Source of the DNA: Diplonema papillatum
Taxonomy: Eukaryota; Euglenozoa; Diplonemea; Diplonemida; Diplonemidae
NCBI GenBank assembly: GCA_030068145.1
Contig: JAPJBO010000006.1
Location: 620,001 to 684,000, forward strand
Reading direction: 5' to 3'
DNA: 64,000 nucleotides
Shown: positions 1 through 64,000 of the stretch, piece after piece
Position numbering within the stretch: the stretch's first letter is position 1
How the letters are laid out: every line of letters starts with the position of its first letter
Position numbers and translations under genes: made by a program
Notes under the pieces: model-generated
The model's input: the letters and a program-made list of their open reading frames with translations, nothing else
What the model was told of the DNA's origin: nothing
The model's database searches: none

Positions 1-1010
1 GGTGCCCTGCAGCACGTGACAGTCAACGACCGTCACGATGGCCACGAGAACAGCGATTGCGAACAGAGTGCCCAGCCGTCCACTGGATCCACACTGCGAT
101 CCGCTTTGCGTCGTATCGTGTGTTCCCCCTCCTGAGAACCTTGTCAGGGTGTTTCGCCAAGATACTCGACACCAGACCCGGCGCATTTACCCTGCAGCAC
201 CGAAAGAGGAAAAGTCGCACAATTCATGGGGACTCGCCACGCTCTCGAAAGACATCGTGCGCCAGCTCCAGGCGTCGTGCGGGTGCAACCAGTATCCGAG
301 GTCCAGGTGGTGCGCGTGCAGCACGTCACAGTCAACCGCCGTCACGATGGCGACGAGAACAGCGATTGCGCACAGAATGCCGCCCACTCCACTGGATCCA
401 CACTGTGTGGTCCCCCTCTTGAAACCTATGTTGTTTTTCGGGTGTTTCGTCAGCATACTCGACACCGCTGCTCTTTCGACCCGGCGCAATTACCCTGCAG
501 CACCGAAAGAGGGAAAGTCACATAATTCATGGGGGCTCGCAACGCTCGCGATAGACAGCTCGCCGTGCAGGTTCAACCAGTATCCGGTGCGCGTGCAGCA
601 CGTCGCAGCACTCAACCGCCGTCACGATGGCGACAAGAACAGCGATTGCGCACAGAATGCCGCCCAGCCGTCCACTGGATCCACACTGTGATCCGTTTTG
701 CGTCGCATCGAGCGGTTCTCCTTCTGAAAACTTTGTCCGGGTGTTTCGCCTGGATACTCGACACCACTGCTCTTTCGACCCGCCGCATTTACCCTGCAGC
801 ACCGAAAGAGGGAAAGTCGCACAATTCATGGGGACTCGCCACGCTCTCGAAAGACATCGTGCGCCAGCTCCAGGCGTCGTGCAGGTGCAACCAGTATCCG
901 AGGTCCAGGTGGTGCGCGTGCAGCACGTCACAGTCAACCGCCGTCACGATGGCGACGAGAAAAGCGATCGCGAACAGAATGCTGCCGAAGTACCATGCCC
1001 AGTCCGTCGC
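1..1010. repeat. Tandem ~300-bp repeat, about 3 full copies plus a partial
   Basis: A unit of about 280-320 bp recurs. The landmark GTCACGATGGCGACGAGAAC (first copy slightly changed) lies near 32, 341, 621 and 942, and CCCTGCAGCACCGAAAGAG near 190, 493 and 795. On the minus strand each unit carries the end of the same membrane segment (ILCAIAVLVAIVTAV and variants) followed by the sequence downstream of it. The copies are therefore duplications of one exon end with its flank. Copies differ by substitutions and small indels, and the intact reading frame is in the rightmost one. Confidence 0.85.
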
Positions 1011-1292
1011 TGGGTTCAGCGCGGACACCTGCTGGCTTGCGAACCGGTTGGGCCGTCTCGCCTTGTGCGTGCCAGGGCGCCTTGTAGCGAATCGCTTGCG
1101 CCGGTCCTTCACCTCGACGCACCATCGTGCCAGCTCAAGCCCGGGAATAGCCCCCCATGCCGTCTCTTGACTGGCCGCGGCCGGTTCTACCACGTCATCG
1201 GCAGTCGTGGTCGCTATGTCTTTCAGCTTCTGCGCGAGTTCAAACCGCTGGCTTTGCGGGAGGTAACTAAAGTCTCGACACACGCCGGCCAT
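936..1292 (-). CDS. Putative exon ending in a transmembrane segment
   Basis: An open frame of about 119 codons reads from an ATG at 1292. It could instead be an internal exon starting at 1266, after a CTTTAG acceptor. It encodes a charged region, a basic stretch (DRRKRFATRR), then a hydrophobic span of about 17 residues (GSILFAIAFLVAIVTAV). The hydrophobic part is repeated in the tandem copies to the left, as expected for duplicated exon ends. I do not recognise a family. The gene could continue on the minus strand beyond the left edge of the window. No clear GTATG-type donor was found. Confidence 0.35.
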
Positions 1293-1377
1293 AGCTTTCG
1301 CGCTGAGAGCGCCGCACTCCCTCGATTTGATCGGCCCCCCGAAGGAACGAACAGTTTGGTGCCTGACTTTGATGGGT

Positions 1378-1525
1378 GTTTCCGACGATCCCGTAGGACG
1401 TGGAAATCGGTATTTTTCGACCAGGTCGGTAGGTTGGGGGGATGGGATGGAGAGCTTTACTGTATCGGGTTCGACTGGAATTCATGTTTGAGTCAAGATG
1501 CCACGCCGCTGCCTTTCCGCCGGGG
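1378..1525 (+). repeat. Dispersed repeat A, copy 1
   Basis: TTTCCGACGATCCCGTAGGA and a block starting GAGCTTTACTGTATCGGG also occur, diverged, at 9958-10240. A shorter piece lies at 38455-38510. In the 9958 copy a ~53-bp unit is inserted three times between the two blocks. No coding potential is recognised. Confidence 0.6.
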
Positions 1526-2006
1526 CGTTAAGCACGTGCTCGTGGCGAACGACGAGCACCACGTGCGGATCTACGGACCCGAAGACCAGGCGAGAATCTA
1601 CGGGCAATGCAATGTGACGTACGTGGCAAATCATGGATGACTTTGCGGTTGTTGATCGTTGGTGGTTTCGGCCGATATCCATACCTTACTAACGGTAGGC
1701 CCTCCTCAGTATGGTGCCGTAGTAGGTGTGCCTGTCTTCCCTGGTACCGCATGACCGTCTCTCTTTTCGTGTGCTTTTGGTGCTGCTTATGGCTTGCGCT
1801 CGTAGTGTATCCTATAATCATATCGTATTGCAATACATTTCTTGTGCTTCCTGCGAGTGCGCGCACGCCGCTGCCATCAGGTGCGTTTGCGAGCGGGTCT
1901 CCCCGCTCGTTCTGAAGGGCATGACCACCCTTAGGATCAGGGCCTGGAGCAGGTCCGTCGCTTCGTGTAGCCTCGTGTCCCGAAGCTTTGCGCGCCACCA
2001 TGAACT
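1526..2006. other. No recognised gene
   Basis: About 480 bp between a dispersed repeat and the hairpin at 2007. Open frames cross it on both strands, but none has recognisable domains or a protein-like composition. Confidence 0.5.
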
Positions 2007-2056
2007 GTCGAGAAGAGAACTCCACTCTGAAGGCTGAGTGGAGTTCTCTCCTCGAC
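2007..2056. repeat. 21-bp inverted repeat (hairpin) beside the minisatellite
   Basis: GTCGAGAAGAGAACTCCACTC pairs with its right-hand partner with one mismatch across an 8-base loop. It lies 11 bp before the first 49-bp minisatellite unit. Confidence 0.8.
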
Positions 2057-2067
2057 ACTTCACAGTG

Positions 2068-3341
2068 CATCAACTGTCTCAGTAAAACTGTGTGTCGACG
2101 GGACACCCTCCTTCTGCATCAACTTTCTCAGTAAAACTGTGTGTCGACGGGACACCCTCCTTCTGCATCAACTTTCTCAGTAAAACTGTGTGTCGACGGG
2201 ACACCCTCCTTCTGCATCAACTTTCTCAGTAAAACTGTGTGTCGACGGGACACCCTCCTTCTGCATCAACTTTCTCAGTAAAACTGTGTGTCGACGGGAC
2301 ACCCTCCTTCTGCATCAACTTTCTCAGTAAAACTGTGTGTCGACGGGACACCCTCCTTCTGCATCAACTTTCTCAGTAAAACTGTGTGTCGACGGGACAC
2401 CCTCCTTCTGCATCAACTTTCTCAGTAAAACTGTGTGTCGACGGGACACCCTCCTTCTGCATCAACTTTCTCAGTAAAACTGTGTGTCGACGGGACACCC
2501 TCCTTCTGCATCAACTTTCTCAGTAAAACTGTGTGTCGACGGGACACCCTCCTTCTGCATCAACTTTCTCAGTAAAACTGTGTGTCGACGGGACACCCTC
2601 CTTCTGCATCAACTTTCTCAGTAAAACTGTGTGTCGACGGGACACCCTCCTTCTGCATCAACTTTCTCAGTAAAACTGTGTGTCGACGGGACACCCTCCT
2701 TCTGCATCAACTTTCTCAGTAAAACTGTGTGTCGACGGGACACCCTCCTTCTGCATCAACTTTCTCAGTAAAACTGTGTGTCGACGGGACACCCTCCTTC
2801 TGCATCAACTTTCTCAGTAAAACTGTGTGTCGACGGGACACCCTCCTTCTGCATCAACTTTCTCAGTAAAACTGTGTGTCGACGGGACACCCTCCTTCTG
2901 CATCAACTTTCTCAGTAAAACTGTGTGTCGACGGGACACCCTCCTTCTGCATCAACTTTCTCAGTAAAACTGTGTGTCGACGGGACACCCTCCTTCTGCA
3001 TCAACTTTCTCAGTAAAACTGTGTGTCGACGGGACACCCTCCTTCTGCATCAACTTTCTCAGTAAAACTGTGTGTCGACGGGACACCCTCCTTCTGCATC
3101 AACTTTCTCAGTAAAACTGTGTGTCGACGGGACACCCTCCTTCTGCATCAACTTTCTCAGTAAAACTGTGTGTCGACGGGACACCCTCCTTCTGCATCAA
3201 CTTTCTCAGTAAAACTGTGTGTCGACGGGACACCCTCCTTCTGCATCAACTTTCTCAGTAAAACTGTGTGTCGACGGGACACCCTCCTTCTGCATCAACT
3301 TTCTCAGTAAAACTGTGTGTCGACGGGACACCCTCCTTCTT
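2068..3341. repeat. 49-bp minisatellite, 26 copies
   Basis: The unit begins CATCAACTTTCTCAGTAAAA and ends CCCTCCTTCTG. It repeats every 49 bp from 2068 to 3341, which is exactly 26 units. Only the first unit is visibly different (AACTGTCTC), so the array is nearly homogeneous and probably young. Because 49 is not a multiple of 3, frames running in from the right reach the same peptide in different phases. I regard those as spurious. Confidence 0.97.
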
Positions 3342-3344
3342 GTG

Positions 3345-3690
3345 TACTTCCTGCTCTGTGCTCCCTTGCAGCTGTTGGCAGTTGAGTGCGCCGGCGCCGC
3401 CGCGCTGGGAGGGGTGCGCGGGACGGACGCAGCACGCCGCCGCAGCGGCGCCGCGCGATCGATCGTTGGTGAGTCTCCCAGGCCGGAGCCGGAGGATTCC
3501 TCGCTCGTCTCCCCGCGCTTGCGTCGGAGCCCGCGTCGGGGCGCTGCCGGTGCCGGTTGCGGTCCTGCCGGAGGCGCAGGTGCCTCGTCCTCCTCGTCGG
3601 CGTCGTCTGGTCGGTCTCCCGCCACTCCGGCAGCTCACGGAGGCATTGGCGCAGCCGCCGCAACGCGTCAAGTGGTGCGCTCCGCAGCAC
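3345..3690. other. G+C-rich, coding-like low-complexity segment
   Basis: This stretch is much richer in G+C than its flanks and is open on both strands. The minus-strand frame from 3625 is the more protein-like (MAGDRPDDADEEDEAPAPP, then Pro/Ala-rich, then basic). A plus-strand frame is Ala/Ser/Arg-rich. No domain is recognised and no clear splice sites fix the frame. It lies just downstream, on the minus strand, of the ankyrin-like exon and might be part of the same gene. Confidence 0.3.
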
Positions 3691-3705
3691 TGCGTGAGGA
3701 CACCG

Positions 3706-3824
3706 TCACCGGGCTCCGGCAACACTGCTCCGGCGTGCGCTGTGAGCTCGAAGCGCACACAACACTTCTTTCACGAGGCTTTCGTGGCCTTGACGACTGG
3801 CCCAAATGAGTGCAGTGCGAATCC
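3706..3824 (-). CDS. Exon fragment with one ankyrin-repeat-like motif
   Basis: After a plausible acceptor (TCTACAGCAG, exon from 3824) the minus strand reads G-I-R-TALIWASRQGHESLVKEVL, then runs to a stop at 3706. The TALIWAS..GH...VKxLL pattern is the core of an ankyrin repeat. Only one motif is present, and neighbouring exons were not found. It may be the last exon of an ankyrin protein or a relic. Confidence 0.4.
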
Positions 3825-5613
3825 CTGCTGTAGAATCCTTGCTGGTCCCAAATAATCTGCTTCCTTCCGGGCGGACTTGGTACCTTGGTACTGTGGCCGG
3901 GCGAAACTCGCAGTGCGGCGGATCGCAAGTCATGAAGGGAGAAAGGAAGGAGAGAACGAAGAACAGTAGCACCACCGCCAAAATCATATCCACCGAGTGC
4001 AAGCACGGGTTCATTCTCTATCATCCGGGGTTTCCCCCGATACAACGTCAAAGGCAAAGAGGAGGAGTCAAGGGAGAGCCGCTGGAACTAGCTAACGGAA
4101 AGGTGCTTTTCTGGAAGCCCATCGACGTGAGCCGCACCCCCTTTTTTGCATTGCATGGTGTCACAGTCTAGCCTTGGACACGCTATGCAATCTCTGGTAT
4201 CCGGATTCCTGGTTCGTCGGATCTGGTATCCGGGCACCAGGCCGAGATATCCACCGGCATAAAGAAGTGCCAGGCATTGCAAGATGGCGCGAACGGTGTC
4301 CACGACGTGTCACCCGAAGCAATCCCCCTTACAGGTTGTTAGGGGCAGGTTGGGGAAGACAACCGCGCTCTAGCATTTGCACTTGCATCAATTCACGGTA
4401 TTAGGCTCGACAGTGATGGGGCTGTTTCTAGTCGTGCTCGATATGAGTGAAACGACTGGATGGCTTGCGGTTCGGCGCCATGGCTGAACCGGATGATGAC
4501 ACCCAGGGTACGACTTAGTTTCGGTTCAGAGGTATGGGTGTCCCGCCAGAGATGAGAGAGAGAGAGAGACTAGCATTGAGAATCGTTGGCGACGGAATCC
4601 TGAGACGGCATCGTTTACAGCAGTGGACTACGACGGTATCTGATCATCTTGGATCCCCACGCTCTCGTTCTTGATTAATGAAGACATTCTTGTCGAATGC
4701 TTTCGCAGAAGTTCGTCTTCCTACGATCTAAGAAGATTTCACCTCTGACGTAGGAGTACGTACGACCCCGGCAGCTGAAGTAGGGGAAGATCGGTAGTGT
4801 GCCAATGAAAAAGCAACCGTTTTTAAGACCGTTCTTCTCCGTGGGCTTGCTCCAAATCCGAGATGGCATACCCCCTATGCGCTATCAATGGTCCAAGGCA
4901 ACCGGGAAGACACGACGGAGAAACGCAAAAAAAGGCAATCAGGGATAGCTACGTGCCACGGCACGTGCGTTTCCGTCGGGTGTGTGTGCGTTGATGAATT
5001 CAACGCCAGAACGAAGAAGAAGCATGAAAACGGGGTTTTGCCTAGAGGCTTTTCGTGTTATTTTGCAAATGCTTTGTGCTATCTTTGTGTCTGTGCGAAG
5101 CGCGAAACGCGAAACGTTCAGCCCAGCCCGCCAACGCAATTGCGAGGCAGGCAGTCAAAAGAAGGAGACGGGCGCGGCCGCCGAACCGGTGGCAAACAGC
5201 CCCCTGGGACAGCATGATGGGCTCCCCGGAGGGGCTCACGTACCTTCATGGCTGCCCCGTCTCGCAAGTGCAGGGCGAGGAAATCGGTAAGACTTCGATA
5301 GACGGGGACCCATCGGGCCCAAGCAGCCCTTCACGCAACGCGGAAATGGAGCTCCCGTTGCTAAGATTGCTGGCTATGGTTGTTCCCAAGCGGTTGCACA
5401 GTGCCGTGATTATTACCCCTGCAGGCGTGGCTTGGTACTCGATCGGCTCTCAATCGGTTCCGGAAGCGTGCTCTACGGTAGCGGGTGATGAACTCAGATT
5501 TAGCTGTACTTCGCTTCGGCACAATGGCAAGAAGAAGGGCGTGGATTAAGATACGCGTGAACGAGGTTCAGCGGCTTCAAGGCTTCTGACGCGGAACGCA
5601 CGGCATCTACGAC
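3825..5613. other. No recognised gene; GA microsatellite
   Basis: About 1.8 kb without a convincing gene. It contains a short (GA)n run near 4553-4569 and a dispersed-repeat copy near 5021-5094. The longest frames (under 170 codons) lack recognisable features. Confidence 0.5.
5021..5094 (+). repeat. Dispersed repeat C, copy 1
   Basis: The block reading AAAACGGGGTTTTGCCTAGA, then GGCTTTTCGTGTTATT and a TTTGTGTCT tail, recurs at about 7698-7775 and 52964-53037. Fuller copies begin with GATGCTAGCATCAAGTCTTC (52472 and 52936, with a diverged piece near 27953). Three copies lie just intronic of exon acceptors in this window. Confidence 0.75.
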
Positions 5614-5826
5614 ATCATGCAGGGTCAAAACCTTGTGTCTTTTTAAAACGCTCCCGCGGGGCCGATGGCCCCCAAAAAAAAATTTGGAAAAAAAAAATTG
5701 CTCAACTTCCTCAAAAATTACTGCAGAGTTTGTTCCAAAATTTAAAATTCAAAAACCCCATTTTTTTTCCCGGAAATTTTTTTTTGGCCATTTCCAAAAA
5801 GACACAAGGTTTTGACCCTGCATGAT
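5614..5826. mobile_element. MITE with perfect 31-bp terminal inverted repeats
   Basis: The left end starts ATCATGCAGGGTCAAAACCT. Its reverse complement closes the element at 5826, giving 31-bp arms at 5614-5644 and 5796-5826. The 213-bp element is A/T-rich inside and too short to code. The termini contain CAGGGTCAAAACC. The TSD cannot be fixed because the ends are themselves partly palindromic (ATCATGC / GCATGAT). Confidence 0.8.
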
Positions 5827-5879
5827 ATGCCACACCAGCGCGTGATACTTGAGGGTCTGGCCCAGAACCACCCAAGCGC

Positions 5880-6125
5880 AATCATTTGCAGGCCATCAGG
5901 TACGACAACTGGTCTACAATGTCTACCAGGTCCGCCGCCGGAATGCCGCTAATAACCACACCTAAGGCTCGACTCAGGTTCTGCCGCTATCGCGAGTGAG
6001 AGCTCGATGGCGCGAAAGGGGCAGTGCAATTGGGATACAGGTTCAGGTCCACGTGGATCGGGTTCAGGACAGGAACAGACTAAGGCGCCACTACCTTCAT
6101 CGGATGGTACTCGATCGGAGCTGTC
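5880..6125 (-). pseudogene. Degenerate copy of the cyclophilin last exon
   Basis: The minus strand keeps a piece like the end of the functional exon (APIEY preserved) near 6100-6120. Plus-strand ACAACTGGTCTAC near 5905 corresponds to ACAGCTGGTCTAT in the real exon at about 6900. Intervening sequence is scrambled and frame is lost. It lies downstream of the gene's stop codon. Confidence 0.55.
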
Positions 6126-6430
6126 GGCATTTTTTTACATAAGCGCCAGCTTGAAAGGAAATGCTCGACGATGCTGCCCGACAAAGAACAGAAGGGATCC
6201 AAAGTGCTGTAACTACCGAACCACGTCTTGAACGGACGTGAGGTCATGCGGGTCTACCCCTACACGACAAATCACACAAACACAACAGGTCAAAAGTCCT
6301 GAGTGAGAAAACAACACACGGTGGTGTAAGCGAAGATCAAATCAGATTGTGTTTGTGTTGTATTTGCCCCTTACCTCTATATTTCCCCCCTTCCATTCGG
6401 AGTCGAAGCAGCTACGTCGAGTATTTTCAG
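6126..6430 (+). repeat. Dispersed repeat B, copy 1
   Basis: About 300 bp running from GCGCCAGCTTGAAAGGAAAT to TTCCATTCGGAGTCGAAGCA. A copy in the opposite orientation occupies about 13015-13327, and a third, same-orientation copy with a ~200-bp insertion lies at 33360-33880. No coding potential is recognised. Confidence 0.8.
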
Positions 6431-6812
6431 ACCACAGCACACAACGGGTCTACGAAACCCGCACACCAGACTCGACTCAGGATTTGCCTCCGCTTAGGCC
6501 CTACGTCACGAAGAAGGACAGTGCAATTGGGATACGCATTCAGGTCCAAGCCGTGAAGTGGGTTTTAGGCGACAGATAAAGGCGGCATCGCCGTTGATGC
6601 TTTCTCGCGAGCACGTGCGGGCCATAGCACAACTGGTCTACGAGGTCCGCATCCCAGACTCGACTTGCCTCAGGGTTTGCCGTAGCTTGGGCCCACCAAG
6701 AAGGGCAATGCAGTCGGAATACGCGTCCAGGGTGCAGTCATGGACTGACAAAAGCGCGCGCTTCAGGCCTATTGGCGTCGGACGTACTGGAACAGACAAA
6801 GCGTCACTGTCG
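6431..6812 (-). pseudogene. Further degenerate copies of the cyclophilin last-exon region
   Basis: Two blocks, near 6435-6560 and 6590-6740, share TGGTCTACGAGGTCCGCA-like and CCAGACTCGACT landmarks with each other and with 5905-6060. Both resemble the stretch at 6890-6925 inside the functional exon. Frame and most residues are lost. I read these as tandem duplications of the exon end that have decayed. Confidence 0.5.
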
Positions 6813-9800
6813 TCAACGCCGCATCTTGACGACCTGGTACTCGATCGGAGCTGACAGCATTTTCAGGCCACCCTGAACCGTTGTGGGCAAGTGCGACAGC
6901 TGGTCTATGAGGTCCATTCCCTCGATGACCATGCCAAAGGCGGCGTATCCGTTTGGCTGAGGAGCGGGGCGCGGGTCCAGGTGGACGTTGTCGTTGAGGT
7001 TGATGAAGAACTCGGTGGACGCGCTATTGGGGTCATTCTGTGTCGTTTGGTAATCGGATGCTCCCGCAGCTTGCCGCAATAGATCGGGCTGCTTCCGTCT
7101 GATGCACAGTGGCCTCAACTAATCTGTTATACAACCAGTTCGGGTCTGGGAGCAGAAACTCTTTGGGCCATCAATGATGAAATCCCGTGCAGGTTAGTTG
7201 AGTGCTTCGCTTAATCGCATAATGTTCGGGTAGATTCCCATCACGTGTCACGCCAAAAAAGTAAAAAAAAAAAAAAAAAACACGCTGCCAACGTTCTCTT
7301 TCGTGCTAACAATGCATTGTTACTACGAAAAAGACAGGCGCTTCGTGTTGTTTGTGCGTGCCGGTTGATCGTTTCCCACTTGTATTTACCCTGTGTCAGG
7401 TTCAGGTAAGGAACTCTGATCACCACCAAAACACGCTGCCTACGTCTTTTTAGCCTTGAAGGGCAACCCACAAGATTGTTAGTACTACAAAACGACATAC
7501 CGTGCGGGCCATTGCAATGGTGCCACGGACGTTCTTCGTCTTCGCTTCGAGGACGATGGGCTTGAAAGGGCTGCTTTTTTGGTGGCCGTGCACGTCCCTG
7601 CCGCCGCCTTGCAGAACAAAGCCGGGCTCCGCGCGGTAAAAGACTTTGCCGTCGAAATACTGCTTCTCGACCAGCGCCACGAAATTGGCGACCTGAAGAA
7701 ATGTGAAAACGGGTTTTTGCCTAGAGGCTTTTCGTGTTATTCTGCAAATGCTTTGAGATATCTTTGTGTCTGTGCTTTCAGTCGTCTTCTTAACCATGGT
7801 TAAGTGCGCAAATGGTGTCAGCCGAAGCTGGTAAAGCTTCGGCGCCGCCCACGTTATGTTTGTATAGCATTGAGTTCTTTTAAGTACATGAACCACATGG
7901 ATTAGCATGCACTGCCTCGATAGCCAGGTTATCGGATGACGTCGTCACCTGCCATTGCGTCGTCAAGTTCGAGCATTTGTGGCGCTAGCGGGATTTGGCT
8001 TTCTTGCGTTTCCAAAGACTGAGTCGACGAGTACAAGGGCGGGCAGGAGTGCCTGTTTTCCACTTTCGAGGGCATTGGTATGCCTAGCATGTGTTTAGCA
8101 TTGAGTTCTTTTAAGTACATGAACCACATGGATTAGCATGCACTGATGCAGCATGTTTAGCAGCGGCTGCCAAACATCCCGTATCACCGCGCAAGGTGGT
8201 AAAACGCTCTTTTGTTTTCTTTTCATTTGCTTTTGATGGGGCATGCAGGCCTGATATGCAAGAATGGAAAAGAGACGGGGGGGGAAAAGGAAAAGGTTTG
8301 TGCCCTCGTAGCTCGCCGGGCCAGCGCTCCAGATAGGACTGGGCTAGGTATTTTGGTGGCATGTGGGATTTTTTGCACAGAAATGCGTAGTTTTGTTTTA
8401 TTATTTTTACTTGTTTGTTGTCGACAACTTTTTTTGTATTGAGGTGCAGTGTTCGCTTTAAGACCGGGGGCCCAGTCATTTTTCAAAACCGCCTCTGGGC
8501 AGTTTTTTATTTCGAAGCTTGCCAGGCGTGTGGCTTTTTTACTAGTGTTCATCTTCCAGGGGTTTCTTAGCAGGCAGCCGCGACCTACATTGGAGCGTAC
8601 CAGCAGCCTGGATACGGCCGAGACGCAACCGGTCGATGAGCCCCCCAAGCTGGGCTAGCTTCGTCAGAATGGCGAAAGGTAAGAATTCCAGACATGACCC
8701 ATCTGGGTTGAACGGACCAAGGTTCGTGCAAAATGCCGTCGATAGCTATTCGGTTATCCTTCGAGTGGCTGAGGCATTTGTGCTGTGTCTGCTGTGGCTG
8801 GGTTGCTTCTGACTGCGTGCAGGATCCTTCCCCGAATAAAAGGCTTTGCTCCAGTCGTTCCTCCATCTGTGATAGCTGTTGCCTGTCCTTCTGGACATCA
8901 CCACGTTTCTGGATAACTTCACCCGCCGCTGTGCCGCGCCCTCGTGCGAGGTCGACACTCCAACCGTGGACTTGGCATTGAGTTCATCGAGCTCTTGAAG
9001 GCTCGCACCGTCCACACGCAACTTGTGGAGGCTCTCTACAGTGACTGGGCGTCTCGGCAGGCTCATGCCAACCAAGTGGCCTGCTTCAGTCTTTTCGGCG
9101 GTTTTCCTTCCCCTTGGTCGGGGCGGTTCACTCCCCATGTTGTTGAGCTTTTGTTCAAGCTTTCACTGGATTTCTTGGTCAAGCACCAGTTGGCACAGCC
9201 CATTCCATGAATCAAACCGTCAAAGTGACCCAGGAAAAAGATGCGGCTGGTCGTTGTTCATTTCATCACACGTTAGTACTGCCGTGGCCTGGGTCAGCAG
9301 CATGTTAGACATACTGGATCAAATGCGCCGGCTCGTGTCGTCGCTGGGTTTCGGCTCCGGACGGTAATCAGGTAGGAGGCGCGTGCAGTGACTGTGACAC
9401 CGGTGACACTAGGAAGAAAACACTGCCAGGTGGAGGCAGGTAGGGCCTACGCCCTGGCACGACAACACTGCTGGTCATTTTTTGACCCAAAAATGACCGG
9501 TCAATTTTCAGCGATGGATTTTTTTAGTCATAAATGACCGGCTTTTTTCATAGCGCGAGCACTGTTGAGGTGGCATTCAGATGTAAATCCAAAGCCGCCA
9601 ACGTCAAATTTTGTTAAGCAGCGCACTTGCCGTGACACCTGTGATCAAAGTAAAGGAGGAAAGGAGAAAATGTTTCTAAAAAAGAAAGGGGGCAGGTTGT
9701 ATTTTTCGACCCTCGTAGCTCGCTGGGTCAGGCGCGCCAGGTAGATGCTGGGCTAGTTTCTGTGACTTCTGTCTGGACTTGGACTGTGTAGTCCTTCTGT

Positions 9801-11558
9801 ACGATCTCCGTGTTGTCGTTCGTTTGCGGTTTCGACAAACGTCTCCATACAATACAAGAGTGGTAGGACGACCTGTGACCCGTAGCTCAAGTTAATTGCG
9901 AGAGAACACATCCAACATAATATTATTATCTTGTCCCGGAAGCACTCCAAGCCTTTTGTGTTTCCGACGATCCCGTGGGACGTACAGATTGGTGTCTTTC
10001 GACCTTTTGTTTGTCTTGTGAGGTTCAGGCACATGTGGTCAGTGGGCGGGGGGGCTGGGATAAGATGTCTTATGAGGTTCAGGTACATGTGGTCAGTGGG
10101 AGGGGGGCTGGGATAAGATGTCTTGTGAGGTTCAGGTACATGTGGTCAGTGGGCGGGGGCTGGGATAAGAAGCTTTACTGCATCGGGCTAGACTTTAACT
10201 CATGTTTGAGCGGGGATGCCCACTCTGCTGCCTTTCCGCTGGGCTCTTGGTTGCAGACCCGCTCGCATACACTTCTCATAACGGTGGCGTTGCGCGCTGC
10301 GAAGTCATCCATAATTTGCCGGAGCGTCACGTCGCGTCGCCCTTTTCTTCTGAAGGCAACACAACGAAGGTAACGCAACGAGTCGAGGCAACACAACGAA
10401 GGTAACGCAACGAGTCGAGGCAACACAACGAAGGTAACGCAACGAGTCGAGGCAACACAACGAAGGTAACGCAACGAGTCGAGGCAACACAACGAAGGTA
10501 ACGCAACGAGTCGAGGCAACACAACGAAGGTAACGCAACGAGTCGAGGCAACACAACGAAGGTAACGCAACGAGTCGAGGCAACACAACGAAGGTAACGC
10601 AACGAGTCGAGGCAACACAACGAAGGTAACGCAACGAGTCGAGGCAACACAACGAAGGTAACGCAACGAGTCGAGGCAACACAACGAAGGTAACGCAACG
10701 AGTCGAGGCAACACAACGAAGGTAACGCAACGAGTCGAGGCAACACAACTAACCCACTTACGTATACGAAGGGCATATCCAACGTGCATACACTCGGGGC
10801 TCACAAATAACGTTCTCAGATGGACGATGGGAGTCCATGGACGTGATGCGCGTTTTAAGACACTCTTTCGAGCCCACGCCGGGGCGAACATGTAGATCCA
10901 GGATTCCATAGCTCTCATTTCTTTGTGTCAACAGTCTCTTCCCATCATCATCGTCATTCATTTTGTACCAGCCGCGGTGGTGCGAGTGACGAGCTCAAAT
11001 TTTGCGCACTAGCGGAGCTCACCTGCTTTGGCGAATGTCATGCAAACGCCGCCAGCAACTGATGACCGCACCAAAGCAGTTGTTTTCGTTGAACGTAGTT
11101 CCTGATCGTTTTTGGGCCGGACGCAAGTGAAAATGCCGCGGTTTGCGGCAACAAGTTTCTCATTTCCTTCAACATTCCATGTTTGGTAGCAATCAAACGA
11201 CGCACTGAACGAGAAAAGGCGCGCACACCGTGACGGGGGCGATTTTAGGCCACAGCTCGATGACGATGACTTCCGGCTTCCCGTCGAACGCCACGTGGAA
11301 CTCGACGACCTCGGAGCGGGGCTCCCCTTCGTCATGGTGCGGCTTCGCGAGTTCGGCCTCGCCGCCGTGCTTCTCATCTGCGTGCGCCAGGTGGGCGGTA
11401 TCGTCGTCGACAGCCGGCGGCGGCGAAAACTTCTTGGTCGGCCGATCCGCGGCCGAGCGGGGTGCCGAGTAGTGCACCCAGAGCACCATGCAAAACAGGA
11501 CGGCCAGAAACCCGGCGTACTGCCGGCGGCGCCACGCATTGGGCTGGGGCGGGCGCAT
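6813..11558 (-). CDS. Membrane-anchored cyclophilin (peptidyl-prolyl cis-trans isomerase), three exons
   Basis: Cyclophilins isomerise peptidyl-proline bonds. Exon 1 (11558-11229) starts at ATG and encodes a short basic N-terminus, a hydrophobic span (FLAVLFCMVLWV, about residues 17-28), a Pro/His/Glu-rich linker and the first cyclophilin strands (IVIELWPKIAPVT). Exon 2 (7692-7501) supplies the active-site block FYRAEPGFVLQGGG, matching Arg55/Phe60/Gln63 of human CypA. Exon 3 (7037-6813) reads NDPNSASTEFFINLNDN to a TGA. Introns are 11228-7693 (GTGTGC...TTCAG) and 7500-7038 (GTATGT...ACACAG); both fall in phase 0. The joined protein is 248 residues. The core resembles bacterial PpiA more than CypA (no Trp121 equivalent). 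The topology suggests a type II anchor with the enzyme in the secretory lumen. Confidence 0.9.
7693..9957. other. 3' part of cyclophilin intron 1: repeats and relics
   Basis: Intronic. A dispersed-repeat C copy (about 7698-7775) directly abuts the exon 2 acceptor. A 55-bp segment (GTTCTTTTAAGTACATGAAC and flank) occurs twice, near 7876 and 8106. Around 8746-9330 the minus strand has a decayed protein-like stretch (RVDGASLQELDELNAKSTVG) with stops upstream, possibly a dead gene. TGACC-rich inverted pieces lie near 9480-9552. No intact gene is seen. Confidence 0.5.
9958..10240 (+). repeat. Dispersed repeat A, copy 2, with internal ~53-bp triplication
   Basis: The same two blocks as at 1378-1525, separated by three tandem units (about 10018-10172). 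Each unit begins TGAGGTTCAGG and contains ACATGTGGTCAGTGGG and CTGGGATAAGA. It lies in cyclophilin intron 1. Confidence 0.75.
10357..10748. repeat. 32-bp minisatellite, about 12 copies
   Basis: The unit GAGGCAACACAACGAAGGTA + ACGCAACGAGTC repeats almost without change inside cyclophilin intron 1. On the minus strand it yields the same 32-residue periodic peptide in all three frames (VALPSLCCLDSLRYLRCVAS...). The long minus-strand frames here are artefacts of the repeat. Confidence 0.95.
11107..11190 (+). repeat. Dispersed repeat D, copy 1
   Basis: The block GGACGCAAGTGAAAATGCCG, then CGGTTTGCGGC and TTCTCATTTCC(T/C)(T/C)CAACATT, recurs at about 23870-23945 and 44505-44600. This copy lies 40-120 bp inside the 5' end of cyclophilin intron 1. 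Confidence 0.7.
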
Positions 11559-11659
11559 CTCCAGGGGAGTCGTTGTATAATGGTCTAGCTTGAAGGGAAT
11601 TGGAGAGGTTGAAAAAGGTTTTGGGGTCTTCGTCGGTTTGTGTTTTTATTTACCGTCTT

Positions 11660-11761
11660 CGGAAAAATATTGGATAGGAAAAATATCCAAATTTTTCTGG
11701 GATGGCCATTTTATCCAAAGTATTTCCTATCCAAACATTTTTCCTATCCAAATATTTTTCC
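11660..11761. mobile_element. Short A/T-rich MITE, family 2
   Basis: The left end CGGAAAAATATTGGATAGG is mirrored by CCTATCCAAATATTTTTCCG at the right, with one indel. Inside are further CCTATCCAAA repeats. A related, less complete copy lies at 13328-13438. Too small to code. Confidence 0.65.
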
Positions 11762-11863
11762 GGTCCGATCAAAGTTCAAGACAATTTTCGGGTTGTTAAG
11801 TCCAGAACGTATTCCCCCGCCCCCCTAACTATGGTATTTCCCCCCGCCTTATGAGCCACGAAA

Positions 11864-12606
11864 TTAGGCTGAGAGCGCTTTGGACGCTCCGACCCAGCGA
11901 CTAGGAAGCAACGGGGACACTGATGGTTCGATTCGCAGAAGGAAAAAGCACTTGCTGATGGAATCGTTTCTTGCGCCCTCACCATTTTTCACCCTCCAGT
12001 CGATGTACTGCTTTGCTGTCACGGTGTTGACCCATTCGGGGTCTAGGTCAAGTGGAACCCCTTCGCGTCTGCGACCTGGGGAATGACCCGGCTCGTTTTT
12101 CCCACAAGGATCACTTGGTAGGGGATGGGAGTCCCGTCCGCAGCCCCACCAGTCACAACAGTAACGCTTCGCTTGTCGCCCATAGCCAATGCGCACATCA
12201 CGAGTACCCCTCGGGGCGTGTTGCAGTCGGGCTGGGCATGAAAAGCGCCGATGATTGTGCTTCCGACACCACTTCAGCCCATTCTGTGCAAGTTCCGATT
12301 CGATGACTGGCAACCCAGTAGTTCGGGCGACGGTCGCGCGTGCAAGCAGCTCACGAGCGAGTAAGTGATAGCGGCCCCGTTCGTTCGTTTTCGCTCGATC
12401 AGTTCTAAAAGGATCGCGGTCTCCTTTTGTCTTAATGACAATGGACGGCCTCTCTTGGCCTTTGGTTCGTTACCGTCGATCGGTTCACTCCGACTTCCGC
12501 CCAGAGCGTGCGCAATGGTAGTTGCTTTTTTTCTTACAGCGTACGAGCGCGAGGGGCCGTTCGCACGAGACCTTCTTTTGCCTTGCATGCTGTTCCACTT
12601 CTGCAT
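11864..12606 (-). pseudogene. Frameshifted DDE-superfamily transposase (pogo/Tigger-like)
   Basis: Three successive minus-strand pieces in different frames look like one transposase. About 12606-12330 holds a basic N-terminal part (GRPLSLRQKETAILLELIE). About 12270-12060 reads VTVVTGGAADGTPIPYQVI, the pattern around the second catalytic strand of DDE_1 transposases (VTV..A..G...P...I). About 12060-11900 reads EWVNTVTAKQYIDWRVKN. No single frame spans them, so the gene is dead. No TIRs were identified. The family assignment is by pattern and is moderate. Confidence 0.5.
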
Positions 12607-12837
12607 CCCTCCTGTGAGTCCTGGACAGCAACAAGCTCACCCATTTCAACGTCTCTTTCCTCCGAGCTGTACTTCCCGCCCTTTTTTGCGGAACGTTCTG
12701 CGGTGTTCCTCGTGCGGTATATCTGATTGATATCTCTGGTTCGTTTGTTGCTGCATGGCACTGATACGTAGCCTTATTTGACCATTTCTTACACCCCGGA
12801 CTTCAGCAGCCATATACTAAGTCAATGAGGAGTGAAA

Positions 12838-12893
12838 AAGTGCGGGAGTGCCACTCCCGCATTGAGGGGGTCCCACTCCCGCATTGAAGGAGT
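12838..12893 (-). repeat. Short cluster of the GCGGGAGTG palindromic repeat
   Basis: Two to three units of CACTCCCGCATTGAGGGGGT, the reverse complement of the unit that forms the large array at 31040-31715. Confidence 0.75.
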
Positions 12894-13014
12894 GAGGCCG
12901 ACCGCACAAATGACCGCAACCACCATCGCAATCCGGAGTGGGTGTCCGGGGTGTACATCAAGAGAGCCGAACAGAAAGTCCCGTCCGGGTAAAGCAGCTA
13001 CTGCTGTGCGGGCA

Positions 13015-13327
13015 TTCAGAGGAGACATAAATTCGAAAAATACTCGACGTAGCTGCTTCGACTCCGAGGAAGGGAGGAAATATAGAGGTAAGGGGCAAAT
13101 ACAATACAAAAACAATCTGATTTGTTCTTCGCTTACACCACCGTGTGGTGTTTTCTCACTCAGGACTTTTGACCTGTTGTGTTTGTGTGATTTGTCGTGT
13201 AGGGGTAGACCCGCATGACCTCACGTCCGTTCAACACGTGGTTCGGTAGTTACAGCACTTGGATCCCTTCTGTTCTTTGACGGGCAGCATCGTCGAGCAT
13301 TTCCTTTCAAGCTGGCGCTTATGTAAA
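13015..13327 (-). repeat. Dispersed repeat B, copy 2 (inverted)
   Basis: Reverse-complement copy of 6126-6430. Shared landmarks include the GTTCAACACGTGGTTCGGTA and CACCGTGTGGTGTTTTCTCA segments. A MITE-like A/T-rich piece (13328-13438) begins exactly where similarity ends. Confidence 0.8.
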
Positions 13328-13438
13328 AGAAAAATTCCGGGAAAATATCCAAATGTTCCGCGGAAGGCCGTTTATCCAAAATATTTCCTATCCAAATATT
13401 TTTCCTATCCAAATATTTTCCTATACAATATTTTTCCG
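13328..13438. mobile_element. MITE family 2, second copy (one end degraded)
   Basis: Shares GAAAATATCCAAAT and repeated CCTATCCAAATATTTT with 11660-11761. The right end TATTTTTCCG matches, but the left end lacks the full TIR. Confidence 0.5.
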
Positions 13439-13448
13439 AACACGGTAT

Positions 13449-13814
13449 TTATTTTTTAGAGTTATAGTTCGCTTGAGAATCCGGGATTTTAGAGTCTCCG
13501 GGTGACTTTCGTCGAATGGGTTCTTTTAAAGCTAATACGGGTGGGTTTGTGGGGGCATGCATGGCTTCTTTCGTGTACACCTTACTTGGTCGCTTTGGCG
13601 AGTCAGGTTCGAAACAATTTGTGACCGACACCAAGTTCTCGCCAGGTTAGGTGAGTGTTCTTGGGCTCCCCACGTCTTACAAGTTGAGCAGGAGTTGCCC
13701 TGTAAACCGTATCGGTCCATTGTTCGCACCATGGCTCTAAGTAGAGTAGAGTGTAGAATAGCTCAGAGAGGTTTGCTGGTAGCAGCGAACGTTGCGCTTT
13801 TCGAAGTGCGGCGT
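13449..13814 (-). repeat. Fragment nearly identical to the 5' end of the hAT-like gene
   Basis: About 365 bp are nearly identical to 41238-41590, with only a few differences seen by eye. On the minus strand it includes the coding start of the hAT-like ORF (peptide LALKEPIRRKSPGDSK) and about 240 bp upstream of it. The right end abuts the 3' end of the reverse transcriptase element. The left end stops at A/T-rich sequence next to a MITE. Confidence 0.85.
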
Positions 13815-13922
13815 CGTTGCTCTCGGTAGTAAAAAAATTTTTTTTAGGAAAATACGTAGTTGAACTGTTCGTTGCTCGCCACAGTTAGGGCACTCTGGGC
13901 ACACTGGGTACCCGTGGTGTAT

Positions 13923-16586
13923 CTAGTTTTCGTCCGTCGGTTTCTTTGAGGTAGCGCGTCGCTTTGCTTTGTGTTTCTTTTTGCACCAGGGCTCATGGTG
14001 GCGTAGACTTGTGAAAAGTGGTTTCCCCACTGTTCGGCCGTCACTGTTGCAATATGGGCATCTGTCTCGTTTCTTCGCGGGACCCTGTAGTGTGTATTCT
14101 AGTTGAACCGTTGGTGGTCTTTCTTTGCAGAACCGTTGGTGCACGCGCAATCCCTGTTTTCCTTTAAAAAGGTGTCCGGCTGCCGTTGTACGTGCATGGC
14201 AGTAGGGGCATTGCAAGTCGTCGTCGCTGCTTGATTCTGGTTCCGTGGTAGGGGTGGTGCTTTGCGGGGAACTTAGAATTGTAGGTGTGGTGGCGCTGTT
14301 GTCGTCGGTAGTGTGCTCGTCGTACTGCGTTCCAGTTTGAGAGGCGGATAATTCGTCTCCTCGAATGGCGTCTAAGAGGTCCTGGGTTAAAACCGCGTCT
14401 GCAGACATGGTTGTCGGCGAGGTGGGTGTGGTTTTGTGGTCGTTGAAGGGTAAGAAGACTGGTGGGGGGACCTCCATTACTTGGACGTCTTGAGGCTGGT
14501 AGACGCAGAGGAAAGTCTCGTTGCTGGAGTATGTCGGGGCAGGTGTGTGGTGCGTCCGAACACCGTCGAAACATGACCATCGTTGGCTTGCGTCTGCAGA
14601 CTCGTTGAGGGCGTGGATGACGTAGTGGCCTGCGTTGTTGTGGCCGGAGTGTACGGCTATTGCTCTTAGATTGAGGGGGGCGTTACGTCCTGGGAGTGTG
14701 ATGGTGTGGTCTGCGTGTATGGCGGTGCGGTTTGTTGTGTCGTTTTTGCGTGCCCTTTGCAGTTGGATAAGCAGCATTGTGTTGATGTGTTGGAAGTTAG
14801 GTCTTGTCAAAGTGGTGTTGGTGTGTTTGCAAGCTTCACATTTGTAGTCGACGGCTAAACGGGGTGTGCTCCAGAGGTTCAGACATCTCTGTATCGAATT
14901 GCCGCCTGGTGGAAGGTACGTAATGTCTTGGGTTTCCGGTATGTTGGACTTGGAGTGGCTGCATTTTTTGCAGGTTGTGGTAGTTGTGATGTTGTGCTGG
15001 AGGCCGACGAAAGTGTCATGACGATTCTGTTGACAAGCTTGGTGCGCTGCGTTTTCGTTCAGTAGGGCTGTAGTGATTGCACGAAGGACTTCCCCGAGAT
15101 CACACTGCTGCCCGTCCCCGAAGGGTCCGTCGATGCTGGCGAAAACATGCAGGAGTGTCGCTTGCGTCCGTCTTCCTGTGACCCAACCGCTTACGGCTGC
15201 CGTACAATCGCCCTTCGAGTGCGATGTACATTCGTTGTATGTAACCACTTGTTGGGCCATGTCGGTGGCGGCGATTAGGTTCAGCGCGGCTTGGAGGAAG
15301 CAGGAGTTTGTTGTAGTGAACCGTGCGAGCTTTGAGAGTGTTTTGGCTCCGGCCGCCGCGACTGCTGCTGCGAGGGTGATGCTTGCTACGAGGTTGGCTA
15401 CTCTTTGTTTGAGGGTGAAGAGCGTTGGTGTTGGTTGCTGCCGGTCTTCGACTGGACTATCATCGAGTTCGTGAGTCGTAGTGGTGCTGCTATCAGAGGA
15501 AGAAGCGAGGTCGTCCGGTGTGACGGGAAGTTCGGCTGGTCTGAAGTTGAGGGGTTGGTGTTTTCCGGCAAATTCGGCTTCTGCGATGCGCGGTTTGCCG
15601 GCTTTGAATCGCGCGATACTGTAGCCGAGGAATGGTTTCAGCTGGTTGTGGAGTCGTGGTAAGCTTCGAAATTCCTCGGTTAGCCAGGCTTGCCATGGGG
15701 GGTAGAGGACTCTCGGATGGTGACCTCGTTCGAGCATCGCGTAGACGTTTCGCTGTATCTCTACGCGTAGGTCCTGCCAATGGTTGGTTTGCCGCATCGC
15801 TCTTATCAGCGAGCCTTTGAAGATGCCGCTTGCTTGAGTCTTGGGGGCTGTGGTCTGGTGGTGCGTGAAGCGTGTACCGTATGTTTTAGGATGAACATTG
15901 AGTCGTATGTGTGCTGGGTGTGGTGCTTCTGGTCGTTCGATTCGGATTCGTATGCCTAAAAAAACGGTGTCGTCTCGCGCCGTTGTGGTTTCTTTGTACT
16001 CCATACGGTATAAGGCTTGAGGTGGGGGTTTACAGTCCCATTGTAAGAAGTCGTCGATGAAACGCCAGGTGTTCACGAACGCTTTGGCTTCGTCGTGTTT
16101 GCCCTGTGCTAGAAGGCCGTCGATGTATTCGGACTCTACGCTGTAGCAGTAAAGGTTTGCTAAGTCCGAACTTGCGTTACCTCCCATCGGTATGCCTCCT
16201 GTCTGTCTGAAAATCGTATCGCCTTGCTCGATGTAGGCGTTGTCGATGACGAAATTCAGCAGGGCTTTGACTTCTTCTCTTGTGTAGTTCCGGTTGGTGT
16301 TGTTAGCTCCTTTGCCGAAATTGAAGGTCTTTTTACCCTGTTGTTTTGAGCCCCTGGTGAGGTGGTTGTGACCATGCTTCTCTTCATGGTCATACGCTTC
16401 GTCAACGGTCAAACCCACTCTTCGTTTGACCTCGTCGTGCGGCAACTTCGTGTACATCGTTAAGAAGTCGTGGTTCGATGGTGTTTTGTGCCTCAGTTGC
16501 GTTTGTTGTTGTTTGATGTTGAGTGCTATGTCGTCGGGGCTTTCAGTGAAGAGGGCTTTTTTGATGCCTGTTGTCTTTTTGGACAA
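13923..16586 (-). CDS. Reverse transcriptase-ubiquitin-specific protease fusion with two C-terminal zinc fingers
   Basis: An 887-codon open frame, counted from its first codon (TTG; a stop lies just upstream). Residues ~35-330 are the back half of a reverse transcriptase: motif A DFLTMYTKLPH (40-50), motif B GGIPMGGNASSDLANL (130-145), motif C RFIDDF (Asp178/Asp179). Motif style resembles Penelope-like/TERT-related RTs. Residues ~420-700 form a peptidase C19 (USP) domain: Cys box NSCFLQAAL (Cys429), QQ box GQQCDLGEV (492-500), a CxxC...CxxC zinc ribbon (539/542, 583/586), His box GHY (His654) and an FDG third-site candidate (Asp674). A Ser/Thr-rich linker leads to two CxxC...HxxxC/HxxxxC fingers (793-820, 843-868). 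The RT N-terminal fingers are missing, so the copy is probably 5'-truncated. No GIY-YIG or other endonuclease motif was found. Confidence 0.8.
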   Translation of the reverse strand: MSKKTTGIKKALFTESPDDIALNIKQQQTQLRHKTPSNHDFLTMYTKLPHDEVKRRVGLTVDEAYDHEEKHGHNHLTRGSKQQGKKTFNFGKGANNTNRNYTREEVKALLNFVIDNAYIEQGDTIFRQTGGIPMGGNASSDLANLYCYSVESEYIDGLLAQGKHDEAKAFVNTWRFIDDFLQWDCKPPPQALYRMEYKETTTARDDTVFLGIRIRIERPEAPHPAHIRLNVHPKTYGTRFTHHQTTAPKTQASGIFKGSLIRAMRQTNHWQDLRVEIQRNVYAMLERGHHPRVLYPPWQAWLTEEFRSLPRLHNQLKPFLGYSIARFKAGKPRIAEAEFAGKHQPLNFRPAELPVTPDDLASSSDSSTTTTHELDDSPVEDRQQPTPTLFTLKQRVANLVASITLAAAVAAAGAKTLSKLARFTTTNSCFLQAALNLIAATDMAQQVVTYNECTSHSKGDCTAAVSGWVTGRRTQATLLHVFASIDGPFGDGQQCDLGEVLRAITTALLNENAAHQACQQNRHDTFVGLQHNITTTTTCKKCSHSKSNIPETQDITYLPPGGNSIQRCLNLWSTPRLAVDYKCEACKHTNTTLTRPNFQHINTMLLIQLQRARKNDTTNRTAIHADHTITLPGRNAPLNLRAIAVHSGHNNAGHYVIHALNESADASQRWSCFDGVRTHHTPAPTYSSNETFLCVYQPQDVQVMEVPPPVFLPFNDHKTTPTSPTTMSADAVLTQDLLDAIRGDELSASQTGTQYDEHTTDDNSATTPTILSSPQSTTPTTEPESSSDDDLQCPYCHARTTAAGHLFKGKQGLRVHQRFCKERPPTVQLEYTLQGPAKKRDRCPYCNSDGRTVGKPLFTSLRHHEPWCKKKHKAKRRATSKKPTDEN

Positions 16587-16599
16587 AGTTCCTTATCCG

Positions 16600-17090
16600 G
16601 AGCCGAAGTTTTGGAATAAACCTTTGTATGGGCTCACTAGTTTCTAAAAGGGCCTTTGTCTGGACAGCAGAGTTTTGCAAAATACCCTTGTATGGACACA
16701 AGGTTTGCAAAATACCCTTGTATGGACAGAAGATTCTGAATAAATACCCTTGTATGACACACACATTCTCAAAAGGGACCTTGTATGGACAGACTTTTTT
16801 GGTCCCTTGTATGGACGGCAGATGTTCAGAAATACCCTTGTATGGAGAACCTACCCTTATATGGACGCCGTACTTTCGAAAAGTCCCTTGTATGGACGAC
16901 ATACTTTTGAAAGGTCCCTTGTATGGACATCTGACTTTTGAAAAGTTCCTTGTATGGACACCTGACTTTTGAAAAGTCCCTTGTATGGACGACGTATTTT
17001 CGAATACCCTGGTGCATAATTGTGTCTGGAAGCCTGCTCTCCATTGCAAACTTGTGTGGACGACGTACTCGAATACCCCTGTGCACTGTT
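16600..17090. repeat. Degenerate ~34-bp minisatellite (CCCTTGTATGGAC)
   Basis: About 13 imperfect units, each containing CCCTTGTATGGAC followed by roughly 20 variable A/T-rich bases. It lies directly upstream of the truncated RT reading frame on the minus strand. Minus-strand frames through it give repeats like CPYKG and SIQGTF; these are probably not real protein. The array could be the 5' region of the element or part of its insertion site. Confidence 0.85.
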
Positions 17091-17579
17091 GTGAGCTGCA
17101 TTGCGTAAACTCTGTTGGCAAAACCGGGTCTTTGGCGTCTGAGACGAACGAGACGGACTCCGGGAATGCATCAGACAACGAAGACGAAGACGAAGATGAA
17201 GACGAAGACGAAGCTGTTGGGGCTGCCCCTGTGTCACCGGACACAACTTCTGTGTTGCCAGTGGTGGGTGCACTTTTTCCATCGGCCAACAGTTTTTTTG
17301 AACCGGTGCTAACGGTCTGTTACCTTCAGCGACGATGCTCCGGCGTTCACAGAGAGTAACCCGTATTTTGCTGCCATCAGAGCAGTAGATCCGGACTCGC
17401 GTAGTCGGGTGTACACCAAGCGCGATGAAGAAGGCAGGCGGTTTACATTTTGTTTCCTGGCCTTCGGGGCCGCGATCCGTGCGACCGCCCACGTGGTCCC
17501 ACTGATAAGCATTGACGCCGCGCACATGGAAAGGGGGGGGGGGTAGGTGTACACGACGCACTTGTTAGCTGTTTTTTTT
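17091..17579. other. Low-complexity segment, no confirmed gene
   Basis: Contains a (GAAGAC)n-like run near 17176-17212 giving Asp/Glu repeats on plus and Ser repeats on minus. A minus-strand frame from 17289 starts with a plausible N-terminus (MADGKSAPTTGNTEVVSG) but runs into the minisatellite. It may be a decayed 5' part of the neighbouring retroelement. Confidence 0.3.
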
Positions 17580-17715
17580 GGGACATAACTAGTTATATTT
17601 CTAACAAGTGATGTAACAAGTGGTCACTTGTTATATAACAAGTGATCACTTGTTATATAACAAGTGATTGCTTGTTATATAACAAGTGATTGCTTGTTTT
17701 AACAAGTGTTTGGTT
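17580..17715. repeat. Palindromic satellite, left array
   Basis: Five to six units of ACTTGTTATATAACAAGT joined by GATC- or GATTG-type spacers. Each unit is a perfect 18-bp palindrome. Confidence 0.9.
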
Positions 17716-17800
17716 GCAATTTCATGAGGAACCTGGGGTTTGTACCTACCTACGAGAGAAAGTCACGTGATCTGCAAGACACTAGGCTTTTGGCAAACAA

Positions 17801-19060
17801 ACGGTTGCTGTAAGCACGCTTGGCATTTGCACACCCGAACCGCTCATTCGGCGTTTTTCTGTGGGTCGAAGTTTCTTGTCGTGTGAAAACCCCCGGGCCG
17901 GGGTACCACCACGGCCCAGCCAAACGAGCGTGATTTCGTGTTTTTTGCGATAACCAATTTCTGCTTCCCTGGAGACAGTATTTAGCGTTATTTGTGGATT
18001 AGAAGGTCGGTATTTTAAAGTCTCCGGTTGACCGTAGAGGCTTGAGTATGGCGGGGGGTTGAGTATTTGTTACAGCTAAAAAGAACGTTGGCAGCGGTTT
18101 AACCAAACCACATACAGGTTAAATCGCACAAACAAAAATATCGCCCAAGGCGGTGACCGTACTCCAGGTATTACGCATCACCTCCACTGTGGCATGACAC
18201 CGAATTTACGGCCAAAAAGCTGCGGAACTGCGTATTTGATGCACCAAAGCCAAAAAAGGAGGGTTGTCGGCCTGTTGACGAACGTTAACAAAATCAGGGG
18301 GCTGTGCCTATTTGACGGAGCGAGATTGACTGTTACCGTTACGCCTTCCTGAAGCCCGAGACTGCCAGAAATTTACCACTGGCAGCACACAACATCTGGC
18401 GGGCAGAAAAGCACTCAGGGGACCATAATATCCCATTCAGATGCTCCAGAAAAGGTCCGTACACTCAGGGTGGTGCACCCAAGAAAGCTGTCATGTTCTA
18501 GCAAGAAGATTTCCCTTGTCGACTTGTGGGAGCACACAGAGAACGACATCCAGGGTGGTTACGACCCCAGAACACACCCTCGGATCACAAGACTGGGACA
18601 CTGGACTCAGAATATTGTTGAAAACCATCCTATGCCTTTTCAATCAAGCTGGTCCCGGGTGCGTACCGGTAGCGTAACGGTAGTGTAATGGTAGCATGCA
18701 CAGGTTTTCGGTACCAGGGGTAACCAAAATCCGCAAGATTACACCAGAACTGCACCTAAAATTGACTGCGTGCAGTCAGAGTACTGCAAGAGTCCGGATG
18801 TCAGCCAGCAAAGCGGCACAGAGAAAAGCCGAAGAATGGTGGCCATCGTGAGCAGCTGCAGCAGGCCAGCACCACCGCACAAATTCGAGAGATGGGCTGA
18901 AAAACTGCGTAGCCGAGAGCGGGCGGAACTGAGCAACGCAGTGCGGGTGTTCCATCCAGAAACCCTGTTTGCGACTGGGAGCAGTCCATCGTTAAAGCGG
19001 AGGGGTCTTCTTCTTGGGGAGAGCCGGAAGAGCAATTCGCCGAGGCAATTCGAGCCGTTT
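17801..19060. other. Interior of composite element, no recognised gene
   Basis: About 1.25 kb. It includes a copy (near 17985-18065) of the dispersed AAAGTCTCCGGTTGACCGTA motif family. A direct triplication of GGTAGCGTAACG/GGTAGTGTAATG lies near 18667-18695. Frames are short and featureless. Confidence 0.45.
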
Positions 19061-19737
19061 TCACTGGACACCGTGCCCGGCCTCTCTGACGATCGCCGTG
19101 CTCGGTTCAAGCAGATCCAAGGGGTAAAGACGAGCTTCCCCTTCGGTGTCCAGAAGTAGGGGCAAGCGCTTGGTATTCAAGCTGTGATGTCTCGTGCGCA
19201 CTCTCTCGTCCTTGGTGGTGGCCTGGGCACGCCACCTCCATGCACTGGGTCTCCGCCGCCCACTAAATTTACCCTCTTCTGCCCTTTCTTGCCGGTGGTG
19301 CCGTCTTCGAAGGCGTCCCACCAGCACGTCCGATCCTTTCCTCCCCATACGTGGAAAATACGTCCATCTCCCAGACCTCGTCATTGAAGGCGTGCCTGTT
19401 CGTCCCCAACTGCGACTCGAGCACGAGCATCGTCTCTGTACCCGCACGACCTCTGGTGGAACGTCCTTACCGCAGCGGATCCTGTAGCTACCTGTGTCAA
19501 AACGTGTCAACCTGTACCTCCCAGTCTGTCCTTCCTTCTCAGCCTCTATCTTCGTCTTCGGGGCATAACCGAACACGGGACCGCTCTGCGCAAGGTAGGG
19601 CCATAATAGCGTAGCCCCCTCCCCGCCATGGCCGGCTGCAGGGAAAGTGGTCGTCACAAAGGAAATACCCCGAAACTCCCCGAATTTCCCCGAAACTCCC
19701 CGATATTTTTGTCTGGACCAGGTGGAGCCTTGTGTCT
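19061..19737 (-). mobile_element. Truncated copy of the TTCGGGGAG element
   Basis: On the minus strand it starts with terminal CCACCTGGTCCAGAC at about 19727, then a short TTCGGGGAG array. It continues with a frame (EAEKEGQTGRYRLTRFDTGS) closely matching the plus-strand frame at 61776-62290. The two copies are clearly the same family and diverge by small indels. The far end is missing here, so the copy is truncated. Confidence 0.7.
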
Positions 19738-19802
19738 TGCAGATCACTGATTTTCTCTCGTAGGTAGGTGCAAACCCCAGGTTCCTTATGAAATTGCAAC
19801 CA

Positions 19803-20697
19803 AACACTTGTTATAACAAGCAATCACTTGTTATATAACAAGCAATCACTTGTTATATAACAAGCAATCACTTGTTATATAACAAGTGATCACTTGTTAT
19901 ATAACAAGCAATCACTTGTTATATAACAAGCAATCACTTGTTATATAACAAGCAATCACTTGTTATATAACAAGCAATCACTTGTTATATAACAAGCAAT
20001 CACTTGTTATATAACAAGCAATCACTTGTTATATAACAAGTGATCACTTGTTATATAACAAGTGGCACTTGTTATATAACAAGTGATTGCTTGTTATATA
20101 ACAAGTGGCACTTGTTATATAACAAGTGATCACTTGTTATATAACAAGTGGCACTTGTTATATAACAAGCAATCACTTGTTATATAACAAGCAATCACTT
20201 GTTATATAACAAGCAATCACTTGTTATATAACAAGTGATCACTTGTTATATAACAAGTGGCACTTGTTATATAACAAGTGATTGCTTGTTATATAACAAG
20301 TGGCACTTGTTATATAACAAGCAATCACTTGTTATATAACAAGCAATCACTTGTTATATAACAAGCAATCACTTGTTATATAACAAGTGATCACTTGTTA
20401 TATAACAAGTGGCACTTGTTATATAACAAGTGATTGCTTGTTATATAACAAGCAATCACTTGTTATATAACAAGTGGCACTTGTTATATAACAAGTGATT
20501 GCTTGTTATATAACAAGCAATCACTTGTTATATAACAAGTGATCACTTGTTATATAACAAGTGGCACTTGTTATATAACAAGTGATTGCTTGTTATATAA
20601 CAAGCAATCACTTGTTATATAACAAGCAATCACTTGTTATATAACAAGTGGCACTTGTTATACATTTTCACTTGTTAGGTCACTTGTTATATAACAA
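19803..20697. repeat. Palindromic satellite, right array (~40 units)
   Basis: About 895 bp of ACTTGTTATATAACAAG units (mostly 22-23 bp apart), with spacers that alternate between GCAATC, TGATC, TGGC and TGATTGC. The spacer order forms higher-order repeats. Every unit can form a hairpin. Confidence 0.95.
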
Positions 20698-23600
20698 GTG
20701 TTTGTGCATGACAAGTGCGTCGTGTACGACTCCCACTGTAGAACCTGTCCGGAAAACCTATTTTTACGTATTTTTGTCATTTGGTTGTTATTTTGTGCTA
20801 CCTGGACATATGTTAGGGCCTCTTCAGTGAACTTGCGGTGACTCCCGGCACGTAGTTGCACCTGTATGGTCATGAGGGGGGGGTAGAGACCCCCCCCCCC
20901 CGCCGCCGGACGGTCCTGGCGCGTGATGGTGCGTTTTGGCAGGTGGTCTAAGCCTTCATTGAAACTTCCATAAGTATCCCCGTTGGGACGGGTCCGACGG
21001 TCCGTTAGTCATCAGCGACAGGGTGTGGGGGGGAGGGGGTTGGCTGATCGTGTGCACGTGCGTTCGGGATTTCGAGCTTAATTCAACGCTGAACCACACG
21101 GGTGGTGGGAAGCTTTTCAGAGTCGTGGATTTTTGCACCGACGAAAGGAACTAACGGTCCAACACTGGTCGTTCCGAACACAGCAGCCGGTAAACTTGGG
21201 CAACACGTGGGACAGAGTACGCGTTTAGGGGTTCGTTGAGGGAATACCACTAAATCTTGATGGCAAGCATCAAGTCTCCTTTCTTTCCCCTGTCCACGCC
21301 CGCTTTGCTGCTGGCATTCGATATCCATGCGGCCTCTGTTTCTCGTGCGCGAGGTGCGCGAGGGGGTATCATGATTAGCCCTGTTGTTCGCCACCGATGG
21401 CGAGGCCCGAAGGATTTTGGTTGCCGTGACCTACTACACAACGCGACTATCTCGGAATTAGCGTTTGGGGCGTGCAATCCTGCCTGGAGAGTCGGATTGC
21501 AAGAACGTGCTTGGAATCGATATGTGCTCACCACACCACACTGGTCCCATCTACAGTGTTTCAGTCCTTTAAGCCACGTACGGCGGACCATCATCAGCGC
21601 GGTTCCTGAGTGTCTGCACGACTGGACGGGGGCTACAACCATACACGACACCACCACGAAAGAAGGGAAACCCATGAGCTGCAAAGGGAGGCGAGAGCAT
21701 CATCGCTGGAGGGGGAAAGTGGGGGTACGAGCACGCACTCACTTCCTCCCTGCTCATTACTATTTTTTTTCGAGTGAAAAAGAAATTACGGCCCCTTTCG
21801 GCGTCTCCGGGCATTCAGCCCAACGTGCAACGGGGCCGACCCGCTTGAAATGGTGAAAACACGTGCCTTCGCCCTTTCGCTGGTATCGAAGACTTTTGCG
21901 TACGCACGAAAGATTTAGTGAAAACGCACAAAGGTAATATACACTTGCTCTGCCTCTGAACGGCTGAAATGAGATAGTAGTCTACCGCGCTGTTCCTGAG
22001 TCTTTGGCACCGTGGTGTCGCTTCTTTCGTTGCGTATACGAGGGAGAACTGCTATGAAGGCGATCCTCCGGCGGCCGGATAGGCACGGGGAAAGATAGAT
22101 ACTGAGGGCCAGGGATACAGCAAAAACCTGCTGCGCACTGGGGCCCCAGGCATCGTCTTTGGCCGTGAACCCAAATCGAGGAGCCCGGCAGTTCCGGTCT
22201 TTCTCGCCCTCTTTGCATATGTGTGGCTGGTGCATCCGTGTGGCCGGTGTTGCAGGAGGCTGTGCTCCCGAGGGTCTGCACAGCTGATATTGCTGTGGTT
22301 GCAGGCGGTGGACCTGCTTCCTCGGTTGAGGCTGATGGCGACACATGAAGTGGGTAGCAACGAGCGTTGATAATCGTCGGGTATATCAATCTGTTGAGAG
22401 ATTGTCTGGCTACGGTTCAAAACACGTGAGAATGCGGCCCTATTTCGATGTTCCTCCTCCTGACCGGATATCGTGAACGACAGCACTATGCAGCTCCAGG
22501 AGGTAGGATGGACTTATAGACCGTGACGTGATCTGGGGGGAATAGTTGAGGCACCACTCTCGAAGGCTGGGAGAAAAGATCGTTTGATGATTCGCTTCCC
22601 CTCGTGAAAGGAGGTGGGGGGGGGTCCAGTGTAGGGACTAACTTTTGGCCAATTTGGATACGAGAACAAAAAATCGGCCTTACCCTGGCATGCGCATTTC
22701 ATCCGTTATGTTTTGCGACTGGCAGCCTTTCTCGGATATTTCCCACAACGCAGATGAGCATTGAAGAATCCAAAATAATGCATCCTCCTCCTGGCTCCGT
22801 CTGCTGCTTCGTCTTTACCGTCGCGGATGATGCAAAAACTGAGTGTACAAAGGTCAGGCAGTGATTCGGTGCGTTTGTCACAATCGTGCGACGGGGTGAA
22901 GTTACGATGGTTTGCAGTTTACTGATGGAATAGGAGCAAGACGCATGGCTAGATGAGCACAACCACCTCGAATCGACACTAGAAGGATTCGGGGTGGGGC
23001 TGGCTACGACTAGTAATATCCCGGTAAAAGGTGGCACTCCTAAACTAGCCCGAACCAACAGGATCTATGAATGTCAGCCACACCTTCCCGATTATTTTGC
23101 CGGTGCGAGAGGCCAGAAGACGCCAGCTCCAATATTTCGGGACAGCGACGTGGTTATTAACCTTGTACAAGTGTTAGGTATTCGTCGGATATATTAATCT
23201 TCTAAGATCTGCAATCTTATACGACCAATAAAATCCTCACTCCTATGCTTGTGTCTGTCACTCTCGTCCACCGCTCCTGCTCTGCTTGCCGCGCGCCGTA
23301 TGGTTGGAGTAAAAGGTGAAGCCAGATAGCTGTTAATGTTGCTGCTGACCACATGAAGTGGTGCAAGCTACTTTGTTTCTCTGGACGGATTGGAGCGGCA
23401 AACCTGTCGTTCGGATTATTATTAGTCTTCAAAGAAACAAGTTTATTTTCCCATTAATAGAAAAGCGGTGGAGAGCCGTGGGTGGCCCATGTGATGCTGC
23501 AACTTGTGCCCAGTGCTTGGTTGAGTCACCTGCAGCGCGGCGGCTTGCAGGCCACTGCCCACAGGCTCCTGGCACTTACGGGAAGCCTGCGACGGGCACG

Positions 23601-24169
23601 GATTGGATCGTGTTTGCGAAAAAGGGTTCTTTCAAGCACTCTGAGCCACGCGTGGCTCGAATATGAAAGAGGTGTGGGGCAGGCACGCAAAAGAAAAAAT
23701 GCAAGGGGTGCAGGCAACAACTCCGTGCAGCATTTTGCACGCCTCTTTTAAAGCGGAAATCGTCAATAAGTGCTCGTCACTCACACAACCGTGGATACGA
23801 AACACAAACGATGATGATGGGAATAGAGCGCTATATTTTCGTTGACGCATTGCTTGATCGTTATCACGTAAAGCTGGACTCAGAACGCAAGTGAAAACAA
23901 CACGGTTTGCGGTGGCGAGCTTCTCATTTCCTCCAACATTTCGGTGGAAAAAAAAAAACAAAACAAAAGGGCGACAGAGAGCCGTGTGTGGCTTGGGTGG
24001 TGTTGCAACTGGTGCCCGGTGCTTGGTTGATTCGCCTGCAGCGCGCGGCTTGCAGACAGTTGCCCGCAGGCTCCCTGTACGGGAGCTTGCAGAGGACACG
24101 GTAATTGATCGTGCTTGCGAAGAAGGAGGGTGGGGGGGCTGACTGTTAACCCATGCGGAGATAACCCCC
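20698..24169. other. Gene-poor stretch of diverged dispersed repeats
   Basis: No convincing gene. Homopolymer C/G tracts lie near 20877-20900. A ~220-bp segment (about 21460-21680) is shared with 34360-34520. A segment near 22895-23080 is a diverged copy of the tandem unit in the fumarate reductase intron (29046-29668). Two ~140-bp direct copies (about 23480-23625 and 23990-24125) share AGTGCTTGGTTGA/GGTGCTTGGTTGA and TGCAGCGCG landmarks. Repeat D is at 23870-23945. Confidence 0.55.
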
Positions 24170-24182
24170 AGGCGCTCTGATT

Positions 24183-24205
24183 ACTGGCAGGATCAACCAG
24201 GCTTC
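24183..24205 (-). other. Match to the 5' end of small-subunit rRNA
   Basis: The minus strand reads CTGGTTGATCCTGCCAGTA, the near-universal first bases of eukaryotic 18S rRNA. Downstream sequence (AATCAGAGCGCC...) does not continue as rRNA, so this is a fragment only, not a gene. Confidence 0.6.
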
Positions 24206-24589
24206 TCGTCACGCAACCGATCGGATCAGAACCCGATGCCGGAGTTTGGATCGTGCCTGATCCCAGATTGATGTACTGATCATTCCAAGTAAAAGTAAAC
24301 AAAAAATATGCCTTCGCCCTTTTGCTATCCTTTCGTGCTGCCATCGATCCCGAGGGTCGACCTCATTTTTCTTCTTTGGGTAAGGTGCCTACTCGGCTAC
24401 TGGCTGCCGCGGTGGTTTCGCCAACCAAATAAGGAAGTAACAGCCAGATGGCAGGTGCCAGCCAGCACCTCCATACAGCTCCCACGTGCAATCTACACCC
24501 TGTCTGCGCTGCTACGAACGTAAAACAGTTGGTTACGGGCGGGAAGCACAAACAGCCAGGTGTACTATTAAGAAAAAATTAGGATGGCG

Positions 24590-24700
24590 CCTTCTTTCGT
24601 TTGCGCGCACTAGCGGAACTCACCTGCTTCGGTAAGTTTCGTGTAGTACGCTGTCAACTACTATTTTTTTCAGTACCAACGATGCATTGTCAACACAAAA
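24590..24700 (+). repeat. Dispersed repeat E, copy 1
   Basis: Shares GCGCACTAGCGG, CAACTACTA and ACCAACGATGCATTGTCAAC with about 50935-51055 (CCAACAATGCATTGTTAACA there). Partial pieces lie near 11009 and 7308. Confidence 0.65.
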
Positions 24701-25125
24701 AAGAGAAAACACGGCTCGATCGGGGAATGCCGTGTGGACGGATTGTGGCTGAACGCCGCAGAACCCGGTCTAGAGGAATGCGTGAGGCGCGCACAGCTTC
24801 TTTCGGTGCGCCCCCGAACGAACTTTTATTTCGTTTTCTTTCTATTCTGCCGGGCGGTGCGTCCCTGCGGTGAGCGAATCGTGAGCCTCGGCATGGCAAC
24901 CGCCGCAAGCTTCGAACACGTGGCTGGGCCCACCAAGGAAGGTGGAAGGAAGATTAGGAAGACCCCCGGAACGACGTCATTCGAAGGCAGACGGGATTGT
25001 GAAGTCGCGGCACTCCGAGCAGCTTCCTCGCTTGCCTCGCAGAGTTGGCGGGAGAAACAATTTGGCAGGCACGTTTTGATGCACGTTTTGATTTATTGGC
25101 CAGCGAAGAGGGGGGGGGGGCACTA

Positions 25126-28100
25126 TCACGCATCCCTGGAGTACGAGTAGGTCCTCGCCCCGTCGAAGCCGAGCTGGGCCAGGTTCGAGCACGTGATCTT
25201 CTCGAAGATCGGCGGGCCGCAAAGCACGGTCAACGTTCCCTCCTCCTCAGGGCCCCAGAGGTTAGTCCGCAGCGCTTCCATGTCGATGAATCCGACGCCT
25301 TCGGTCCAACCTACAGGAGGGTGGTTCAATACGACGTACCGCTTGATGAAGTCCGGGTACCGGTTCTTGACCCGCTCGGTCGACTCTGCAAAGGCGAGGT
25401 CCGCCGAAGACTCGGCGGCGTACAGAATGCGGATGCCGTACTCATTCGGGTCGTGGTTCGCGACGGTCTTCACGAAGGAACGGACAATTTGGATCATCGG
25501 CGCGATCCCCGTGCCGCCGGCGATCAAGTTCAGCTTTTTGACCTCCTCCCCGTGCCAGGTGTACGCGTTGCCCGACGGCGACAACGCCAGCTCCAACCCG
25601 CCCATGGCTTTGATGTAGACGCCCGCGCCGGGCCGCAGCGCGTTGAGCAGCTTCACGATTGGCCCGCCCTTGTCGTCGCCCCGCGACAGCACGTCGATGC
25701 AGCCCCAGTCGTACGGCCGGGTGATCGGCGAGAAATACCCGCACAGCACGTCGCCGTCGAGCGACGCCTTCAGCGCAACGTACTGCCCGACCTTCAGCCC
25801 GGTCGACTGCAGGGCACCGTGGAGATTGAACCGGTAGCACCTGGTGGACGCACCATACTTTTCCCCCGTCTCCTTCTCCTCCCGGAAGGTGACCGGCTGC
25901 CACTTGTCCAAGCTGAGGCACGAATCGGTCTTCTGCTTGATGGTCCCGGCACGCTCCCCCACCGTGCGGCCGAGCACGACGCACTCCAGCAAGCTGTTCC
26001 CGCCCAGTCGGTTCGCCCCGTGCAGCCCGCCGGTGCACTCGCCGGCCGCGAACAGCCGCTTCACCGGGCTGTGCTTCCCGTACGCGCCCTCCAGCGACTT
26101 CTGCACCTCTCCCGACGGGGAGATCGCGAGCCCGCCCATGCAGTAGTGGATGGCCGGCGTCACCATCGCAACGAGCCAGTCCTCGTCGTCGACCGACATG
26201 TTGCACGGGAACGCTTTTTTTTCGGTCGCAGTGCAGAACCCCCGCTTCAAAGCCTTGTTGTAGGCCAGGACGGTGTTCTTCAACTCGTCGAAAGGGCAGC
26301 CGATGTGGTCGGCGACGTCCTTGAGCGTCTTCGCTGCTTGGAACAGCCCGACCTTCTCGTGGTAGAACTTGAGCAGGGGGCGGCCGAAGGCTTCCTGCAT
26401 GCACTTGTTGAGCAGGCAGTAGGCGAACGGGCGCGTGATGGTTTCGGAGCCGGTGCAGTTCTGCAGGATGGCTTCCGAGACGTGCGACCGCAGGCCGAGC
26501 TCGTCGACGAAGCGGTGCCCCTTCTGGTTGACCAGGACGCCGCCGCTGCCCCGCAGAGCTTCCGGGCCCAGGTACTTCGTCGACGCCGCGGGATCCTTCG
26601 GGTCGACGAACCCTGTCGGGTGGAGCTGCACGTGCTCCATGTCAACGACATCCGCGCCGAATGCGCGTCCCAACCGAATCCCGCTACCGTCGGTCCACGA
26701 CCCGTTCGTGGTCGGCACCCCCTTCAGGTCTGGGCGAACCTCGAACAGCAGACTGTCTTCCCCTTTGCCGAATCCAAATCCGCCGGTGCAGAGGATGGTG
26801 GCGTCGGCCTTGAGCTGGTGGAGGTTGCCGGCTGCGTCCTTGTACTCGACGCCGGCGGCGCTGGACGAATCTTCCGGGTCGGGAATGATCGCCGTCACTT
26901 CGACATTGGGGCGGACCTCGATTTTGCCCTGGTAGTTCCTCTCGATGTAGTCGCGCATGGTCTTCATGATGACGAACCCGATCGGCGTCGGCGACCCATC
27001 CGCCTGCGGCGGCGCCCTATGCGCCCTGGGCTTCGCCGCCCCGCCCAGCTGCGTCACGACCGTCAACGGAACGCCTATCGTGTGCGTCAGCCACTCGACC
27101 GCGCAGCGGCTCCGCGAGGACAGCAGGCGCACGAGGCCCGGGCGCGTTGTGCCGCCGAGTCCGGAGCGGAAGGTGTCGCGCTCGAAGTACCGCTCGTCGT
27201 CGACGATGCCCAGCGCGGCCTGCGCGTTGGTCCCCCACCCGTTGATGCCGGACGTCGCCTTCGCCGAGTTCCCGCCCGTTTTCGACTCTTTTTCGAGCAG
27301 AATCACCTTCGCGTGCACGTTCGCGGCTTCGATGGCTGCAGAGAGCCCGGCGAGGCCTCCGCCGACAACGACGACAGTCCCCGGCTCATGCCTCGTCAGC
27401 CGTTCCGCCTTCGCGTCTCTGTTCTCCTCCGCAGGCCACGGCTTCTGAATGAGCACAGGTCCGTCTTCCGAGTACAAGAGGTAGTCCACGACGCGGTGGG
27501 CCTTGTGGCTGGCCGAGCAAAGCCCGTCCAGCATCTTCTTCGCGTCGTCGACGCTGCCGCTCGCGACGCCGGCCGTCGCGAACGCATCGGCGAGCATGCA
27601 GGAGACGCTGGCGACGCTGGCGAGGTGCGTCCCCCGCTTGCGCGCTTCGTCGGTCACCGGAATGACCGTCTTCGTCTTCGCGTCGACGATGTGGCTGAGC
27701 CCGCTCTTCTCCAGCTCGAGGTACACGCCTGAGGTGGCGAAGCCTTGCTTCGAGGTAAGGTCCACCAGCGCAAACGGCTTCGCGTCCTTCGCCCCGGTCG
27801 TGACGGATGCTGCCCACGAACGGCCTGGGGTGGGTGGTTTTGTATGGGGTGTGATTTGCTTCCTGAGCCCTTGAGCTACCGACGCCGGGGGAAAGTTTTT
27901 TTAGTTTAATGGTTAGGCACGACGACACTGCCTCTCGTGCATGTTTCGATGCTAGCATCAAGCCTTGTTCGAAGAAAAGTGTAAAACAGAAAAGGGAAAA
28001 AGGAAAAAGGGGGGGTGCTCTCCGGACTCGTGCTAAATTTACACGTTTTTTGAAGTTTGCTGGCGTCAAAAAAAAGAAACGCTCACATGGTGGACAACCT

Positions 28101-30966
28101 GCTTTCCGTTGGCGTTTTCACCTAGAACGATCCAACCGAGCTTCGTTATCTCATCGTCAGGAGGTGAGGCATGACCCTAGCGTCGTAGACGGTATACATG
28201 CGGGAAGGAGCCGTGGCTCTCGTTGGCCCGAGGACTGGAGTGTCGGGCCACTGGACGTTCATGGTGGGAGTTTTGGGCGGAACTGGAGCATGGAACAGAA
28301 GGAGATAAGGCGAAAACGACAACGAGGGTTACTGGGGGAGGGGGCGTTGCTTGTATTAACGGCATCTGTCGTATGACGATGTGGCACAAAAACATCGAAT
28401 TCGATTTTCGCCGGTGTTTGTCATCTGGAGGTTCGAAACTGGGTCGGTTAGGAGATTTTGAGGACGCGATTTCGTGCATTGGTCACAGTCGCACGAAATA
28501 TGCGCAGTTTTGCATTATTTATTCGTTTACTTGTTAGTTGGCGACAACTTGTTTTGTGGTGTCATTCAGATGTAAATTTAAACTGAAAACTGTAATATCC
28601 CCCGTTCATACTAATCTCCCGTTAATAGGAATTAACCCGCCCCCAGTAACCATTCCGGAAGTTGGAAGTACGAGATGGGTGGCACACCAGCGAGGCGGAG
28701 TGCTGCTACTCTCGCCCGTGTCTGCATGGCATTCGCAACGCACTCGAACGCCTCGTGGCGAGTTGCTCCTCGAGCGCAACTTCTCTGCGGAAGCTATGTG
28801 ACTTCGCAAAAAGCTTTGTAAACCTTCTCCTGGCCACCTGCCCCCGTCCTTAGAGTTTTCCGTGACTCTCTACGAAATCACGGATATACAGTGTAATTAA
28901 TTCGTCCGCTCTTGTTGGGGCTGACTCGGCCTCCTTCACACCTTTTCCTGACGACAACTGCTCCCAGCGGAGCGCTTGTGGTTCAAGCTTTGCTTGGTGT
29001 CGAAGAGGTTGCGCAAGCTGACTGCTGACCGGCAACTGTTCTTTTCGTTGGTGTGGCGTTGCTAAATTCGTGGTTCGCGGCGAGTAAAGGTTTCTTAGCC
29101 CATGAAGGATGCCATGATGGGGGCAGATCTTAGTTTAGTGTTCAGGCAGAATGCCTCCTATGGTTTACTGTGGGAATTGGAGCAAAGCGCATGGCAGGAT
29201 GAGCACCGACCCGAACCAACACCAGAAGGAGTTCGGGTTGAGGCGGGTTGCAAGTAGACAGTCACTCCGGCGTTACGAATAGACCAACCCCAGCAGGATC
29301 AAAGAATGTCAGTCTCACCTTCTTCATTTTTTTTTGCAGCTGGGAACCGTGACTGGTGGCGTTGCTAAATTCGTGGTGCCCGGCGAGTAAAGTTTTCTTG
29401 GCCCATGAAGGATGCCATGATGGGGGCAAATCTTAGTTTAGTGTTCAGGCAGATTCTTGCCTCCTATGGTTTACTGTGGGATTTGGAGCAACGCGCATGG
29501 CAGGATGAGCACCGACCCGAACCAACACCAGAAGGAGTTCGGGTTGAGGCGGGGTTGCAAGTAGACAGTCACTCTGGCGTTACGAATAGACCAAAACCAG
29601 CAGGATCAAAGAATGTCAGTCTCACCTTCCTCATTCTTTTTTGCAGCTGGGAACCGTGACTAGTAGCTACTTCCAGCACCAGCGCTGATCGATTTTGACC
29701 GAGGGTAGCCTGAACCTTGCTATCGGACCTTGCTATTGAATCGAAAAGAAGGGAAGGAGGGGAGAAGAGAGTGGAAGACTCCGTAAATAAGGTAAGACCC
29801 CCTGAGGAGGGGGGCTTGGGGCCTCGGTTTGTGCGATATACGTTGGGCCTTCGTTTTCCACTGCTGTTCTTCGCGCGTTCGACCCTTTTCGTGTGTCTAC
29901 TTTCTGAAGTTTTACGTGTAATGGCGCAGACCACCGGCACGGAGCACGAGACAAACTGCCGGGTCTAGTCTCTGGTGCCTTGGGTAGGAAACGGTAGGAG
30001 TGTTTTGATTGTGCGAGGCTACTGGGGGCTCATTACTATTGAGTGCACTGCACTTGCGTGTGAGCCAGACAGTGAGGCGGTTGCAGGGCCGTTTTCGTTT
30101 CGGCTTTTTTTTTTTTTTGGAAAAGTCATGTTAGACCTCCAAAGACGAGAAGAAATCTTGCAGTAAACTGTAAAACAAAGTTTTGGAGCCATCCCGAACC
30201 CGAGCATGATCACGATGATGATGGGGTATTTTGATTGTGCGAGGCTAGCCGATGAATACTCTGTGCGGTGTTCATGAGACTCAAACGACGACATACCGAC
30301 AGGGTGGCTGCCGAGCACCTTCAAGTCGCCTCCCCAGTCGATGAAAGCGTCGGCGACACCCATCGAGCTGAGCTTGTCTGCCAGCGTGTCCAAGGTCCAA
30401 CCTTTCGAGATGCCGCACAAGTCGATCGCCGCGGAGGGCTTCAACTTCGTGAGGGTCGGCTTCTCGCCGTCGGTGAACTTCCAGGCGGTCTCCCAGCCGC
30501 AGGCATCCTGCGCCTGCTGCAGCGCCGCCGCGTCGCCGGCCTTCCCGGCGACCACGAGCCGTGTCAGGGGTGCCACGGAAGGGTCGAACGCGCCTCTCGT
30601 CAGCTTGTGCACCCTGTCCACGGCCGAGAGGACGAACGCCATATCGGAGGAGACCGGCTGTGGTTGGTTCATCGGCGACGCGTTCAGCTTGGAGAGCTCG
30701 CTGTCGGGTGCGAACGGGGAGAACACAGCCACAGCATGGTCGAACACAGCCCTGACCGTGCACTGCAACGAGTCCCGCGTGATGTCGTCTTGCGTGGTCT
30801 GTCGGACGATCACCGAGTACCGCAGCGTCGCGTGCTCTCCCTCGACTTTCACCATTTTTCCCTCGCTGAGGAGCCGGTCCACCAGCGCGGTTTCGGATTC
30901 ATTCGGTCGCACTTCGGAGATCCCGCCGCCGACCACCTTCGACGTCCGGGCTGCGCCGTCTGCCAT
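25126..30966 (-). CDS. FRD: NADH-dependent fumarate reductase (ApbE-FRD-cytochrome b5 reductase fusion), two exons
   Basis: The enzyme family reduces fumarate to succinate with NADH, helping redox balance in glycosomes or mitochondria. Exon 1 is 30966-30297 and exon 2 is 27824-25126. The intron 30296-27825 has GTATGT...CCCCAG ends. The junction restores HPVG-RSWAASV, and the total is exactly 1123 codons including stop (1122 residues). Residues 1-~330 are an ApbE-like flavin transferase (IDWGGDLKVLGSHP 209-222). Residues ~370-850 are the FAD/fumarate domain (VVVVGGGLAGLSAA 374-387, LHPTGF 624-629, GGNSLLECVVLGR 831-843). Residues ~866-1122 are an NADH-binding reductase domain (FSPITRPY 921-928, GGTGIAP 993-999). 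An N-terminal DGAARTS with Ser9 resembles the flavinylated motif reported in a trypanosomatid enzyme. There is no C-terminal SKL-type glycosomal signal. Confidence 0.95.
27825..30296 (-). other. Intron of the fumarate reductase gene
   Basis: This 2472-bp GT-AG intron interrupts codon 224 after its first base. It contains a repeat C fragment about 130 bp from the acceptor (near 27953), the tandem ~310-bp duplication at 29046-29668 and a T-rich run near 30105-30118. No nested gene is recognised. Confidence 0.85.
29046..29668. repeat. Tandem duplication of ~310 bp in the intron
   Basis: Two near-identical units begin TGGCGTTGCTAAATTCGTGG (29050 and about 29357) and end CAGCTGGGAACCGTGACT. A diverged single copy is at about 22895-23080. 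Confidence 0.9.
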
Positions 30967-31039
30967 TGTTTTGCCCTTTTTTGTGTTTCCGGCGATGTCA
31001 GTCGGTTGCCTATGACCGCGTTCTTTCGGTTGTGTGTCA

Positions 31040-31715
31040 GAGTTTGTGGCACTCCCTCAATGCGGGAGTGGCACTCCCTCAATGCGGGAGTGTGACCCCC
31101 TCAATGCGGGAGTGGCACTCCCTCAGTGCGGGAGTGTGGCCCTCAATGCGTGAGTGTGACCCCCTCAATGCGGGAGTATGACCCCCTCAATGCGGGACGC
31201 AATGCGGGAGTGGCACTCCCTCAATGCGGGAGTGTGATCCCCTCAATGGGAGTGGCACTCCCTCAATGCGGGAGTGTGACCCTCTCAATGGGAGTGGCAC
31301 TCCCTCAATGGGAGTGGCACTCCCTCAATGCGGGAGTGTGACCCCCTCAATGGGAGTGGCTCCCTCAATGCGGGAGTGGCACTCCCTCAATGCGGGAGTG
31401 TGACCCCCTCAATGCGGGAGTGTGACCCCCTCAATGCGTGAGTGTGACCCCCTCAATGGGAGTGGCTCCCTCAATGCGGGAGTGGCACTCCCTCAATGCG
31501 GGAGTGGCACTCCCTCAATGCGGGAGTGTGACCCCCTCAATGGGAGTGGCTCCCTCAATGCGGGAGTGGCACTCCCTCAATGCTGGAGTGTGGCCCCCTC
31601 AATGCGGGAGTGTGACCCCCTCAATGCGGGAGTGTGACCCCCTCAATGCGGGAGTGTGACCCCCTCAATGGGAGTGGCACTCCCTCAATGCGGGAGTGTG
31701 ACCCCCTCAATGCGG
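31040..31715. repeat. ~22-bp GCGGGAGTG repeat array upstream of the fumarate reductase
   Basis: About 30 units of CTCAATGCGGGAGTG alternating with GGCACTCC or TGACCCC connectors. GGAGTGGCACTCC is itself palindromic. The array starts about 75 bp upstream of the fumarate reductase ATG, so it occupies the promoter-proximal position. A short inverted cluster of the same unit is at 12838-12893. Confidence 0.95.
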
Positions 31716-33359
31716 GACGCAGTGCAAACTCTCCCTCTGCAATGAGGTAGTTCTGACGAGCTGTTCCGAACTCCTGGTGCAAGCTCCCGTCGTGGTTGGC
31801 AGCCGCCACCTGGGGGTCACAGTTTTGAGGCCTGTCCCGAGGCTCGCTCGCACAGGGAAGGGCCGCAAATCGCGTGTAGGCAAGCGAGGTGCAATGCCGA
31901 CGACCGGTACTCCTGTGCATGTTTTTTTGTGTGGTACTACGCGGAATATCGCCCATTTTTCCGCCCTTTTTACGTTACCGCCGAGGCTCCTGCCGCCCGC
32001 TCGTGATGATTGCCCATTGTGCGGAGCTTTGTCTGGCACGGGCGTTTTGCCTCATGGTTTACATGTGGAGCAGCCGTGTGTGTGGGTGTGTCCCGCCGTA
32101 GCCGTCTGGGTAGCGTTCTCAACCGCCTGCGCGTGCGGCTCCGTGGATCCTCGTTGAGTCGGTCCACTCTATCCCCTGCAGCTGCGTCGGATTGCCTGCT
32201 CAGCATCGAGAGAACCATTGAATCCATCGCGCTTTCATTCGTGTTTCCAAGTTCACATCCGGGTTTCTTCTGATCTAACCCCACTCTTCCGAATGGAGCG
32301 AATCAGGAAATACCCGTGCCTATCACAGTCCATCACGCCTGAACGCGACGATCAAGACGAGCTGACGAAACGAAAGCATGACGCCACGGTGCGAAGAGAT
32401 GACCGCGAAGCTGGCGATGCAGATTCACGCCACAAATATTGGCAATCCAAACTAATGCAGCGATCACAGCCTGTTCAGCAATCACTATCAGCAGGGGATG
32501 GACCGGCTCATGAAGATCTTCCAAACTTCGCCTCTCGCCGACGCAAGTCTGGGCTCGTTCAGGACCGTCGACGCTACGAGAACACAGGCCAAACCGTTTT
32601 GGGGGGGAATGCTGCTGAAACAGGCAGCTAAAAAATCGGGGCGCCTGCCCTACTCGTTGACTGCATCTCACCAGTACACACGCTGGTGCAAAGCAAACCT
32701 CCAGGGACGCGGGAACGCCGCTTGCAGCGCCAACGGTCGAAGCACCAAAGCGATAAGAGGGCTGGGAAGTAAATCCTGCGAGGCGCGTGGGAGAGGCGGG
32801 CAAGGACAATTCTCGGCGACCAGAAAGGGGGGGGTTAAAAAGAGACCGGGCCGCATAGGGTCGGGCGCTTGCGCGCGACACGCTACGCGGCCCTGAACGC
32901 CCGCTCTTTAGAGTGGGTTTGGCGGCGACGTTCGTTGGGTAAATCGATAAGCTCGGCAAAAAAAGGGAAGGCGGGTGTTTTTTTACGTTATGGTTTCCGA
33001 CGCCCGCAATCGTGATCAGCACAAACTACTAAAGAGGTCTAATCAAACTGTATAGCATACATTCAAAAACGAAAAACACGTTGCTGGTGTGATCCGCCCT
33101 GGGCTTTCCTGGGGGTGTCCCCAGTTGTTCTTTCCCCGAGTTGCCTCCTTGTGGTATTGTCCTTTGACAGAGTGGGCCGATGCCTCGCCGGTTTGCTTCC
33201 TCGTGGATTTCACCAGTAGCGGTTTGCCTTGGGTCGCTTCGCATCCGAGCAGGAAACATGGCTTTGCGACATTGGGCTGAGACTTCAATCTTCAAGGTCG
33301 ACGTCGCTCTGTGTGGGTTGGCAACGTGCGTGGGAGGATTGCACAACAGATGATTCTTT
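31716..33359. other. No recognised gene
   Basis: Frames up to about 230 codons exist on both strands. The plus-strand frame at 32498-32896 and the minus-strand frame at 32333-33022 overlap each other. None shows a domain, signal peptide or membrane segment that I trust. Confidence 0.45.
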
Positions 33360-33880
33360 TTCATAAGCGCCAGCTTGGAAGGAAATGCTCGACGAGGCTG
33401 CCAGGCAAAGAACTGCGTAGTTTTGTGAACCGAAGGGATCCCAAGTGCTGTAACTACCGAACCACCACGTGTTGAACGGACGTGCGGCCATGCGGGTCTA
33501 TCCCTACGACAAGACACACAAACACGACAGGTAAAATGTCAACAACACACGGTGGTGTGAGCGAAGAACTGGTAATCGTGGTAAACTTTCTTTTTGTTCC
33601 TTTTACGGCTATTCTCTCCTTTTATGCGTCTTTTGCTCTCTATTGCTGGGAATACCGGTATTCCTGGACTTTTGGTGCTGAAGGAAGGGATGAATCCGTT
33701 CACTTCACCCCCCACGTGGCGCTCGTTTAGCAGGGGCTGCCGAGTCGCACCGTGGCACCGTCCTTCTGTGAAGTAAACAACTTGAACGTGAACAAATTAG
33801 ATTGTGTTTGTACCGGTATTGCATTTGCCCGTCTACCTCTATCTCCTCCCTTCCATTCGGAGTCAACGCAGCTCGAGTGT
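33360..33880 (+). repeat. Dispersed repeat B, copy 3, with a ~200-bp insertion
   Basis: The outer parts match 6126-6430 (AAGCGCCAGCTTGGAAGGAA on the left, TTCCATTCGGAGTCAACGCA on the right). A stretch of about 33575-33775 has no counterpart in the other copies and marks an insertion or an ancestral segment lost elsewhere. Confidence 0.75.
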
Positions 33881-34751
33881 TTCTTCTTTCCGTGCACGAC
33901 TTTGATATGAGACGATGCCAAACGGGGGAGAATCTTAGTTCGATGTTTAGGGGAAGAGAGGGGTTTGGACGGATATAATTATCTGGCGAAGTGCGATGCT
34001 GTGCATGTGGGCCTATACTCTCATTCTGAAGTCGGAATAGGCAATCCATCCGAAGATCCTTCTTCTGAGCATAGAACCCCGCTCTGGGTTTAAGGGACGT
34101 TGCACAGCGCCCATGGGCATCCTACCATATCATGGAGCACATTATTTTCCCAGCGCCACAGTACGCGGAGCGCATACAAGCGGATCCACACGACCGCCGT
34201 GCCTGATGAAGCACGGAATCCTTCCGAGTAATTGCGGAAATATCGATGTCATAGGAGTGGCTCCCGTGGCGGGAATACGCCGAGATGGAAGTGCGCCGAG
34301 GAGGTAAAAGGATGGTCCGGGACACCCGTGGAGGCGGTTCAACGCCGCTGAATGCACACCGCATACACGCATGGGGGGATTGCAAGACGTGCTTGGAATG
34401 GATATGAGCACCGCACTAGTCCGTCTGCACCGTGTTTCAATCCTGTAAGCCACGGACACGTAAGGCGGACCATCATCAGCGCAGAACCTGAGTGTCTGCA
34501 GACAGGACAGCGGTACGAGTCTGGCTGTTCGTAGCTCGTCACAGCCAGGGCCACAGCACAGGCGAATCCGACACGGGGAGACGGCCCCTACAACGCATGG
34601 GGGGGGGCCCTTGTTATTGGAGCTGGTTGAGGGATAAGGAAAAGGTAAGAAATCTTTTTGGTGGCCTCCGCTGGTCTGGTAGTCTGTGCTACCTCCGTTC
34701 TTCTACACTCGTAATCTTCTCTACTCACTACTGTACGTACTCTTTCACTCC
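33881..34751. other. No recognised gene; diverged repeat shared with 21.5 kb
   Basis: Positions about 34360-34520 are a diverged copy of about 21460-21680; GGCGGACCATCATCAGCGC is common to both. No gene is recognised. Confidence 0.5.
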
Positions 34752-36992
34752 CCTAGTGGTCCACTAGTGGTCCATTAGTGGTCCATTAGTGGTCCACTAG
34801 TGGTCCATTAGTGATCCATTAGTGTTCCATTAGTGGTCCATAAGGGATCCACTAGTGTTCCATTAGTGGTCCATTTAGTTGCCCATTAGAGGCCTATTAG
34901 GATTCCTGTAGTGTTCCATTTAGTGTACCATTAGTGGTCCATTAGTGGTCCATTAGTGGTCCACTAGTGGCCCATTAGTGGTCCATTAGTGGTTCATTAG
35001 GGTTCCTGTAGTGTTCCATTAGCGTTCCATTAGCGTTCCATTAGTGGTCCATTAGTGGTCCATTAGTGGTCCATTAGTGGTCCATTAGTGGTCCATTAGT
35101 GGTCCATTAGTGGTCCATTAGTGGTCCATTAGTGGTCCATTAGTGGTCCATTAGTGGTCCATTAGTGGTCCATTAGTGGTCCATTAGTGGTCCATTAGTG
35201 GTCCATTAGTGGTCCATTAGTGGTCCATTAGTGGTCCATTAGTGGTCCATTAGTGGTCCATTAGTGGTCCATTAGTGGTCCATTAGTGGTCCATTAGTGG
35301 TCCATTAGTGGTCCATTAGTGGTCCATTAGTGGTCCATTAGTGGTCCATTAGTGGTCCATTAGTGGTCCATTAGTGGTCCATTAGTGGTCCATTAGTGGT
35401 CCATTAGTGGTCCATTAGTGGTCCATTAGTGGTCCATTAGTGGTCCATTAGTGGTCCATTAGTGGTCCATTAGTGGTCCATTAGTGGTCCATTAGTGGTC
35501 CATTAGTGGTCCATTAGTGGTCCATTAGTGGTCCATTAGTGGTCCATTAGTGGTCCATTAGTGGTCCATTAGTGGTCCATTAGTGGTCCATTAGTGGTCC
35601 ATTAGTGGTCCATTAGTGGTCCATTAGTGGTCCATTAGTGGTCCATTAGTGGTCCATTAGTGGTCCATTAGTGGTCCATTAGTGGTCCATTAGTGGTCCA
35701 TTAGTGGTCCATTAGTGGTCCATTAGTGGTCCATTAGTGGTCCATTAGTGGTCCATTAGTGGTCCATTAGTGGTCCATTAGTGGTCCATTAGTGGTCCAT
35801 TAGTGGTCCATTAGTGGTCCATTAGTGGTCCATTAGTGGTCCATTAGTGGTCCATTAGTGGTCCATTAGTGGTCCATTAGTGGTCCATTAGTGGTCCATT
35901 AGTGGTCCATTAGTGGTCCATTAGTGGTCCATTAGTGGTCCATTAGTGGTCCATTAGTGGTCCATTAGTGGTCCATTAGTGGTCCATTAGTGGTCCATTA
36001 GTGGTCCATTAGTGGTCCATTAGTGGTCCATTAGTGGTCCATTAGTGGTCCATTAGTGGTCCATTAGTGGTCCATTAGTGGTCCATTAGTGGTCCATTAG
36101 TGGTCCATTAGTGGTCCATTAGTGGTCCATTAGTGGTCCATTAGTGGTCCATTAGTGGTCCATTAGTGGTCCATTAGTGGTCCATTAGTGGTCCATTAGT
36201 GGTCCATTAGTGGTCCATTAGTGGTCCATTAGTGGTCCATTAGTGGTCCATTAGTGGTCCATTAGTGGTCCATTAGTGGTCCATTAGTGGTCCATTAGTG
36301 GTCCATTAGTGGTCCATTAGTGGTCCATTAGTGGTCCATTAGTGGTCCATTAGTGGTCCATTAGTGGTCCATTAGTGGTCCATTAGTGGTCCATTAGTGG
36401 TCCATTAGTGGTCCATTAGTGGTCCATTAGTGGTCCATTAGTGGTCCATTAGTGGTCCATTAGTGGTCCATTAGTGGTCCATTAGTGGTCCATTAGTGGT
36501 CCATTAGTGGTCCATTAGTGGTCCATTAGTGGTCCATTAGTGGTCCATTAGTGGTCCATTAGTGGTCCATTAGTGGTCCATTAGTGGTCCATTAGTGGTC
36601 CATTAGTGGTCCATTAGTGGTCCATTAGTGGTCCATTAGTGGTCCATTAGTGGTCCATTAGTGGTCCATTAGTGGTCCATTAGTGGTCCATTAGTGGTCC
36701 ATTAGTGGTCCATTAGTGGTCCATTAGTGGTCCATTAGTGGTCCATTAGTGGTCCATTAGTGGTCCATTAGTGGTCCATTAGTGGTCCATTAGTGGTCCA
36801 TTAGTGGTCCATTAGTGGTCCATTAGTGGTCCATTAGTGGTCCATTAGTGGTCCATTAGTGGTCCATTAGTGGTCCATTAGTGGTCCATTAGTGGTCCAT
36901 TAGTGGTCCATTAGTGGTCCATTAGTGGTCCATTAGTGGTCCATTAGTGGTCCATTAGTGGTCCATTAGTGGTCCATTAGTGGTCCATTAGT
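34752..36992. repeat. 11-bp satellite (CCATTAGTGGT), about 200 copies
   Basis: The first ~300 bp is variable (CTAGTGG, GTTCCATTAG, GATCC variants). From about 35037 the array is essentially perfect GGTCCATTAGT repeats. It is interrupted at 36993 by a transposon and resumes at 41965-42056. Confidence 0.98.
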
Positions 36993-37072
36993 CACGGTTG
37001 TGAAACGAATGGATTATTGTACATTATTGTATTCACCCCTCTGACCGAGAATTATTGTATTTTTATTGTATA

Positions 37073-39204
37073 TCATAGATGGCCGGTTGATAACGTTATA
37101 TAACGTTATATAACGTTATAACGGTGATAACGTTATATAACGTTATATAACGTTATATAACGGTCGAAAACGCAAAATAACGGAAAAAATAACGCAAATA
37201 ACGGTTTTTAGAATTTTTCCGATTTTGGCCATGTTTCCAGATTTTTGTCATTTTTTCCTCATTTTGGTCCATTTCGGCCATTTTTTCCGATTTTGGCCAT
37301 TTTTGCCAGATTTTGGTCAATCTTAGCCAATTTTCCCAGACTTTTGCCGATTTTTTCAGGTTTTGGCCATTTTGCCGATTTTTTCCAGATTTCGGCAATC
37401 TTTGCCGATTTTTCCAGATTTCGGCCATTTTTGCCGATTTTTCAAGATTTTGGACAATTTTGAGATTTTGGCCACTCTGGCCGATTTATCCAGATCAGTC
37501 AATTTCGGCCATTTTTTCCGATTTTTCCAGATTTCCCGATTTTCCAGATTTTGGTCAATTTCGGCCATTTTTGCCAATTTTTCCAGACTTTTGCCGATTT
37601 TTGGATCCCGGTCACAAAAACTGTTCGGAAACAAACCCTGGTCCGAAAAGAATTCGTAGTAACCGGTCCTCAGGGGTCCGTATAGCCCCTCCCCAGAGCT
37701 TTTTCTCTTTTACTTATTTTCTTGCGGACTTCCACCCAAGCGCGACAAACGCGATCCTTCCGGATTCACATGACTCTTTCACTGTGCGATGTTGTTCTTG
37801 GGATGTGGATGTCTGCAGTTTTGGGTTTCCGGCGCGTGTCCCTCAGTCGGTGGCCCGTAACGGTCGTTTGCAGTGTCCTTCGTGAGGCAGCAGATGTCAC
37901 CAGCATGATCCGGCCACTGGAGTCCAACTTGTCCAAGCTTGTCCACTCGGCAGACCGTTGCGTACTATGCCAGTCAGACAAGGTCCCAGTACCAAATATG
38001 GGTGCATGATGAGCACGAGACATGCAAAGTCGAGCAGTCACAGCTGGCGCTTCCCGTAGAACCCAGCCAGCCCGGGGTCGGTTTTCTTGATCCGGTCGAT
38101 GAATCGTTGTTCCGGGCTCTTACTTGGTGGTTTCGTGACAGGGAGAACGCTGGGGCCAGTCAATGCCAGGTCGCGGGACAAGGCCTCGACGCGCAGCGTT
38201 TCCGCCACCTTCTTCCTTCCGCGTCGCGCCTTTGCAACCGAGGCGCTGCTGCTGCTGCTGTTGCTATCCGTACTTTCGGCGCGAGGCCGTTTGCGCTGTG
38301 TACCTGGGGTCTTCGGCTGAGCTTTCGGCTGAGCTTTAGGTTGAACCTTCGGCTTCGGCTGGACCTTCGGGGAGCTTTTCGCAGGCATAGTCGATATTCC
38401 CTTTGGAAAGACTAGTGTGGCTGAAATCGAAGCGGGTGGGGCGGTACACGTGTTTTTGTGTTTCCGACGATCCCGAATGGGTGTACAGATTGGTGTCTTT
38501 CGACCTTTTTTTTTTTCCGCGCACGGACTGCCTGTTCGAGCTTGTGCGGGTTTAAGAAACTCAGACAAGAATAGCTCTGGTGAGGGGCAGGGCATAAATG
38601 ACCAAAACCCTGGAAAAATCGGCAAAAACGGCCAAAATGGGCAAAGTCTGGAAAACATGGCAAAACTGGCCAAAAATGACCAAAACCTGGAAAAATCGGC
38701 AAAAATAGCCAAATTTTTGAAAAACATGGCAAAAATGGCCAATCCTGGCCAAATCGGTAAAAACGGCCAAAATGGGCCAAAATCTGGAAAACACGGCAAA
38801 ACTGGTCAACATTGACCAAAATCTGGAAAAATTGGCAAAAATAACCAAAATTGGCCAAAATCTGGAAAATGTGGCAAAAATGGCCAAAAATGACCAAAAT
38901 CTGGAGGACAGTGTGACCTCCCATGGATTGGTAAAAAACCGTTATATAACGTTATATAACGTTATATAACGTTATTATAACGTTATTATAACGTTATATA
39001 ACGTTATTATACCGTTATTATAACGTTATATAACGTTATATAACGTTATAACGGTCAAATAACGTTATTTTTCGACCAAAAATGGCAAATAACGGTTTTA
39101 TAACGGTCAATAACGGTTTTTCTGGATTTAGGGGGGGGGTAACAAATAACTCCGGGAATAACGTTATATAACGTTATATAACGTTATATAACGGCCATCT
39201 ATGA
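37073..39204. mobile_element. Second transposon nested in the hAT-like element
   Basis: A perfect 13-bp TIR TCATAGATGGCCG lies at both ends, with GTATA flanking both sides as a candidate 5-bp TSD. Inside each end is an array of CGTTATATAACG palindromes (37088-37165; 38938-39196). Next come two minisatellites in mirror orientation: TTTTCCGATTTTGGCCATTT type at 37205-37610 and its reverse complement at 38590-38910. The centre holds one basic small ORF on the minus strand. The layout is thus symmetric in three layers. Confidence 0.8.
38038..38388 (-). CDS. Small basic Lys/Pro-rich protein inside the nested element
   Basis: ATG at 38388, stop at 38038, 116 residues. The N-terminal ~35 residues repeat KVQPKPKVQPKAQPKAQP. 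A basic bipartite stretch (QRKRPRAE ... KARRGRKK) suggests a nuclear protein. The C-terminus (RFIDRIKKTDPGLAGFYG) is less biased. No family is recognised. It is the only coding candidate in the element. It might be an accessory DNA-binding factor or a captured host fragment. Confidence 0.45.
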   Translation of the reverse strand: MPAKSSPKVQPKPKVQPKAQPKAQPKTPGTQRKRPRAESTDSNSSSSSASVAKARRGRKKVAETLRVEALSRDLALTGPSVLPVTKPPSKSPEQRFIDRIKKTDPGLAGFYGKRQL

Positions 39205-39478
39205 GTATATTATTGTACATTATTGTACGTGCACAGTGCAGAGAGTAAGGTGAGCAGAACGTCGAGACGGCTTTTACACGGAATGAGCTAACCCAATGGA
39301 CTCGAACAACTGACTTCTGAACATTGTCGTCTTTGTCAAGGTTTCAAACACATAGATGCAAACCGCCAACTAGTCAATTAGGTCCCGGACTCCTATGATT
39401 CGAAGTGGCAAAGCAGCCTTCACACGCAAACAAGTTCTGTATCGCACTGAATATTGTCGTCGGAACACATCCTTGCTG

Positions 39479-41347
39479 TCATATGTGTCCCAAACAGTTG
39501 ACAACAACTCTCTCCTTTTCCCCGACCGAGGCACAATAGCGTGCATACTCCCCATGAATTTTGGATGCATCGGACGCACCTGGGGGGTTTGCCACCCAAT
39601 TTAAAAGCTTGCGAAGGTGGCTTGCAGCAATGTTCATTTCAGCAAGTTGAGAATAACTTTTATCGGCTGTTTCGTTGCACCCCATTGCAGCAGCCAACTT
39701 TCTGATGGAAAGGGGAAAGTATTTCCTCTGAAGTTCTTCTCTGACAAATTTGGCGAGGACTTCCCGCCTCTGGAAGACGTGCTCGCAAACGTCCAGGATG
39801 CTCGACCACCGGGTCTCTCCAAGTGTTCTAGCGGCAGCTGGGCTTGGTGACTCGACGTCAACATCGATGACGTCTTCGTTGGCTCTGATATATTCCTTCG
39901 CCTTTTCGAGGCGAATGGAGTCTTCGACTTCTGGAAAAGCTTTTTTCAACGAGTTTGCTGCCAGAACGTATCCCTGCTCAATCATTTCCAGGCATTTCTT
40001 TATCTTCGTCACTTGGTCCTTGTTTTCCTGGTGCCGCGCCCGTTCGCTACTTTGGTACTTGCTCTGAAAGTCTTTCCACCTCCGCCGACGAGCATTCTTC
40101 GACCCACCAAGCGCCTGCGAAAAGAGGGTACAAAACTCGACTGCGTCGGGGAACAGAGTCGTAAAGTACTCGCGCAGGGCCTTGTTCAAGTGGTGCCCAA
40201 GGCACCACACAACAGGCGCGTTCTTCATGCCCTTTGCCAGCTTTTGGTTCACAGCGCACCTGTCCAAGTTTACAAAAGAGACTTCGAAGCTGAATTCTTT
40301 TGTGATCCGTGCAATGAGCTGTTCTACGTCTTCTGCCGCGTATGCGCTTCCATCGTCAAGGGAGTCGATCCCAAGGAGCACCACATCTTTCTCGAGGAAA
40401 GCAGTTATGCCCATGTATTGCAGGTTCAACGACGGGCTTGTTGTGCTGTCAAGTGCAATTCCGAGCAACTGCCTTTCAACAACGAATTTAATCCGTTCTT
40501 CGGCCTCTGTGACATGCTTCGGCATGCGGGCCAGAAGACTCTGGGCTGAGCTGAATTTCGGGAACAGGTGCTTCCGCACAGGCAGCATCATCATTTCCGT
40601 CTGTCCTCGAGTCAGGCCAGCTGCGCAAGCGACAAATGAGACATCATCCTCAAAAGCCTCTTTGTTTGGTACCGAGAGACAGGCCTGCTTCAAGGCAGCG
40701 CTTTCAGCTGGCATGGGCTTTGTTGGTTGTTTGGCGAGCGCCTCGAGGCGCCTAAGGTGTGACTTGCAAACACTGTGGTTCTTCGCCGTTGACTGCTCCC
40801 GGTGGTCGATGATCTGGTTGCATGGATTGCACCACAAGACAGTGTCGGTCTCTTTACGGCCTTCCTTCAGCTTTGCCTGGCGCACGTCGAAGTCGAGACT
40901 CTTCACTGTCTTCACCACCAGGCCTTTTTTCTGGGTGTCCGAAAGACCCTGAAGTCGAGTTGCAGGAGAAACGTAGTACGGTCGATTCTTCTTCTTGCTG
41001 CTCTCTTGTGCTTTGTCAAGGTTCTCCTTTAACTTCTTCGGCTTCGGCAGAGGTTGTGCTTTGCCAAGGTTCTTCTTTAACTTCTTCGACTTCGGCAGAG
41101 GGGGGCTGCTGTCGCTCGTGCTGTCTTCGCTTTCGACTAGCTGTTTCCTCTTTTGGCTCTTGGCTGCTGGCTTAGAGGTTGTGCGTGTACTCTCCTGCGA
41201 CTGACTCAGAGCGAGTTTTTTAACTGCACTGGGTGGGTTTTCAGAGTTATAGTTCGCTTGAGAATCCGGGATTTTAGAGTCTCCGGGTGACTTTCGTCGA
41301 ATGGGTTCTTTTAAAGCTAATACGGGTGGGTTTGGGGGGGCATGCAT
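39479..41347 (-). CDS. hAT-superfamily-like transposase, C-terminally short
   Basis: 622 residues from the first ATG (the frame stays open 24 codons upstream). Residues ~60-120 are Lys/Ser-rich, like a nuclear localisation region. A BED-type finger is seen at Cys173-x2-Cys176-x14-His191-x5-His197. Asp300 in ALDSTTSPSLNLQYMG and Asp362 in NLDRCAVNQKL fit the first two catalytic acids. CLGHHLNKAL (382-391) is the hAT CxxH helix, and ETRWSS (511-516) the RW motif. The usual C-terminal dimerisation block is missing; another frame just past the stop (to 39370) reads STVWDTYDSKDVFRRQYS, suggesting a frameshift. Activity is doubtful. Confidence 0.7.
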   Translation of the reverse strand: MHAPPNPPVLALKEPIRRKSPGDSKIPDSQANYNSENPPSAVKKLALSQSQESTRTTSKPAAKSQKRKQLVESEDSTSDSSPPLPKSKKLKKNLGKAQPLPKPKKLKENLDKAQESSKKKNRPYYVSPATRLQGLSDTQKKGLVVKTVKSLDFDVRQAKLKEGRKETDTVLWCNPCNQIIDHREQSTAKNHSVCKSHLRRLEALAKQPTKPMPAESAALKQACLSVPNKEAFEDDVSFVACAAGLTRGQTEMMMLPVRKHLFPKFSSAQSLLARMPKHVTEAEERIKFVVERQLLGIALDSTTSPSLNLQYMGITAFLEKDVVLLGIDSLDDGSAYAAEDVEQLIARITKEFSFEVSFVNLDRCAVNQKLAKGMKNAPVVWCLGHHLNKALREYFTTLFPDAVEFCTLFSQALGGSKNARRRRWKDFQSKYQSSERARHQENKDQVTKIKKCLEMIEQGYVLAANSLKKAFPEVEDSIRLEKAKEYIRANEDVIDVDVESPSPAAARTLGETRWSSILDVCEHVFQRREVLAKFVREELQRKYFPLSIRKLAAAMGCNETADKSYSQLAEMNIAASHLRKLLNWVANPPGASDASKIHGEYARYCASVGEKERVVVNCLGHI

Positions 41348-41590
41348 GGCTTCTTTCGTGTACACCTTACTTGGTCGCTTTGGCGAGTCAGGTTCGAAAC
41401 AATTTGTGACCGACACCAAGTTCTCGCCAGGTTAGGTGAGTGTTCTTGGGCTCCCCACGTCTTACAAGTTGAGCAGGAGTTGCCCTGTAAACCGTATCGG
41501 TCCATTGTTCGCACCATGGCTCTAAGTTGAGTAGAGTGTGGAATAGCTCAGAGAGGTTTGCTGGTAGCAGCGAACGTTGCGCTTTTCGAA
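41238..41590 (-). repeat. Duplicate partner of the 13.4-13.8 kb fragment
   Basis: Nearly identical to 13449-13814. It covers the first codons of the hAT-like gene plus its upstream part, where another open minus-strand frame (ELFHTLLNLEPWCEQW) is conserved in both copies. Confidence 0.85.
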
Positions 41591-41964
41591 GTGCGGCGGC
41601 GTCGTCGCTTTTTGTTGCGCCCCATTTTGTTCCTGACCTTTTCGCGTAGTTCCAAACTGTTTTGAGTTTTATGAAGCCGGTATTTTTGAGTCTCTGGTTG
41701 GCCATTGGGAGTTCTCTTCGATTCTGCCATGAGTTGGGTTCAACGATAATGCTGTTACTTCGCAGAGCTGCTCTGATTGTTTCTCTAACTGCAGTCGTAC
41801 AATAATGATTTGTATATTATTGTATATTCTTGTAAATTATTGTATATTATTGTATATTATTGTATATTCTTGTATTATTGTACAGTATTGTATACAATAA
41901 TATACGAAAATTTGTACAATAAAAATACAATAAAATACAATAAACGATTCGTATCACAACCGTG

Positions 41965-42056
41965 ATTAGTGGTCCATTCGTGGTCCATTAGTGGTCCATT
42001 AGTGGTCCATTTCTGTGGTCCATTAGTGTTCCATTAGTGTTCCATTAGTGTTCCTT
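41965..42056. repeat. 11-bp satellite, right remnant
   Basis: Continuation of the CCATTAGTGGT array on the right side of the transposon. It is more degenerate (GTTCCATTAGT and TTTCTGTGG variants). Confidence 0.9.
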
Positions 42057-42312
42057 CCAAGGAATCCCAGCAATACATTTACTACTAGCGGTAGTTACTG
42101 GCTCTCCGATATACAAAGAGTCAGAGTCACAAACACAAGAAGGAACTCTGCTACACACCATTTCGAGCTCGCCCGCGTTTTCAGGATCCGAATCGAAAAC
42201 GGCAGCATTCGCCCCCGGCGCCTCCGCGTAGCGCTGAGACGACGGGCGTCGGCTGGGGTCTTCAACAGCACTCGGCCCGCTGCTGAATCGTCTCCTCATA
42301 ACGACCGCAAAT

Positions 42313-42900
42313 ATGATCACTGTGAGAGATTGCTTTGGAGTGAAAGTTCGCCCGAGAGTCCGAGAAAACTCTAAATTGTTCAAGTGACACATGATCACTG
42401 TGAGAGATTGCTTCGAAGTGAAAGTTCGCTCGAGAGTCTGAGAAGACTTTAAATTGTCCAAGTGACACATGATCACTGTGAGAGATTGCTTTGGGGTGAA
42501 AGTTCGCCCGAGAGTCCGAGAAAACTCCAAATTGTCCAAGTGACCCATGATCACTGTGAGAGATTGCTTTGAAGTGAAAGTTCGCTCGAGAGTCTGAGAA
42601 GACTTTAAACTGTCCAAGTGACATGTGATCACTGTGAGAGATTGCTTTGGAGTGAAAGTTTCGCCCGAGAGTCCGAGAAAACTCTAAATTGTCCAAGTGA
42701 CACATGATCACTGTGAGATTGCTTTGAAGTGAAAGTTCGCTCGGAGTCTGAGAAGACTCTAAGTTGTCTCAGTGACACAGGATCATGCTTTAAAGTGAAA
42801 ATTCGCTAGAGTCCGAGAAAACTCTCATTTGTCCAAGTGACCTATGATCACTGTGAGAGATCGTTTTGAGTAAAAGTTCGCTCGAGAGCGACAAAACTCA
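42313..42900. repeat. 78-bp tandem repeat, 7-8 copies
   Basis: Units begin GATCACTGTGAGAGATTGCT and end TGTCCAAGTGACACAT. The first five are spaced 78 bp apart and the last ones have deletions. Two sub-types alternate (GGAGTGAAAGTTCGCCCGAG and GAAGTGAAAGTTCGCTCGAG), pointing to a 156-bp higher-order unit. As 78 is 26 codons, long open frames result. Confidence 0.92.
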
Positions 42901-44693
42901 AAATTGTCCGCGTGTCCTTCGTCAAATGGGGGCTCTTTTCTCATATCGGCACCTGGGTGCCTTTTCGCCGCCCGGCGAGGGCGTGACTAGTATGACTGGT
43001 CTTCTACCCATTGAAACTTGTTTCCAGTGGATAAATCGTGGTGGCAGTCTCCATCGTGTTAGCAGCTTGAAAGCCTTGGCCTTGTATAATTTCCGGTCGC
43101 AATGTTGTTTGCTGCACCGTTCCCATTCTAGCTCCCGCACCCTCTGCGGCCGCTTGGCAGCGAGTGCAATTTACTTTACTGCCGGCAACATGTCGTCGTG
43201 CGAGCGAGTTCGCCCGACGGGATCAGGCACACGATACGAAGATCTCTACGCGCTATAATTATCCAATGATGGGAAGACGGCAGCTGCTCCCTTGTGGGGT
43301 TAGGGTCTTCGGATTCGTAGCTTATCCGTTTCCAGCGACAACCGGGCTTCGGCTCGCGAATCCTCGTTTGGAGACACCAGTCAGGTGGGGAGTTTGGCTG
43401 GGGCGGCACATCTGTTACACATTAACGCAGGTGTCGATGTACTCTAGGACCGGGTATTATCTGTGCTGTGGTCAAAGTATCGGTGCAGCCACCTACCTAA
43501 GTCTAGTGTGAAATCCAGTTAGTAGTCCCCCCAGTGCGCGTGGTCCTTTTTAAGATGGATTGTGTCTGCGCTCTCCCTCAAGGTTGCCGCGCGAGGGAGC
43601 CGGCTGAGAGCCGAAACTCGGCGCCGGTCTCTCCGGACTGCACCAGGAGAGAACTTCGCGGCGGATCACAAGCACCCGCCCTGCACGAGGCACGTGCCCA
43701 AGACCCGTGCACGGCTACCGTAGCACCCTCCATGTTTGCACCTTCCTCGGGGCTACGGTCGGGAAGGGGCTTCAAAGTAGTTCGGAGAACACGTTCCCCT
43801 TCCCCGCGTTCTGCGTGTGGGGTTACCACCGCGCCCTTGGCTCACTTTCGGGAGGTGTCGCTGCTCACCTACCAGTGTGTTCCTGGTGTTGCCCTTAGTA
43901 GTCCCCTCAGTGCGGCAATCAGCAATTCCAGCTTGCGGAAAAGCCGCGTGGCTGGTGGAAAGAGCTCTTTGGAACGGAAAAGTTCAAAGCTTGAGCCAAC
44001 CCGGTGGACTCTTCCATCATCTCTACGGGGGTTTTAGCATTTATTGCGGTTTCAAAGTTCGCTGTTTTAGGGTCTCCGGTTGACCGTTGAGGCTGGGATT
44101 CGGGACGTTTTTGTCAAAAGGATGTTCGTGGTTTGCAATTGCTGTTTGCTTTGACAGGGTCTGGTTCGCGTACGGGAGTGCGCGATTCGTGCTCACCGAA
44201 GAACGCGGCTTTTTCGCAGATTGCGCACATTTGAACGGAACAATCGAAGCTTGAGCCCAATTATTCTACCTTCTATCATCTCTACGGGGGTGTAAACGTT
44301 CGTTAGAGTGAAAGTTATCACGGTTTAGTTTTAGGGTCTCCGGTTGACCATTGCGGTTGGGAGTCGGGTGGTGAAAACGAGATTTTTGTCAGGAGGCTGG
44401 TCGTGTTGTCTGCAACTGCTGATTGCGTAAACTGGGTCTGGGTTCGCGTATGGGGAGTGCGTGATTCGTGCTCGCCGAGAGATTTTCGTTGAACGCAGTG
44501 CCTGATCGGTTTTTACGTAAAGCTGGATTCAGGACGCAAGGGAAAACGCCGCGGTTTGCGGCGACGAGCTTCTCATTTCCTCCAACATTTCATGTTTGGA
44601 CCAGGGGATTAGTTTCCGTTGCAGAATTTAGACCGACGGTCTAAATCTGCAAACCGGACTTGGCCGGGAGTAGTAGTAGTAGTATGTGTCATC
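42901..44693. other. No recognised gene; ~260-bp direct repeats
   Basis: Two direct, diverged copies (about 43980-44242 and 44243-44500) share CATCTCTACGGGGGT and GGGTCTCCGGTTGACC. Repeat D is at 44505-44600. A near-palindrome TTTAGACCGACGGTCTAAAT lies at 44629-44648, and the half GGTCTAAATCTGCAAAC recurs near 46131. No gene is recognised. Confidence 0.5.
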
Positions 44694-45395
44694 CTAATCC
44701 GGGAACAAGTCAGGGAGAAGAACGGAGCAATCTTTACAAACGAACGAGTGACATAAGGTGGCCGCTTGAGCGGCGCCAATCCGAGCGCACACAGCAGCAG
44801 TGACGCGTCGGCAGTATTTGCACTTCAGGATGGGGCTGCCGTCATGAGCGTCGACGGCTAGCGAGTGTCGGCAGAGGGTGCAGTGGTCGGAGCAAGCTTG
44901 AACGTGGCAGGTCGGTGCCGCACAAATGAGTTGGTCGATGTACTTCAGCGCATTAACCTTGCGCATGCGCCGCGCAGCCTGCGAGATCACGCGCTTCCGG
45001 GGTCGTCCGGATCCGGTCCCACGTGCCTTCAGGGTCGTCCGGATCCGGTCCCACGTGCCTTCAGGGTCGTCCGGATCCGGTCCCACGTGCCTTCAGGGTC
45101 GTCCGGATCCGGTCCCACGTGCCTTCATGCCTTTCCGCGTCTTCCGCGGCAGCCGCACGGTTCTCTGCCTGGTGGCCTCCACCACCCGCTGGACCTTCGC
45201 GTCCCATGCTACCCTGTCTGCCATCAGCTCCCGGATCTCCTCTGTGTTCGACATGCCGAGGTCGCGTTGGAGCACATCGAGATAAGAAAGCGGACCGCGT
45301 TTCTTCTTTCGACGTGTCGTTGCCAGAAGCACGCTCGATGCTGGCTGGTCCGCCCTCAGGCAGTGCCCAGCGAAGCCGCTTTCTCTGCAACTCAA
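44694..45395 (-). pseudogene. 3' fragment of a LINE: RT C-terminal domain plus Cys/His-rich tail
   Basis: Read on the minus strand: a GHCLRADQPASS stretch, then KKRGPLSYLDVLQRDLGMSN and EEIRELMADRVAWDAKV. This is the typical C-terminal domain of non-LTR retrotransposon reverse transcriptases (GH.LR; RGxxxTYxDVLxRD; MADRxxW). A 32-bp repeat run follows, then a zinc-binding-like tail (CAAPTCHVQACSDHCTLCRH ... CKYC ... CKDC) to a stop at 44694. Frame changes across the 32-bp array. Upstream lies a long homopolymer (45404-45432), so the rest of the RT is absent. A second tail copy is at 58995-59330. Confidence 0.65.
44997..45128. repeat. 32-bp tandem repeat, 4 copies
   Basis: GGGTCGTCCGGATCCGGTCC + CACGTGCCTTCA repeats four times, inside the LINE fragment between the RT domain and the Cys-rich tail. 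On the minus strand it reads KARGTGSGRP in one frame and DRIRTTL in another. Confidence 0.95.
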
Positions 45396-45432
45396 CTTGG
45401 GCGGAAAAAAAAAAAAAAAAAAAAAAAAAAAA

Positions 45433-46184
45433 TGTTCAAAAAACGGTGTTCAAAGTAAATATAGGCGGGGGGTGTGGTGTTTGTAGCAGTGTGCTGAGGG
45501 TGCTGGAAGGCTGCTGAGCCTCCGCTGCTGAGACCCAGCCGCTGTCATTCAATTGTGTTCAGCTTCGGGTCGGCAGGTTGCAGCTGCCACTGTGCTTCAT
45601 TACCGGGCCAAGGTCCTGTTTGACAGTTGAGTATCCCACACGAGCTAAGAGTTGCCCACACATGATAAAGGGGGGGCGGTGTTATTTTTTCCAAATTTTC
45701 CGTCGCGCCTTCGGCGCGATGTTGCTAAAAATAACGCTAAAAATGTTGCTGTAAGCACGGCGGTGCACACAACACCGTGGACCTATTATCATAGGAAACA
45801 AAGGAAAATAGGTCCCCAGGTCCACCCCCCTTCAGTTGCCTGACGAGACTGTCTGTTTACGATTTTGACTGTTTTTGGAGCGCGTCCCCATATGGCACCC
45901 AACCCCACAGGGAACCCAGAAGCATTCGGAAACCCCCGAAAAGCTTGATCCAGACTGGTGTAGGTGGAAAAAACGCCCGCAAAATGTGTCCGGGTGACCA
46001 TAATTGACCCATAAAGGACCATGAAGACCCCTCTTTTGCCGAACGAAGTTGTGGAGATGTGTCGGCCCCAAGACGCCGTACATCGGCGAAAACGGCACCG
46101 AAACACCGCCCAAAACCCCCCCATAGTAACGGTCTAAATCTGCAAACCCCGGAAGCCTTCAAACTAATACCCTGTGTTTCATAA
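45433..46184. other. No recognised gene
   Basis: Frames of 110-140 codons on the minus strand (45789-46288) overlap one another and lack features. A copy of the GGTCTAAATCTGCAAAC motif lies near 46131. Nothing else is identified. Confidence 0.45.
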
Positions 46185-46940
46185 TTGTACCCCGCCTTAA
46201 AAAAAAGCGGGATCCCCGCTTTTTTCTTTTTTCCCAAATTTGGAAAAAGCGGGGAAAAAGCGGGCAAAAGCGGGGGAAAAGCGGGCAAAGCGGGGAAAAA
46301 GCGGGGGAAAAGCGGGGAAAAAGCGGGTTATTCAATACTCGCCTACCTCATCGTCACACTCTCCCGCCGAGTTTCGGAGCCAAACACTGCGTGATGTCGC
46401 CGTTGATGAGGAGTTTGCCCTGAGCGAGAGCTCGTGCGGGGTCAGCCTCGTACTCAGGGTTGAAACCCCCGAGCGACCCCAGTTACAAGCAGGGCATGTA
46501 TTCAGAATGCCCGTGCGCAGCTGCGGAAGTCGCAGCCGAAGTCGCTTCGGTTTCATAGCCGTCACTGTCGCTGCCAGCCGAAGGAACGGCTTTCGGGGCG
46601 ACTCTGCCTTGCTTCCCGTTTTCACACTTCTTCGGGGCGACCTTCTTGGCCACGGGGGAAAGGTTGCGTGTGCGTCGCCGACCCCCCCAGTTCGGGAAAA
46701 GGGGTCATGCCCAATATAGGAAAGGGGGTCCGGGCCCGTCCGAACCAATGTCCCCGGCACCGCGCTTGGTCTGTGCAGGCATCTCTTTTTCGGAAGCATG
46801 CCTGATCTACGACCCGAGGACCTCCGAGCCTCCCCGACAGGTGTGGACGGCCTGTTCGCCCATATTCGTCCAGAATTGAGTTGTCTGATCCCCCGCTTTT
46901 CCCCCGCGTTTCCCCCGCTTTTGTTTAAGGCGGGGTACAA
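46185..46940. mobile_element. 756-bp element with long TIRs and GCGGGGAAAA minisatellite
   Basis: The ends TTGTACCCCGCCTTAA are perfect inverted repeats over 16 bp and continue with minor mismatch to 27 bp. Just inside each end are AAGCGGG / CCCGC-rich repeats (46250-46330; 46890-46925). The interior has a protein-like minus-strand stretch (KKVAPKKCENGKQGRVAPKA ... SEYMPCL, stop at 46483). This might be a captured exon or the cytoplasmic tail of the neighbouring membrane protein. No clean TSD was found. Confidence 0.65.
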
Positions 46941-46997
46941 GTATGGTGTTTGGTATTAAAAAAAAAAAAAAAAAAAAACGCGTCCAGGGGCGCATAC

Positions 46998-48439
46998 CGA
47001 TGCCCGCCACTGCGGCGGCGACAATGATGATCAGGAACAGCTTCTTCTTGTTTTCCTTGCCGTCGTCGGGAATAGGCGGCTCCGGGACGGGACTGGTGGT
47101 GTCGGGACTGGTAGTGTCGGGCACGCGGGAGCTCGGGGCAGATGTCCTGGGGATTCTGGTGTGAAAGACCGCCTTCAAACCGTACATCATCATGCCATCC
47201 ACCCCTGGGGTTGTGAATAGGTCCTCGAGCAGTTCTTCCACTTCGTCTTCGCTCTTGGAGGTCACGAAGTGGCACCAAGCCACGTTGAAGTCTCCCGTGC
47301 GCATCGTCACCGACAAAGGAGCAGCGCGGGCTGAGCTGTTGAGGCGCACGCACAGATCGGCGTTGGACATGTCCGCCTCTCGGATACCGTACCACGCGCG
47401 TTCCACTGGGAGTCCGCAGAAGTACTCGATGGTGATCGAGGCCGTCGGAAGCCCGCGTTTGGCAAACAGGGCGAGCATGGTCGCCGTCAGCCGGTCGGCC
47501 TCCTCATCGATGGAGGCCAAGACCAGCCCGTTGAAGTTGAAAGCCAGGTTCAGGTTCGTCGTCGTGGTCGCCCCGGTTTCCACAGCCAGGAACCCGAGCG
47601 CCCACAAGCTCTTGCCCGGCTGCGTCAGGTCGCGTATCATCCGCGCCACGAAATTCTGTAGACTCGAGCTGTCCAGTAAATACACGGTCGTCTCCAGCAC
47701 GAGCACGCATTCGCTGCTCGCGCAGTCCAACACAACACTCTGCAGCAACTCCGCGGGTCGCTGTGCTGTCCAGGTGGAGTACGTTAGCTCCAGAGGCTGG
47801 CAGTTATCCTCGTCGGCCGGCTGAATTCCGACTGCGACTCGGTGGGCCGGCAGCTTGCACAGGCGATGGGTCTTGATGGCGATGACCGTCAGCGTCTGCA
47901 GCTGCGCGCCGATTCGTTCCAAGGCCTTGTTATAATCGTCGACCGGAAGCGCTGAGCTGTGCGCCAGCAGGACCGTCACGGCTTCTTCACTGGCTGGGAC
48001 AGCGGTGTCAGGGGCTGCCGTTGGTGGGGAGGGTGTTTGGGGTGTGTCTGTCGCCGACGGTGCAAGAGTAGCATTGTACGCGTCCGGCGCCGCCGTTGGC
48101 TCAGGTGTACTCGAAGGGGCCTCCGTAGGCGGCGCCGGGGATTGGGAGGGGTTGATGACCTCCTCCACGTCCACTCCCACGCTGTCCGCGCTCACCTGGC
48201 CCCCAGTAGTCGCCGAGATGTGCAGCTTCGTAGGACCCGATACCTTCTCTGGGTTCGGGAGTACGACCGCATTCTGCGAGAGCCATGCCGTCACCTCTCT
48301 GCACGTGCCTGTCGGGATTTTGATGAAGATTGAGAGCCGCTGAGACGGCCCCTGAGGCCACTTTGGGTGCAAACATGCAGTCGCAAATGCGGCGGCGTCA
48401 CAATATCGCAAAGCACGATTTGGGTGCTTGAACCTGGAC
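46998..48439 (-). CDS. Surface-protein exon with transmembrane segment (probable C-terminal part)
   Basis: A frame of about 480 codons between a plausible acceptor (GTCCAG at 48440) and a donor (GTATGC from 46997). It begins with the end of a Cys-containing module (IKIPTGTCREVTAWL), also seen in the exons at 51-52 and 56 kb. A Pro/Thr/Ala-rich, mucin-like linker follows, then a ~270-residue globular region, a second Pro/Thr/Ser linker and a hydrophobic span after KENKKK (LFLIIIVAAAVAGIG). That arrangement suggests a type I membrane protein or a tail anchor at the surface. The upstream exon is not directly the one at 51.3 kb because phases differ; a connecting exon is missing or unrecognised. 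Confidence 0.65.
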
Positions 48440-49342
48440 TACCACGCAAGAATAGACATCTTTATTGCTCGCTCAAATTGGGTGGTTCAAGTCGTTTGTA
48501 GACAACAAGGGTCAGCCCCATGTATCAGCAGCAGATTGTACAGGTGGGGTACACTCGCAGCGGTATCTTATTTCACCGTTCACCTGCAAGTAGCCAGCTG
48601 GGCGGGCCAGGATAAAGCAAGAACGCTTCCTGGGGTAGGTCTCGCAATGAGTAACAACAGCAGATCAGCTGCAACCGATCGATGATACGGACTGATTCAA
48701 CGCTCAAAGAAAAGGAGGTTTGCTCTTCGCCCGCGCAGGGTGTAAAACTCTCGAAGGGGGCTTTTTCCCTCTGGTAGCACTAGTTCGTTTATGGTTCGTC
48801 CTCAGTGCTCGTGTTCCTTCTAGTTGGCCGCGTACTGGTATCACGAAGCCAGGCGTGCGTAGGAGTGCGAGGTCCACGCCGCGAGGTTGTTGGCGTGAGC
48901 CTCGATGGAGGAGCGTGGATGCAGAGTACGGTTGATATATCACCCATTCCACGAAAAAGTATCACAGATTTCGGCTTTTTTCGGATTTCTGCCGAAAATT
49001 TCCATCTGCAGGTCCGAAAATGGTCGGTTTCGAGATTTTGAGGACACGTTTGAATCCGTTGAGGACAGGGCTTTCCGAATATTTGGTCGGATAAAATTTT
49101 TGACCGACCCCCTTCCCGGAAATGGAGGTCGGCACCCGAAAAAATGGGGTCCTGGAGATCGGTTTTTTTTCTCTCTGCATCCAGGAGGGGGTCAGATTTT
49201 GATCGCTGGGCTAGCTGGCAGCTTGCCCATAATCGCGCATCCCAGAACTACTCGAAAACCAAAAGATTTCCCAAAAAGACCTCGAAAATAATTTCCAGAC
49301 GGCTGCTTTTCACACCGAAAAATCGCAAAAAAAAAAAATCGG

Positions 49343-49412
49343 ACCGGGGGAATCGAACCAAGGCCTACAGGGGCCCAGGAGGGTGCGGTAACCTGGTAGG
49401 CTATGTTGCCAA
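49343..49412 (-). repeat. tRNA-derived (SINE-like) segment
   Basis: The minus strand has an A-box-like TAGCCTACCAGGTTACC and a B box GGTTCGATTCC at tRNA-like spacing. The T stem does not pair and no acceptor stem closes, so it is not a functional tRNA. Confidence 0.45.
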
Positions 49413-49616
49413 ACCTCGGGCCAAAATTCGCTTTTAGCGCCTGCTCAGTTGGAATTCTTATCGGAAAGTGCGAGATCGTCATTTACTCGTTTCCAGTGTC
49501 CCAGGACGGTATTTCTGCTCTCTCAGAGCTTATTTCGCCCGGTTTGCGAAGAACTCAAAATGAGTCCAAGAATTCTCACTCGGTAGTGAACAAAAAAAAA
49601 TTCCGCCGTTTTTTTA

Positions 49617-49690
49617 GCCCATGGTCAAGAGGTTACCACACCCACACAGGGGTTTGAGGGTCGGTGGTTCGATTCCCGCCGGAAATCGTT
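49617..49690 (+). repeat. tRNA-derived (SINE-like) segment, opposite orientation
   Basis: An A-box-like TAGCCCATGGTCAAGAGGTTA and a B box GGTTCGATTCC. The T stem is mismatched and there is no acceptor stem. It resembles the minus-strand segment at 49343-49412. Confidence 0.45.
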
Positions 49691-50236
49691 TGTTTGGGTT
49701 TTTGAAACAGCCCCAAAACCGACCTTTTGTCCATCTGCACGCCAGATTTTGGTCGCCACGCGAGCTGATTGCTTGCCCATAATCGCCAGGGATAGCTCTT
49801 TTCATCCCAAAAAAAATTTCCCAAAAATTCCAAAATTTTGACCCAAAACGGGCTGCTTTTCAGACGGAAAATCTGTGACACTTTTTCGTGGAATGGGTGA
49901 TATGTAGTAGCGGATATTCAATGAAGAACATTAGACCGAAAAAAAAAAGAATTGGCGCGATGATTGTTTGTACGTGCCGGGGGAAGTTCGCCTTCGGGCG
50001 AATCTCCTGCCGTTGTCAGCGTTCTTTTTCGAGTTTACATTCGGCAGGTGTTCGTACACACTCATTATCGTCTATGGCCACCGTCCTGGTGTCTGACACC
50101 TTAAGTCAGCTCTCGGTTCATCCTGCGTCGCCAGTCCTGCTCCCACCACCAGAAGTGGCCCACTTAGAACCAGGATTCTACGTCAGGGTTCAATGAAGTA
50201 ATCCCGAGCCCACGCCCATTCAGATTTTGAGAATAG

Positions 50237-50344
50237 GTCGAGGAAACGATTTCCCCAAAATGCCTTCAATCATTCGCTTTACCTGGCGTAACTCCTGTTT
50301 TGGTTCTAGCTATCCTGAGGGAAACTTCGGAGCAAACCAGCTAG

Positions 50345-50375
<31 letters not shown>

Positions 50376-50720
50376 ACGCAGCCTTGACGAGCTCTGTCGA
50401 AGAGATATCCAAGCATTCGCTTTACCTGGCGTAACTCCTGCTTTGGTGCTAGCTATCCTGAGGGAAACTTCGGAGCGAACCAGCTACCTAGATGGTTCGA
50501 TGGGTCTTTCGCCCCTATACCCAGCTTGGACGAGCTCTGTCGAGGATGCGAATTTCCTCAATGCCTCCAAGCATTCGCTTTACCTGGCGTAACTCCTGCT
50601 TTGGTTCTAGCGGGAAACTTCGGAGCGCACCAGCTACCTAGATGGTTCGATGGGTCTTTCGCCCCTATGTCAGCTTCGACGAGCTCTGTCGAGGAAGCGA
50701 TTTCCCCACTGCCTCCAATC
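50237..50720. repeat. ~150-bp direct tandem repeat, 3 copies
   Basis: The landmark CATTCGCTTTACCTGGCGTA occurs near 50273, 50413 and 50572, and ATGGTTCGAT(T/G)GGTCTTTCG follows in each. Units have small deletions. Confidence 0.88.
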
Positions 50721-50934
50721 ATTTCGCTTTTTTGTTTTTTGTTTTAAATCCGAAAACCGTATACCGCGAGAGTAGGAGAAAGTAGAAAGGGAAACTAGAG
50801 TTTTCGTTGACCGCACTACCCTGAGCCCAAATCCTGGACGTGGTTTCAGGTGGCAAATTTGGCAAATGATCATGATCAGAAGGTCCTACTTGGGGGTTCA
50901 GTTTCCTCACACATTGCATGGGGCTAATAAAAAA

Positions 50935-51055
50935 TTAGTATGGCGCTTCCGTTTGTTTGTGCGCACTAGCGGCTTTTCACCTGATTTGGTGAGTTGCTTT
51001 TAGTACGCTGCCAACTACTAATTTTTAGTACCAACAATGCATTGTTAACACAAAA
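50935..51055 (+). repeat. Dispersed repeat E, copy 2
   Basis: Diverged copy of 24590-24700, just intronic of the 51,289 donor (about 230 bp downstream on the coding strand). Confidence 0.6.
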
Positions 51056-51288
51056 TACTCGAGGGACTGCCTTGTGCTCATTTCGAAGGAGGCTAGAGGG
51101 GGAGAAAACAATACAACTACAAAGTGGGTCTTTTTTGTTGAACGCTTACGCCCGCCACTAAACCCAGATTTACCTGTGTTTCGTGTGGGCTACAGCACAT
51201 TTACCTCCTTCGATCTATCGCAACTGGCAGTCTCCTCAAGCATTTCCTACAAAGCAGGTGCTTATACAAAAAGAAAAAAAAGGGATAC

Positions 51289-52428
51289 CTGCAGGGACTG
51301 CGAACTCGTCGGCAGCGCCGTCCAGCCAAAAGGCCAGGCTGACGTCCTCTCGGTGCGACGTGCACCCGAGCACGCCCGCCAGGCGCCCGGCATCGTCGAC
51401 GGCGAGGCGGCCGCCCGCCAAGTGCACGCGGACCCATGCCCGCGGGCACGGCAGCACCACCGGAACGACGAACTGCACGCCCGCCGGCAGCGCTTCCGCA
51501 CCCGCTACTCGGTACTCCGGCATGTCGGGGCCGGCGCCGACGGCGTACTCGACGCACTCCTGCCCCCCCCCTGGTGGGCCCGCTGGTGGCGGGGTCCCGT
51601 GCACGAAGACGAAGCGCATCAGGAAGGCGGGGTCGGCGGCCCGGGGTGACGGCGGCAGGGCTTCCGGGACGCAGTCGCTGGCGGGGGCGAAGTTTTGGAC
51701 GCAGGCGAGGAACATCAGAGCGTCCAGGGACGAGTCTTCCGCGAACGACGGCGGCTCGGGCACTGCGTCCCACCGCAGGAATTCGCACGGGACCCCGCAG
51801 GTTTCGTAGCCGCCGACGAACGCGAGGCCGTCGGACGGAAACACGGCTGCCAGAGGCGCGCCGCCCGCCCCAGCCTCCACCAGCCGGACCTCCAGCCACC
51901 GGGCCGGCAGCAGACGCACCACCAGCGTCGCCCCGACGGCCGGCAATGTGCCGCCGGCTGGGGTGACCCGGAATTCGACGACCCGCGGCGCGTCAGAGGG
52001 GGCGTCCCACGCGAAATACGCGTTGGCCAGGGGTTCCGCGATGCCGGTGCTGGAGTACTCTACGCTACCGTCGGTCGCCAGCTGGGCCCCCGCCGCGTCG
52101 TAGTGCTTGATGACAGCGCCGGGGCTTGCTGCTTCGAAGGTGAAGGTCTCGTTCGTGTGCACCCAGACGTTCGAGAAGTTCCAAACGGCGGCCCGGGGGC
52201 TCTGCTCGTGGAAGAGCAGGGCCGCCACGTCGGCGGTGGGCGCCGTGCGCACCGCCACCGCCAGCGTGACGGACAGCGGGGGCCGGCCGGCGGCAGCGAC
52301 GGTCATCGTCACGGTCTTGGCGACGGAGGTCTCGTTCCGGTACAGGTCCGGCCAGTAGACCACGCCGCGGGACAGCGTCCGCATTGTCAACTGGTCCGCG
52401 CCGCTGCCGAGCAGCTTCAAGACGCCGC
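51289..52428 (-). CDS. Surface-protein exon: Ig/filamin-like region plus Cys module (phase 1-1)
   Basis: Acceptor CCCCCGCAG ends at 52429 and donor GTATCC starts at 51288. The exon is 1140 bp with phase 1 at both ends, so it can be skipped or duplicated without frameshift. It reads GVLKLLGSGADQLTMRTLSR, beta-rich sequence with NET/NFS glycosylation-type sites, then a module (LEVRLVEAG ... ETCGVPC ... FLACVQNFAPASDCVPE ... CPRAWVRVHL). The module lines up with exon 56076-56715. G+C is high and both codon bias and composition look like real coding sequence. No known family is recognised. It is probably extracellular. Confidence 0.7.
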
Positions 52429-52654
52429 CTGCGGGGGATGGGAGTATCGTAGTTTAAGGATTGATGCTAGCATCAAGTCTTCTTCGAAGAAATGTGATAT
52501 TTGTGTCTAGATTTTCTAGCGTTTATTATCGTTCGTGTTCTTAACCAGGGTTAAGAGCGCAGATGGTGTCAGCCGAAGTCGGTGAAAAATGCTAGATATA
52601 AGACCCCGCAGTGGTAGGGAGTCCTCTTTACTATTCTTTTTTCACCACGGTGTT

Positions 52655-52906
52655 GTGTGCGTTCGAGAAGTTCCAAACGGCGGCCCGGGGGCTCTGCTCG
52701 TGGAAGAGCGGCGGTGGGCGCCGTGCGCACCGTCACCGCCACCGTGACGGACAGCGGGGGCCGGCCGGCGGCAGCGACGGTCATCGTCACGGTCTTGGCG
52801 ACGGAGGTCTCGTCCCGGTACAGGTCCGGCCAGTAGACCACGCCGCGGGACAACGTCCGCATCGTCAACTGGTCCGCGCCGCTGCCGAGCAGCTTCAAGA
52901 CGCCGC
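52655..52906 (-). pseudogene. Truncated duplicate of the surface-protein exon
   Basis: Nearly identical to the first ~260 bp of the exon at 52428 downward, including the acceptor CCCCCGCAG. A ~14-bp deletion breaks the frame and similarity ends near 52655. The copied unit also includes the intronic flank with repeat C. Confidence 0.85.
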
Positions 52907-53037
52907 CTGCGGGGGATGGGATTATCTCTCATGTTTGATGCTGGCATCAAGTCTTCTTCGAAGGAATGTGAAAACGGGGTTTTGCCTAGAGGCTTTTCGT
53001 GCTTATTCTGCAGTTGCTTTGAATATATTTGTGTCTA

Positions 53038-53984
53038 GGTTTTCTAGCGTTATTTGTGGATTAGAAGGTCGGTATTTTAAAGTCTCCGGTTGACCGTAGA
53101 GGCTTGAGTATGGCGGGGGGTTGAGAAAAGTGAGAGGGTGCAGCTCGTTTCGGGTGTTGTGTCACTCCGTTGTGAAACCTTGTGAAGTCCCCTAACGCGT
53201 TTAGGGGGTGCTTGGGATTGGGTAGGGTGTGGTCGTTCTGCTACGGCGTGAAAAGCCAGGACGTTTCGACGCTAATCTTCGACTCTTGATTAAGTTCACC
53301 GGGTTGCGTGCTCGTCAGGAAGATCCCGGTGCCTGGCTTTTCTTCTGGGTGGTTTCGTGTTGATCGGCGGCTGTGTGTTACGAGGCACGGATTAGGGGAT
53401 GAAAAAAGGAAAAAGAAATGGGGGAGAAAAAGAAGGGGGGAGAGGGGAAGTTGGGGTTTTGAGGGTTGTCCTCGGGGTACAGGGGGGGGTTGGAGGGTTT
53501 GAGTGACAGAGGTTACGCTTGCGCTGTTCGCATGAAGGCTTGTTGGCTCGAAGAAGTGGAAGTAGCGTAGGTTATTGTTCGATGTTATTCTTACAGTCGT
53601 AAGATGTGATAAAAAAAAATATTTTAAAAAAGCCGTATTTGACTGCTTGTTGTCCTCCACAGTCGGGGTTCTCTAGCTGCACGAGGCAGCCGTGGATGAT
53701 GAAATTAAGTTCCTCGCCTACTTTGCTTATTCTTTTTCGGTTTTCGTTCGTGTTCTTGGGTTGAGAGCGCAAATGGCAGAAGCCAGTGAAAAATGCAAAA
53801 TTTGAAGTAGACCCTGGGCTTACGCTCCGTTTTCGGCCTCAGAGAAAATACGTGTGGTCCACATGTGGACGAAATAAATTCCATAAATAAACTCGTTTAT
53901 TTTTCCGGCCTGCGTAAACACAATGGAATCCTGCCAAAAATAAACGAAATTTATCGTCACGCTCCGCAAGCCATTTCCACCAGA
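53038..53984. other. Intron-like region, no recognised gene
   Basis: Starts with a copy of the dispersed AAAGTCTCCGGTTGACCGTA family (near 53075; other copies near 18020, 44075, 44335, 57865 and, diverged, 41685). A CCCCTAACGCGTTTAGGGG hairpin lies at 53189-53207. A G-rich low-complexity stretch lies near 53400-53500. No gene. Confidence 0.5.
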
Positions 53985-54188
53985 GGGAATTTATTTTTCC
54001 CAATAATAAGCATTTATTCGGCGATAATTTCCGTTTATTTTGCCGAGGTGTCGGTTTTAGTCCCGAGGGAGGCCCGAGGGGGGGCTTGCAACCCCGAGGG
54101 GCCTCCCGAGGGACTAAAACCGACACCGAGGCAAAATTGGCGGAAATTATTGCCGAATAAATGATTTTATTGGGAAAACTAAATTCCC
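53985..54188. repeat. 204-bp foldback (arms ~90 bp)
   Basis: Arms GGGAATTTATTTTTCCCAAT ... TGTCGGTTTTAGTCCCGAGG are mirrored to 54188. The inner ~30 bp of each arm is almost perfect and the outer part has mismatches. It may be a foldback/MITE-type element. Another piece of the same family (53875-54006) is repeated directly at about 54835-54975. Confidence 0.85.
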
Positions 54189-54199
54189 GAGGATGGAAA

Positions 54200-54400
54200 G
54201 AAAATCATACTGCTTTGCAGTTATGTTGGTGTCTAGCAGAACGTTGCGTAGCAAATGTGCACGGCAGAACGTTGTGTAAGACGTTGAGCATATTGCATTG
54301 CAGTTACGTTGGTGTTTAGCAGAACGTTGCGTAGCAGAACGTTGTGTGTCTGAGACATTGCGTAGCAGAACGTTGTGTAGGAGTGGAGTTGTTGTAAGTG
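54200..54400. repeat. AGCAGAACGTTGYGTAG-type degenerate repeats
   Basis: Seven or so occurrences of GCAGAACGTTG(C/T)GTA within 200 bp, some within ~105-bp direct repeats starting TTGCAGTTA(T/C)GTTGGTGT. Confidence 0.75.
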
Positions 54401-54720
54401 ACGGGTCACAGATCAATGTGCCTGGTTGTTCTGCTGCAACTGGGGGAGTCCCGGCAGGTTGACGTTGTAGTTCACAACATACGATGCTGCTTGCATGGGC
54501 GCTTGCATGAAGGACTGCACAGGTGCTGTCGTGCTGGGTAGGACTGTTGGATGAGCGCTGCTGACAAGTGCTGCGGTTTTCTTTCTGCGAGGTCTTGATA
54601 TGGATCAGAAACGATGGATTAGACTCAAAACGAGCACAAAACACGCGATTTCACTCACCACAGGGAGAAAAAAATTTTGCGAGGGGTCTCCCCTACAGAT
54701 TTCTGCCTACGACCTTATTC

Positions 54721-54821
54721 TGCGCCGCCAGCTATTTTCAGTCGGAACAATAAGCGAATTTATTTCCCTAGGGACAATAAATTTCATTTATTTGTTTCGA
54801 CTGAAAATAGCTGGCGGCGCA
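54721..54821. repeat. 101-bp inverted repeat, 24-bp perfect arms
   Basis: TGCGCCGCCAGCTATTTTCA + GTCG is exactly mirrored at 54798-54821. A short A/T-rich interior makes a MITE or hairpin plausible. Confidence 0.85.
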
Positions 54822-54834
54822 AAATAAATTCCGA

Positions 54835-56030
54835 GATCGGAAAAAATAAATTCGTATATTTGTCCGGCCTGTGTAAACACAACGGAATCCTGTCAAAAAA
54901 TAAACGAAATTTATCGTCACGCTCCTCAAGCCATTTCCACCAGAGGGAATTTATTTTTCCCAATAAAACACCGGGTTATTATTCGATTTGTCGAATAATA
55001 AAAAAAGTGCCGGGTAGCCGAACAGTAGCAGGATCAAATAGTGGTGGTGTTTTTAGACAACCAGACGTGTATTATTCGAACCCCTCCTTTAAGGTTCGAG
55101 GGGAAAAAACCTATCCCCCCTATGTGCGGCGGGAAAAAAAAAAGCCTCACTACTAGACTTGGCGACACCTGGCTGCCCTTGGCGACTTGTGGGCCTAGAC
55201 TCCCCTGCATGTGGACCAACCTGTGGCAAGCACATGTGGGGGAAGAAATAAACCAAAATCCACATGTGGTACCTGTGGATCCACGGCTCTCGTCCCCGGC
55301 GATGGAGGTTTTGTCGTCGAACGGCTGTTGTCAGACACACCAAGCGTGTGGATTGCCACGGATGCCACCGTCAGCTGCTTACCGCCACCGGATCTTCCCT
55401 CGCAATCAGCTTGGCCCCTACCGACACACTCACTATTTACGGTGACACCCGCGTTCATCACTGTTGAAGACAAACAACAGAACAATTTGCTGCAAACACG
55501 GCAGCAGGTACGCAAATTGCCCAACAGCAACACTTGCTGTTGGGCAGCGAAGAGAAATACCCTCGACGCGTACTTAGTACGTTAGAAGCTATGGATGGCA
55601 TTTAAACATGTCGATGAACGCAATTGGTGGACAGGTCTGGTGTCAGCACCCGCGGTAAATCCAGCACCAATGGCGTATAGTGATGTTGCTGCTGTTAAAA
55701 AGCTCGTAGTTAGATCCAGAGCTCGGGTTGCAAGGTGGCACAGTTTGCTGGGTATCAGCGTAGGGATTACGCACGCGCGCAGATGGCGACGCGTGTAAAC
55801 ATGTACAACAAGATATGCTCTCAGGTGGAGACATCGACCTCACCAACACTCGATTACGACGACAGGAATCGATCCTGGCGACGGAGGTTTTGTCGAACGC
55901 ACCGGCTGGCGTCAGACACACCAAGCGTGTGAATTGCCACGGATGCCACCGCCACTGAATTCTACCCGCCGTGTACCGCGTGCCGCGCAGCTGCATGCCG
56001 TCACCAAGTTCTCCCCAAAAAACTTTAACA
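54835..56030. other. Intron-like region with paired repeats, no confirmed gene
   Basis: 54835-54975 repeats 53875-54006. A ~90-bp segment (about 55300-55375, CAGACACACCAAGCGTGTGG) recurs at 55880-55955. The plus-strand frame at 55211-55585 has some protein-like character (LLSDTPSVWIATDATVSCL), but neither start nor splice sites support it. Confidence 0.45.
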
Positions 56031-56075
56031 GTTGAAAAATTAACTCTTGAAAAAGAAAGAGCCAGAGTCACATAC

Positions 56076-56715
56076 CGTCCATGTCAGTAACGGTCACAGT
56101 CGCATCTTCGACGCTGGAAAACACCTCGATGCCTCCAAGTTCGAAGACACCGCCCTCGTTTGTGGGCAGCGGAAGCACCGGTGCATAGAACGTGGCCCAC
56201 TCGCGGCACGCCCCCGCAAGGGAGACGGTCAGCTGGAGGTCCACAGTGTCGAGCGGAACGCTGCAAGGTGATCCGTCTGTTAGCATCGCCGATGTGCTGG
56301 AGTCGCTGGTGGTGTTGCAATCGCCGCTGTCTTGGAAAGCGCGGTTGCCGGCTGGTTGGGCATCAGATTCCACCAGCAGGAACCGAAGCGTAGATTCAGG
56401 CCACGTGTCGAAGCTCGGCACGCAGGAGCTGGCTGGGTAGAACCGGGTGCAGTCGAGGATGGTTGCGACGCTGACGTTGGGCGGCATGATCTCAGAGTGG
56501 TAGACAGACAGAGCCGGCGGGCGGTCGGTCGTCACGCCGCCCTCGCAGGCGCCGCACTTGCCACGCTGCTCGGCGAACCCGTACACGTCTATATTCTCCA
56601 CGGACGGGTAGCATGCCGCAGCCCATGTCTCTTTGATCACCCGTATGTCTACAATACCCGCGGTCACCACCTGGACCACGCATGCCACGGCCACCGCGAT
56701 GCCGCGCGCTCGCAT
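56076..56715 (-). CDS. Surface-protein first exon: signal peptide and Cys module
   Basis: ATG at 56715, then a signal peptide (RGIAVAVACVVQVVTAG). The rest is a Cys-containing module: VDIRVIKETWAAACYPS ... GKCGACEG ... ILDCTRFYPASSCVPSF ... LAGACREWATFYAPVLPLP. The same order of features is seen in the exon at 51289-52428, so the module is repeated. The donor is G|GTATGT with the intron starting at 56075, phase 1, which matches the phase 1 acceptor at 52428 and joins as TVTDMDG-GVLKLLGSG. It is therefore probably the first exon of that gene. The function is unknown; a secreted or surface location is inferred. Confidence 0.7.
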
Positions 56716-56851
56716 CTCGAATATGATTTAAGCCCGGGTTTCCTTTCCTTCGGGTTGTGAGTTAGGTACCAGGAAAAGCCTGCTGTGATGTCGCATGATC
56801 TCCGTTTCCGTCTCGCCCTCAGACGACAGACAACTGGCAACAAACTGCGCT

Positions 56852-56852
<1 letters not shown>

Positions 56853-56883
<31 letters not shown>
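56853..56883. repeat. Poly(T) tract (~30 T)
   Basis: An uninterrupted T run about 140 bp upstream of the surface-protein ATG. On the minus strand it is poly(A), as left by a retroposed sequence. Similar tracts: A at about 7262-7282, 45404-45432 and 46957-46979. Confidence 0.9.
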
Positions 56884-56989
56884 CGTTGACGCCTGTGCCA
56901 AACTACTACTGCCGTTCCTAGTTCTCACCACTTTGCACCGTGTCGGTGTTGTGCTATACAGTCTCGTTACGACGACCTAGATCTGCACT

Positions 56990-57210
56990 CCTACGCAGTC
57001 CTATGCACTCCATGCACTCCAGCGCATACATTCCTACGCACTCCCGCCATACTACGCAATTATAAGCACTCTCACGCATGCAATTCTGCGCACTCCTGAG
57101 CACTCCCGCAATACTACGCAATCCTGCACTCGAACGCACTCCTCAGCTCTCCTACGCAATACACTCTCACGCAATCCTCAGCGCGCTAACGCGCTCCCAC
57201 GCGACCTGAG
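56990..57210. repeat. Degenerate ~10-bp repeats (CGCACTCCT / CGCAATCCT)
   Basis: About 20 loose copies of CGCA(C/A)TCCT-like units with variable spacing. Confidence 0.8.
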
Positions 57211-58994
57211 CACCTCTACGTGCGCTTGGCTTTCATGAAACCAGTGCTCGCGTGAGTTGATACAAGTTCAGTAGTTAAAAGGAAAACACGGAAGGTGCTT
57301 GGTTTGAGACGAGTGCGGGCTATGTTCCTGCGTTTGCTCGAACTGGCAACATTTTCTTTGAAGGTTTTGATTGAACCCCGGGGTTTAGTGCCGCCGGTTG
57401 ACTTTTCGGATGAAGTGTTCTTGTGGTTGCGTGTGGCGGAGGGTATGCTTTAGAGTCACTCGCCTGATCATCCTCAACTTCGAGTCAATGGGAATTGCAT
57501 AGAAGCATGGGACGCGTCAGGTCGGCGAACGTATTCGCGTGGAACAATATATTTGAGAAGAAGTCGAAGAACCTCCCTCCCCGGGTAACTTTTCTTTTAT
57601 GGAAGACTGACCCTTCAGAGTCGAAGAACCTCCCCGGGTACTTGTCATTAATGGAAGACTGACCCTTCAGGGTCGAAGAACCTCCCCGGGTACTTGTCAT
57701 TAATGGAAGACTGACCCTTCAGAGTCGAAGAACCTCCACTGAGAGGACCGGCCTTCAGGCCTGGAAGTGGAATACGTGGCCTTTAGAGATCTAGACGTGG
57801 GCGAGCCTCAGAGTGGGGGAAGAACTTCTTATGTTATTTGTAGCTTAGAAGGTCAGTATTCTGAAGTCCGGTTGACCCCGTAGGCTTGGTGGGATAGAAG
57901 AGAATGGAGGGTATAGATCGGTTTCGGATGATGTGTCCTCCCGCCACGGGCAGGGGGGAAAATCTTAGTTAATGTTAAGGCAGGACACTGGCTCTCGTGC
58001 ATGTTTGGGAGGGTGAACCTTCCTTTGGAGACAGGCCTTTAGGGGTCCGGATTCGACCTCAGGACTGGGTTCGTGCCTCCTGCAGCTGTACACCCTGACC
58101 TGTAATGTATGCCCTTTAATTTGCGGAATTCTCTTTTATGGCCATGCAATTTATGGACAAATTATTTTATTATTTGGAGGGGCCCAGAATTAAATTTTCC
58201 TGTCCAGGCTCTTGGACAGGCACTCGACCTTTTTGGGGACAGGGAACTAGCTACTCTAGGGGGTGCCCCGACCACCCACCGCAGAGACAGATGCTGATTA
58301 TGCCTGCGCCGCAGGCGCGGAAATTTTTGAACAGTCACACAAAAGCAAATGCTTGTTTCCGATAGAGGAGGACGTTCTTGTTAAAAAGTACCTCTGAATG
58401 GTCCCAGCTTGCGATCGATGGACTGTGGGCTGGGCTTACTTACGGCTTCAAACCTGATTGACAATAGTTATTGAACTAACCGGTCGCTGTGTGTTCTTCT
58501 CGCCGAGCCCTTTCCTGTCCATAGCATGGCCAGTGAGCTGAGAGTCGCTTGAAAAATCTAATCTCTCGGAGTGTTTTCGACTCTTGAGTTCGCCACTGGC
58601 TTGCCGACTAAAGAGTGTAAGTTCGCTTAGTTGTAACCCTTTACCGACGAGCTAGGCTTCTCCGCCCGGTTTAATCGGTCTTCTTTTCCTCTGGTGCTTG
58701 GGATGTGCTCCGGGGGCACCAGTAGCAGTAGTTTGAACTTGATATGCAGCAACAATCTGCGACGATGGACTGCACAAGCCGCAACAGACTACCTCTTTGC
58801 ACGCGTCGTGTCATGCTTCAGTCGCTTCTTGCCCCGCGTACTGTTCGTCTCCGGTGCGCGCTTCACGTCCGTTGTGCAGTTTGACGACGAGCTCGAGGAA
58901 TCACCAGATGATTCGGCACACTTCTTAGTAGTAGTTGTCATCTCACCCCCGCAGATACGGGAGTAAAATGGAGCAGTGTTTGCAGTCAAATGAT
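57211..58994. other. No recognised gene; 60-bp tandem repeat at 57595-57740
   Basis: Three units of about 60 bp contain GAAGACTGACCCTTCAGAGT and AGAACCTCCCCGGGTACTTG. A copy of the CCGGTTGACC dispersed motif lies near 57865. The minus-strand frame at 58789-59055 is Ser/Thr-rich and may be part of the neighbouring LINE relic. Confidence 0.55.
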
Positions 58995-59330
58995 TCAAAT
59001 GCGGTGGCAGCAGCAATTCAAGCCGGATGAGGTGTACCTTCCGCAAAGGTGGCATCTCAGTGTGGGGTACAGCGGATTATGGGCCGTCAGCGGAAAATGA
59101 CAATTGACGCAGTGTTCTGCGCAGGCTTTGACATTGCACCGCGGCGCCGAGCAGACCAGTTCACCGATGTAGCGAAGGGCCAGAATGTGTCGTTGTCTTT
59201 TCTTTGCAGCAGCTGTTGTTGTCGCCTCTGTCGTCGTCCGGAGCCTTGCCCCCGGGGCCGTATGAGCTTCCGTATTTTGCGCAGCGGCTCTTCGACGTTC
59301 TCCGCTCCGGGGGCACCAAAAGATTCCAAA
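58995..59330 (-). pseudogene. LINE-type Cys/His-rich tail, second copy
   Basis: The minus strand reads ILALRYIGELVCSAPRCNVK ... CAEHCVNCHFPL ... LRCHLCGRYTSSG. This parallels VNALKYIDQLICAAPTCHVQ ... CSDHCTLCRHSL ... LKCKYCRRV at 44694-45086. Cys/His spacing is conserved. The upstream part is out of frame and no RT domain was recognised, so it is a decayed fragment. Confidence 0.6.
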
Positions 59331-59811
59331 ACATATGGAATGGAATGGTTTGTGACGTATCTTTCCATTGCCGCTCTCGGAGGCCAAAGATTCGTCACCT
59401 ATACGTGTCACAGAAGAAGTCCAGAATTAATCGGTAGAGGTGCCCCGTCGGAATAGGGTTACTTCAACCGCAATGAAAGCCGTTCTGGTATCGCTGCGGA
59501 GTGAACCACGATAAGTTGGCAGAATAGGATCCTCATCAGCTTGCCGCTGACTCCCCACTAACCTGCGCCTTCTTCGTGAACCCAGCACCTACAGCTTGTT
59601 GGTGCGGCTCACCGGTCCTGCAGCCCTGCATCAGTCGGCGTGTCTGGAGCGCTGCTGTCGCCGGGCTACTGCGAATCTTCCCTGAATTCGAGTGACGCGC
59701 CCTGCCCACCCGGCTGTTGTTGGTTTGGATGAATTCGGGGTGCGCGAAGAATTGATGCAAAGAAAGGCCGGCGCCCTTGTCTGTAACGATGGGTATCCGG
59801 CACGGGGGCTC
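59331..59811. other. No recognised gene
   Basis: About 480 bp between the LINE tail and the 111-bp array. The minus-strand frame running in from the array shows no domain. Confidence 0.4.
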
Positions 59812-60993
59812 GATCGTTGGAAGGAGTCCTACGGAAGGGCGACCCAACGTTAGCGGATTGGCGCGCGATCGAGTTTTGATAGATTCCGCAACCTTCCAGT
59901 CGCGCGGAGTTCAACTCGATGGAAGGAGTCCTACGGAAGGGCAACCCAACGTCAGCGGAGCTGACGGGTTGGCGCGCGATCGAGTTTTGATAGATTCCGC
60001 AACCTTCCAGTCGCGCGGAGTTCAACTCGATGGAAGGAGTCCTACGGAAGGGCAACCCAACGTCAGCGGAGCTGACGGGTTGGCGCGCGATCGAGTTTTG
60101 ATAGATTCCGCAACCTTCCAGTCGCGCGGAGTTCAACTCGATGGAAGGAGTCCTACGGAAGGGCAACCCAACGTCAGCGGAGCTGACGGGTTGGCGCGCG
60201 ATCGAGTTTTGATAGATTCCGCAACCTTCCAGTCGCGCGGAGTTCAACTCGATGGAAGGAGTCCTACGGAAGGGCAACCCAACGTCAGCGGAGCTGACGG
60301 GTTGGCGCGCGATCGAGTTTTGATAGATTCCGCAACCTTCCAGTCGCGCGGAGTTCAACTCGATGGAAGGAGTCCTACGGAAGGGCAACCCAACGTCAGC
60401 GGAGCTGACGGGTTGGCGCGCGATCGAGTTTTGATAGATTCCGCAACCTTCCAGTCGCGCGGAGTTCAACTCGATGGAAGGAGTCCTACGGAAGGGCAAC
60501 CCAACGTCAGCGGAGCTGACGGGTTGGCGCGCGATCGAGTTTTGATAGATTCCGCAACCTTCCAGTCGCGCGGAGTTCAACTCGATGGAAGGAGTCCTAC
60601 GGAAGGGCAACCCAACGTCAGCGGAGCTGACGGGTTGGCGCGCGATCGAGTTTTGATAGATTCCGCAACCTTCCAGTCGCGCGGAGTTCAACTCGATGGA
60701 AGGAGTCCTACGGAAGGGCAACCCAACGTCAGCGGAGCTGACGGGTTGGCGCGCGATCGAGTTTTGATAGATTCCGCAACCTTCCAGTCGCGCGGAGTTC
60801 AACTCGATGGAAGGAGTCCTACGGAAGGGCAACCCAACGTCAGCGGAGCTGACGGGTTGGCGCGCGATCGAGTTTTGATAGATTCCGCAACCTTCCAGTC
60901 GCGCGGAGTTCAACTCGATGGAAGGAGTCCTACGGAAGGGCAACCCAACGTCAGCGGAGCTGACGGGTTGGCGCGCGATCGAGTTTTGATAGA
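59812..60993. repeat. 111-bp minisatellite, 10 near-perfect copies, open on both strands
   Basis: Units of 111 bp (37 codons) contain GATGGAAGGAGTCCTACGGA and GCGCGCGATCGAGTTTTGAT. The first unit lacks about 10 bp and has a few changes; the other ten are virtually identical. Plus-strand peptide repeat: GLARDRVLIDSATFQSRGVQ + LDGRSPTEGQPNVSGAD. Minus-strand repeat: 37 residues starting LPFRRTPSIELNSARLEGCG. Either or neither may be translated. Flanking sequence to about 61080 has a diverged half unit (CAACTTTCCGGTCGCGGGGA). Confidence 0.95.
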
Positions 60994-60999
60994 AAAGCG

Positions 61000-61657
61000 G
61001 TGTGCCATCCGCGCTACGTTCTCCAGATCAAGATTCCACAACTTTCCGGTCGCGGGGAGTTCAATTCGAGGCGCAGTTGTGGCCGATTCGCGAACCTCAC
61101 AGAATTCTGAGGCTTCAGAAGCCTCGGCTATCAAAAGGCGGCGGTTGAGTCCCCTGGCGGGCACAAGAGGGTTGCGCAGGGTGTGGATGGTACAATACTA
61201 CAGACACTAGGCTTCGACCCGTGACAAACGTGTGGCAGATGCCCCCAAGCAAGAAAAGCGGTCTTTTAGAAGACCGGAACATGGGCCGGCTCTGCAGGGA
61301 CTCAGCAATGCGGTGTCATTCTGCAACTCGACACAAACAGGCGGTTCATTTTGTTTGTGCATGCCGGTTGATCGGTTCCCACGTGGATCGACCGTGTGTC
61401 ATTTTCAAGCGTTATTCATACTTCGCAGTCTGACTCAGACGAGATTTCTGGGGTCCTCCACCGCCTGCCTGACTTTTCTCGTACTTTTTCGTACTATTTG
61501 AAAAGTACGAAAAAAGTCAGACGGCGGTCAGATGGCCGTCTGACTTGGATCGACCGTGTGTCATTTTCAAGCGTTATTCATACTTCGCAGTCTAACTCAG
61601 ACGAGATTTCTGGGGTCCACCGCCTGTCTGACTTTTCTCGTACTTTTCTCGTACTTT
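61000..61657. other. No recognised gene; ~150-bp direct repeat
   Basis: A segment with GACCGTGTGTCATTTTCAAG and AGACGAGATTTCTGGGGTCC occurs at about 61389-61470 and again at 61550-61630. The TTTTCGTACT / AGTACGAAAA near 61480-61515 can pair. Confidence 0.6.
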
Positions 61658-61775
61658 CCACCTGGTCCAGACGAAAATATCGGGGAGTATCGGGGAGTTT
61701 CGGGGAGTTTCGGGGAATTTCGGGGAGTTTCGGGGAGTTTCGGGGAGTTTCGGGGAGTTTCGGGGTATTTCCTTT

Positions 61776-62288
61776 GTGGCGACCACTTTCCCTGCAGCCG
61801 GCCTTGGCGAAGGCGGGGAGGGGGCTACGCTATTATGGCCCTACCTTGCGCAGAGCGGTCCCGTGTTTGGCTATGCCCCGAAGACGAAGATAGAGGCTGA
61901 GAAGGAAGGACAGACTGGGAGGTACAGGTTGGCACGGTTTGACACAGGTAGCGACAGGATCCGCTGCGGCAAGGAGAGCAGGAACTGTTCCACCAGAGGT
62001 CGTGCGGGTACAGAGACAATGCTCGTGCTCGAGTCGCAGCTGGGGACGAACAGGCACGCCTTCAATGATGAGGTCTGGGGGATGGACGTATTTTCCACGT
62101 ATGGGCGGACGTGCTGGTGGGACGCCTTCGAAGACGGCACCTCCGGCAAGAAGGGGCAGAAGAGGGTAAATTTAGTGGGCGGCGGAGACCCAGTGCATGT
62201 GCCCAGGCCACCACCAAGGACGAGAGAGTGTGCACGAGACATCACAAAGCGAAATGCGAAGAGTGCAAGCATCGGCAAGCGTCGGTAG
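61776..62288 (+). CDS. Element-encoded hypothetical protein
   Basis: A 170-codon frame with EAEKEGQTGRYRLARFDTGS, RGRAGTETMLVLESQLGTNR, then EVWGMDVFSTYG and FEDGTSGKKGQKRVNLVGGG. Much of it is shared with the copy at 19.1-19.7 kb. That both copies keep the peptide suggests real coding. I recognise no family. The end may continue by frameshift or splice into the Cys-rich frame that follows. Confidence 0.4.
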   Translation: MATTFPAAGLGEGGEGATLLWPYLAQSGPVFGYAPKTKIEAEKEGQTGRYRLARFDTGSDRIRCGKESRNCSTRGRAGTETMLVLESQLGTNRHAFNDEVWGMDVFSTYGRTCWWDAFEDGTSGKKGQKRVNLVGGGDPVHVPRPPPRTRECARDITKRNAKSASIGKRR

Positions 62289-62333
62289 CGCGCTGCTGCC
62301 GAGGCACACCACGCGACAGGGGACGGCCTCGCC

Positions 62334-62702
62334 GTGAAGTATTGCGAGAAGCACAGGATGACGCAGTGCGGGACGTGCAAGACGATCGCGGAATGCTGCA
62401 CACCGCGGATGCCTGCCTGCAGCACGATATGCCGATGTGCGGAGTCGGCGGCAAAGAGACGGAAGCGCGGGCCTTCGCCCCTGGGGACGCCCGAAGCGAC
62501 ACCGAAGTCGAGACGCAGGCTGCGACCATCGGCCCAAAGCGCCACAAGGGAAGCGGCGGATGCCGGCGCCAACACCGCCATCGAGAACGCCGAAGACAAG
62601 GCGACGACACTAGGACGGCCGCTGCAACGAAGCGGCGGCGTAAGGACTCGCCATCATCGAAGACAGAGACGTGCACTCCGCGGCGGGCAGAGGTCAAGAT
62701 AA
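62334..62702 (+). CDS. Element-encoded Cys/His-rich basic protein or C-terminal part
   Basis: The frame reads KYCEKHRMTQCGTCKTIAEC, then CCTPRMPACSTICRC and a long basic Arg/Ala-rich tail. In another frame just upstream lies CTRHHKAKCEECKHRQA. The repeated C-x2-H / C-x2-C pattern suggests small zinc-binding units, split here by a frame change. The function is unknown; nucleic-acid binding is a guess. Confidence 0.4.
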   Translation: MKYCEKHRMTQCGTCKTIAECCTPRMPACSTICRCAESAAKRRKRGPSPLGTPEATPKSRRRLRPSAQSATREAADAGANTAIENAEDKATTLGRPLQRSGGVRTRHHRRQRRALRGGQRSR

Positions 62703-63892
62703 GGTACCAGTGACGAAGAGAGGTAGCACGAAGAGGTAGTCACGAAAGAGAGCAGATGCAGATTATCGCCACAGGCTCTTTGCATGCTATCCCTAACGAC
62801 CAGGGGCAGCTACGGTCGAAGACGGCAATTCGAGCGAGGAGTAAGGTTGATAACCAATGAGAGGCACGATGGTCATCCGAAAGCAGGGTTGCAGGATGAT
62901 GCTTGGCCAAGGATACGGTTGCTATGGCGACTGGGACAGAGAGATAACGCAAGATAGAGAGTCCTCCTTATGGGGTGGTCACACCTTCGCAGTCCCAGGG
63001 CCTCCACCCACCTGCATACGGTCGTCGACTGACCATTCCCGAGACGAGTTGGAATGCGGGTACCATCTTTCCGGAGATTTCCGGTTCCTCCCGTACTCTA
63101 CAACTCCCCACATAAGTGAACGTGGACTCCGAAGTGGACACTCCTTTCAACCGGGTGCACGAATTCAGAATTCCGGGATGGGTTGACCCACTGTTTCCGA
63201 TGCGGCTTCCAATCATCGAAGGCTAAACTCGGGTGCAGGAGCGGTGCTCGTCGTTCGGGACCAGATGGGGGACGACTGGGTCTGCCCGGTTTACACGTGA
63301 CTGCTGCAGCGTGGTCAGAAGTGGGAAGGTCATCGGGAGATGGCGGGCGCGAATACTTTTTGCCCAAACCAAAACCCAAGAGGGGATTGGAGAGTTTGAC
63401 ATAAGAATGGCAAACTCGTGGTACCGAAGGTTGCAACCGCAAACAGAAGAGTCAGATGATGGTTGAACCTGCGCACATGCACACGACGCGTCCTGTTCAG
63501 ACTCCTCCCCCAAGGACTCAAAGGCAGGTCCTGCAGGTTTTCCAGCAACTGCTGGTTCGCCTTGAGGCCCTCCGAATCCGCAGGCTGCAGGGTATGCCTC
63601 AACAACTGCCCAGGAGTCCAAGCTACAGTTGGTAGATGCATCCGGTTAGTAGAGGAAGAGGATCGGAGGAGGAGGAACACGGACGGCTCAAGAGAGCCGC
63701 GTCGAAGCACACTAGCACACCTACCTGCACACCTCACCCACTTGCCCGCACCCGTCTACCCAACTACCCACCTGTTCACCCATCCACCGGCCTGCCTACC
63801 ACCATCCACCCATCTGTCCACTCAACTACCAACCTGTAACCTGCCCACCCACCGGCAGCCCCACTTTTTCCCACAGAAATCGGGCTGAGTAT
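62703..63892. other. Interior of TIR element, no recognised gene
   Basis: Overlapping frames of up to 140 codons on both strands without recognisable features. The stretch 63715-63850 is a CCTGCCTACC/CACCCACC low-complexity run. Confidence 0.45.
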
Positions 63893-64000
63893 CGGGGAGT
63901 TTCGGGGAGTTCGGGGAGTTGCGGGGAGTTTCGGGGAGTTTCGGGGAAGTGTCGGGGAGTTTCGGGGAACTTACCAGGAGCCCGGACCAGGTGGACTTTT

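Follow-up and report, generated by a model that had tools for sequence, protein, structure and literature searches.

A 64-kb stretch of the Diplonema papillatum genome (here called the window) carries a 5′-truncated copy of a retroelement in which a reverse transcriptase (RT) is fused to a ubiquitin-specific protease (USP) of peptidase family C19 and two zinc fingers. Three divergent lineages of the element are present in this genome, namely, A (that of the window), B, and C, and the USP was found in all copies fetched. Judged from its sequence, the anatomy of the element is that of a Penelope-like element (PLE) with an N-terminal endonuclease, of the Naiad/Chlamys type. On balance, we consider it probable that the window holds a truncated copy of an autonomous PLE encoding an endonuclease-RT-USP protein, with fingers in lineages A and B, in which the deubiquitinase works in cis.

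The window copy

The original prediction of RT motifs, C19 landmarks in the stated order, and two zinc fingers in one frame was confirmed on the minus strand, which is open over the entire 887 codons; the plus strand contains many stops (Table 1). Homology to other copies starts at position 16572, indicating that about five initial codons originate from flanking DNA and that the frame represents the 3′ portion of a longer gene that is truncated on its 5′ side here. The GIY-YIG endonuclease and the first RT motifs are missing. Comparison by blastn with seven stretches carrying other copies revealed 99.6 to 99.84% identity to six of them (L002 to L007) and 95.2% identity to the seventh (L008). 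The copy ends in ...AACTATAACTCT, the 3′ terminus shared by the family, and a short run of A residues follows. The window copy is a recent 5′-truncated insertion, inactive by itself. Its open frame, which had been taken to argue for selection on the protease, is for this reason not itself evidence of selection, although the claim of selection stood when subfamilies were compared by dN/dS (see below).

Table 1. Features of the element copy and its surroundings in the window
Feature	Position	Strand	Basis or remark
5′-truncated lineage A retroelement copy	13458..16572	-	3115 nt; blastn comparison with seven stretches that bear other copies
887-codon ORF	13923..16586	-	About five initial codons are flanking DNA
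Reverse transcriptase; starts shortly before motif A and extends to the thumb region	15525..16571	-	Alignment to full-length copies
C19 USP domain (Cys429, QQ box, CxxC...CxxC, His654, Asp674)	14460..15338	-	Pfam UCH and conserved residues
Zinc finger 1 (CxxC...H...C)	14127..14210	-	Cys/His invariant in 11 of 11 lineage A rows
Zinc finger 2 (CxxC...H...C)	13983..14060	-	Cys/His invariant in 11 of 11 lineage A rows
3′ untranslated region, including the 3′ end shared by the family	13458..13922	-	
Tandem repeats, units of ~30 bp, CCATACAAGGG...	16656..17004	.	Adjoin the truncated 5′ junction at 16572
Another copy of this element, very short and limited to the 3′ end	41243..41602	-	360 nt, 98.9% identical

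Full-length copies and their families

The longer copies are single open frames of 2663, 2762, and 2602 residues comprising, in this order, Pro-rich repeats, a GIY-YIG endonuclease, a CxC motif, the RT, the C19 USP, and the two zinc fingers. The order of RT, protease, and fingers had thus been correctly predicted, but the N-terminal GIY-YIG domain, the CxC motif, and the pseudo-long terminal repeats (pseudo-LTRs) had been missed. The GIY-YIG domain (PF01541) scored above the Pfam cut-off in L056, L030, and L053 to L055 and below it in L009, L010, and L031, and was located N-terminal to the RT in all of these. The motif between endonuclease and RT is CAC in lineage A and CPC in lineages B and C. 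Pseudo-LTRs took the form of 3′-end sequence, 1141 nt (one copy) and 394 nt long, repeated in direct orientation upstream; no such repeat was detected in L030, L031, L053, and L054, whose flanks are short. Lineage C copies were found in a head-to-tail array with a period of 5726.

A lineage A query, with 51 of 1707 candidates scored, matched at least 52 rows of this genome. The halves are not separate genes joined only at this locus, since 43 of the 52 rows start upstream of RT motif B, at or before residue 131, and reach at least residue 673; row C669, which begins past motif C, falls outside this set. As printed, 40 of the 43 are free of internal stops. Places scored numbered 51 with the lineage A query, 83 with the lineage B query, and 52 with the query that found lineage C. 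Eight aligned lineage A copies share their 3′ end, directly after which the flanks diverge. In lineage B, an identical 516-residue RT stretch occurs at 27 places, 13 of which have the same 1562-residue frame, indicating recent amplification; near-identical, recently amplified copies are found in both lineages A and B. Zinc fingers were present in lineages A and B only, being absent from three fetched lineage C copies and from L036, a contig from an unrelated metagenome-assembled genome that carries an RT-USP frame. Judging from these sequences, the design of the element does not depend on the fingers.

Conservation of the C19 protease

A C19 match had been predicted for residues 400 to 700 of the window ORF, and residues 425 to 675 indeed matched Pfam UCH (PF00443) with an E value of 2.3e-10 (40.9 bits for a cut-off of 23.9). 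E values were 1.1e-9 and 2e-11 for full-length copies, 7.7e-14 for L056, 5.8e-23 and 1.5e-20 for lineage B, 3.8e-18 to 9e-16 for lineage C, and 5.6e-27 for L036. Lineage A gave the lowest scores among the element USPs, and its Cys box is atypical (NSCFLQAAL, without the GLxNxGN lead). Cys429, the GQQ box, CxxC...CxxC, His654, and Asp674 are invariant in 11 lineage A rows, down to 35% identity. In an alignment (A3) of six lineage A and B rows, the key USP residues are invariant at seven of seven positions, compared to 24 of 276 columns overall (p = 1.5e-8). The catalytic Cys and His and the four zinc cysteines are kept in all 13 element USPs compared; the third catalytic residue is Asp in 11 and Asn in two (L056 from lineage A and L036). 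Host USPs have Asn or Ser at this place in 8 of 13 cases.

The USP is under purifying selection in the three lineages. Its dN/dS ranged overall from 0.09 to 0.30, with estimates of 0.153 (0.095 to 0.219), 0.146 (0.080 to 0.238), 0.094 (0.051 to 0.156), and 0.116 (0.062 to 0.196). These values are ~1.6 to 4 times those of the RT for the same pairs, indicating that the constraint on the USP is weaker. In the low-divergence pair L010-L014, the zinc fingers had a dN/dS of 1.2, on very few changes. An AlphaFold2 model of the USP and fingers (alignment A2) was poor, with a mean pLDDT of 41.5, and gave no support. The conserved residues suggest that the C19 domain of the element may be able to remove ubiquitin from proteins.

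Relationship to Penelope-like elements

The window ORF contains RT motifs A (DFLTMYT), B (GIPMGG), and C (RFIDDF), and the alignment revealed a long stretch between motifs A and B. The predicted RVT_1 match for the RT part did not materialize among Pfam matches up to an E value of 1; in relatives, all RVT_1 matches were below the Pfam cut-off (E value of 1e-4 for L036). A PDB search with the RT returned a group II maturase alone (E value of 0.13), and PHROGs and NCBIfam gave weak matches only, including group II intron RT. Scanning of genome_contigs for relatives reduced 54 pattern-matching stretches to four contigs (L034 to L037), with shared motifs and RT homology at E values, relative to candidates only, of 9e-36 to 5e-22; three scans of viral_contigs yielded no match. 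The RT could be aligned with L034, L035, and L037, which are presumably Naiad-like. The endonuclease CxxC of these three contigs is missing from the lineage A, B, and C copies read.

PLEs of the Naiad/Chlamys type have a GIY-YIG endonuclease before the RT in one ORF, a CxC motif between the two, and an RT of the PLE/telomerase branch with an insertion in the fingers domain. They show pseudo-LTRs or partial tandem copies, 5′ truncation, and a preference for microsatellites and lack a hammerhead ribozyme. Naiad and Chlamys were reportedly described as N-terminal-endonuclease PLEs by Craig et al. in 2021. We assign the diplonemid element to this type because it possesses the GIY-YIG domain, the CxC motif, and pseudo-LTRs. 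It resembles Naiad and Chlamys in these respects and in the lack of an Rfam ribozyme match, and differs by the USP after the RT, the giant Pro-rich N terminus of lineage A, and the C-terminal fingers of lineages A and B. No ribozyme was present among 12 Rfam matches up to an E value of 1 in four lineage A stretches. Most of the Rfam microRNA matches in these stretches coincided with a palindromic repeat of the flanking DNA. Tandem repeats were located no more than 300 bp from the 3′ end in four of eight copies, L007 being anchored on a second, later 3′-end-like sequence, versus 52 of 188 random window pieces; these counts do not establish an insertion preference for tandem repeats.

Possible role of the protease in retrotransposition

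In the mechanism that we propose, the endonuclease would nick the target and the RT would copy the element RNA from the nick, incomplete copying leading to truncated copies and pseudo-LTRs, as suggested by the anatomy and by known PLEs. The RT-fused deubiquitinase would most likely act in cis as an enzyme, stripping ubiquitin from the ribonucleoprotein of the element or else from repair factors or chromatin where the target is nicked, and this would keep host ubiquitin signaling from destroying or ejecting the complex. That the domain is active as a deubiquitinase, that it has such a substrate, and that transposition benefits from it is what we infer.

The USP might instead act on the host in trans. 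Removal of ubiquitin from histones, repair factors, or PCNA at the nicked site would then allow the second strand to be synthesized and ligated. The fingers and the endonuclease would put the USP on DNA, and Bao et al. (PMC2836005, 2010) proposed an action on DNA repair in the course of transposition for the OTU and Ulp1 domains carried by DNA transposons. However, the USP is kept without fingers in the fetched lineage C copies and in L036, and we consider trans action rather unlikely. We give still less credit to a C19 domain that is a ubiquitin-binding or structural module with dispensable catalysis. The atypical Cys box of lineage A, the Asn residue of L036 and L056, and the weaker constraint relative to the RT are consistent with such a module, but the catalytic Cys and His are kept in all element USPs compared, host USPs also frequently depart from Asp, and purifying selection acts in three lineages.

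Domestication of a PLE as a nonmobile host gene would account for the long conserved frames but is very improbable considering the many places occupied, the eight lineage A copies with a common 3′ end and different flanks, and the 5′ truncation, pseudo-LTRs, and near-identical copies. That chance or the assembly brought an RT together with a host USP gene at this locus could be envisioned, since the window copy is truncated and sits among repeats. It is refuted, its probability being practically nil, by the same order in the RT-to-USP-spanning lineage A rows, in the fetched lineage B and C copies, and in the L036 contig from another source. The predicted fusion of RT, C19 protease, and zinc fingers in a Penelope-type element was borne out by these same-order copies.

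Comparison with other mobile elements

In agreement with the original prediction, no C19-RT fusion was found in the literature searched. Known ubiquitin- or SUMO-pathway proteases of mobile elements, according to the parts of the papers covered here and below, include OTU, Ulp1, and one C19-transposase protein (PMC2836005, PMC4640811), and OTU also occurs in Helentrons (PMC6431247). In Ginger1, Helitron, and Mutator, such a protease is likewise fused to a mobility enzyme, but these are DNA transposons, and OTU and Ulp1 belong to protease families other than C19 (PMC2836005). Trichomonas vaginalis XP_001314237.1 combines transposase_11 with peptidase C19, although the enzyme is a DNA transposase rather than an RT and a single protein is named (PMC2836005). 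The NeSL and Utopia retrotransposons also carry a fused cysteine protease and zinc fingers; they differ by an N-terminal, Ulp1-like protease, a restriction-like endonuclease, and their non-LTR clade (PMC4640811). Burro, a giant Gypsy-like element of planarians, has extra ubiquitination-linked motifs (RING, MATH_TRAF_C) but is an LTR retrotransposon for which the covered text mentions no C19 domain, and Terminons, giant rotifer PLEs with accessory genes, are endonuclease-deficient and telomeric, with no deubiquitinase among the accessory functions mentioned there (PMC6431247).

Proteases of the ubiquitin pathway have been found repeatedly, both in DNA transposons and in certain non-LTR elements, and the literature covered does not establish their role. 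Here, the protease is covalently tied to an RT and an endonuclease, is selected in three lineages, and has a testable catalytic Cys, so that the question of whether ubiquitin removal helps retrotransposition becomes directly testable. The results suggest that some retrotransposons may bring with them a means of countering a host system that tags proteins. They also extend PLEs to diplonemids, which are abundant ocean protists; the word Penelope is absent from the main text of the D. papillatum genome paper.

Origin of the protease domain

The first USP tree joined lineages A and B weakly (79/87), and addition of lineage C placed the latter beside the host USP L049 (96/95). L050 was dropped as a host USP, its sequence being that of lineage B. 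A single USP clade of A, B, and C was 6.3 log units worse and was not rejected (p-AU = 0.114); inclusion of L036 gave a clade 8.0 log units worse (p-AU = 0.191). In the best RT tree, built without reference PLE and telomerase sequences, L036 grouped with L034, L035, and L037 (100/100). Separation of A, B, C, and L036 from these three contigs was not rejected (p-AU = 0.149, or 0.231 without C). We regard as possible, albeit doubtful, that the USP is an old integral part of a permuted PLE clade (endonuclease-RT-USP), gained once before A, B, C, and the host of L036 separated, in which case ubiquitin removal would be a regular step of retrotransposition. A Naiad-like RT query for USP-less PLEs in the same genome (82 of 469 candidates scored) retrieved, as best matches, 26 rows of the L056 family, followed by the L053 to L055 families. 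L056, L053, L054, and L055 all carry the USP.

Composition of the 887-codon frame

The minus-strand frame at 13923-16586 runs uninterrupted for 887 codons. The original prediction had read it as a reverse transcriptase (RT) joined to a C19 ubiquitin-specific protease (USP) and two zinc fingers. The protease was confirmed by a match of residues 425 to 675 to Pfam UCH (PF00443; E 2.3e-10), and a family profile compared with the PDB retrieved 86 sequences at E ≤1, including ubiquitin carboxyl-terminal hydrolases 36 (E 1.2e-8) and 8 (E 4.5e-8). RT motifs A, B, and C are visible by eye in the window protein; Pfam RVT_1 gave no match to it at E values up to 1. RVT_1 scored E 1e-4 to 3.4e-4, under the Pfam cut-off, in three of the four relatives from outside the genome alignable over the RT, a level not reached by the fourth (L034).

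Copies in the genome

The domain order recurs in the same genome. In the 271-Mb assembly (window G000:C6:620001-684000), at least 52 rows match the window protein at ≥48% identity (51 of 1,707 candidates scored). Among the matches listed, 43 of the 52 start upstream of RT motif B and reach at least residue 673; 40 of these 43 are stop-free as printed, many within far longer frames. The fetched lineage A copies L009, L010, and L011 have single frames of 2,663, 2,762, and 2,602 residues, in which more than 1,100 residues, chiefly Pro-rich repeats, are followed by a GIY-YIG endonuclease (EN), a CxC motif, the RT, a linker, the USP, and two fingers. GIY-YIG is weak in Pfam with the whole protein (E 0.026 for L009 and 0.011 for L010) and scores E 0.0037 and 0.0007, respectively, as an isolated part; it passes the cut-off (E 1.7e-5) in L056, an additional USP-bearing lineage A family reached with a Naiad-like RT query. 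Pro-rich repeats of ~70 residues (WYVPTTYTPSKASFFSTEHQRSPHPN... in L009) fill much of the N-terminal half of the lineage A protein and vary among subfamilies.

A PF00443 search of the genome yielded 149 matches, many falling into equal-scoring groups; two of the matches (L030 and L031) define lineage B. Their frames of 1,562 and 1,585 residues encode GIY-YIG, CxC, RT, a canonical USP (NLGNTCFLNAVLQ...RQHDAHEAL...SGHFVTYV...WTLFDD in L030), and one finger. The L030 RT retrieved at least 84 matches (83 of 644 candidates scored); among the matches listed, 27 share an identical 516-residue RT stretch, 13 of them within the same 1,562-residue frame. Further families were found with L036, a relative from outside the genome, as the query (52 of 632 candidates scored), including lineage C, whose three fetched copies (L053 to L055) carry EN, CxC, RT, and USP, with no finger found in them. 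The USP of lineages B and C was read directly in the fetched copies.

Relatives outside the genome

No relative was found in the viral contigs scanned, and four (L034 to L037) were found in contigs of prokaryote genomes, presumably eukaryotic DNA misbinned into metagenome-assembled genomes. Three (L034, L035, and L037) have EN, CxC, and RT, with no USP within the contig. The fourth, L036, is a 3.8-kb contig of 29% GC that starts within its own frame of 879 residues, in which the RT is followed by a USP (E 5.6e-27). The RT-USP fusion therefore also occurs beyond the window's genome. In L037, two near-alike open reading frames (214-867 and 5487-6050, plus strand), LINE ORF1-like by eye, flank the Naiad-like EN-RT frame, as though a second ORF lay in partial tandem.

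Element ends

Eight copies share their 3' flank up to ...AACTATAACTCT plus a few A residues, beyond which the sequences part; L006 differs from this common end by two letters. In the copy on contig C167, a second instance of the final 1,141 nt, 99.6% identical, precedes the gene, and 394 nt of the 3'-end repeat are present on C233; copies on C77 and C526 are 5' truncated. These upstream repeats and truncations are pseudo-LTRs and truncations in the style of Penelope-like elements (PLEs), for which both are described in the available text of PMC3846280. The window copy is a recent, 5'-truncated insertion, because it is 3.1 kb long, begins at 16572, and is 99.6 to 99.84% identical to six other stretches (95.2% to L008).

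Features of the window
Feature	Position	Strand	Remark
SSU and LSU rRNA gene fragments	4596-5025	-	
	50004-50332	-	
	55450-55675	+	
Element copy	13458-16572	-	3.1 kb; start adjoins tandem repeat
Short second element piece	41243-41602	-	360 nt
11-bp repeat TAGTGGTCCAT	34754-36992		~203 copies
TTATATAACAAG-type arrays	19797-20662		
Other long tandem arrays	2066-3340, 59854-60993		
924-residue frame	25129-27900	-	
650-residue frame	39482-41431	-	
Dispersed repeat	51052-51278		97% identity with 3' flank of C167 copy, which it adjoins there

Selection and history of the USP

The original prediction held the protease to be under selection. By Nei-Gojobori counts with bootstrap ranges, USP dN/dS was 0.153 (0.095-0.219) for the lineage A subfamily pair L009-L010, 0.146 (0.080-0.238) between subfamilies of lineage B, and 0.094 (0.051-0.156) and 0.116 (0.062-0.196) between subfamilies of lineage C. 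Closer pairs gave 0.297 (L009-L018) and 0.094 (L010-L014). The RT ranged from 0.05 to 0.10 in pairs allowing calculation, the fingers from 0.02 to 0.22 (1.2 in a single pair with very few changes), and the linker and tail, an internal control, from 0.16 to 1.19. All these ratios are rough, because several pairs approach or reach synonymous saturation and some yielded no value. The seven key USP residues (Cys, His, Asp, and four zinc Cys) all fall among the 24 of 276 columns invariant in four lineage A and two lineage B rows (p 1.5e-8) and among the 69 of 276 invariant in 11 lineage A rows, some nearly alike (p 4.8e-5). Across 13 element USPs, with L056 and lineage C among them, Cys, His, and the four zinc Cys are present in all 13; at the third catalytic position, 11 have Asp and two (L036 and L056) have Asn. 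Where the QQ box aligns, 10 carry Q and the three lineage C rows carry H. The available sequence criteria favor a USP that has been maintained as an enzyme.

Lineages A, B, and C each form their own clade in both the USP and the RT trees. With small samples and long branches, a single clade was not rejected for the USPs of the three lineages (p-AU 0.114) or for all USP-bearing RTs (p-AU 0.149). Lineage C adjoins a host USP in the best USP tree, and L036 groups with L034, L035, and L037 in the RT tree.

Place among known elements

By the defining features of PLEs with an N-terminal endonuclease, the element is probably a permuted PLE bearing a new domain, the USP. EN and RT point to copying primed at the target, as discussed for PLEs in the available text of PMC11167929; truncation and pseudo-LTRs are consistent with such copying. 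The USP would most likely act in cis, with either the element's own complex or ubiquitinated target-site proteins as its substrate. The zinc fingers could bind nucleic acid and are dispensable to the element design. Among the open-licence papers searched, none was found describing a C19 or deubiquitinase fusion in a Penelope element, retrotransposon, or transposable element; Ulp1, OTU, and once C19 domains are known from other mobile elements in the portions available of PMC2836005, PMC4640811, and PMC6431247.

Genome setting

A 23-base segment of the Diplonema spliced-leader sequence has 604 exact matches in the assembly (323 and 281 by strand), and its reversed control has none. Assembly size and scattered rRNA pieces accord with the D. 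papillatum genome paper (PMC10161547), whose available text gives about 280 Mb and about 3,600 28S pieces, with rRNA pieces scattered across the genome; 'Penelope' and 'ubiquitin' are absent from its main text. The first part of the 650-residue frame is encoded by the 3' end of the short element piece; the frame has no Pfam match at E ≤0.01 and could represent a gene or a transposase, hAT-like on visual inspection, that was lengthened by the PLE insertion. The 924-residue frame matches FAD_binding_2, an NAD-binding oxidoreductase, and, weakly, ApbE, and in this resembles the NADH-dependent fumarate reductases of Euglenozoa.
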